Source of the DNA: Myxococcales bacterium
Lineage (GTDB): Bacteria > Myxococcota > Myxococcia > Myxococcales > Anaeromyxobacteraceae
DNA length: 35,800 nucleotides
Reading direction: 5' to 3'
Assembly: GCA_021806645.1 (NCBI GenBank)
Contig: JAJZQX010000023.1
Coordinates: 1-35,800, forward strand
Numbering within the stretch: the stretch's first letter is position 1; every line of letters starts with the position of its first letter. A program made the position numbers and the translations under genes. Below the pieces are notes generated by a model that saw only the letters and a program-made list of their open reading frames with translations, did not search any database and had not been told where the DNA came from. This document shows, piece after piece, positions 1-35,800 of the stretch.

Positions 1-44
1 CCGCTCTGCAGCTTCAACCGAACGACCTCTCGCAGCTTCCTCAT
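1..44 (-). CDS. istA: IstA transposase, N-terminal fragment cut by window edge
   Basis: Reading leftward from an ATG at 44, the codons give MRKLREVVRLKLQSG, which matches the usual start of IS21 IstA proteins, where this leads into the helix-turn-helix that binds the element ends. A purine-rich Shine-Dalgarno (AGAGAGG) sits about 6 nt upstream. Only 14 complete codons are inside the window, so the catalytic DDE domain cannot be examined. Identification rests on the N-terminal sequence plus the repeat-bearing end just upstream. Confidence 0.7.
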   Translation of the reverse strand, partial: MRKLREVVRLKLQS

Positions 45-167
45 GGGTAGCCTCTCTGCCGTCATCACCACCTCCGTTAGGGAGGGGGCATGTGCGGCTG
101 ACTACCCAGCGGCGTCAACGCTCCCGGATGACCGCCCGAAGGCTGGCTACCGGCTCATGCGTTCAGC

Positions 168-252
168 GATCGGCTTGCTCCGGAATCGGTGATCGGCTTC
201 CTCCGGAATGGGTGATCGGCTTGCTCCGGAATCAGTGATCGGCTTGGGCCGG
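168..252. repeat. 23-bp tandem repeats at IS21 end
   Basis: Three consecutive 23-bp units (168-190, 191-213, 214-236) begin with GATCGGCTT and contain TCCGGAAT; they differ at only a few bases each. A fourth begins at 237 and diverges after about 10 bases. They are likely the transposase binding sites of the IS21-family element whose istA starts at 44. Confidence 0.8.
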
Positions 253-618
253 TACCCGCACTTCGCGAGGACGATCGCCGGCGGAGTGACGGAGCTTGAG
301 CCCGGCTCCCCCGCTGCAGCAACGCTCGTTGCACTTCAAGAGGCACCGAAGACCGAAGGGGCCGGCGAGCATTCGGTAATCGCCTACTGTTTCCACGACG
401 GCGACGCTATCGCCGTGCTTCAGGACAAGGCGGGCATCCGACGTGGTGTTGAAGAACTGCGCGGCAGGGTTATCTCGTTCATGGGGTTCTTGGGTGTACT
501 CGTGGAGAGAGGGGTCCTCAGCTGGCCCGAAGCTCACACCGTAGCCGCCAGGTACAGGCGCCAATACACCCATGCGCGTATTCCGGTCTGGTGGCCCCCG
601 GATAGTAGCCGCAAGTGA
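208..618 (+). CDS. Hypothetical protein, probable 3' remnant of an IS-interrupted gene
   Basis: An open frame of 136 codons runs from the IS21 terminal repeats into unique sequence and stops at 618. The first ~15 codons are IS repeat sequence, so the nominal ATG at 208 is not a native start. The remaining ~120 residues look protein-like, with hydrophobic and amphipathic stretches (for example the segment starting SFMGFLGVLVERG), but I recognise no family. Third-position GC is visibly lower than in the neighbouring genes, which suggests acquired DNA. The simplest reading is the C-terminal part of a gene whose 5' end was displaced by the insertion. An internal ATG at 481 could give a 45-residue product. 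Function unknown; coding status is uncertain. Confidence 0.4.
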   Translation: MGDRLAPESVIGLGRYPHFARTIAGGVTELEPGSPAAATLVALQEAPKTEGAGEHSVIAYCFHDGDAIAVLQDKAGIRRGVEELRGRVISFMGFLGVLVERGVLSWPEAHTVAARYRRQYTHARIPVWWPPDSSRK

Positions 619-653
619 CACAAGCGAAGGTCTCAGTCCTCAGTCCTATGGAA

Positions 654-1325
654 TCACCTCCTCCACCTCCCCGCCTCCACGAACGAGTAGTACCCGCCCG
701 CCGCCACGATGACGTGGTCGCGCGCCAGCACCCCCACCAGCTCGGCGGCGGCGCGGAGGCGGTCGGTCAGGTCCACGTCCTCGGGGGATGGGGCCGGGTC
801 GCCGCTCGGATGGTTGTGCACGAAGACCACCGAGTGCGCCCCCTCCCGCACCGCCGGGCGGAGCGCGTCGCGCGGCGAGACCGGGCACTGCGACAGCGAC
901 CCCTCGGCCACCTGCACCGTCCGCTGCAGCCGCCCGCGCACGTCGAGCAGCACCACGTGGAACCCCTCCCGCTCGGCGTGGGCGGCGTGGCGCATCAGCT
1001 CGTGGACGCGGCGCGGGTCGAGGCAGCGCTCTCCGCGCCGGGGCGGGGACCAGCCGCCGCGCCGCCCCAGCTCGAAGGCGGCCGCGATGGCGGCGGCCCG
1101 GGCGGCGCCGATGCCTGGGCAGCCGGCGATGGCGTCGGCCGGGGCCCAGGAGAGTTCGTGGAGCGGCACCGCCTCGAGCAGGCCGAGCGCGGTGGCACGG
1201 GCCGAGCGCCCACCGGCCCCCAGCACCAGCGCCAGCAACTCGGCGTCGGAGAGCGAGCGTGCCCCTTCGGCCAGCAGCCGTTCGCGCGGCAGGCCGGCGG
1301 TGGCGGGGTCGATGGAGGCGGTCAT
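654..1325 (-). CDS. radC: RadC family JAB/MPN-domain protein
   Basis: The 223-residue product has the full RadC layout. An N-terminal LPRERLL...SLSDAELLALVLG segment (residues 12-36) is followed by a helix-hairpin-helix-like CPGIGAARAAAI (69-80) and a C-terminal JAMM metalloprotease-like domain. The metal motif is intact: H170-x-H172, then S180 and D183 in HNHPSGDPAPSPED. RadC was named for DNA repair, but its role is not settled in most bacteria. The start was set at the ATG at 1325 because it gives the usual family length and N-terminus; the frame stays open further upstream but that part is Arg-rich shadow sequence. No clear Shine-Dalgarno precedes the chosen start. It stands alone. The 300 bases upstream (1326-1628) hold no gene I can support. 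Confidence 0.9.
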   Translation of the reverse strand: MTASIDPATAGLPRERLLAEGARSLSDAELLALVLGAGGRSARATALGLLEAVPLHELSWAPADAIAGCPGIGAARAAAIAAAFELGRRGGWSPPRRGERCLDPRRVHELMRHAAHAEREGFHVVLLDVRGRLQRTVQVAEGSLSQCPVSPRDALRPAVREGAHSVVFVHNHPSGDPAPSPEDVDLTDRLRAAAELVGVLARDHVIVAAGGYYSFVEAGRWRR

Positions 1326-1628
1326 CGAGGAGGGTGCAGAGCAACGGGCGTGCCGCTCGGCCGCTGCGGCCCACCTGGCCTCCGGCACTCGCGGCCTGGC
1401 GTTGGGCCGTTCGCGCGGCGGACCGGCGGCCGCGGCGCGAACCTTGGATCGCCAATTGACCTGGCGTTTCTCCCCGCGCGCGGACCGAGTGCGATGGGCC
1501 GCCGCCGCGGCCGACCTCCGCGTGCGGGCCGTCCCGACGGAGGTGCCGGTCCTGAAGCGCGAGGGCGACGCCGACGTCCACGGATGAACGGGAATCAACG
1601 GGCTGAGCTGCCGACCCTCTCTGCTCCC

Positions 1629-1808
1629 CTACTTTCCGAGCACCTTCTCGACCTGGCCGAACTTCTCCTGGATCTTGCCGGACAGCTTCTGGTCCTTCCC
1701 CTCAGCTTCCAGGTTGGGCTTCCCCGTGACGACTCCGGCGGCCTCCTTGACGCTGCCCTTCAGCTTCTCGAACTTGCCCCTTGCCTGATCCTTCGTGCTG
1801 TTCTTCAT
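1629..1808 (-). CDS. CsbD-like stress-response small protein
   Basis: This 59-residue, highly charged, cysteine-free protein starts MKNSTKDQARGKFEKLKG and has the repeated K-G-x-x-x-E-x-x-G pattern and the GK-x-Q-E-K-x-G-x-x-E-K-x-x-G tail typical of the CsbD-like family (about 60 residues). Family members are abundant stress-induced bacterial proteins of unknown mechanism; Bacillus CsbD is under sigma-B. The ATG at 1808 has a strong GGAGGAGAG site 5-7 nt upstream. The next gene upstream on the same strand is a 27-residue membrane peptide, so they may be co-transcribed stress-related small genes. Confidence 0.9.
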   Translation of the reverse strand: MKNSTKDQARGKFEKLKGSVKEAAGVVTGKPNLEAEGKDQKLSGKIQEKFGQVEKVLGK

Positions 1809-1868
1809 GGTCTCTCCTCCAAACAGGTGAACTCCTCGTACCAGCGGGAATGAGCGGCTCGCCTCGCG

Positions 1869-1952
1869 TCACCGGCGGCGCGACCAGAAGAATCCGCCGC
1901 CCCCGAACAGGAAGATGAGGACGACGATGATGATGATGGTTTCGGTCGACAT
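1869..1952 (-). CDS. 27-residue single-pass membrane peptide
   Basis: From an ATG at 1952 the codons give a 27-residue peptide with a short polar start (MSTET), a run of Ile/Val/Leu/Phe of about 12 residues, a GGGG turn, and a basic WSRRR end. The layout is that of a single transmembrane helix with positive residues at the cytoplasmic side. A good GGAGGT site sits 5-6 nt upstream. Similar very short Ile-rich peptides are common, unannotated, in high-GC Proteobacteria and Myxococcota; function is unknown. It precedes the CsbD-like gene by 60 nt on the same strand. The 310 bases between this start and the hairpin at 2263 show no supportable gene on either strand. Confidence 0.6.
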   Translation of the reverse strand: MSTETIIIIVVLIFLFGGGGFFWSRRR

Positions 1953-2262
1953 GGTTGACCTCCACGGCGGGAAGTGCCGCCCACTCCGGATGCCTGGTGC
2001 TCTCGCCCTCCACTCGCTGCATTCACCATGCCCGTGGCTCGAGCACTGCTCCCGCCCCTGTCCTCGTCGTGGGAGCGCCAGTGTTCGCGCTGGACTTGCG
2101 GCATCCCGACCGCGGCGTGGGCCCATGACGAACGTTCACAGCCGTTCGTTCTGGCACCGGCTCGCACGGCTACCCGGCCTTCCCGGGCGGCCTTCAGAAC
2201 TACAACGAGAAGCCGATGGGAAGCGGGCTTCGGCGCGGCACGACCCGCAGCTGAAGACGACA

Positions 2263-2298
2263 CGGCCCGGCCCACCGGGCATACCGGTGGCCGGGCCG
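2263..2298 (-). terminator. GC-rich hairpin downstream of yceI
   Basis: CGGCCCGG...CCGG pairs with CCGG...CCGGGCCG across a loop of about 5 bases with a single bulged C, giving a stem of about 15 bp, 20 nt past the yceI stop. No clear U-tract follows on the minus strand, so it may be a weak intrinsic terminator or an mRNA 3'-end stabiliser. Confidence 0.5.
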
Positions 2299-2318
2299 CG
2301 AGTGGCGCGACAGCGGCG

Positions 2319-2909
2319 CTACTTCTTGGCCGGGGGCGCCTCCTTCACCAGCTCGGCGTCGATGGTGATGGTGACCAGGTCGCTCACCACCGCGTTGGGG
2401 CCGTAGCTGACGCCGAAGTCCTTGCGGTTGAGCTTGGCCGTGGCCGAGACGCCTCGGCGCGCCAGGCCCCAGGGGTCCTTGATCTCCTTGGTCGGGCCGG
2501 TCACGTCTAGCACCACCGGCCTGGTGACGCCGTGCATGGTCAGGTCACCTGTCACCTTGAGCCCCGCGCCGTGCTTCTCCACCTTGGTGGACTTGAAGGT
2601 CATGGTGGGGAACTTGGCGACGTCGAAGAACTCGGGCGACCTGAGGTGGGCGTCGCGCTTCTCCTCGCGGGTGTTGATCGAGGCGATGTCGATGGTGGCC
2701 TCGACGGACGACCTGGTGATGTCGGCCTCGTCGAGGACCACCTTGCCGGCGGTCCTGGTGAACTCACCCCGGACCGTGGAGATCATCAGGTGCTTCACGG
2801 AGAAGGCGACCTGGGTGTGGGCCGGGTCGAGGTTCCAGGTGTCGGCGGCGAAGGCAAAGGCCGGGAGGGCGACGAGGGCGACGGTGAGACTGCGTACGAT
2901 GCGGTTCAT
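2319..2909 (-). CDS. YceI family periplasmic lipid-binding protein
   Basis: The 196-residue protein begins with a Sec signal peptide (MNRIVRSLTVALVALPAFAFA, cleavage probably after AFA). The mature part starts with the family hallmark WNLDPAHTQVAFSVKHL and continues with the VRGEF, SINTREEKRDAHLRSPEFFD and LTMHGVTRPV segments of the YceI lipocalin-like beta-barrel. Family members bind isoprenoid or other long lipids in the periplasm and are often induced by base or osmotic stress. The ATG at 2909 was preferred over one 6 codons upstream because an AAAGGAGC Shine-Dalgarno sits before it. It follows the ArsR-family gene by 52 nt on the same strand, so the regulator probably controls it. Confidence 0.93.
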   Translation of the reverse strand: MNRIVRSLTVALVALPAFAFAADTWNLDPAHTQVAFSVKHLMISTVRGEFTRTAGKVVLDEADITRSSVEATIDIASINTREEKRDAHLRSPEFFDVAKFPTMTFKSTKVEKHGAGLKVTGDLTMHGVTRPVVLDVTGPTKEIKDPWGLARRGVSATAKLNRKDFGVSYGPNAVVSDLVTITIDAELVKEAPPAKK

Positions 2910-2961
2910 GGGTGCTGCTCCTTTCACTGCGGTTGAGGGCGAAACAGGAAGGTGCGGAGGC

Positions 2962-3339
2962 TCAAGCCCTGGTGGGCGATGCTGGCGAAGTCGATGGCGC
3001 CGCGGCCCGGGCGCGCCGCTGGCGTTGCCGCCGGGCGCCGATGGCCCGCCCGGCCGGTGCGAAGATCCGGATCAGCTCTCCCGCCCAGGCCGCCAGCGCC
3101 CCCGGCACGACCCGGTAGTGGTGGAACTGCCCGCTCCGCCTCACCGTCACCAGCCCCGCCGCCACCAGCACCTTCAGGTGGTGCGAGACGGTGGCCTGCG
3201 ACACCGGGAAGGCCCGCACCAGCTCGGCGCAGGAGTGCTCCTGGACCATGGCGATGGCCAGCAGCAGCTCCAGCCGGGTCTGGTCGGAGAGGGCCTTGGC
3301 GACGCCGGCGACCCGGGCGGTGGAGGCGTTCATCGACAT
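2962..3339 (-). CDS. ArsR/SmtB-family winged-helix regulator
   Basis: This 125-residue protein has one winged helix-turn-helix: ALSDQTRLELLLAI (residues ~16-29), the recognition helix region VSQATVSHHLKVLVAAGLV (~46-64) and the wing VRRSGQFHHYRV (~66-77). The metal-binding CxC of ArsR/SmtB sensors is absent; only one Cys is present (in EHSCAEL), so it probably senses something other than metal through that site. The C-terminal ~30 residues are Arg/Ala/Pro-rich and atypical. It lies directly upstream of yceI on the same strand. A 7-bp inverted repeat overlaps its start codon, suggesting autoregulation. The start could be Met1 (3339) or Met3 (3333). Confidence 0.9.
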   Translation of the reverse strand: MSMNASTARVAGVAKALSDQTRLELLLAIAMVQEHSCAELVRAFPVSQATVSHHLKVLVAAGLVTVRRSGQFHHYRVVPGALAAWAGELIRIFAPAGRAIGARRQRQRRARAAAPSTSPASPTRA

Positions 3340-3347
3340 ATCGATGA
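3330..3347. promoter_or_regulatory. Inverted repeat over the arsR start codon, likely operator
   Basis: TCATCGA and TCGATGA flank a CATA spacer and together cover the start codons of the ArsR-family gene. A TAGATA hexamer, a possible -10, lies just upstream on the minus strand at 3353-3358. ArsR-family repressors bind short palindromes of this type over their own promoters, so this is a plausible autoregulatory site for the arsR-yceI pair. Confidence 0.5.
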
Positions 3348-3401
3348 GCGTCTATCTAAGGCCGTCGCCGCCGGGCGCAAGCCAAAGCGTGCCGCCCCGG
3401 G

Positions 3402-3421
3402 TGGGGGGCCGGCGCCCCCCA
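3402..3421 (-). terminator. Perfect GC hairpin after dapE
   Basis: TGGGGGGC and GCCCCCCA form an 8-bp stem around a 4-base loop, 28 nt past the dapE stop. No U-tract follows on the minus strand. It separates the dap operon from the arsR promoter and probably marks the operon's 3' end. Confidence 0.45.
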
Positions 3422-3449
3422 GGCGCAAGGTCGCGTGGACCCTCGTGGA

Positions 3450-4546
3450 TCAGCGGCGAAGGAACTTTTCGAGCAGCCGGTAGCCGCGCGCCAGCGCCGC
3501 CACCTCGACCCACTCGCCGCGCTGGTGCGCCTGGGCCGTGGCGCCCGGGCCGAAGTTGACGGCCGGCACTCCGTGCACCGCAAGCCGGGCCACGTCGGTC
3601 CAGGCCTGCTTCGGCTCGGCGGCCGCGCCGGTCCGGTCCAGCAGCCGCCGCACCAGCGGGTGGTCGCCGTACGCGGGACAGGCCGGTGAGCGGTCGGTGA
3701 GCGTCACCTCGGCGCCGTGGCGCGTGCCGAGCGCGGCCAGCTCGCCGGCCGCCTGCTCCAGCGTCTTGTCGGGCGCGAAGCGGAAGTTGAGGTTGAGCGT
3801 GCAGCGCTCCGGCACCACGTTGCTCGCCTGGCCGCCCTCCACCCGCGTGCAGGTGAGCACCTCGCGGAAGAGCTGGCCGCCGCTCTCCGCCTCGCGCGGC
3901 GGCCGCGCCGCCAGCTCGGCCAGCAGCAGGCCGGCCCGGTGGACGGCGTTCTCGCCCTGCCACGGCCTGGCCGAGTGGGCGGCCCGCCCGTGGAAGGTGA
4001 CGGTGGCGTGGATCGAGCCGACGCAGCCGAGCTGCACCACGTTGTCGGTCGGCTCGAGGCAGATCGCCAGCGCCGCCTGCCGCACCTCGGGGGCCTCGGC
4101 CAGCACCGGCTCCAGCTCGTTCTCCAGGTACGGCCCCTCCTCCCGGGCGTAGAAGACCAGCAAGAGGTCGCAGAACCGCTCCGCGCTCCGCAGCTCGTCG
4201 GCCAGCGCCATCATCAGCGCCAGCCCGCCCTTCATGTCGGAGGCGCCCGGCGCCACCAGCCGCGTGCCGTCTCGCCGCGGCCCGCCGCGGTCGCCGACGT
4301 GGACCGGGATGGTGTCGAGGTGGCCGCAGAGCGCCACCAGCGGCCGCTCGGTCCGCGCCGCCGCGCCGTCCACGCCCACCACCAGCGAGTCCTTGACGCG
4401 GCGAACGTGTGGGAAGCGCTCCATGGCCCAGGACTGGACCCGGTCGCAGAGCGCCCGCTCCTCGCCGATGGGCGAGAGCAGCCCGCAGAGGGCGGCGGTC
4501 CGCTTGGCCAGCGCCTCGGCCAGCGCCGCATGGCCGCCCTGTTCCT

Positions 4547-4550
<4 letters not shown>
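3450..4550 (-). CDS. dapE: Succinyl-diaminopimelate desuccinylase (M20 peptidase)
   Basis: This 366-residue enzyme removes succinate from N-succinyl-LL-diaminopimelate, giving LL-DAP for lysine and peptidoglycan. The M20 metal ligands are in order: H77 and D79 in GHLDTIP, D105 in ASDMKGG, the catalytic pair E137-E138 in YAREEGPYLEN, and the dimerisation-domain His in GRAAHSARPWQGENAVH. The layout fits the actinobacterial-type DapE subgroup rather than the enterobacterial one. The GTG start at 4550 overlaps the dapD stop by 4 nt (GTGA), so translation is probably coupled. It is the last gene of dapC-dapD-dapE. Confidence 0.93.
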
Positions 4551-5367
<817 letters not shown>

Positions 5368-5371
<4 letters not shown>

Positions 5372-6519
5372 GTCCGCACCCTTCTCCAGCAGTCGATGGC
5401 CGCCTGGCACTCGTCCAGGGCCGGCACCAGCGCCACCCGCACGTACCCCTCGCCGGCGCCGAAGGCGGTCCCCGGCGCCACCACGATCCCGGCATCCAGC
5501 AGCTTGAGCGCGTACCCGGCCGCGTCCAGCCCGGCCGGCACCTTCACCCAGAGATACAGGGTGGCCTCGCTGCCGTGCACGGTGAGCCCCTGCTCGCGGA
5601 AGAAGGCGGCGAAGAGGTCGCGCTTCTTCTTGAAGACGGCGCGCCGCCCGGCGGCGTGGGCGTCGTCGCTCCAGGCCGCGGTGGCGGCGGCGTTGACGAA
5701 GTCGGGCGAGGCCACGCCGGGGTGGGAGCGGACCCGCTTCAGGATGGCCACCAGGTCCGGGTCGCCGGCCACGAAGCCGGAGCGGTAGCCGGTCATGCCG
5801 CTCCGCTTGGAGCAGGAGTGGATGGCCAGCACGTTCTCCTGCTGCACCTGCAGCATGGAGAGCGGCGGCTCGCCGAAGTAGATGTCGGCGTAGCACTCGT
5901 CGGAGGCCACCACGAAGCCGTGCCGGAGGGCGGCCGCGCCGACCCGCTCCAGGTAGTCGCGTGGCGCCATTGCGCCGGTCGGGTTGTGCGGGTAGCTCAC
6001 CCAGAAGATCAGCGTCCGATCCAGCACGCCGGCCCCGAGCGCCTCGGGCTCCACCAGGAAGCGGTTGGCCGCGGTGAGCGGCACCTTGACCGGCTCGAGG
6101 CCGGCGAAGCGCGCGCCCACCTCGTAGGTCGGGTACCCGGGGTCGGGCATCACCACCATTCCCCGGGCCGGGTCGCCGCAGAAGGCGAACGGCAGGTGGA
6201 AGATGGTCTCCTTGGCGCCGGTGGCGGGCACCACCTGCGCGTCGGGATCGACGGTGACGCCGAAGCGACGCGCCAGGTACCCGGCCACGGCGCGGCGCAG
6301 GGCCGGCGTGCCCATGGCGCTCGGGTACTGCGAGACCTCCGGAACGGCCGCGCGGAGCGCCTCGCGGAGGAACGGCGGGGTCGGCTCCATCGGGTCGCCC
6401 AGGCCGAAGTCGAAGAGGCGGCGCCCCTCGGCGCGGAGCCGGGCCTTCCGCTCGTCCAGCGCGACCATCAGGTTGACCTGGAGCTGCCCGAGGACCGGGT
6501 TCTTCGGCGGCGTGCGCAC
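5368..6519 (-). CDS. dapC: Succinyldiaminopimelate aminotransferase (class I/II PLP)
   Basis: A 383-residue fold-type I aminotransferase. Visible features are DFGLGDPMEPTP near residue 40, PATGAKETIF (98-107), the cofactor-contact SYPHNPTGA (175-183), SDECYADIYF (206-215) and the Schiff-base lysine K238 in SCSKRSGMTGYR. In this position, first in an operon with dapD and dapE, the role is conversion of N-succinyl-2-amino-6-ketopimelate with glutamate. The GTG at 6519 was chosen because it begins the family N-terminus (VRTPPKNPVLGQLQ); no strong Shine-Dalgarno is visible. It is divergent from sthA across a 51-bp gap that must hold both promoters. Confidence 0.9.
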
Positions 6520-6557
6520 GTCCCGGCGAGAATATGCCCAAGTGCCCGGGAACGCAC

Positions 6558-6563
6558 TATATA
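6558..6563 (+). promoter_or_regulatory. TATATA hexamer, likely -10 of a leaderless sthA transcript
   Basis: TATATA lies 7 nt before the sthA ATG, inside the palindrome CTATATAG. No Shine-Dalgarno precedes the ATG. A -10 at this distance would start transcription at or next to the initiation codon. No convincing -35 was found. Confidence 0.45.
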
Positions 6564-6570
6564 GCGGCTC

Positions 6571-7962
6571 ATGTTGCACTACGACGTGGTGGTCATCGGC
6601 TCGGGTCCCGCGGGAGAGAACGGCGCCATCCAGGCGGCCGCCCTCGGCAAGAAGGTGGCGCTGGTGGAGAAGGAGGCGGTGCCCGGCGGCGCCTGCGCCA
6701 ACACCGGCACCATCCCCTCCAAGGCGCTGCGCGAGACGGCGCTCGCCATCAAGCAGGCGAGGAGCCGCGACGCCCACGGCATCGAGCTCAAGGTCTCGTC
6801 CACCGTCACCGTCCCCGAGCTGATGGGCCGCCGCGGCCTGGTCACGGCGCGCGAGCACAGCCGCATCCGCGACGGGCTGAGCCGAGCCGGCGTCGAGTAC
6901 TTCCGCGGCAAGGCCAGCTTCGTCGATCCGCACACCATCAAGATCTCCGCGCCCGGCGGCTTCAGCACCCAGGACGTGAGCGCCGACATCGTGCTGCTGG
7001 CCACCGGCACCCGCCCCTTCCACCCGCCGCAGTACAAGTTCGACAACGCCCGGATCTACGACTCCGACTCGATCCTGCTGCTCGACCGGGTGCCACGCTC
7101 GCTCGCCATCCTGGGCGGCGGCGTGGCCGGCTGCGAGTACGCCTCGATCTTCGCCGCCCTCGGCGTCCACGTGCACGTCGTGGACTCCAAGGACCGGCTC
7201 CTCCCCTGGCTCGACGCCGAGCTCTCCATCGCCATGCAGGAGACCTTCGTCGAGGCCGGCATCGAGCTGCACCAGCGGCTGCGCGCCACCGTCCTCGAGC
7301 CGGGCGATCGTGACGTGCTGGTCACGCTCTCCACCGGCTCGCGCATCGTGGCCGAGAAGGTGCTGGTGGCCGGCGGCCGCATCGGCAACGTCGAGTCGCT
7401 CAACCTGCCGGCGGCCGGCCTCTCCGCCACCGACAAGGGGAGCCTCGAGGTGAACCACCACTACCAGACCAAGGTCCCGCACATCTACGCGGCCGGCGAC
7501 CTGGTCGGCTTCCCCGGCCTGGCGTCGGCGTCCATGGAGCAAGGGCGGGTCGCCATGCTGCGCGCCTGCGGCGACGTCCGATCCCAGCTCTCGTCCCTGC
7601 TGCCGGTCGGCATCTACACCATCCCCGAGGTCTCCTCGGTGGGCGAGACCGAGGAGTCGCTGGCCGGCAAGTCGGTCCCCTACGTGGTCGGCAAGGCCAG
7701 CCTGGTCGGCAACGCCCGCGCCAACCTGATCGGCGAGGCCACCGGCTTCGTGAAGCTGCTGGCCGGCAAGGGGGACGGCAAGATCCTGGGCGTCAACTGC
7801 ATCGGTCCGCACGCCTCGGAGCTGGTCCACCTCGGCCACGCGGTCATGGCGCTGGGCGGCGACCTCAGCTACTTCGCGCAGGCGGTCTTCAACTACCCGA
7901 CGCTGGGCGAGGCCTACAAGCACGCCGCCTTCGACGCGCTGGAGAGGATGAAGGCGGGCTAG
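6571..7962 (+). CDS. sthA: Si-specific (soluble) NAD(P)+ transhydrogenase
   Basis: A 463-residue cytoplasmic flavoprotein of the pyridine nucleotide-disulfide oxidoreductase family. The FAD-binding GSGPAGE is at 10-16, and the active-site region reads GGACANTGTIPSK (39-51). It keeps a single Cys at C42 where disulfide reductases have two, as in E. coli SthA, so it cannot form the redox-active disulfide. A second Rossmann motif, ILGGGVAGCEYASIFAALG, near residue 180 binds NAD(P)H, and YAAGDLVGFP near 308 is the second FAD motif. The enzyme reoxidises excess NADPH with NAD+. It is transcribed away from the dap operon and convergent with the coiled-coil gene, ending 22 nt from it. Confidence 0.92.
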   Translation: MLHYDVVVIGSGPAGENGAIQAAALGKKVALVEKEAVPGGACANTGTIPSKALRETALAIKQARSRDAHGIELKVSSTVTVPELMGRRGLVTAREHSRIRDGLSRAGVEYFRGKASFVDPHTIKISAPGGFSTQDVSADIVLLATGTRPFHPPQYKFDNARIYDSDSILLLDRVPRSLAILGGGVAGCEYASIFAALGVHVHVVDSKDRLLPWLDAELSIAMQETFVEAGIELHQRLRATVLEPGDRDVLVTLSTGSRIVAEKVLVAGGRIGNVESLNLPAAGLSATDKGSLEVNHHYQTKVPHIYAAGDLVGFPGLASASMEQGRVAMLRACGDVRSQLSSLLPVGIYTIPEVSSVGETEESLAGKSVPYVVGKASLVGNARANLIGEATGFVKLLAGKGDGKILGVNCIGPHASELVHLGHAVMALGGDLSYFAQAVFNYPTLGEAYKHAAFDALERMKAG

Positions 7963-7984
7963 CGCGCCCCGCCTCGGTCAGGCA

Positions 7985-8938
7985 CTAGCCGATCCGGGCG
8001 CGAGCCTGCGAGAGCGCGGTGTGGACCTGCTCCAGGGCCCGCTTGGCCGCGTGGAGCTCCTCGCGGTCCCGACGCAGCGACTCCAGCTCGGCCGCCAGCC
8101 CGTCCCGCTCGCGCGCCGTCTCGGCCAGCGCCCCCCGCAGCCGCGCGGCGTCGGCGCCGGCGTCGCGCAGCTCCTCGGTCAGCCGCTCCACCTCGGCGGC
8201 CCGCTCGAGCCGCCCGGCGGCCTCCTCGTCGGCCCGGAGCGACACCTCCTCCAGCAGCCGGGCCCGCTCCTCGTCGATGCCGGCCATGGCCTGGGCGCGC
8301 CGCAGCGCCTCGTCGCGCTCGGCCTCCAGCCCGGTCATCTCGGCCAGCATGTCGGCGAGCACGGCCCGCTTCTCCTCCAGCTCGGCCTCCACCGCGGCGG
8401 CGCGGGCCTGCGCGTCGCGCCCCTCGCCGGCGGTCCGCGCCAGCTCGGCCCGGGTGGCGTCGAGATCGGCCCGCAGCGCGGCCTCGCGCTCGCGGGCGTT
8501 GCCGAGCTCGGTCTCGAGATCGTGGGCCAGCCCGAGCACCTGCTGGGCGGCGCGCGACGGGTCGCCCGGCGCCGGCTCGGTCCGCATCCGCGGCCGCGAC
8601 GCCTCGGCCACGCGCCGCTTGATCTTGTCGAGCCGCTCGCGGCGAGCGTCGAGATCGTGGCCCTCGGGGGCATGGGCCTGGGGCGCGCGCTTCGGGGCCT
8701 GGGCGATCACGGCCGCCGCCGGCTCGGCCACGCGGGCCGGCGCCGCGTCCTCGATCCGCGCCTCGGCGGCGCGGGCGATGGTCGCCATGGTGGTGGCCGC
8801 GGCCTCGGCGGCCCGGACGATGGGGGGCGCGTCGTCCACCCGCGACTCCAGCGGCAGGGACGGCGGCGCCGCCACGGACTTGAGGCGGGGCTTCAGCTTG
8901 GGGACGTTCGCGTCGAAGGCCTTGCGCATGCTGATCAC
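7985..8938 (-). CDS. Coiled-coil protein, third gene of the HEAT-ParA operon
   Basis: A 317-residue protein of unknown family. The first ~110 residues are Ala/Pro-rich and probably disordered, followed by a basic segment (DARRERLDKIKRRVAEASRPR) and then about 180 residues of almost uninterrupted heptad-rich coiled coil (Leu/Ala at core positions, Glu/Arg outside) to the C-terminus. No signal peptide or membrane segment. The GTG at 8938 overlaps the parA-like stop by 4 nt (GTGA); an ATG three codons later (8929) is an alternative. Context suggests a partner, adaptor or scaffold for the ParA-like ATPase; this is inference. Confidence 0.75.
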   Translation of the reverse strand: MISMRKAFDANVPKLKPRLKSVAAPPSLPLESRVDDAPPIVRAAEAAATTMATIARAAEARIEDAAPARVAEPAAAVIAQAPKRAPQAHAPEGHDLDARRERLDKIKRRVAEASRPRMRTEPAPGDPSRAAQQVLGLAHDLETELGNAREREAALRADLDATRAELARTAGEGRDAQARAAAVEAELEEKRAVLADMLAEMTGLEAERDEALRRAQAMAGIDEERARLLEEVSLRADEEAAGRLERAAEVERLTEELRDAGADAARLRGALAETARERDGLAAELESLRRDREELHAAKRALEQVHTALSQARARIG

Positions 8939-9891
8939 GCTCCCGCGGCGCCGGAGCGGGTTCGCTCCATGGCGCCGATGCGACCGAGGATCTCCACCTG
9001 GAGCGCCTCGATGTCGTTCGCCCCCTTCGAGTCCGGGTCGTACCCGAAGACCGGGCAGCCCTCGCTCGAAGCCTGGGCGAACTTGGTGCACTGCCGGACC
9101 ACGCTCTCCAGCAGGTACTCCGCGTAGTGCGTCTTGAGGGCGTCGAGCGCCTCGCGGGCGATCCGGAAGGTCTGGTTGAAGGCGTTGACGACGATGAAGA
9201 TGTGCTCGAGCTGGTGCGAGAGGTCGGTCTCCAGCCCCTGCACCGTCTCGAAGAGCAGCCGCAGGCCGTCGTAGGAGAGGAAGTCGGCCAGCACCGGGAT
9301 GATCAGGTCGTTGGCGGCGATGAGCGCGTTCAGGTTGAGCAGGCCGAACGACGGCGGGGCGTCGAGCACCACGAAGTCGTAGCCGGGGAGCGCCGCCTCC
9401 AGCGCCTTGGCCAGCCGGAACTCGCGCCCGGCCATGGGCATGAGCGAGAGGTCGATGGTCGACATGGCCAGGTTGGCCGGGACCAGGTCGAGGTTGGGCA
9501 TGCGGGTGCGGACGGTCACCTCGGAGATGGGCGTCTTGCGGACCAGCACGTCGAAGAGCGTGGCCCTGGTCTCGCCGGTGTCGTGGCCGAGGCACTTGGT
9601 GGCGTGGCCCTGCGAGTCGAGGTCCACCACCAGCACCCGGTAGCCACGCTCGGCCAGCCGGTAGGCGTAGGAGGTGGAGAGGCTGGTCTTGCCGGTGCCC
9701 CCCTTGAAGTTGAGGAAGAGCTGGACGCGCGCCGGACGCGGCGCCGGCGCCGGCTTCTTCAGCTTCTCGCGCAGCTCGGCGATCAACTCGGGGCCGTACG
9801 CGTCGCGCTTGCCCAGCGCCCCTTCCACCTGGCGGGCGGTGGCGCCGACGATCTCGGCGAGGCGCTTCACGCTGTAGCGGACGTTCTCCAT
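8935..9891 (-). CDS. ParA/MinD-superfamily ATPase with N-terminal HTH-like segment
   Basis: The 318-residue protein has the deviant Walker A KGGTGKTS (63-70), the switch VVDLDSQGHAT (88-98) and Walker B YDFVVLDAPPS (171-181), the full set for a dimerising ParA ATPase. Residues 5-40 (RYSVKRLAEIVGATARQVEGAL) look like a small helix-turn-helix, as in ParA proteins with DNA- or partner-binding N-termini. There is no ParB gene or parS-like repeat nearby, so chromosome or plasmid segregation is not the obvious role; ParA relatives also position chemosensory arrays, carboxysomes and motility complexes. The ATG at 9891 was chosen over one 7 codons upstream because AAGGGGAG precedes it. It is 8 nt after the HEAT-protein stop and overlaps the next gene by 4 nt. 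Confidence 0.88.
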   Translation of the reverse strand: MENVRYSVKRLAEIVGATARQVEGALGKRDAYGPELIAELREKLKKPAPAPRPARVQLFLNFKGGTGKTSLSTSYAYRLAERGYRVLVVDLDSQGHATKCLGHDTGETRATLFDVLVRKTPISEVTVRTRMPNLDLVPANLAMSTIDLSLMPMAGREFRLAKALEAALPGYDFVVLDAPPSFGLLNLNALIAANDLIIPVLADFLSYDGLRLLFETVQGLETDLSHQLEHIFIVVNAFNQTFRIAREALDALKTHYAEYLLESVVRQCTKFAQASSEGCPVFGYDPDSKGANDIEALQVEILGRIGAMERTRSGAAGA

Positions 9892-9899
9892 CGCTCCCC

Positions 9900-11378
9900 T
9901 TACGCCATGCACCAGCGTGGACCGCGCCGCGCCACCGAGCCACGCGCGGCCAGCAGCTCGAGCGCCGCGTCGATGCGCGGGGCGGGGGCGCCGCAGACCG
10001 GAACCAGCTCCTCGGTGGTCCGGCCGCGCAGCGCGCCGCGCAGCTCCAGCAGCACCGCCGCCTCGAGCGCCCCACCGCCGGGGAGCGGGGCCGCCGGTGC
10101 CGGGGCCTCCAGCACGGCCACGGCGGCGCGGGCGCGCGGCGCGGCGGAAGCGGCCGACCGCGCGGCCACGGGAACGGGAGCCGGCGCGGCCGCCCTCGGC
10201 CTGGCGGCGACCGGCGCGGGCGCGGCGCTCGCCGCCGGGCGCGAGACGCCGCGCTGGTACTTCTCCAGGGCGCGGCGGGTGGTCTCGCTGGCCCGGCCCG
10301 CGAGCGCCGCGGCCGCCGCCCGGGCCACGCCCGGATCGGCGTCGCGCAGCGCCCCGGCCAGCGCCGCCTCGGCCAGCTCGCCGCGCGCGAACCCGAGCAG
10401 GACCGCGGCGCGCCGCCGGACGATCGGGCTCGGGTCGCCCAGCCGGCGCGCCAGGTGCGGCTGCGCCAGCTCCTGGGCCACCGCCGCCAGCATCTCGAGC
10501 GCCGCGGCGCGCACCTCGGGGCGCGGATCGGCGAGCTCGCGCACCGCCAGGTCGGCGGCGAACGGCTCCTGGAACCGCCCCAGCGCCTCGAGCAGCGCCA
10601 CCTTGACGCCGGCGTCGGCCTCGCGTCCCAGCGCCGAGGCGAGCAGCGGCGCCGAGGCGCGCGCGCCGAGCACCGCCAGCTGCCGGACGGCCCGCTTGCG
10701 CACCGGCGGCTCGCTGGCCGAGAGGTCGGCCATGGCCCGCTCGTAGAGGACGCGGTCGGCCCGGGTGGGGAGCATCCCGGCCATGGCGCCGGCGTCGGCG
10801 CGGGAGAGGCCGGTGCGGCCGGCCGCCTGGAAGTCGCCCGCCAGCTCGGGGAGCGCGGCCGGACCGGCGGGGCGCGGCGCGGTGGTGTGCGGTGACGGCG
10901 CGGCGGTGCCCGGCGGCGCCACCCCGCGCGCCTCGGCCGCCGCCTTCCAGCCCCGCAGCGACTCGATCTCGGCGCGCAGCTCGGCGATGAAGCCGGCCAG
11001 GTCCGACTCGTCGGCGTCGGCCGGCTCGCCGCCCTCGGTGGCGGGCGCGCCGCCCAGCCGGGCCCGCTCCACCAGGCCGCCCATGAGCCGCTCGCGCTCG
11101 GTCTCGAGCAGCGCGATCCGCTCCACCAGGTCGGTCTCACGCAGCGTGAAGGCGCCCTGGTCGCCCCGCGCCGTGGCCAGCTCCTGGGACAGCTCGGTCT
11201 CCCGCGCGCGCGACTGCGCCGCGTCGGCGCGTGCCCGCTCGGCGACCTGGCGCGCGGCGGCCAGCTCGGACTCGAGCTGGGCCACCTTGCACTCGAAGAA
11301 GACGATCTTCTCGAGCACGCTCCGGAGGAGCTCGCCCGGATCGCTCGCCCTGTCGCCCGATGGCCGCCGCCCGTCCAT
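9900..11378 (-). CDS. Coiled-coil and HEAT-repeat protein with C-terminal winged-helix-like domain
   Basis: A 492-residue protein of no family I can name. Residues ~14-110 are a coiled coil (LEKIVFFECKVAQLESEL onward), with a second short coil at ~125-150. Residues ~215-370 are at least four HEAT-type helical repeats (for example RKRAVRQLAVLG, KVALLEALGRF, EVRAAALEMLAAVAQ, IVRRRAAVLLGFA). A Pro/Ala/Arg linker spans ~380-435. The last ~50 residues (LEAAVLLELRGALRGRTTEELV ... ALELLAARGSVARRG) look like a winged helix. No signal peptide. It is first of three tightly spaced genes with a ParA-like ATPase and a coiled-coil protein, consistent with a scaffold or cargo receptor in a positioning system; this is inference. 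Confidence 0.8.
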   Translation of the reverse strand: MDGRRPSGDRASDPGELLRSVLEKIVFFECKVAQLESELAAARQVAERARADAAQSRARETELSQELATARGDQGAFTLRETDLVERIALLETERERLMGGLVERARLGGAPATEGGEPADADESDLAGFIAELRAEIESLRGWKAAAEARGVAPPGTAAPSPHTTAPRPAGPAALPELAGDFQAAGRTGLSRADAGAMAGMLPTRADRVLYERAMADLSASEPPVRKRAVRQLAVLGARASAPLLASALGREADAGVKVALLEALGRFQEPFAADLAVRELADPRPEVRAAALEMLAAVAQELAQPHLARRLGDPSPIVRRRAAVLLGFARGELAEAALAGALRDADPGVARAAAAALAGRASETTRRALEKYQRGVSRPAASAAPAPVAARPRAAAPAPVPVAARSAASAAPRARAAVAVLEAPAPAAPLPGGGALEAAVLLELRGALRGRTTEELVPVCGAPAPRIDAALELLAARGSVARRGPRWCMA

Positions 11379-11404
11379 TCCCCGTCCACCTCGCCACCCG
11401 AACA

Positions 11405-11442
11405 GATCCCGCCCTGATCACGGGATCTTGCCGCGATATCGC
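11405..11442. promoter_or_regulatory. Paired inverted repeats upstream of the HEAT-ParA operon
   Basis: The 389-base gap 11379-11767 holds no gene I can support. Near the HEAT gene are two palindromes: GATCCCG/CGGGATC (11405-11427, spacer 9) and the perfect GCGATATCGC (11433-11442). Just upstream on the minus strand TTGCCT (11466-11471) and TACGCT (about 11443-11448) could be -35 and -10 elements 17 nt apart, which would place both palindromes downstream of the start of transcription, as operator sites. This is a motif reading only. Confidence 0.35.
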
Positions 11443-11767
11443 AGCGTAACCGCTCGGATCCGGGAAGGCAAATTCTTGACGGTGCGCACCGAGCGTGGAT
11501 GCCGGGGCCGCTTGCCTGGCGGCCGGTCCCTCGCCTACAACTTCAGCCTCCCGTGAAACCTTCATCCCTTGCCTTCAAGATCACGGCGGTTGCCGGTGGC
11601 GAGGCCCCCTCTGGGTTCGCGAGCAGTGGAGACCCTTCGGCATCATCTTGAATGCCACCCGCACGCGTCGGGAAGTCCGGAGCGGCGGACCGCCGAGATA
11701 CCGACTCGCCCGCGCCGTAGTCCCCACCTGCGCCGTCCGGCGAGGGAGGCGGCGCCGGGAGGTGCGC

Positions 11768-12825
11768 ATGCGGTCGGTCCTGGTGGTGGCGATGGCGGCG
11801 GCGCTCGGCCTCGGCGCGGGCTGCACCTCGGCCGGGATGCGCGCGGGCCGGTCGATCGACGGCGCGCAGGGTTCGGCGTCGCGCGCGCCGGCCGGCGCCT
11901 CGAGCTGCCTCGCCGGGACCTACCAGCTCGACGACGGTAGCCGGGTCGACATCGGACCGACCGATGGATCCCGGCTGCGCTGGCGGCGCGCCGACGGCAC
12001 GAGCGGCGCGCTGGGACCGGCGCCTCCGGGGCGACCTATACCCACGACTACCTCCTCCTCGCCGACGACGCCATCGCCGCGGCCCGGGAAGCGAGGAGGC
12101 TAGCCGGCGGCCGCGCCGGCCGGATCGGCTACTTCGGGACCAGCGAGGGCGGCTGGGTCGCGCCGCTGGCCGCCCGCATCGAGCGCGTGGACTTCGTCGC
12201 GGTGGGTTACGGGCTCGCGGTCTCGCCGCTCGACGAGGAGCGCGAGGCCATCGCGCTCGACGTGAGGCGCCGTGGGTATGGCCCCGACGCCGAGGCCAAG
12301 GCCATGGAGTTCGCCGATGCAACGGCGGCCATCGTGCTCGGTGGCTTTCGCGAGGGCCATGACCGGCTCGAGGCCGTCCGGGCGAAGTACGCGGGCGAAC
12401 CCTGGTTCCGCGTCGTCCACGGCGGCGTCACCCACGTGCTGCTCGAGACGCCCGCCGCGCAGCTCCGCGAGCTGGGCCCCCAGCTGCTCGCGGGCGTGCC
12501 TTGGCAGTACGACCCGCTGCCGGTGCTGCGGAACCTCGACCCACCACAGCTCTGGCTCCTCGGCGCCGACGACGTCGATGCCCCCAGCGCGGAGACGGCC
12601 CGGCGCCTGGGCGCGCTCGCTGCTCAGGGTCGACCGATCACGATCGCCCAGTTCCCCGGCGCCGAGCACGGGCTCTACGAGTACGAGACCGCGCCCGACG
12701 GGAGCCGGCTCTCCACACGGGCTGCCGCCGGCTCCTTCGCGGCGCTGCGCGACTTCGCCCTGCGCGGCCGGCTGGAGGGGGCCTACGGCGCAGCGCTCGT
12801 CACCGGCGCGGCCTTGCCAAGGTAG
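11768..12825 (+). pseudogene. Alpha/beta-hydrolase lipoprotein, inactivated by internal deletion and frameshift
   Basis: The ATG at 11768 follows a good GGGAGGTG site and encodes a lipoprotein signal (MRSVLVVAMAAALGLGAGC, lipobox LGAGC) and the start of a mature domain (YQLDDGSRVDIGPTDGSRLRW). After about residue 85 this frame turns to low-complexity Pro/Ser/Thr and stops at 12103. The hydrolase continues in a different frame from about 12020: YTHDYLLLADDAIAAARE, the nucleophile elbow GTSEGGW, an acid-bearing LLGADDVD and a His in PGAEHGLYEYE, ending at 12825. The hydrolase core upstream of the elbow (first strands and oxyanion loop) is missing, so a deletion as well as a frameshift is implied, around 12005-12040. 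Intact relatives would be secreted serine esterases or peptidase-like hydrolases anchored in the outer membrane. A GTG at 12187 could give a fragment without the nucleophile. Confidence 0.75.
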
Positions 12826-12830
12826 CTTCT

Positions 12831-12840
12831 GGTAGCTACC
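12831..12840. promoter_or_regulatory. Palindrome upstream of vapB, probable autoregulatory operator
   Basis: GGTAGCTACC is a perfect 10-bp palindrome ending 8 nt before the vapB start; a half-site GGTAGCT precedes it at 12821-12827. Phd/VapB-type antitoxins usually bind such repeats over their own promoter. TAGCTA or the overlapping TACCAT (12837-12842) could serve as the -10. Confidence 0.5.
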
Positions 12841-12848
12841 ATTCTCTG

Positions 12849-13142
12849 GTGCGCACCGTCGGACTCAAGGTTCTCAAGAACAAGCTCGCGGAGTACGTCC
12901 GGATCGCCTCCCGTGGGGAGCGGGTCCTCATCTCCGACCGGGATCGGGTCGTGGCGGAGTTGGTTCCGCCCGAGGCCGGGCGGTCCGAAGGAGCCTCCGA
13001 CGCCTTGCTGGTCAGCCTCGTCAGGGAGGGCGTGGTGACCCCGGCGCTCTCGCCTGGCCGTCCCCTCGTCTGCGACCATCCACGGCGGGCAAGCCTCTCC
13101 GACCTGCTCGGCGAGCTGGACGCTGATCGGGCCGAACGGTGA
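12849..13142 (+). CDS. Phd/YefM-like antitoxin (VapB-type)
   Basis: A 97-residue protein starting at GTG 12849 with VRTVGLKVLKNKLAEYVRIASRGERVLISDRDR. This matches the Phd/YefM fold (short strand, then L-K-N-x-L-x-x-Y-x-x-x-x-x-x-G-E-x-V-x-I-x-x-R), a dimeric DNA-binding domain in the first ~55 residues. The remaining ~40 residues would be the toxin-binding tail. There is no Shine-Dalgarno; a TACCAT hexamer 6 nt upstream suggests a leaderless mRNA. It overlaps the PIN toxin by 4 nt (GTGA). Phd-type antitoxins pair with both Doc/RelE and VapC toxins; here the partner is a PIN domain. Confidence 0.85.
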   Translation: MRTVGLKVLKNKLAEYVRIASRGERVLISDRDRVVAELVPPEAGRSEGASDALLVSLVREGVVTPALSPGRPLVCDHPRRASLSDLLGELDADRAER

Positions 13143-13525
13143 CCTACGTCGACACGTCCGTCGCGCTCGCCGAGCTCTTCGCCGAGGACCGGCGACCGAC
13201 GATCGCGTTCTGGGCGGGGGCACTCGTCTCGAGCCGCCTCCTCGAGTACGAGCTCTGGGTCCGCCTGCACGCGCGGGGCGCGGCCGGCTCGCACGGCGAC
13301 GCCGCGCGCGAGCTGCTCTCGCGCGTCGCCCTGGTCGAGCTGGCGCCGCCGGTCTTGGCGCGCGCGCTCGAGCCGTTCCCCGTGCCGCTCCGGACCCTCG
13401 ACGCCTTCCACCTCGCCACCGCCCACTTCCTGGCCCAGCGGCGACAGCCCATCGAGGTCGCCGCCTACGACGGCCGGATGCGGTCCGGGGCCGAGGCCCT
13501 CGGGCTCAGGCTGGCGGCCCTGTAG
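13139..13525 (+). CDS. PIN-domain toxin (VapC-type ribonuclease)
   Basis: The 128-residue protein starts TYVDTSVALAELFAED, the first strand and catalytic Asp (D5) of the PIN fold. The other acidic residues are in place: E36/E38 in LLEYELW, D88 in LRTLDAFHLATA and D111 in AAYDGRM. VapC toxins are Mg-dependent RNases, often cutting tRNA anticodon stem-loops or the 23S sarcin-ricin loop. The GTG start overlaps the antitoxin stop, so the pair is translationally coupled. It lies between a decayed hydrolase and an MFS gene and looks intact. Confidence 0.88.
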   Translation: MTYVDTSVALAELFAEDRRPTIAFWAGALVSSRLLEYELWVRLHARGAAGSHGDAARELLSRVALVELAPPVLARALEPFPVPLRTLDAFHLATAHFLAQRRQPIEVAAYDGRMRSGAEALGLRLAAL

Positions 13526-13561
13526 GCAGCCGGGCCGCCCGCGCCGGGTCGGACACCTGCG

Positions 13562-14875
13562 TCAGGCCTTGGAGGTCTCCAGGCCGTGGCTGGCCGGGCC
13601 GCGCTCGCTCCTCCAGAGCAGGAAGGAGAAGACGAAACCGAGCGTCGAGAGGCCCGCCAGCATCCACATCACCGGGAGCCAGCCGCCCGGGTTGGCGGCG
13701 CTGGCGCCGGTGGCGTCCTTCACCGCCCCCATGCCCCAGACCATGGCCGCCCAGAACGCCTGCTGGAAGAAGGTCATGAGTGCATAGGCCGAGCCGAGCC
13801 GCTGCGCCGGCACCAGGTAGGTGACCGCCGGCCAGAGGACCGCGGGCACCAGCGCGAAGGCCAGCCCGAGCATCCCCATGGAGAGTTCCAGCGGCAGGTG
13901 CGTGTACGACATTAGCAGGAACGGCGGCACCAGCAGCGCCGAGCCGATCAGCATGAAGAGCGCCCGCCTTCCCACCTTGTCGACGATGAAGCCGAAGATG
14001 GGCATGCCGATCATCGAGAACATCGGCAGGATCGACTTGAGCGTGCCAGCCCGCTCCGGTGAGACGCCGTGCGCGTCGATGAGGAAGAGGTTGGCGAAGG
14101 TGCGGAACGGGAAGATGGAGGCGTAGAAGGCGACGCAGAGGCCGACCACCCACCAGTAGCCGAGGTTGAAGCGGACCAGGTCGGAGAGGACCAGCTTGTC
14201 GGTGGCCCCGGCGCTGGCCACGGCGTAGCGGCCGGCCGCCGACCGCTCCAGGGTCGCGTACACCACCGCGAAGACCAGCCAGGCCCCGCCCAGCGCCGCC
14301 GCCAGCAGGAGCGGCGGTTGCCAGCCTCCGTCGAAGAGCGGCTTGAAGAGGTCCGGCGACTGATCGGCCAGCCAGGAGCCGCCGCGGGCCACCAGGAGCT
14401 GCAGGGCCAGCGCGAAGGAGATCTCCTTCCCCTTGAACCAGCGCCCCACCACCGTCGTCGAGGCCACGATGAAGAGCTCGGACCCGATGCCGAGCAGGAA
14501 GCGCCCCACCATCATCCCGGCCCAGGGCGTGGCCGGGAAGAGCGCGGGCAGGACGGCGATGAGGAGCGTGCCGACAGCTCCGACGGCGGCGAAGAGGATG
14601 GCCGAGGTGGCCATGCCGATCCGGTCGATGAGGACGCCGCCGGCGATGAGCGTGAGCAGCGCCGCCACGTTGTAGCTGGTGTCGAGCAGGCCGAGCTGCT
14701 CGCCGGTGACACCGAAGGTCTTCTCCAGGAGCGGCGCCACCGGGTAGAGCGCGTCGAAGGTGTAGTAGCAGCTGAACATCGCCACGCTGCAGGCGGCCAG
14801 CACCAGCCAGCGGTAGCCGGCGGGGGGCGGCGGGCGGAGGTCGGCGATCACCGTGGCGTCGGGGGGGGCGGACAT
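13562..14875 (-). CDS. Major facilitator superfamily transporter
   Basis: The 437-residue inner-membrane protein has about 12 hydrophobic segments in two halves. Between the second and third helices is the MFS signature region GGVLIDRIGMATS, and its counterpart in the C-terminal half is GFIVDKVGRRALF. GRFLLGIGSELFIVASTTVVGRWFKGKE resembles the motif-rich fourth/fifth helix region of MFSD1-like and related sugar/organic-anion carriers. Substrate is not inferable. The first ~20 residues are a Pro-rich cytoplasmic tail. It ends convergently with vapC, 36 nt away, and stands alone. Confidence 0.88.
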   Translation of the reverse strand: MSAPPDATVIADLRPPPPAGYRWLVLAACSVAMFSCYYTFDALYPVAPLLEKTFGVTGEQLGLLDTSYNVAALLTLIAGGVLIDRIGMATSAILFAAVGAVGTLLIAVLPALFPATPWAGMMVGRFLLGIGSELFIVASTTVVGRWFKGKEISFALALQLLVARGGSWLADQSPDLFKPLFDGGWQPPLLLAAALGGAWLVFAVVYATLERSAAGRYAVASAGATDKLVLSDLVRFNLGYWWVVGLCVAFYASIFPFRTFANLFLIDAHGVSPERAGTLKSILPMFSMIGMPIFGFIVDKVGRRALFMLIGSALLVPPFLLMSYTHLPLELSMGMLGLAFALVPAVLWPAVTYLVPAQRLGSAYALMTFFQQAFWAAMVWGMGAVKDATGASAANPGGWLPVMWMLAGLSTLGFVFSFLLWRSERGPASHGLETSKA

Positions 14876-14947
14876 TGGGGGCGCAGCCTAGCACCATGAC
14901 CGTCGCGCCGAAGCGCGAAGGGCCGCGTGCGGGACCTGGGCGGCGGC

Positions 14948-15388
14948 TCAGCCGCCCAGCCTCGCCTCGAGCTCCTTGAGCTTGAGCCGGAGCGCCTTGT
15001 CGCGCTGGAACCGCTCGGTCACGTCGCGGAAGAGCGCCGCGACCCACTCGATCTGGCCGGCGGCGTCGCGCACCAGCTGGATGGAGAACTCGACCGAGAG
15101 GGCGCGGCCGTCCTGGTGCGTCGCCGGCACCGCCAGCAGCTGACCGGCGCCGTAGCGGGTGACGCCGGTCTCCATCACCTGCTTCCACCCGTCCCAGTGC
15201 CGGGCGCGCAGGCGCTCGGGGATGATGAAGTCCATCGACCGCCCGACCGCCTCCTCGCTGGTGAAGCCGAAGAGGCGCGTGGCCGCCTCGTTCCAGTAGC
15301 GGACCACGCCGGCGCGGTCGGAGAGCAGGATGGCGTCGGGGGCGCCGTCGATCAGACGGCGCGGCAGCTCGATGGGGAGCGCGGTCAT
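14948..15388 (-). CDS. Single PAS-domain sensor protein
   Basis: A 146-residue cytoplasmic protein made of one PAS domain: PRRLIDGAPDAILLSDRAGVVRYWNEAATRLFGFTSEEAVG at residues ~9-50 and the PAC-like closing strands LSVEFSIQLVRDAAGQIEWVAALFRDVTERF at ~98-128, followed by a short charged coiled tail. There is no kinase, GGDEF or HTH domain. Stand-alone PAS proteins usually bind a ligand or cofactor and signal through a partner; the partner is not evident here. The ATG at 15388 fits the domain start; an ATG at 15424 would add 12 Arg/Pro-rich residues. Neither has a strong Shine-Dalgarno. Confidence 0.85.
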   Translation of the reverse strand: MTALPIELPRRLIDGAPDAILLSDRAGVVRYWNEAATRLFGFTSEEAVGRSMDFIIPERLRARHWDGWKQVMETGVTRYGAGQLLAVPATHQDGRALSVEFSIQLVRDAAGQIEWVAALFRDVTERFQRDKALRLKLKELEARLGG

Positions 15389-15476
15389 GCCGGCACGCTC
15401 GCGCCTTCCGGGGGGAGGTTGCAAGCACGATCGGTCGATCCGGAGGACCGCCCGGGGCGTTCCAGCCGCCCGGGGG

Positions 15477-15923
15477 TCAGCGGAGCGAGAGGCCGCGGGA
15501 GGAGAGGACGACCTCGTCGCCGACGCGGAACGGCGACCGGTTGGCGTAGGGGTAGGTCCTCAGGCTGCCGTCGTCGAAGCGGACGGTCACCTCGTAGAAC
15601 CAGCGCTGCCCGCGGCCGCGGCTCGCGTCGGCACCGATCATGGCGCCGGCGAGGGCACCGAAGAGCCCGCCGCCGCGGCCGCCGGAGAGGGCGTGGCCGA
15701 CCATCCCGCCGACGACGGCCCCGGCCACCGCGCCGCCGGCCGGATCGCCGACGTACTCCTCGACGGTCTCGCGGACCTGCGTGACCCGGCCGTACCAGAG
15801 CTGCTCGTTCTCCTCGTACCCCGGCTGCTCGGACCAGGTGCGCGTCCTGGTCTGGGCGACGACGCACCCGGAGCCTAGGACGGCCGGGACCAGCAGGAGA
15901 GCGGCGAGACGGGTGGTGATCAT
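15477..15923 (-). CDS. Glycine-zipper (Rick 17 kDa/2TM-like) outer-membrane lipoprotein
   Basis: From the ATG at 15923 (148 residues) there is a lipoprotein signal peptide MITTRLAALLLVPAVLGSGC. After a polar stretch (YEENEQLWYGRVTQVRETVEEYV) comes a glycine-zipper membrane hairpin of alternating Gly/Ala (GGAVAGAVVGGMVGHALSGG ... GGLFGALAGAMIGA, residues ~63-97), then a basic C-terminal beta domain (WFYEVTVRFDDGSLRTYPY). This order matches the SlyB/17-kDa surface antigen type of lipoprotein, which inserts in or stabilises the outer membrane. Longer open frames upstream are shadow sequence. The region 15924-16313 has no gene but contains several hairpins. Confidence 0.85.
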   Translation of the reverse strand: MITTRLAALLLVPAVLGSGCVVAQTRTRTWSEQPGYEENEQLWYGRVTQVRETVEEYVGDPAGGAVAGAVVGGMVGHALSGGRGGGLFGALAGAMIGADASRGRGQRWFYEVTVRFDDGSLRTYPYANRSPFRVGDEVVLSSRGLSLR

Positions 15924-16194
15924 GGTCTGGCTCCGCGCGGTGAGATCGACGCCACGATGCGCCGACCAGGTACTCCTTGACACTGCATGACCCGGACCAG
16001 CCCCTGGCCGCGCGTAAGCTACCGCCATGACTCTGCTCGCCTGCGGCGCGGCGAGGCTCACTGTGGCTCGTGGTCACGCTTTAGGCGCGTCGAGTCATCA
16101 CCCGGCGAGAGAATCGCTCCTGACCGAGAGTAGTTTCGATCGGCTCGGAGTTCGCGTTCCGGCTATCCGCCCGGAATCACTCCGCTCGCAGAAA

Positions 16195-16329
16195 CGTCAC
16201 GGGATCCCAAGCATTACGCCGTGACGCCATGCGTTGATGCCGTGCCGCTCGGCACCGGGTGGCGCTCGCCCTTCCATCGCTCGAGGAGGCACCGGCATCC
16301 TCCTCATGGTCATTCACTGGTCGTGAATG
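16195..16329. other. Cluster of four hairpins downstream of pcm
   Basis: In 135 bases there are four inverted repeats: CGTCACGG/CCGTGACG (16195-16226), GTGCCG/CGGCAC (16242-16255), GAGGAGG/CCTCCTC (16283-16305) and CATTCAC/GTGAATG (16311-16329), the last covering the pcm stop codon. They may be terminators of the leftward pcm transcript or a structured 3' UTR; no U-tract is present. Confidence 0.4.
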
Positions 16330-17159
16330 GGCCGGCGGCCGGCTCCGCGGCGCTGCTGCGCCTCCCCGGTCATGGGTACGAACCGGACCGGGAGGAGGTT
16401 CCGCGTGGTCAGGCCCGCCGCGGTCCGCTCCACCACCACCAGCTCCTGCTCCCCCTCGCCGACCGGCGCCACCAGCCGGCCTCCCACCGCCAGCTGGTCG
16501 AGCAGGGGTCGCGGGATCTCGGGCGGGGCCGCGGTGACCACGATGGCGTCGAAGGGGGCACGTTCCGGCCAGCCGCGGTATCCGTCGCCGGCGCGCACGT
16601 TGACGTTGCGGTAGCCGAGCGCCGCGAGCCGCGCCGCGGCCTCCCTGGCCAGCGGCTCGACGAACTCGATGGTGTCCACCTCGCCGGCCAGCTCGGCCAG
16701 CACCGCCGCCTGGTACCCGGAACCCGTGCCGATCTCGAGCACGCGAGCTCCCGGCCTCACCCGCGCCGCTTCGGTCATCACCGCCACTATGTAGGGCTGG
16801 CTGATGGTCTGGCCGTGGCCGATGCCGAGCGGCCGATCCTCGTAGGCGTGGCCGCCTTCCGGCTCCGGGACGAAGCGGTGGCGCTCCACCCGGCGCATGG
16901 CGTCGAGGACGCGCGCGTCTCGGACGCCGCGAGCCTCGATCTGCGTCGCCACCATGCGCAGCCGGGCCGCGGTGGCGGCGTCCCCGGCCGCCGCGTTCGG
17001 CGAGCCGGCGTCGATCCCGGCCGCCGCCAGGAGGGCGGTGACCGCGAAGCGCCGATCGAGCGGACCTCCCAGGGTGGCACCTCGTTTCCTTGGTGAAGCC
17101 CAGCACTTCCCTCGGCTCAGGTCGAGGCCCCTTGGGAGACGGCGCCCAGGAGGGGTCAC
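16314..17159 (-). CDS. pcm: Protein-L-isoaspartate O-methyltransferase
   Basis: The enzyme methylates isoaspartyl residues in aged proteins using S-adenosylmethionine. Diagnostic stretches are [20 protein letters not shown], the catalytic-loop [15 protein letters not shown], the SAM motif [18 protein letters not shown] and [21 protein letters not shown]. The start is uncertain. The Met in RMVATQI (16955) gives a 213-residue cytoplasmic protein of normal length, but coding sequence clearly continues upstream through [22 protein letters not shown], which resembles an export signal (possibly Tat, RRF then hydrophobic). No ATG, GTG or TTG occurs in frame until the GTG at 17159, which has no Shine-Dalgarno and is followed by 30 non-coding-like codons. 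The longer form is given here. Confidence 0.85.
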
Positions 17160-17265
17160 TCGTCGCGGCGACCACCTGGGCGTGCGACCAAGTGCCGCGC
17201 TCTGCGCCTACGCCAGTGTGCGGAAAAGGGCTTAGGCTCAAGGAGAAGCGAGACAGGAGAACCCC

Positions 17266-17373
17266 ATGATCACCACCGTCAAGAAGGACATGAACCTCGC
17301 CGTGAAGCTCACCATCCTCTGCGCGGCCGTCGTCGCGATCGTCTACGGGGTGTTCGTCGTCATCGGCCACTGA
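17266..17373 (+). CDS. 35-residue single-pass membrane peptide
   Basis: An ATG at 17266 with an AGGAGA site 7 nt upstream encodes a 35-residue peptide: a basic N-terminus (MITTVKKDMNLAVK), one hydrophobic helix of about 19 residues (LTILCAAVVAIVYGVFVVI) and a GH end. The Shine-Dalgarno, codon bias and membrane topology support a real small gene. Function is unknown. It is divergent from pcm and convergent with the PAP2 gene. Confidence 0.6.
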   Translation: MITTVKKDMNLAVKLTILCAAVVAIVYGVFVVIGH

Positions 17374-17478
17374 GCCGCCGGCGAGTCGAAGCAGGCTACC
17401 TGGTGTCCGCGCCCCCGGCGCGTGCCGGGGAGTGGGCGCCGGGTCAGGCGAGGTCCGGTCGAGCCCGGCCCAATCCGA

Positions 17479-18342
17479 TCAGCGCCCCGCCAGTCCCGCT
17501 TCGTCGATGCGCCCGCCCAGCGCCCGCCGCAGCCCAGGGGCCAGCGCCAGCGCCGCCAGCCCCACCACGGCGCCAGCCGCCACGTCGGCCACGTAATGCA
17601 CGTGGATGTAGACGGTGGCGAAGATCACCGCCGCCGCCCAGGCCGCCAGCCCTGGCGCCCAGCGCGGGAAGAGGCGCGCCCCCAGCACCGCCGGCACCAC
17701 CGCCAGCGCGGTGTGGCCGCTCGGGAAGGCGTCCAGGGTGGTGGCCTCGGCGGCGCGCAGGAAGGCGCGGACCGCTACGGCCACGGCGCCTCCTCCCAGC
17801 ACCGCGGCCTCGTCGGACCGCGGCACGCGCGGGCCCGAGGCGGGCCAGAGGAAGTAGCCCAGGTAGGAGAGGTAGAACCCCAGCAGGAGGGCGAAGACGG
17901 TCCGCTCGAAGGCGGCCGGCCCGCGCCGGGCCCGGGCCGCCACCGCCACTACGACCGGCAGCAGGTAGTAGCTCCAGTAGGCCGCGTAGGTCAGGTCGGT
18001 GAACCAGGCCGGCCGCCCCAGCGCGCCCCGCCAGGCGGTGACCAGCGGTGCGAACCAGCGGGCGTCCGCCGCCGCCAGGACCTCGTCGTACCGGACCGGG
18101 TTGAGCGCCACGATGAGCGGCTGCAGCAGCATGAAGGTCGCGATGACGATGGCCACCGGGGCGAAGTCGCGGACCAGGCCGAGCGGACCGGCCCGGGCCC
18201 GCGTTCGCGCCAGGATCAGGACCGCCGCCAGCAGGCCGGCCAGCGCCGCCAGCCGCGTCCCCGCCTCCGCCGAGCCCGAGACCGCCGCCGCCACCGAGAG
18301 CAGCAGCAGGGCCAGCGCGGTGAGCCGCTCGGATCCCCTCAT
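17479..18342 (-). CDS. PAP2-superfamily integral membrane phosphatase/phosphotransferase
   Basis: The 287-residue protein has six or more transmembrane segments. Two PAP2 motifs are visible: FPSGHT (residues 206-211), with the catalytic-domain His at 210, and HVHYVADV (247-254), with H249 and D253 as the nucleophile and its partner. The usual first motif (K-x6-RP) is not evident. This pattern resembles the PAP2/inositol-phosphoceramide-synthase-like branch rather than soluble acid phosphatases, so a lipid phosphate or headgroup transfer reaction at the membrane is likely. Its ATG overlaps the stop of the E2-like acyltransferase gene by 4 nt, so the two products probably act together. Confidence 0.85.
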   Translation of the reverse strand: MRGSERLTALALLLLSVAAAVSGSAEAGTRLAALAGLLAAVLILARTRARAGPLGLVRDFAPVAIVIATFMLLQPLIVALNPVRYDEVLAAADARWFAPLVTAWRGALGRPAWFTDLTYAAYWSYYLLPVVVAVAARARRGPAAFERTVFALLLGFYLSYLGYFLWPASGPRVPRSDEAAVLGGGAVAVAVRAFLRAAEATTLDAFPSGHTALAVVPAVLGARLFPRWAPGLAAWAAAVIFATVYIHVHYVADVAAGAVVGLAALALAPGLRRALGGRIDEAGLAGR

Positions 18343-19205
18343 CGCGCCGCGCCGCCGGTCCAGACCGGCTCACCGTCGGGCGGTCCGAGCTGGCGAGCGG
18401 GATCCTCCATGATCCGCTGCACCAGGAGGAGCGAGCGGGCGCAGGAGAAGGCGTCGTCGATCCGCTCGTCGAAGGTCCAGCGGACGGAGAGGCCGTCGTC
18501 CACCACCACCTGGTGCTGCTCCACGAACGGGTGGGGCCGCGGCGCCGACACCGCGCCGAAGATGGAGACCGTCCCGTACTCGTAGAGGTGGTGGTAGGCG
18601 TCGGAGACGCCCACCGACCCGAGGTTGGCCAGGAACAGGCTGGCGTACATCGGGTCGTCCTTCATCATGAACCAGGGGAAGAGGTTCCAGCGATCCAGCA
18701 CCCGCGACAGCGCCACCAGCCCGGTGACCATCGGCCCGGGCAAGCGCATGATCAGGCCGATCTCCTTGTCCACGCGCCGCTCGATCTCCCGCGCCTCGTC
18801 CACCAGCCCGGAGATGCGCCCGGAGAATTCACGGAACGGCTGGCCCGGGGTGAACGGCACCTTCACGGTCGCCTCCGCCCCCTCGTCTGTGAACTCCTTC
18901 TTGGCCACGAAGGAGACGGCCACGCCGCGCCGCTGGTAGATGCGCCCGCCCGAGACGAAGCGGTTGAGCCGGGGCCGGGCCTGGAGCACCACCGCGCAGG
19001 CGTAGGTGAGCAGGTGAAAGAGGGTGGCGCGCGGGCGGTGGGCCCGGTTGTAGGCGCGCAGCCAGGCCCTGGCAGCGGCGATGCGGTAGGTGCTCTCCTG
19101 GAACACCAGGCTCTCGTTCCGGCGCCGCATGATGTACGGCATGATCAGCCGGGCCGGCACCTCGTCGCGGACCAGGTCGCCATCGGGGCGCCGGAACAGG
19201 GGCAT
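18339..19205 (-). CDS. E2-type (2-oxoacid dehydrogenase-like) acyltransferase fold lacking the catalytic His
   Basis: A 288-residue protein with the CAT-like fold of the E2 catalytic domain and no lipoyl or E1/E3-binding domains. Diagnostic elements are the N-terminal DEVPARLIMPYIMRRRNES, the mid-protein strands (LFHLLTYACAVVLQARPRLNRFV), and the C-terminal ASLFLANLGSVGV (188-200), which aligns with the family's L-S-N-L-G. The active-site motif D-H-R-x-x-D-G is replaced by D-E-R-I-D-D-A (246-252), so the general-base His is Glu. It is therefore unlikely to be a classical dihydrolipoamide acyltransferase. It may be a non-catalytic or altered acyltransferase acting with the overlapping PAP2 membrane enzyme, perhaps in lipid modification; this is inference. 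Confidence 0.75.
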   Translation of the reverse strand: MPLFRRPDGDLVRDEVPARLIMPYIMRRRNESLVFQESTYRIAAARAWLRAYNRAHRPRATLFHLLTYACAVVLQARPRLNRFVSGGRIYQRRGVAVSFVAKKEFTDEGAEATVKVPFTPGQPFREFSGRISGLVDEAREIERRVDKEIGLIMRLPGPMVTGLVALSRVLDRWNLFPWFMMKDDPMYASLFLANLGSVGVSDAYHHLYEYGTVSIFGAVSAPRPHPFVEQHQVVVDDGLSVRWTFDERIDDAFSCARSLLLVQRIMEDPARQLGPPDGEPVWTGGAAR

Positions 19206-19382
19206 GCACGCAGGGTCGTGCCAGGGCCGGAGCGTGTCAAGATCCGCCGGCAGCCGATGGTGAGGCGGCCTTGGCCCGCTCCAGTCCGCCGGGCCCGCTC
19301 AGGCCTCGATCTTCGAGCCGAGCAACTCGAGGAACTGGCGCATCCACTCGGGGTGCGCCGGCGATCGCCTGCCGGCCGGCGA

Positions 19383-22022
19383 TCACATCGGCAGCGGCTC
19401 GCAGGTGCAGCCGGTCTCCGTGGTGCACCCGCTGCTGGCGGCGTCGAGGCAGCCGGTGCCCGCGCCGCAGCAGGCGGCCCCGCCGGTCGTGCAGGGCTGG
19501 TGCAGGAGCGTGCAGGCGTCACAACTGCAGGAGGCCGACGTGCCACAGGCGGCGCCGGTGGTGGCCGGATCCGCCGTGGTGTCGAAGCAGGTGAGCCCGG
19601 CGCAGCAGGGGCTGGTGGCCGAGCAGGACGACTGGACGGTTCCGCAAGTTCCGCAGCTCCCCGAGTTGCACGCCAGGCCGATGCAGCACGGGCTGGTGGC
19701 CGAGCAACTCGCGGCGACCGGCGCGCACGAGTCGCAGACGCAGGAGGTGTCGCCGGCCGGGCACGGATTGACGCCGCCGGAGGAGATGCAGCTCAGCGCC
19801 GGCGAGGCCGTGCAGCAGTCGGCGTCGGCGGTGCAGCCCTGGTACTGCGACTTGCACGTGGGGGGCACGGCGCAGGTGCCGGCGACGCAGGCCTCGGTCG
19901 GGCTGTTGCAGCAGTCGGCGCCGGTGACGCAGTTGCCGCCGGACGGCGCGCAGGTGGAGACCGCCTGGCAGGTGCCGCTGGTGGCGCCGGGCGGGATGGA
20001 GCAGGAGAGGCCCGTGCAACAGTCGCCGTCGGCCGTGCAGGAGGCGCTGGTCGAGCCGCACGGCGGCGCGCAGACGTCGCCCGCGCAGTTGTTCGAGCAG
20101 CAGTCGCTGGCGACGCCACAGAGCTGGTCGTTGGCCTTGCAGGTGGCCGGCACCTCGCAGCTGAAGGCGCTCCCGTCGAAGCTGCAGACGGTCCCCGAGC
20201 AGCAGCTGGCGTCGTCGGCGCCGGCGCACGCGCCATGGAGCGCCGTGCAGGTCGGCAGGGTGCAGCGCAGCACGCCGTCGGCTCCCGGCACGCAGGGCGC
20301 GAAGTTGCAGCACTGGTCGCGGAACTGGCAGACGTTGGCGGCGCCGGTTCCCGGCGGAATGCAGCAGCCGGGCGTGGTGGCGTCGTAGCCGGTGGGGCAG
20401 GTGGTGCAGTCGTCGTTGGGGCAGCCGCCGAAGCAGCGGTAGATGCCGTTGGCGTCCTGCTTGCAGACCGTCTTCTTCCCGTCGCAGCAGTTCTGTGACG
20501 CGGGCACCGCGCCGCTGCCGCCGCAGATGTTCCCGGGCGGGTTGCAGGCCTGGCCGTTGGTGCAGGTGAAGTCGTCCTTGGTGCTGGTGTCGTTGGCGGG
20601 CGGGTTCTTGTCGATGCCGGTTGCGTCGCAGAAGACGCCGTAGGGGTTGGTCCCGGTGTTGACGGCGTCCGGCGAACCGCCACAGCAGTCCTGCGTCTGG
20701 TCGCAGTAGTCGCCGGTCATCCGGCAGCCGCTCGCCGGCTGGCAGACGGTGGCGCCCGAGCCGAGGTCCTTGCAGAGGCGCGTGCAGCAGTTGGAGGCCC
20801 CGGCGCAGGGGTTGCCGTCCTGGTTGCAGCCGCCGCTAGGCGCCTTGCATCGGCCCGGCATGGACGCGGTCAGGTCGCACATGCCGGAGCAGCAGTCCTG
20901 GCTCCGGTAGCAGATGTCGTTGGCGGCGTGGCAGGTGTAGGCGGGGATGCACTTGCCGCCCTGGCAGTTGGTCGAGCAGCAGTCGCCCGCGAGCGCGCAG
21001 GTGTCGCCCAGCGTCTTGCAGGCGCTCGAGCCCGGCAGCGGCTGGCAGGTCCCGGTGGTGCAGATCCCGGTGCAGCAGTCGGCCCCGGCGGTGCAGGACG
21101 TGCTGGTGGTCTGGCACACCGTGTTGCCGCAGAGGCCGCCCACGCAGGAGAGCGAGCAGCACTCGCCCGGGTCGGCGCAGGCCGCGCCCGGCGTCTTGCA
21201 GAAGGCGGTCGAGGTGCAGGTGCTGGTGGTCGCGTTGCAGGCGGTCGAGCAGCAACCGGCGTTGCCGGTGAGCGTGCAGTCGGTGCCCGCGGCCTGGCAG
21301 GTCGAGACCGGCGCCGCGCACAGCTTCGTGGAGGGGTTGCAGTACCCGTCACAGCACTCGCCGTCGGCCGCGCAGGTGACGCCGTTGTTCCTGCAGGTGG
21401 GCGGCGTCGCGCAGAGCTTGCTCCCGTCGCAGTAGGCCGAGCAGCAGTCGGAGCCGAACGCGCAGGTGGTGCCGTTGCCCTGGCACGGCGTGGCGCAGTG
21501 GAGCGTGCCGTCGCAGTGGCCCGAGCAGCAGGCGCCGGGCGCGGCGGGGCAGCTTCCGGCATCGGCGGTGCAGCCGGGCGCGGGCGCGCAGGCCGCCGGC
21601 GTGCCGGTGCAGATGCCGGTGCAGCACTCGGGGTTGCCACCGCAGCTCGTCCCGTTCGGCTGGCACGGGTTGGCGCAGTGGTTGGTCGCGTCGCACGAAC
21701 TCGAGCAGCAGTCGCCTCCCGCGACGCAAGAGGCCCCGTTGACCGCGCACGGCGTCGCGCAGACGTTGGTCGCGTCGCAGAGGCCGGAGCAACAGGTCCC
21801 GGGCGCGGCCGGGCAGGTGTTCCCGTTCGCCACGCACGGCGTCGCGCACTTGTTGGTCGCGTCGCAGTAGCTCGAGCAGCAGTCCCCCGCGACCGCGCAG
21901 GTCGCGGCCAGGGCCTTGCAGGTCGGACCGGGCTCCGGCTTGGAGGATCCGCAACCGCTGCCACCGACGGAGAGCAACAGCGCCAGGGAGGCGCCGGACA
22001 GCAGGTTCCGAAGGGAGTTCAT
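19383..22022 (-). CDS. Giant Cys-rich lipoprotein of tandem knottin-like (C-C-CC-C-C) modules
   Basis: An 879-residue secreted lipoprotein. The signal peptide (MNSLRNLLSGASLALLLSVG) ends at a GSGC lipobox (Cys24), then a short SSKPEPGPT linker. From Cys35 on, nearly the whole protein is modules with spacing C-x6-C-x5/6-CC-x3-C-x4-6-C, about 25-35 residues each: Cys35-59, 63-88, 92-116, 120-145, 151-176, 180-204, 210-235 and so on, roughly 20 in all. A less regular Cys-rich region lies at about residues 430-565, and the final modules also have CxC additions. Module linkers are often ATP or similar. The spacing is that of inhibitor-cystine-knot peptides. Modules are Asn/Thr/Gly/Ala-rich, fitting extracellular exposure. 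The ATG has a GGAGGG site. The 177 bases after the stop (19206-19382) contain no complete gene. Confidence 0.85.
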   Translation of the reverse strand: MNSLRNLLSGASLALLLSVGGSGCGSSKPEPGPTCKALAATCAVAGDCCSSYCDATNKCATPCVANGNTCPAAPGTCCSGLCDATNVCATPCAVNGASCVAGGDCCSSSCDATNHCANPCQPNGTSCGGNPECCTGICTGTPAACAPAPGCTADAGSCPAAPGACCSGHCDGTLHCATPCQGNGTTCAFGSDCCSAYCDGSKLCATPPTCRNNGVTCAADGECCDGYCNPSTKLCAAPVSTCQAAGTDCTLTGNAGCCSTACNATTSTCTSTAFCKTPGAACADPGECCSLSCVGGLCGNTVCQTTSTSCTAGADCCTGICTTGTCQPLPGSSACKTLGDTCALAGDCCSTNCQGGKCIPAYTCHAANDICYRSQDCCSGMCDLTASMPGRCKAPSGGCNQDGNPCAGASNCCTRLCKDLGSGATVCQPASGCRMTGDYCDQTQDCCGGSPDAVNTGTNPYGVFCDATGIDKNPPANDTSTKDDFTCTNGQACNPPGNICGGSGAVPASQNCCDGKKTVCKQDANGIYRCFGGCPNDDCTTCPTGYDATTPGCCIPPGTGAANVCQFRDQCCNFAPCVPGADGVLRCTLPTCTALHGACAGADDASCCSGTVCSFDGSAFSCEVPATCKANDQLCGVASDCCSNNCAGDVCAPPCGSTSASCTADGDCCTGLSCSIPPGATSGTCQAVSTCAPSGGNCVTGADCCNSPTEACVAGTCAVPPTCKSQYQGCTADADCCTASPALSCISSGGVNPCPAGDTSCVCDSCAPVAASCSATSPCCIGLACNSGSCGTCGTVQSSCSATSPCCAGLTCFDTTADPATTGAACGTSASCSCDACTLLHQPCTTGGAACCGAGTGCLDAASSGCTTETGCTCEPLPM
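20850..21920 (-). repeat. Array of the most regular six-Cys modules
   Basis: Codons for the first 12 or so modules of the Cys-rich lipoprotein lie here. At DNA level the units are 75-105 bp and only moderately alike, with recurring segments encoding CCS-x-x-CD-x-T-x-x-C. Divergence among units argues for old duplication rather than recent expansion. Confidence 0.65.
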
Positions 22023-22156
22023 GAGCCCTCCAGCAGGGGTTCGTGGGAGCGCTCATGGTACAGCTTCGCGGCCACCGGCGGGCTGGACCGAAGGGTACCC
22101 GCCGCGGCTGGTGGATGTAGGGGCCCGGCCCACCTCCCTCGCCGAGCGCCTCCCGC

Positions 22157-22444
22157 TCAGGCCCGGTCGAGGTCCTCGAGCCCGATGGTGGGGAGCCACG
22201 GCAACAGCTCGTACTGGGCCATGCCGTGCTTCACGAAGGGATCGCCGTCGCGCACCGCCAGCAGCGCCGCGTCGGCGTTCTCCACGCGGAGCAGCAGGGC
22301 CCCGCCGAAGCGCGGCTCGAGCGGCCCGGAGGCGACCAGGATCTTCCTGGCCTTGAGGTCGCGCAGGTAGGCGCGGTGCTCGTCAACCACCTTCAGCACC
22401 TCTTCCAGCGGCTTGCGGTAACGGATGACGGCGATGGCGTACAT
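22157..22444 (-). CDS. YciI-like family protein
   Basis: A 95-residue protein with the YciI fold: a ferredoxin-like start (MYAIAVIRYRKPLEEVLKVVDEHRAYLRDLKARKILVASGP) with the conserved H23 and the D-x-x-Y-L-R segment, and the later DPFVKHGMAQYELLPW. The His and Asp of the family's putative active site are present. YciI-like proteins are small cytoplasmic dimers; some act as dehydrochlorinases or sense flux, and most are uncharacterised. A GAGAGGAGC site precedes the ATG. Its leader contains a 14-nt homopolymer. It follows the CorC-type gene by 42 nt on the same strand and may be in its operon. Confidence 0.9.
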   Translation of the reverse strand: MYAIAVIRYRKPLEEVLKVVDEHRAYLRDLKARKILVASGPLEPRFGGALLLRVENADAALLAVRDGDPFVKHGMAQYELLPWLPTIGLEDLDRA

Positions 22445-22462
22445 GGCTGCTCCTCTCGGTCT

Positions 22463-22476
22463 GGGGGGGGGGGGGG
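22463..22476. repeat. 14-nt G homopolymer (C14 in the yciI leader)
   Basis: A run of 14 G on the plus strand lies between the corC-like stop (22487) and the yciI-like start (22444), 18 nt before the start codon and just upstream of its Shine-Dalgarno. Tracts this long are prone to slipped-strand changes or to sequencing error. Confidence 0.95.
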
Positions 22477-22486
22477 CGGCGAACGG

Positions 22487-23785
22487 TCAGGGGGCGGCGC
22501 CGGGGGGGGCCTGGCGCGGCGTGGGTGGGGCCCGCACGGCCCGGACCCGGGTGACCCGGCGCGGATCGGCCTCGCTCACCGTGAAGATCCAGCCGTGCCA
22601 GAAGAAGCGGTCGCCGCGGGCGGGGATGGCGCCGGCCAGCGAGTTGAGGAAGCCGGCCACGGTCTCCACGTCGCCGTCCTCGGGCACCTTGGCGCCGGTG
22701 GCGCGGTTGAACTCGCCGATCGAGGTGGTCCCCAGCACGGTGAAGCTGCCGTCGGGGTGCGGCTCCACGGCCCGCCCGCCGTCCTCCTCCTCGAACTCGT
22801 CGCGGATCTCGCCGACGATCTCCTCCAGCACGTCCTCGATGGTGCAGAGGCCCATCACGCCGCCGAACTCGTCCACCACCAGCGCCATGTGGAGCCGCTT
22901 GCGCTGCATCTCGCGGAGCAGCTGCTCCACCGGCTTGGACCAGGGCACGAAGTGGGCCGGCCGCAGCAGGTCGCGCAGCACGATCAGGTCGGGGTGGGCC
23001 AGCAGCGGCACCAGGTCGCGGGCGTGGAGCACGCCGACGATCTGGTCGAGGTGGCCCTGGAAGACCGGCAGGCGCGAGTGGCCCTCCTCGGCGAGCCGGC
23101 GGATGATCTCCGGCACCGGCGTGTCGAGCTCCACGGCCTCCACGCCGGCCCGCGGCACCATCACGTCGCGCGCCACCTTCTCGCGGAACTGGAAGACCGC
23201 GTGGATCAGCTCGCTGGTGGAGGCCCCGTGCCCGTGCGCGCGGGCGTACTCGGCCAGCGCCCGCTCCATCTCGGCCAGCGGCGGGCGCGGCAGGGTGAAG
23301 CGGGCCTGCCCGCCGGAGACGGCGGCCAGCAGCCGCCCCAGCGGCCGCAGCCCGACCCGCAACCCTCGCGCCGGCATCGCCAGCGCCAGCGCCACCGCCT
23401 CGCCGTGGGTGGCGCCCAGGCCGCGCCCCACCGCCGAGAGGAGCAGCGAGAGGACGCCGGTGATGAGCACCAGCAGCAGCGCGGCCACGAACGGCGAGCG
23501 GTCCGGGAAGACCAGCGCCCCGGCGGTGGCGGAGAGGAGGCCGGCCAGCACCACCGTGGCGGTCTCGACCACGCGGACCACGGCGCCGGTCCCCTCGGGG
23601 TCCCGCGCCAGCGCGGCCAGGCTGCGCGCCCGCCGCCGGGCGTCCGGCGCCGCCCCCAGCTCGAGTGCGCGCGGCTGGCCCAGCGCCACCAGCGCGGCCT
23701 CCAGCGCCGCGGCCAGCGCCCGCAGCAACAGCAGCGCGCCGACCGCCGCCAGCGCCTGGAGTGCCAACACCACCGATTCGTCCAC
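22487..23785 (-). CDS. HlyC/CorC (CNNM)-family membrane protein with CBS pair
   Basis: The 432-residue protein has an N-terminal CNNM/DUF21-type membrane domain (about residues 1-150, three or four hydrophobic segments), a CBS-domain pair (about 195-320; VARDVMVPRAGVEAVELDTPV and RKRLHMALVVDEFGGVMGLCTIEDVLEEIVGEI) and a C-terminal CorC/HlyC domain (about 340-420; GSFTVLGTTSIGEFNRATG ... VETVAGFLNSLAGAIP). The order matches bacterial CorC/YtfL/PaeA proteins, implicated in Mg2+/Co2+ or polyamine export; the name hemolysin is historical. The GTG at 23785 starts directly after the PEGA-gene stop (zero gap), so the genes are likely co-translated. Confidence 0.9.
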   Translation of the reverse strand: MDESVVLALQALAAVGALLLLRALAAALEAALVALGQPRALELGAAPDARRRARSLAALARDPEGTGAVVRVVETATVVLAGLLSATAGALVFPDRSPFVAALLLVLITGVLSLLLSAVGRGLGATHGEAVALALAMPARGLRVGLRPLGRLLAAVSGGQARFTLPRPPLAEMERALAEYARAHGHGASTSELIHAVFQFREKVARDVMVPRAGVEAVELDTPVPEIIRRLAEEGHSRLPVFQGHLDQIVGVLHARDLVPLLAHPDLIVLRDLLRPAHFVPWSKPVEQLLREMQRKRLHMALVVDEFGGVMGLCTIEDVLEEIVGEIRDEFEEEDGGRAVEPHPDGSFTVLGTTSIGEFNRATGAKVPEDGDVETVAGFLNSLAGAIPARGDRFFWHGWIFTVSEADPRRVTRVRAVRAPPTPRQAPPGAAP

Positions 23786-24913
23786 CTAGAACTGGCCTCC
23801 CACGGCCAGCATAGCGCCTCCGGGGACGAGCACGGGAACGGCGGTGGTGCTGGAGGGCGGAGCCGCGGCGGCCGCGTCCTGCAACATGGCCCCGACCAGC
23901 AGCCCACCCGCCGCCAGGGCGCCGGCCCCGGCCACCGCCCAGGAGACGTTGGCGATGGTGGACTGCTGCTGCGCCTGATCGTGCAGGTCGACGGCGCGGC
24001 TGCGCACCGTCTCCGCCTTGTAGGCGTCGTAGCTCCGGCTGGCCTGCGTGCCGAAGTAGATGCCCGAGCCGCCGGCGGCCAGCGCGACGCCGGCCGAGAC
24101 CCAGCCCCAGGTCCAGAGGCGCGAGCGGGCCGCCTCGCCGAGGAGCCGGACCGGCACCAGGTCGGCGGTCACCGGGACGGTCTGGCCCGCCTGCACCATC
24201 ACGGTGGTGGACCAGCGCACGAAGCCGTCCTTCTGCACGGTGATGGTGTGCGGCCCCTCCAGCGCGCGCTGCGCCTCCTTGAGCGGGGTGGTCCCCAGCG
24301 AGCGGCCGTCGAAGGTCACGGTGGCGCCGGACCGGTCCACCGCGACGCGGACCACGCCGGTGGTGTCGAGCTTCTCCCCGGTGACCGCCTCGTGGCCGAG
24401 CCGGCGGGCCGCGTCCACCAGCTCCCGCTCGGTGGCGTCGAGCAGGGTGGCGGTGAGGCGCGCCAGCGTGCGGCTCCTCTTCACGTCGAGCACCTTGACG
24501 GTGAGCAGGGAGGTCCGCTCCAGGATGGTGAGCGAGCCGGAGAGGAGCCGGTCGGAGTCGAGCGCGCCGGCCAGTTCCATCATGCAGCCCTGGTCCTCGG
24601 TGCACCCCAGCATCTGGCGCGTCCTCTCCAGGCCGAGCATGGCGGCGATGTCGCCCTGCGAGAGCACCTGCAGGTCGGGCGCGGCGGCGGCGCCGGCGGC
24701 GGCGGCGTCGGCCAGCACGCGGGCCAGGTCGGCGTGGGCCGAGCCGGCCAGCGTGAAGTCGAGCACCGCCATCCGGTGGGTGGCCCTGATCGTCGGCTTG
24801 ACCGCGGGTGGCCGGGCCGCCTGGGCGGCGGGCGGCGGGAGCGGCGGCTCGGCCAGCTTGACCTGCGCCGGCGCCGAGAGCGGAAGGAGGAGCGCGAGGA
24901 CGAGGCGCTTCAC
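23786..24913 (-). CDS. Secreted/membrane PEGA-domain protein
   Basis: A 375-residue protein with an N-terminal signal peptide (VKRLVLALLLPLSAPAQ). Residues ~45-180 form an alpha/beta domain seen in related myxobacterial proteins (MAVLDFTLAG, LQVLSQGDIAAMLGLERTRQMLGC, LDSDRLLSGSL), similar to the periplasmic TolB-N-like fold of CsgG-like proteins. A PEGA-type beta domain follows (~200-265: GVVRVAVDRSGATVTFDGRSLGTTPL ... GPHTITVQKDGFVRW). Two hydrophobic helices (~280-300 and ~325-350) may anchor it. The GTG start overlaps the upstream lipoprotein stop (GTGA). The pair looks like an envelope complex; its role is unknown. Confidence 0.8.
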   Translation of the reverse strand: MKRLVLALLLPLSAPAQVKLAEPPLPPPAAQAARPPAVKPTIRATHRMAVLDFTLAGSAHADLARVLADAAAAGAAAAPDLQVLSQGDIAAMLGLERTRQMLGCTEDQGCMMELAGALDSDRLLSGSLTILERTSLLTVKVLDVKRSRTLARLTATLLDATERELVDAARRLGHEAVTGEKLDTTGVVRVAVDRSGATVTFDGRSLGTTPLKEAQRALEGPHTITVQKDGFVRWSTTVMVQAGQTVPVTADLVPVRLLGEAARSRLWTWGWVSAGVALAAGGSGIYFGTQASRSYDAYKAETVRSRAVDLHDQAQQQSTIANVSWAVAGAGALAAGGLLVGAMLQDAAAAAPPSSTTAVPVLVPGGAMLAVGGQF

Positions 24914-26277
24914 GGGCACACTCCGGTCGCCGGCGTGAAGGTGGCGGTGACGGCTCCGTCCGGTGTGCACTCGAAGCCGCAGGCCTGCGGTTCGCAGTAG
25001 CTGTACTCCGGGGGAACCTGCGCTGCGGTCACGAAGCACGTCTTCGCCGCCACGAGCGCCGGTGGACACACGCAATCCCCCGGCACGCCAGGCCCAGCGG
25101 CACACGAAGCCTGGACGGAGAGGTTGGGGTCGAAGAGGCACGGCGCGCAGAACGTGGTGTTGGCCGTCACCGGCGGCGTGGGCGGGATGTAGCCCACGCA
25201 GACGCTCGAAGTGCAGCTGAGCCCCCCGCAGTCGGGCGCCGCCAGGCAGGTGGTCATCGAGGCCATCAGGCTGACGTCGGAGGCGACGTAGAGCGAGCCG
25301 ACCTCGGCGACGCGCCCCTCGAGCACCACGCCGTAGGCCGCGGGCGGGGAGAGCGTGGGGACGGGCGCGGCGGCCAGGGCCATCGACGACTGGAGCGCCC
25401 CGGGCTCTATCTTCGCCAGGGGCGGCGCGGTGGCCGGGGCGATGACGGTGACCGTGTAGAGCCCCTCCGGCACCACCACGTCCACCGAGCCATCGGAGGC
25501 GGGCGTGATGGGACTGAGCAGGTACGGGTCGGGGGAGAGGTTCACCTGCATCTGGCTGGGCGAGAGGGAGAGGCCCACCGCCTGCAGCCTGAGCCGGAGG
25601 CGGCCCGTCGAGGCAGCGGTCCAAGGCGTGATGCTGGCCAGCGTGATGGTCTTGCCCCCGTCGGCGGGCGCGACGTTCACCGACACCTGGCCGCCGACCC
25701 ACGCCCCGGCGAAGGTGTCGGTGGCCGCCAGCTTGATGACGTGCGTCCCCACCGAGAGGGCCGGGAACCTGAACGAGGCGGGCGGCGTCGGGTTGCCCGG
25801 CACCACCACCCCCGGGACGAGCGCCGCGGTCTGGCCGCTGGTCTCGTCCACCGCGACGCCGCCGGCCAGCGTGATCCCGGCCGGGAGCGCGAAGCTCCCC
25901 TCCACCGCCGTGGTGGGGCGCATCGCCACGTTGCCGAGGTCGAGCCCCTCGGGCTGGCCGTCGCGGCCGTAGTCGATCTGGATGTCGCGCTCGAGCGTCA
26001 TGGTCATGCCGTTGCGGAAGAGGAGCCGGTGCTGGCCCGCCGGCAGGTCGAAGACGAAGAAGCGGCCATTGGGACGGCTCAGCTGGTCGAAGGCCGCCCC
26101 CTTGAGCGAGATGGCCACGCCCGCGGCCGGGACCAGCGTCCCGGTTCCAGCCGGGTCGGCCACCACCGTCCCCCTGGCCTCTCCGGCCCGGAGATCCTCG
26201 GCCGGATTGCCGTAGGTGTAGAAGCAGCCGGCGAGCTGGGCGGCGGCCAGCAACACGAGGTTTCGGTCTGGTGTCAC
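24910..26277 (-). CDS. Large extracytoplasmic lipoprotein with Ig/carboxypeptidase-regulatory-like repeats and Cys-rich tail
   Basis: A 455-residue protein starting at GTG 26277 after an AAGGAGTG site. The signal peptide ends at the lipobox LAGC (Cys18). The mature protein is beta-rich with repeated segments typical of carboxypeptidase-regulatory/Ig-like modules (GVAISLKGAAFDQLSRPNGRFFVFDLPAGQHRLLF; GSVDVVVPEGLYTVTVIAP). The last ~110 residues contain about 16 Cys (for example PDCGGLSCTSSVCVG and CVCPP), perhaps disulfide-bonded at the surface. It is first in an operon with the PEGA gene (4-nt overlap) and the CorC-type gene, and divergent from an alpha/beta hydrolase. Function is unknown. 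Confidence 0.75.
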   Translation of the reverse strand: MTPDRNLVLLAAAQLAGCFYTYGNPAEDLRAGEARGTVVADPAGTGTLVPAAGVAISLKGAAFDQLSRPNGRFFVFDLPAGQHRLLFRNGMTMTLERDIQIDYGRDGQPEGLDLGNVAMRPTTAVEGSFALPAGITLAGGVAVDETSGQTAALVPGVVVPGNPTPPASFRFPALSVGTHVIKLAATDTFAGAWVGGQVSVNVAPADGGKTITLASITPWTAASTGRLRLRLQAVGLSLSPSQMQVNLSPDPYLLSPITPASDGSVDVVVPEGLYTVTVIAPATAPPLAKIEPGALQSSMALAAAPVPTLSPPAAYGVVLEGRVAEVGSLYVASDVSLMASMTTCLAAPDCGGLSCTSSVCVGYIPPTPPVTANTTFCAPCLFDPNLSVQASCAAGPGVPGDCVCPPALVAAKTCFVTAAQVPPEYSYCEPQACGFECTPDGAVTATFTPATGVCP

Positions 26278-26314
26278 GCGGCCACTCCTTGCTGGGACGA
26301 AGTCCTTGGGAGCA

Positions 26315-26320
26315 TATCCT
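26315..26320 (+). promoter_or_regulatory. TATCCT hexamer, possible -10 of a leaderless transcript
   Basis: TATCCT ends 8 nt before the hydrolase ATG at 26329, and no Shine-Dalgarno lies between. The same arrangement occurs before the hydrolase at 30279 (TAACCA, 30266-30271) and before sthA. Confidence 0.35.
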
Positions 26321-26328
26321 TTGTCGGC

Positions 26329-26988
26329 ATGGCGGCGATCGACTTGCGAGGACCCATCGGGAGGTTGGAGGCGCTCCTGGAAGAAGTCGCCTCCCCGCGG
26401 TTCGCCGCGCTGGTCTGCCACCCCCACCCCCTCATGGGCGGCACCATGCACACGCACGCCGTCCACCGGATCGCCAAGGCGGCCCGGCTGGCCGGCGGTG
26501 TCTCGCTTCGCTTCAACTACCGGGGAGTCGGGCTGAGCGACGGGAGCTACGACCGGGGGCGCGGCGAGGCCGACGACGCCGGAGCCGCCCTCGCCTTCCT
26601 GGCCGGCCGCTACCCGGAGCTGCCCCGCCTCTGCTGTGGCTTCTCCTTCGGCGCCTTCGCGGCGCTGGCGGCGGGGCCGCGCGACCCGGGCGTCCAGGGG
26701 CTGTTGCTGGCGGGCCTGGCGCTGGCGCCGGTCACCGATCTCCCGCGCGACCTCGGACCGCTGCGCGCCCTGCGGCTCCCGGTGGCGGTGGTGCAGGCCG
26801 AGCACGACCAGTTCGGCTCGCCCGGCCAGGTCCGCTCGGCGCTGCAGGGCTCGGCCGGCCCGCGCCGCGTGGCCGTGGTGAGGCACGCGACCCACCTCTT
26901 CACCGAGGCACTGGACGACCTTCAGCTCGAGGCGGAGGCGGCGGCCGGCTGGCTGCTCGACGCCGGCACGGCGCAGCCGGCTCGATGA
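26329..26988 (+). CDS. Alpha/beta hydrolase (COG2945-like)
   Basis: A 219-residue cytoplasmic alpha/beta hydrolase. The oxyanion-region motif CHPHPLMGGTMHTHAVH (30-46) and NYRGVGLSDG (63-72) are typical of the small COG2945 hydrolases. The nucleophile elbow is GFSFG with S106, the acid is in QAEHDQFG and the His in RHATHLFTE. Substrate unknown. The ATG has no Shine-Dalgarno; see the TATCCT element just upstream. It is divergent from the lipoprotein operon and stands alone. Confidence 0.85.
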   Translation: MAAIDLRGPIGRLEALLEEVASPRFAALVCHPHPLMGGTMHTHAVHRIAKAARLAGGVSLRFNYRGVGLSDGSYDRGRGEADDAGAALAFLAGRYPELPRLCCGFSFGAFAALAAGPRDPGVQGLLLAGLALAPVTDLPRDLGPLRALRLPVAVVQAEHDQFGSPGQVRSALQGSAGPRRVAVVRHATHLFTEALDDLQLEAEAAAGWLLDAGTAQPAR

Positions 26989-27041
26989 CACCGACCGTGC
27001 CGGGTGCCCGCCGCCGCGGTGCGCCGCCGGGTGAGGCGCGA

Positions 27042-27428
27042 TCAGTGCCGGACGTCGGACCGGGGCGCGGGCTCGCCAGCGAGGCGGCGGATGTGGGCCA
27101 GCAGGTCGTCGAGCCGGAAGGGCTTGGCCAGGACGGCGGAGACCTGGATGTCCGGGTCCTGCCCCAGCGCGGTCACCACCACTACCGGGATCTTGGCCAG
27201 CGCCGCGTCCTCCAGCTGCTCGGCCCGGAACTCCCAGCCGCTCATGCCGGGCATCATCAGGTCGAGCAGGATGAGCGTGGGGCGAAAGCTCCGGCACAGG
27301 GCCAGCCCCTCGCGCCCTTCGCGCGCCGTGGCGACGACGTGCCCGGCGAACTCGAGCGCTTCCCCAACGACCTCACGGATGTCCGAGTCGTCATCGATGA
27401 CGAGGATGCGAGCCACGGCGGACTTCAT
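27042..27428 (-). CDS. Single-domain response regulator (receiver only)
   Basis: A 128-residue CheY-like receiver with no output domain. The acidic pocket IDDD (11-14), the phosphoacceptor D56 in LILLDLMMPG, T86 in VVVVTAL and K102 in LAKPF are all present, so it should be phosphorylatable. Such proteins act by phosphorelay or by binding partners. No histidine kinase is adjacent. The ATG at 27428 was taken over a longer upstream frame because it begins the domain and has GGAG about 11 nt upstream. It follows tldE by 62 nt on the same strand, so co-transcription is possible. Confidence 0.9.
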   Translation of the reverse strand: MKSAVARILVIDDDSDIREVVGEALEFAGHVVATAREGREGLALCRSFRPTLILLDLMMPGMSGWEFRAEQLEDAALAKIPVVVVTALGQDPDIQVSAVLAKPFRLDDLLAHIRRLAGEPAPRSDVRH

Positions 27429-27490
27429 ACGGGAATAGGCTCCGCGCCGCCACGCCCCCTCCGGGCGGCCACGCGCAGTCCGGGCGCGCT

Positions 27491-28810
27491 TCAACCTCCC
27501 GAGAACTGGACCCCATCGAAGACGAGCGTCGGGGTCCGGAGCGTCGAATATGGGTACGGGTCGTCGCCGACCGCGGCCAGCCGGTGCCAGAGCTCGCGGT
27601 GGTTGCCGGAGACGTTCATCTCCCCGACCGGCTCGGCCACCTGCCCGCGGCGGATCCGGAATCCCCGCACCCCGAGCGAGAAGTCTCCGGTGGTGCCATT
27701 GGAGTTGCCGCCCAGGAAGCCCGAGACCAGCACACCCTCGCCCACGTCGGCCAGCAGGGCCTCGCGGGGCCGGGTCCCGCAGCGCCAGAGCAGGTTGGAC
27801 GGACCGCCGGTGGTCGGCGGCAGCCCCAGCTTACGGCCGTAGTAGGTGTCGAGGTACCAGCTGGCCAGCACGCCCCGCTCCACCACCGGGCGCGGCCGCG
27901 CCGCCAGCCCCTCGCCGTCGAAGAGGCGGGAGCCGAAGGCCCGGGGGATGAGCGGCTCGTCGCGCAGGTCGAGCAGCGGGCTGCCGACGGCCTGGCCCAT
28001 GCGCCCCTCCAGGAAGGAGCGGCGCTGCTGCAGCGGCGCGCCGTGCAGCGGACCGAGCAGTTGCCCGACCAGCTTGCCGGCGGCGCGCGCCTCCACCACC
28101 ATCGGCAACGTGCCCGACTCCCCGCGGGTGGCGCCCAGCCGCGAGAGCGCCCGCTCGGCGGCGCGGCGTCCCACCACCCCGGCCGGCTCGAGCGCGGCGA
28201 AGAAGCGGCTGCCGCTGGAGGCCGAGCCCTCGGGGCGGCGGCCGTCCGGATCTAGCACCGACACGTCGGCGCTCAGCCAGAAGTCGGTGCCGCGCATCAC
28301 CCCTTCGAAGCCGTTGGTGGCGAAGTAGGCCCCCTCGCTGGCGCCGTCCGAGGCGCTCGCGGAGACCGACTGGATCTTCTCGCTGCCCGGCACGTCGCGC
28401 GCCGCCGACTCCAGCGCCTCGGCCAGCCGCCGGCGGGTCAGGGCGTCGAGCCGCGCCTGGGCCGGATCCTCCAGCTCGAGATCGAGGTCGGCGCGCCCGG
28501 CGTAAAGCGCCGGATCGGGGAGCCGCCGGTGCGGGTCGGGGGCGAGCGAGCGGGCCAGCGCCACCGCCTCGCCGATGAAGGCGTCGAGCGCCTCGGGGCG
28601 CAGGTCGCTGCTGGAGACGGCGGCGTAGCGGCCGCCCACGTAGAGCTCCAGCGCCAGCCCCCGGGTGGTGGCCTCGGAGATCCGCTCCAGCTTGCCGTCG
28701 CGCCACGAGACCTCGACCTGGCGGGAGCGGAAGGCGCCGGTGGCCGCCTCGTCGGCGCCATGGCGCCGCGCCAGGAGCGCCGCCTCCCGCGCGATCTCGA
28801 GCAGGGTCAC
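27491..28810 (-). CDS. tldE: TldE/PmbA-family partner of the TldD protease
   Basis: A 439-residue TldE (PmbA) homologue. Known TldD/TldE proteins form a heterodimeric zinc protease that degrades unfolded peptides and matures small peptides such as microcin B17 and CcdA; TldE itself is metal-free. Diagnostic blocks are the start domain (VSWRDGKLERISEATTRGLALELYVGGR), GSRFFAAL, the region FGSRLFDGEGLAARPRPVVERGVLASWYLDTYYGRKL and the C-terminal GGNSNGTTGDFSLGVRGFRI and GEMNVSGN. The HExxxH metal motif is absent, as expected for TldE. The GTG at 28810 overlaps the tldD stop by 4 nt. Confidence 0.92.
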   Translation of the reverse strand: MTLLEIAREAALLARRHGADEAATGAFRSRQVEVSWRDGKLERISEATTRGLALELYVGGRYAAVSSSDLRPEALDAFIGEAVALARSLAPDPHRRLPDPALYAGRADLDLELEDPAQARLDALTRRRLAEALESAARDVPGSEKIQSVSASASDGASEGAYFATNGFEGVMRGTDFWLSADVSVLDPDGRRPEGSASSGSRFFAALEPAGVVGRRAAERALSRLGATRGESGTLPMVVEARAAGKLVGQLLGPLHGAPLQQRRSFLEGRMGQAVGSPLLDLRDEPLIPRAFGSRLFDGEGLAARPRPVVERGVLASWYLDTYYGRKLGLPPTTGGPSNLLWRCGTRPREALLADVGEGVLVSGFLGGNSNGTTGDFSLGVRGFRIRRGQVAEPVGEMNVSGNHRELWHRLAAVGDDPYPYSTLRTPTLVFDGVQFSGG

Positions 28811-30222
28811 GGGCCCCTCCCGCCCACCGTCAGGCTCGAGACCCGCACCGTGGGGAGCCCCTGCGACACCGGCACGCTCTGGCCGTCCTTGCCGCAGGTC
28901 CAGCCGCCCTCGTCGATCTCGAGGTCGTCGCCCACCATGTCCACCCGCTCCAGCGCCTTGGGGCCGTTGCCGATCACGTTCACGTCCTTGACCGGCCGGG
29001 TCAGCTTGCCGTCCTCGATGAGGAAGCCGTTCTTCACGTAGAAGGTGAAGTCGCCGGCGCCGATGTTCACCTGCCCGTTGGAGAAGTTCTGGCAGTAGAG
29101 CCCGCGCTTGACGCTGGCGATGATCTCGGCCGGGTCGTGGGGGCCGGGGAGCATGTAGGTGGAGCGCATGCGCGGCAGCGGCGGGTGGCGGTAGCTCTGG
29201 CGCCGGCCGTTGCCGGTGGGGGCGACGCCGTAGTGGCGGGCCGAGATCTCGTCGTGCAGGTAGGAGGTGAGCACGCCGTCCTCCACCAGCACGGTGCGGC
29301 CGGCGTCGTTCCCCTCGTCGTCCACGTTGATGGTGCCGCGCGCGCCCGGCAGCGTGGCGTCGTCCACGATGTTCACGAAGGGCTGGGCCACCGGCTTGCC
29401 CAGCTTGTCGGCGTAGATGCTGGTCCCCTTCCGGTTGAAGTCGGCCTCCATGCCGTGGCCGATGGCCTCGTGGAGCAGGATGCCGGAGGAGCCGGCCGCC
29501 AGCACCACCGGCAGCTCGCCGGCCGGCGGCGGCCCCGCCTCGAAGAGGATGGTGGTCCGGTCCACGGCCTGGCGCACCAGCCGGTCGAGCCGATCCGGCG
29601 TGTAGAACTCGAAGCCGGCGCGGCCGGCCACGTTGTAGCCGTTCTGCTCGCGCCGCCCATCCTGCTCCGCCATCACCGAGAGCGAGAGGACGGTCATGGG
29701 CTGGCGGTCCTCGGCCAGCCGGCCCTTCGAGTCGGCCACCAGGATGGTGCTGTCCTCGCTGCGCAGCCGGAGGTTGACCTTCCTGATGCGCGGATCGGCG
29801 GCGAAGGCCCGCGCGTTGAGCCCGGCCAGCAGCGGCCGCCGCTCCTCGGGCGTCACCTGCTCCCAGGCCCGGCGCAGCGGGTAGCGGTCGGGGCGCGCCG
29901 TGCCGACGTGGAACGCGGTGGGGGTGGCGCGGGCCGGGCCGTCGGCGATGGCCGCGGCGGTGCGGGCGCACTCGAGCAGCGCCGCCAGGGTGAGGTCCTC
30001 GGAGTAGCCGTAGCCGGTCTGGTCGCCGCGCACCACGCGCACGCCCACGCCGAGCGAGACGCTGGCGTGGGCCCGGTTCACCTCGCCGTCCTCGAGGCCG
30101 AGGTCGGAGGTGACGGCGTGCTGGAAGAAGAGGTCGGCGAACTCGCCACCGCGCGACAGGGCGACGGCCAGCGCCTCGCGGATCATCCGCTCGGTCACGC
30201 CGAACCGTTCGAAGGAGGTCAT
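28807..30222 (-). CDS. tldD: TldD metalloprotease subunit
   Basis: A 471-residue TldD homologue, the catalytic partner of the overlapping tldE. The zinc motif HEAIGH (251-256, HExxxH) is intact, preceded by VVLAAGSSGILL; later blocks GYNVAGRAGFEFY, NVDDEGNDAGRTVLVEDGVLTSYLHD and the C-terminal GLYCQNFSNGQVNIGAGDFTFYVKNG are diagnostic and supply the third ligand region. The complex acts in the cytoplasm. The ATG at 30222 was preferred over one at 30234 because AAAGGGGG lies directly before it. No short peptide precursor gene is visible close by, so the substrate is not inferable. Confidence 0.93.
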   Translation of the reverse strand: MTSFERFGVTERMIREALAVALSRGGEFADLFFQHAVTSDLGLEDGEVNRAHASVSLGVGVRVVRGDQTGYGYSEDLTLAALLECARTAAAIADGPARATPTAFHVGTARPDRYPLRRAWEQVTPEERRPLLAGLNARAFAADPRIRKVNLRLRSEDSTILVADSKGRLAEDRQPMTVLSLSVMAEQDGRREQNGYNVAGRAGFEFYTPDRLDRLVRQAVDRTTILFEAGPPPAGELPVVLAAGSSGILLHEAIGHGMEADFNRKGTSIYADKLGKPVAQPFVNIVDDATLPGARGTINVDDEGNDAGRTVLVEDGVLTSYLHDEISARHYGVAPTGNGRRQSYRHPPLPRMRSTYMLPGPHDPAEIIASVKRGLYCQNFSNGQVNIGAGDFTFYVKNGFLIEDGKLTRPVKDVNVIGNGPKALERVDMVGDDLEIDEGGWTCGKDGQSVPVSQGLPTVRVSSLTVGGRGP

Positions 30223-30278
30223 GCCCCCTTTCATAAGGGTTGTCGGCGCCGGACGCGAGAAGTGCTAACCATCGTGGC

Positions 30279-31070
30279 ATGCCCACCGCCACCCTGAACG
30301 GGACCGAGCTCCACTGGCGAGACGCCGGCCGCGGCACGCGGGCCGTCGTCCTGCTCCACGCCTTTCCACTCCACTCCGGCATGTGGAGCCGCCAGATCGA
30401 GGCGCTGGCGGCCACCCACCGCGTCATCGCCCCCGACTACCGGGGGCTCGGCGGCACCGGCGGCTCGCCCGAGCCCTCCACCATGGCGCTGCTGGCGGGA
30501 GACGTGCGCGCGCTGCTCGGCCACCTGCGCATCGAGCGGGCCGCGGTGGTCGGCCTCTCCATGGGCGGCTACCTGGCCCTGGAGCTCTGGCGGCAGGCGC
30601 CCGGCCTCTTCACCGGCATGGTGCTCTGCGACACCAAGGCCGGGGCCGACACGGCGGAGGGGGCGGCGGGGCGCGAGACCTTCGCCAGGAGCGCGCTGAC
30701 GCAGGGGCTCCGCTGGGTGGCCGACCAGATGACGCCCAGGCTGCTCAAGCCGGTGCCCGACGCCGCGGTGGTGACCGAGGTGCGCCACCTCATCGGCGAG
30801 GGGACGCCGGTGGGCGTGGCGGCGGCGCAGCGCGGGATGGCGGTCCGCCCCGACTCGACCCCGACGCTCGCCACCATCACCTGCCCCACCATGGTGGTGG
30901 TGGGCGAGGAGGACGGCCTGACCCCTCCGGCGGAGGCCGAGAAGATGGTGGCCGGGATCCGCGGCGCCACGCTGGCGCGCGTCGCGGGGGCCGGCCACCT
31001 GTCCAACCTCGAGCAGCCGGGCGCGTTCAACGAGGCGCTGACGCGCTTCATGGCGGGCCTGGCGTCTTGA
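30279..31070 (+). CDS. Alpha/beta hydrolase fold enzyme
   Basis: A 263-residue alpha/beta hydrolase of the 3-oxoadipate-enol-lactonase/esterase type. VVLLHAFPLHSGMW (23-36) gives the oxyanion HxxP-like loop, GLSMGG (92-97) carries nucleophile S94, EEDGLTPP the acid and GAGHLSNLEQP the catalytic His. Substrate unknown. There is no Shine-Dalgarno; TAACCA lies 7 nt before the ATG, suggesting a leaderless mRNA. The stop overlaps the next gene's TTG start by 4 nt (TTGA). Divergent from tldD. Confidence 0.88.
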   Translation: MPTATLNGTELHWRDAGRGTRAVVLLHAFPLHSGMWSRQIEALAATHRVIAPDYRGLGGTGGSPEPSTMALLAGDVRALLGHLRIERAAVVGLSMGGYLALELWRQAPGLFTGMVLCDTKAGADTAEGAAGRETFARSALTQGLRWVADQMTPRLLKPVPDAAVVTEVRHLIGEGTPVGVAAAQRGMAVRPDSTPTLATITCPTMVVVGEEDGLTPPAEAEKMVAGIRGATLARVAGAGHLSNLEQPGAFNEALTRFMAGLAS

Positions 31071-31861
31071 GCCGGCGCCGGCCCAGGGCGCGGACCGGCG
31101 CCGCCGCGGGGTTGCCGCCGATCTACGAGGGGCCGGAGGCGCTCACCGCCTTGCTGGCGCGTGCCGGGGCGCCCCTCACCGCCGAGGAGGTGGCGGCCCG
31201 CTTCACGGCGGCGCAGGAGGCGGGCGAGCCGCGCGCCGGCGTCATCCCCTCGCTCTTCGAGCAGGAGCCGCGCTTCGGCTCTCCCGACGAGGCGCGCCGG
31301 CTCTACGGGAACCTCTTCGGCCTCTGGGAGCGGCTCGCCTCCGGCCGCGGCCCGCACGACGACGCGCCCGAGGTGGTGGCCGAGCCCCCGCCCCCGCCGC
31401 CGTTGCCGCCGCGCGGACAGGTGGAGGGGACCGAGCTGGCCCCGGCGCTGGTGGAGACGGCCTGGCGGTGGCTTGCCGTGGCGCCGCCGCGCGAGGTGGC
31501 CCGGCTGCGCGACCGGTTCACCAACGTCCAGCCCGACCTGGCGGCCTGGCTCGACACCGTCGAGCTACCGGAGAGCGGCCTGCTGGCCGCCACCGACCTC
31601 TGCTTCGAGGGCTGGGCGATGCTCGATCTCGCCTTCGGAGACCGGCTCGACGCGGCGGAGTGGCGCGTGCTGCGCGAACTCGACACCGAGCCGCCGGCCC
31701 TGGAGACGACGCAGCCGGCCTTCGCCGGCTATGCCGCGGAGCAGCTCGACCTGCTGGAGGGCGAGGACCAGGCCTTCACGGTGGAGGCGCGCGCGCAGGT
31801 GGAGCGGGTGGTGTCGGCGGCGCTGGCCGCCCTCACCGGCGCGCTGCGGCAGCCCTCCTGA
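31067..31861 (+). CDS. Conserved-looking hypothetical protein
   Basis: A 264-residue protein with no family I recognise. The likely start is TTG at 31067, overlapping the hydrolase stop by 4 nt, and the first recognisably ordered segment is PPIYEGPEALTALLARAGAPLTAEEVAARF. Residues ~105-120 are a Pro run (PPPPPPLPPRG) joining two helical, acidic halves. The C-terminal half contains a Trp-rich stretch (AWRWLAVAPPREVARL, FEGWAMLDLAF). No signal peptide or membrane helix. The strong codon bias and coupling to the hydrolase support expression; they may share a pathway. It ends 1 nt from the convergent spy-like gene. Confidence 0.7.
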   Translation: MSRRRPRARTGAAAGLPPIYEGPEALTALLARAGAPLTAEEVAARFTAAQEAGEPRAGVIPSLFEQEPRFGSPDEARRLYGNLFGLWERLASGRGPHDDAPEVVAEPPPPPPLPPRGQVEGTELAPALVETAWRWLAVAPPREVARLRDRFTNVQPDLAAWLDTVELPESGLLAATDLCFEGWAMLDLAFGDRLDAAEWRVLRELDTEPPALETTQPAFAGYAAEQLDLLEGEDQAFTVEARAQVERVVSAALAALTGALRQPS

Positions 31862-31862
31862 C

Positions 31863-32498
31863 CTACGGTTCTTCGTCGCCGGCGCCGTCGTCCCAGTCGC
31901 CGGCACCCTGGTTCATGCCGAGTGCGCCGGGCCCGGGGCCCATGCCGGGACCCATGCCCATGCCGGGACCCATTCCCATGCCGGGACCCATGCCGGGACC
32001 ACCGGGGCCGCGGCCGTGATGGCCGCCCCGCATCTGCTGCATCATCCGCTGGTGGAACTTGGCGAGGAAGAGGACGGCGCGGGCGCGCTTCTCGGGCGGC
32101 AGGTCCTTGGTGACGGTGGTCACCACCTCGCGGTCGAGCGCCTGCATCTGGGCGCGGGCGTCGAGCAGCCGGGTGATGGCGCCGTCCACGTCGGCGGCGG
32201 CCACCTTGTCCCCCCTGGCGGAGCGGCGGAGCACCTGCACCGAGTCGCGCATCTGCTGCGCGGCGGCCATCCGGCGCGGCGTGAACTTCTCGATCTGCCC
32301 GCGGACCCTGAGGGCCGCGGCGTCGTCGAGCTGGAGCGCCTCGGCCAGGCCGAGGGTGAGGGCGAGCTGCATGCGGCGGTGCATCTTCTCCATCCGGGCC
32401 GGGTCCATCGGCCCGGGCTGGCCGGACCGCATCATGGGGGCGGCCTGGGCGCTGGCCAGCAGCGGGACCAGGGCGAGCAGGAGTGCGAGCTTCTTCAT
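31863..32498 (-). CDS. Spy/CpxP-like periplasmic protein with Gly-Pro-Met repeat tail
   Basis: A 211-residue exported protein. A Sec signal (MKKLALLLALVPLLASAQA) is followed by a Met/Arg-rich helical region (MEKMHRRMQLALTLGLAEALQLDD ... FTPRRMAAAQQMRDSVQVLRR ... AVLFLAKFHQRMMQQMRGG), consistent with Spy/CpxP/LTXXQ-type envelope-stress chaperone or metal-binding proteins. The tail has about seven GPGM-type units and an acidic end (DWDDGAGDEEP). Met- and His-rich segments suggest possible metal (Cu/Zn) binding; this is inference. A GGAAGGA site precedes the ATG. It is third after an ECF sigma and anti-sigma gene (38-nt gap), as in envelope-stress regulons. Confidence 0.8.
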   Translation of the reverse strand: MKKLALLLALVPLLASAQAAPMMRSGQPGPMDPARMEKMHRRMQLALTLGLAEALQLDDAAALRVRGQIEKFTPRRMAAAQQMRDSVQVLRRSARGDKVAAADVDGAITRLLDARAQMQALDREVVTTVTKDLPPEKRARAVLFLAKFHQRMMQQMRGGHHGRGPGGPGMGPGMGMGPGMGMGPGMGPGPGALGMNQGAGDWDDGAGDEEP

Positions 32499-32536
32499 GT
32501 GATCCTTCCTTTCATCGGGTGGTGATTCACTTCAAG

Positions 32537-33040
32537 TCACTGTTCGTCGGCCACCAGCGCGTCGAGCGCCAGCTCGTCGGCGCCGGCCATGGCGGCCGCG
32601 GCTCCGTCGTCGGAGGCGAGATCGCTGGCCGCCCAGAGCTCCTCGGCGTCAGGGGCCTCCCAGCCCTTCGCCCCGGCGGCCGCCACGACCGCGGCGGGGA
32701 CCTCCGGCGACCGGCGCGTGAAGGCCGGCGCCACCAGGAAGGCGGCCGCCGCGGCGACGGCCAGCAGCGCCGCGGCGTAGCGGAGGGGGGCGCGGAGGCG
32801 GAGTTCGGACCGCCGCTGCTCCAGCCGGACCGCCTCGGCGAGCCCCGCCAGCGCCTGGTGCTCGGCCTCGGTGGGGGGCGGCAGCGCCGCCATCGAGAGG
32901 ACGGCGGCGAGCGCCTCGGCCTCGTCGCGGCAGGCGGCACAGCCGGCCAGGTGGGCGTCGAGCCGCGCGGCGTCGGCGCCGGCGAGCTCGCCAGCGGCGC
33001 GGTCGGAGAGGAGCGGGAGGTAGTCGGTGCAGGGCTTCAT
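32537..33040 (-). CDS. Zinc-finger anti-sigma factor (ZAS-type)
   Basis: A 167-residue inner-membrane protein. The N-terminal ~45 residues hold the anti-sigma zinc motif: C4, then H30-x3-C34-x2-C37 (HLAGCAAC). A single membrane helix spans about residues 84-103 (LRYAAALLAVAAAAAFLVAP), leaving an acidic, Ala-rich periplasmic tail of about 60 residues. It should sequester the adjacent sigma factor. The ATG overlaps the sigma stop by 4 nt (ATGA), typical of such pairs. The signal it senses is unknown. Confidence 0.88.
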   Translation of the reverse strand: MKPCTDYLPLLSDRAAGELAGADAARLDAHLAGCAACRDEAEALAAVLSMAALPPPTEAEHQALAGLAEAVRLEQRRSELRLRAPLRYAAALLAVAAAAAFLVAPAFTRRSPEVPAAVVAAAGAKGWEAPDAEELWAASDLASDDGAAAAMAGADELALDALVADEQ

Positions 33041-33654
33041 GCGTCCTCCTGGCCGATGTCGGCGCGGAGCCGGCGGACCGCGAGGTGGAAGGAGACCTTG
33101 GCGGCGTTCTCGGTGATGCCGAGGGTCTCGCCGATCTCGGCGAAGGGGAGCTCGGCGTCGAGCCGGAGCGTCAGCACCTCGCGTTGCCGCCGGGGGAGCA
33201 GGAGGACGGCGCGGCGAACCCGGGCGGTGGCCTGGGCCCGCTCCAGCGCGTCGCTCGCCGACAGGCCGGCCGAGGCCAGCCCCTCCGGCTCGAGCGGCAC
33301 GCTCGACCAGCGGCCGGCGTCGCGGCGGTGGTTCTTGGCGAGGTTGACGGCCACCCGCACCAGCCAGCGCTTGAAGGGGACGGCGTTGCGCCCGCCCCGG
33401 GCCAGCATGCGGCGCGCCGACTCGAAGGCCTTGAGGAAGGTCCGCTGCGCGAGATCGCGGGCGTCCTCCGGCGTGACGGCGTAGCGCCGGACGATGGCCA
33501 GCACCAGCGGCTGGTGGCGCCGGACCAGCTCGCCGAAGGCCTCGTCGTCGCCGACCAGCCAGGCGCCCAGCAGCGCGTTCTCGTCGCGAGCCTCGCCGGC
33601 GCGCCCGCCCCCGACCAGCGTCAGCCTCGGTGGTCCGGTCTCTTCGTCTCGCAT
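33037..33654 (-). CDS. ECF-subfamily RNA polymerase sigma factor
   Basis: A 205-residue sigma-70 family factor with only regions 2 and 4. Region 2 (about 25-105) contains GDDEAFGELVRRHQPLVLAIVRRY, EDARDLAQRTFLKAFESAR and FKRWLVRVAVNLAKNHRR; region 4 (about 135-195) contains LPRRQREVLTLRLDAELPFAEIGETLGITENAAKVSFHLAVRRLR. It directs transcription of its own regulon, probably including the downstream anti-sigma and spy-like genes. The ATG at 33654 is chosen; a GTG six codons upstream (33672) is possible. It is divergent from serS. Confidence 0.92.
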   Translation of the reverse strand: MRDEETGPPRLTLVGGGRAGEARDENALLGAWLVGDDEAFGELVRRHQPLVLAIVRRYAVTPEDARDLAQRTFLKAFESARRMLARGGRNAVPFKRWLVRVAVNLAKNHRRDAGRWSSVPLEPEGLASAGLSASDALERAQATARVRRAVLLLPRRQREVLTLRLDAELPFAEIGETLGITENAAKVSFHLAVRRLRADIGQEDA

Positions 33655-33687
33655 GTGCGTGGCCGCCGTCACCCGGTGGAAGACCCC

Positions 33688-35066
<1,379 letters not shown>

Positions 35067-35097
35067 TCCCGGGCGCGGCGGCGCGGGTCTTCGGGGC

Positions 35098-35126
35098 TTG
35101 ATCCCGGCACGCCCATCCTCTATACA
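35098..35126 (+). promoter_or_regulatory. Sigma-70 type promoter of the tRNA cluster
   Basis: TTGATC (35098-35103) and TATACA (35121-35126) are separated by exactly 17 nt, a close match to the housekeeping consensus. Transcription would begin near 35133, about 64 nt before tRNA-Ser(UGA). It gives the tRNAs their own promoter after serS. Confidence 0.7.
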
Positions 35127-35196
35127 GAGCGGCTCCAATGCCCTCCAGGGTGGTTTCCTCCGGGACGGCGGCAGGTTGACGGGTGAGGCAGGGTTC

Positions 35197-35286
35197 GGAG
35201 GAGTGGCCGAGCGGTCGAAGGCGGCGGTCTTGAAAACCGTTGAGGGTTCACGCCCTCCGAAGGTTCGAATCCTTCCTCCTCCGCCA
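35197..35286 (+). tRNA. tRNA-Ser (anticodon UGA)
   Basis: The 90-nt gene has acceptor GGAGGAG/CTCCTCC, discriminator G and an encoded CCA. The anticodon loop CTTGAAA gives UGA, and a long variable arm (class II) and TTCGAAT T-loop are present. It reads UCN codons, mainly UCA. Confidence 0.95.
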
Positions 35287-35308
35287 GCAACAGGGAGCGA
35301 GAGGTTTG

Positions 35309-35400
35309 GGAAAGGTGGCCGAGAGGCCGAAGGCGCTGGTTTGCTAAACCAGTGTACGGGGTAACCTGTACCGAGGGTTCGAATCCCTCCCTTTCCGCCA
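35309..35400 (+). tRNA. tRNA-Ser (anticodon GCU)
   Basis: The 92-nt gene has acceptor GGAAAGG/CCTTTCC, discriminator G and an encoded CCA. The anticodon stem CTGGT/ACCAG closes the loop TTGCTAA (GCU), and a long variable arm and TTCGAAT T-loop follow. It reads AGC/AGU. It is 22 nt after the UGA tRNA. Confidence 0.95.
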
Positions 35401-35426
35401 GTCGTGGCGGTCAGACATGAAGAGTT

Positions 35427-35500
35427 GGGCCCTTAGCTCAGATGGATAGAGCGTCGGACTACGAATCCGAAGGCCACTGGTTCGAATCCAGTAGGGCCCA
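35427..35500 (+). tRNA. tRNA-Arg (anticodon ACG)
   Basis: The 74-nt cloverleaf has acceptor GGGCCCT/AGGGCCC and discriminator A. The D-stem is GCTC/GAGC, the anticodon stem TCGGA/TCCGA closes loop CTACGAA (ACG, normally edited to ICG), and the T-arm contains TTCGAAT. Unlike the two tRNA-Ser genes the 3' CCA is not encoded (CAA follows the discriminator), so it must be added by nucleotidyltransferase. Confidence 0.95.
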
Positions 35501-35510
35501 CAAGTAGAGA

Positions 35511-35558
35511 GGCCGGGATTGATTGGGGAACTCCCCCGTCGGTCCCGGCCTTTTCTTT
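35511..35558 (+). terminator. Strong intrinsic terminator of the tRNA operon
   Basis: GGCCGGGA (35511-35518) pairs with TCCCGGCC (35543-35550), with an inner GGGGAA/CTCCCC-like hairpin, and is followed directly by TTTTCTTTCT. It is the only hairpin in the window with a clear U-tract and ends the three-tRNA transcript. Confidence 0.9.
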
Positions 35559-35560
35559 CT

Positions 35561-35800
35561 GGAAACTCCCCGTCATCAGCAAATCATCAGCTGTCGGGGC
35601 CCTTATATTTTCGGTTCCCGTTGCACAGGACGGATTGCGATGCTTCCGTTACGGTTCCATCGCGGTGTGCTTCGTGTGGCCGCTCAAGCTGGTTGATGGA
35701 CATGCGGCCCGACTGGTTGGTGTCCACCGGCGACGTGCGCGCGGCCCGCGCAGCGGGATGATGGCGGCCGCTCACAGGAGCGTGCCCTGCCGGGACTCGA
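35561..35800. other. AT-richer non-coding stretch after tRNA-Arg
   Basis: The last 240 bases are visibly lower in GC than the rest (for example around 35600-35640) and hold only short open frames on both strands, none recognisable. The position just after a tRNA gene is a common integration point, but no repeat of the tRNA 3' end occurs before the window ends. Confidence 0.4.

What the first reader, a model, noticed from the sequence alone, without database searches (positions are those of the whole stretch)
19383..22022. Bacterial lipoprotein built of about 20 tandem knottin (inhibitor-cystine-knot) modules
Seen directly: repeated C-x6-C-x5/6-CC-x3-C-x4-6-C units from Cys35 to near the C-terminus, behind a lipoprotein signal. 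Established: this is the cysteine order and spacing of inhibitor-cystine-knot peptides such as omega-conotoxins (O-superfamily framework VI/VII) and spider toxins. Inference: the protein displays a rod of disulfide-locked mini-domains on the cell surface, for adhesion, predation, protease inhibition or self/non-self contact. Tandem ICK domains are known in animals but a ~20-copy array on a bacterial lipoprotein would be notable.
Basis: partly seen in the sequence, partly recalled or inferred. Interest (0 to 1): 0.8.

Follow-up and report, generated by a model that had tools for sequence, protein, structure and literature searches.

The report
Bacterial lipoprotein built of cystine knots
A soil bacterium and its myxobacterial relatives make a lipid-anchored envelope protein that is a chain of about two dozen tiny disulfide-locked domains, each laid out like the toxin knots of cone snails and spiders; it belongs to a conserved, unnamed protein family with an unusually conserved centre, and suggests that bacteria use this fold as a building block of long envelope proteins.

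Summary
ORF 19383-22022 (-) encodes an 879-aa predicted lipoprotein with 155 Cys: 22 modules C-x6-C-x5..11-CC-x3..7-C-x4..13-C plus two with enlarged loops (17 strict modules against 0.45 expected when Cys gaps are shuffled). The knottin reading is well supported. Module profiles hit almost only inhibitor-cystine-knot (ICK) peptides in the PDB, and rotated-register controls lose most hits. An AlphaFold2 model of three modules (pLDDT 85) superposes on nemertide alpha-1 (0.7 A, 29 columns). The only double Cys losses found in regular modules are C2+C5 and C1+C4, both ICK pairs. Cys number in the module region is even in 55 of 56 relatives. No Pfam or NCBIfam family covers it. Most likely role: an outer-membrane protein whose knotted arms form a tough stalk for the core. 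That is inference; function was not tested. Single bacterial ICK domains were modelled in 2013 (one in Haliangium), so this is a new variant of a known kind.

The parts
19383..22022 (-). Gene for the 879-aa Cys-rich predicted lipoprotein (155 Cys, mature pI 4.1)
   Evidence: protein-level homologues, core 50-71% identical, in relatives
22026..22031 (-). Ribosome-binding-site-like GGAGGG, 4-9 nt before the ATG
   Evidence: sequence printed
21951..22022 (-). Signal peptide aa 1-23 and lipid-anchor Cys24 (VGGSG-C; +2 Gly)
   Evidence: relatives have more canonical lipoboxes; +2 Gly is not the inner-membrane signal (+2 Lys) found in M. xanthus, PMC3222651
21318..21920 (-). Modules 1-7 (aa 35-235): extra N-terminal ICK modules beyond the family's usual three; 87-nt tandem repeat visible in the DNA at 21673-21886
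21045..21299 (-). Modules 8-10 (aa 242-326): correspond to the three N-arm modules usual in other families of the phylum
20262..21023 (-). Conserved core (aa 334-587): three regular modules followed by three with enlarged loops (CNPPGNICG...NASQNCCDGKK.VCK.D..GI.RCFGG..CPTGYD...CCI..G..CQFRDQCC...PCVP)
   Evidence: non-Cys identity 0.55 against 0.32/0.37 in the arms
20562..20726 (-). Loop-expanded module Cys433-487 (6/5/0/17/21)
20433..20546 (-). Loop-expanded module 14, Cys493-530 (6/11/0/6/9)
20262..20363 (-). Loop-expanded module Cys554-587 (10/5/0/4/9); the Cys pair matching Cys542/Cys553 is lost together in L052 and L053
19425..20249 (-). C-arm modules 15-22 (aa 592-866); most relatives have four here
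19401..19409 (-). C-terminal CxC pair (Cys872/874), after the last module; a C-terminal CxC is common in the family
   Evidence: alignment

Best explanation
The gene encodes a lipoprotein, most likely in the outer membrane, that folds as a string of about 24 inhibitor-cystine-knot mini-domains. Each six-Cys unit is closed by C1-C4, C2-C5 and C3-C6 disulfides and joined to the next by a short Gly/Ala/Pro-rich linker. The central core (three regular knots plus three with enlarged, conserved loops) is the part under most constraint and probably carries the binding or recognition activity. The flanking knots act as a compact, protease-resistant stalk whose length can change by duplication of single modules. 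Shown or well supported: the repeat, the predicted ICK fold, the family, its usual plan, the conserved core. Inferred: outer-membrane site, surface exposure, the stalk role of the arms, ligand binding by the core.
For: Repeat far beyond chance. Module profile against PDB: 41 hits, nearly all ICK peptides; rotated registers keep only 6 and 5 weak hits, mostly partial ICK matches in the original register. Of 57 three-module stretches, 51 match Pfam Conotoxin_I2 at E<=0.01, best 1.4e-9; related myxobacterial arrays pass Pfam's curated cut-off, e.g. 56.5 against 27 bits. AlphaFold2 of three modules pLDDT 85; Foldseek top hit nemertide alpha-1, prob 0.99, TM 0.85 by target, 0.7 A over 29 columns, nearly all other hits ICK; core model likewise. 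Double Cys losses in regular modules: only C2+C5 and C1+C4, one lineage each. Even Cys number in the module region in 55 of 56 relatives. C1-C2 is 6 in 713 of 719 modules while the C6-C1 linker runs from 2 to 52 aa, which fixes the register. Usual 3+core+4 plan, expansion in the window's family. Core identity 0.55 against 0.32/0.37 in the arms. Knot arrays occur joined to another ectodomain, e.g. five knots then 13 RCC1 repeats in L127, as expected of a spacer.
Against: No coordinates were available, so S-S distances in the models were not measured. Foldseek E-values are weak (best 0.27) and VIA-align Z is at most 3.0, though the domains are only about 30 residues. The window protein's lipobox has Gly at -3. 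No experiment places the protein on the cell surface. No gene partner is conserved across families, so genome context gives no functional hint. AlphaFold confidence in parts of the core's long loops is only about 60-70.
Confidence: 0.5

Rival explanations
1. It is a structural envelope or matrix protein in which the whole array, not just the core, is the working part, possibly cross-linked between chains by disulfides.
For: 27 of 56 relatives carry one extra Cys at +3 of the mature protein next to the lipid anchor, and in those the total Cys count is odd, so one Cys may be free to link chains or partners. Extreme Cys content (about 17%) and no enzymatic domain.
Against: The window protein lacks the +3 Cys and has an even count of 154. 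The core is much better conserved than the arms. Mostly one copy per genome, and arms vary in length.
Confidence: 0.2
2. It is a toxin, antimicrobial or protease inhibitor used against prey or competitors, as ICK peptides are in venoms and plants.
For: Same Cys framework as ICK toxins and plant knottin inhibitors; many myxobacteria are predators (general knowledge).
Against: Very acidic (pI 4.1, net -37; family median pI 4.3), while channel toxins and antimicrobial peptides are mostly basic (general knowledge); first loops hold only 6 Lys/Arg in 126 positions; lipid-anchored chain, not single secreted knots; no partner gene conserved nearby.
Confidence: 0.1
3. The modules are a different disulfide-rich fold (for example Dickkopf/colipase-like) that merely shares Cys spacing with knottins.
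For: Three of 57 stretches match Dickkopf_N; colipase appears low in the fold lists.
Against: Colipase aligns only at 5.6 A while the best ICK peptides align at 0.7-1.4 A; ICK hits dominate in sequence and fold searches; Cys-pair losses match ICK pairs. The known myxobacterial repeat TIGR02232 does not match anywhere in the genome.
Confidence: 0.1
4. It is a metal-binding or thiol-redox protein, a kind of extracytoplasmic metallothionein.
For: 155 Cys with a CC pair in every module.
Against: The protein is predicted to be exported, spacing inside modules is nearly fixed, Cys vary in pairs, and the pairs lost are ICK pairs.
Confidence: 0.06

Closest known systems
Inhibitor-cystine-knot peptides (knottins): Pfam Conotoxin_I2 PF17557, Toxin_12, Toxin_19; PDB 6ena nemertide alpha-1, 1hvw, 5fzv, 6nk9
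   Same: Six-Cys order C-C-CC-C-C, loop lengths, predicted fold
   Different: About 24 copies in one chain on a predicted bacterial lipoprotein, acidic, anchored, with a conserved core
Bacterial ICK domains HoHP-ICKD (Haliangium ochraceum) and KrICK (Ktedonobacter racemifer), PMC3694633
   Same: ICK domain in bacteria, one of them in a myxobacterium
   Different: Single domain each (one at the end of a protease-like protein, one free peptide); no array, no lipoprotein
SCREPs, secreted cysteine-rich repeat proteins, PMC6262176; double-knot toxin DkTx
   Same: Tandem disulfide-rich domains; the data mining there found many bacterial members
   Different: The characterised ICK members named there have two knots and act on ion channels or membranes; ICK was rare in that set; this family is not described in the passages read
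TIGR02232 myxo_disulf_rpt (Myxococcus cysteine-rich repeat)
   Same: Repeated disulfide-rich unit in myxobacteria (from memory)
   Different: No match to this protein or elsewhere in its genome
TraA, myxobacterial self-recognition receptor (PMC6372800)
   Same: Cys-rich cell-surface protein of myxobacteria (search result)
   Different: Different architecture from memory (PA14-like domain plus Cys-rich region); no direct comparison was run

Membership tests
Inhibitor cystine knot (knottin) fold | Six Cys in order C-C-CC-C-C with short loops | tested here: met
   22 modules plus 2 loop-expanded
Inhibitor cystine knot (knottin) fold | Disulfides C1-C4, C2-C5, C3-C6 with the third threading the ring | tested here: inconclusive
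   Indirect support only: natural double losses C2+C5 and C1+C4, even Cys parity, Foldseek superposition on ICKs at 0.7-1.0 A. S-S distances could not be measured
Inhibitor cystine knot (knottin) fold | Predicted fold matches solved ICKs | tested here: met
   Nemertide alpha-1 TM 0.85 by target, 0.7 A, prob 0.99; nearly all other hits ICK; E-values are weak
Pfam Conotoxin_I2 (PF17557) | Score above curated cut-off of 27 bits | tested here: not met
   Whole window protein 19.2 bits; related arrays L124, L125, L128 do pass
TIGR02232 myxo_disulf_rpt | Match to the model | tested here: not met
   No match at E<=0.1 for the protein nor at 0.01 in the genome
Bacterial lipoprotein | Signal peptide and lipobox with Cys | tested here: met
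   VGGSG-C24 in the window, atypical at -3; a lipobox pattern found in 56 relatives. No dedicated signal-peptide predictor was run
Venom-type toxin | Acts on ion channels or membranes of other organisms | not testable with these tools
   Needs an assay; the acidic, anchored array (pI 4.1) makes it unlikely

The most novel reading that the evidence does not exclude
A conserved class of bacterial envelope proteins in which cystine knots are used as polymer-like, length-adjustable stalk units for a knotted recognition core, with knot arrays also joined to other ectodomains (such as RCC1 repeats) elsewhere in the phylum: a bacterial counterpart of EGF or Ig stalks made of knottins.
Probability: 0.35. 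Interest if true: 0.75.

Novelty: new variant of a known kind. Interest (0 to 1): 0.6.

Why it matters
ICK folds are studied mainly as short eukaryotic toxins and inhibitors. A conserved bacterial family with roughly 10 to 24 knots per chain suggests the fold is used as a modular building block in bacteria. It offers a genetically tractable system for how bacteria fold many interlocked disulfides, a large natural set of acidic knottin sequences, and an uncharacterised, widely kept myxobacterial envelope protein to study.

Tried and rejected
Operon or partner genes: ORF clustering of about 50 neighbourhoods found conserved neighbours mainly within Myxococcaceae or within Anaeromyxobacter, and none shared with the window. 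The register of the repeat was tested by rotating it. A first scan for Cys losses returned nothing because its flanking limits were too tight; the second also listed misparsed loop-expanded modules, so only the flank-checked cases and the core alignment were used. PDB sequence search with the whole protein gave no hit. Literature searches gave no report of a bacterial knottin array in the open-access library. No gene tree was built.

Full report
What is there. ORF 19383-22022 (-) is a real gene: 879 aa, ATG start, GGAGGG just upstream, GC3 0.96, and its protein is conserved in relatives, the core at 50-71% identity. The window is a whole 35,800-base contig of a 4.14-Mb genome. The protein has 155 Cys: one lipid-anchor Cys and 154 others. 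A loose six-Cys pattern finds 22 modules; Cys433-487 and Cys554-587 look like two more with enlarged loops. Ten Cys lie outside these 24 modules and fall in five near neighbours (534/539, 542/553, 761/763, 832/834, 872/874; own reading). Shuffling residues or inter-Cys gaps gives 0.02 and 0.45 strict modules against 17 seen.

Why knottin. Pfam scans of the whole protein give only sub-threshold hits, all to toxin families. A profile of the modules finds 41 PDB chains at E<=1, nearly all ICK peptides. Profiles of the same sequence cut in two rotated registers find 6 and 5 weak ones, mostly partial ICK matches. Of 57 three-module stretches, 51 match Conotoxin_I2, and sister arrays in the phylum pass Pfam's own cut-off. 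AlphaFold2 gives pLDDT 85 for three modules and 79 for the core. Foldseek places both on ICK structures, with the caution that E-values and Z-scores are weak for such short domains.

Two tests from evolution. First, among about 820 modules of 69 array proteins the only regular modules that lost two Cys lost C2+C5 (Anaeromyxobacter lineage: L005, L006, L013) or C1+C4 (L010 and L027, which appear to be the same gene). Both are ICK pairs; two events are few. Second, in 55 of 56 relatives with a recognisable N-terminus the number of Cys in the module region is even, although it ranges from about 58 to 154 and is often not a multiple of six. Of the 28 odd totals, 27 belong to proteins with an extra Cys at position +3, and none of the even ones has it. 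Relatedness of the sequences makes the p-values nominal.

The family. Homologues are in 21 of 41 nearest genomes, the window's own included, and 79 of 195 genomes of the phylum, mostly one copy. Named hits include Anaeromyxobacter terrae, A. oryzae, A. soli, A. oryzisoli, and Archangium and Myxococcaceae assemblies. Nearly all have an N-arm, a conserved core and a C-arm; 3+core+4 is by far the commonest plan, and the window's family has expanded arms, here 10+8. I read 3+core+4 as ancestral because it occurs in most families outside the window's; no tree was built. The core's non-Cys residues are 0.55 identical on average against 0.32 and 0.37 in the arms. No NCBIfam model matches the core in any of 34 members.

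How it may work. The signal peptide with +2 Gly and no +7 Ala fits an outer-membrane lipoprotein by the rules found in M. xanthus (PMC3222651). The arms vary in length and sequence more than the core, so I infer a stalk and a working centre. Similar knots occur in front of 13 RCC1 repeats in L127 and as a bare array in L128, which fits a general spacer role. Surface exposure and ligand are not shown.

What is known. Single bacterial ICK domains were modelled in 2013, one in the myxobacterium Haliangium (PMC3694633). Tandem Cys-rich proteins are reported to be common in bacteria (PMC6262176). Neither, in the passages read, describes an ICK array of this kind. The library searched is open access only.

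Noticed in passing
relatives, e.g. L017, L033, L067, L082 (N-termini): About half of the relatives have a CxC lipobox: an extra Cys at +3 of the mature lipoprotein, which accounts for nearly all odd Cys totals. It could link chains or partners at the membrane.
   Followed up: partly
L127:484-2751 (-): A predicted lipoprotein with five knot modules followed by 13 RCC1 repeats: knots joined to a beta-propeller-type ectodomain.
   Followed up: partly
L124:1348-2094 (-) and 1551-3086 (-): Five nearly identical knot units in a row, scoring 56.5 bits for Conotoxin_I2; the open frame seems to switch inside the gene (512-aa and 249-aa overlapping frames), perhaps a sequencing error in the repeat.
   Followed up: no
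window 31863-32498 (-): A 211-aa ORF with an 18-nt repeat (GCCCATGCCGGGACCCAT, 3.2 copies, 31938-31994).
   Followed up: no
window 168-246: A 23-nt tandem repeat, 3.4 copies at 91% match, near the contig end.
   Followed up: no
window 24910-27297 (-): A predicted protein with a weak carboxypeptidase-regulatory-like domain and a Cys-rich C-terminus of a different spacing.
   Followed up: no
   Followed up: no
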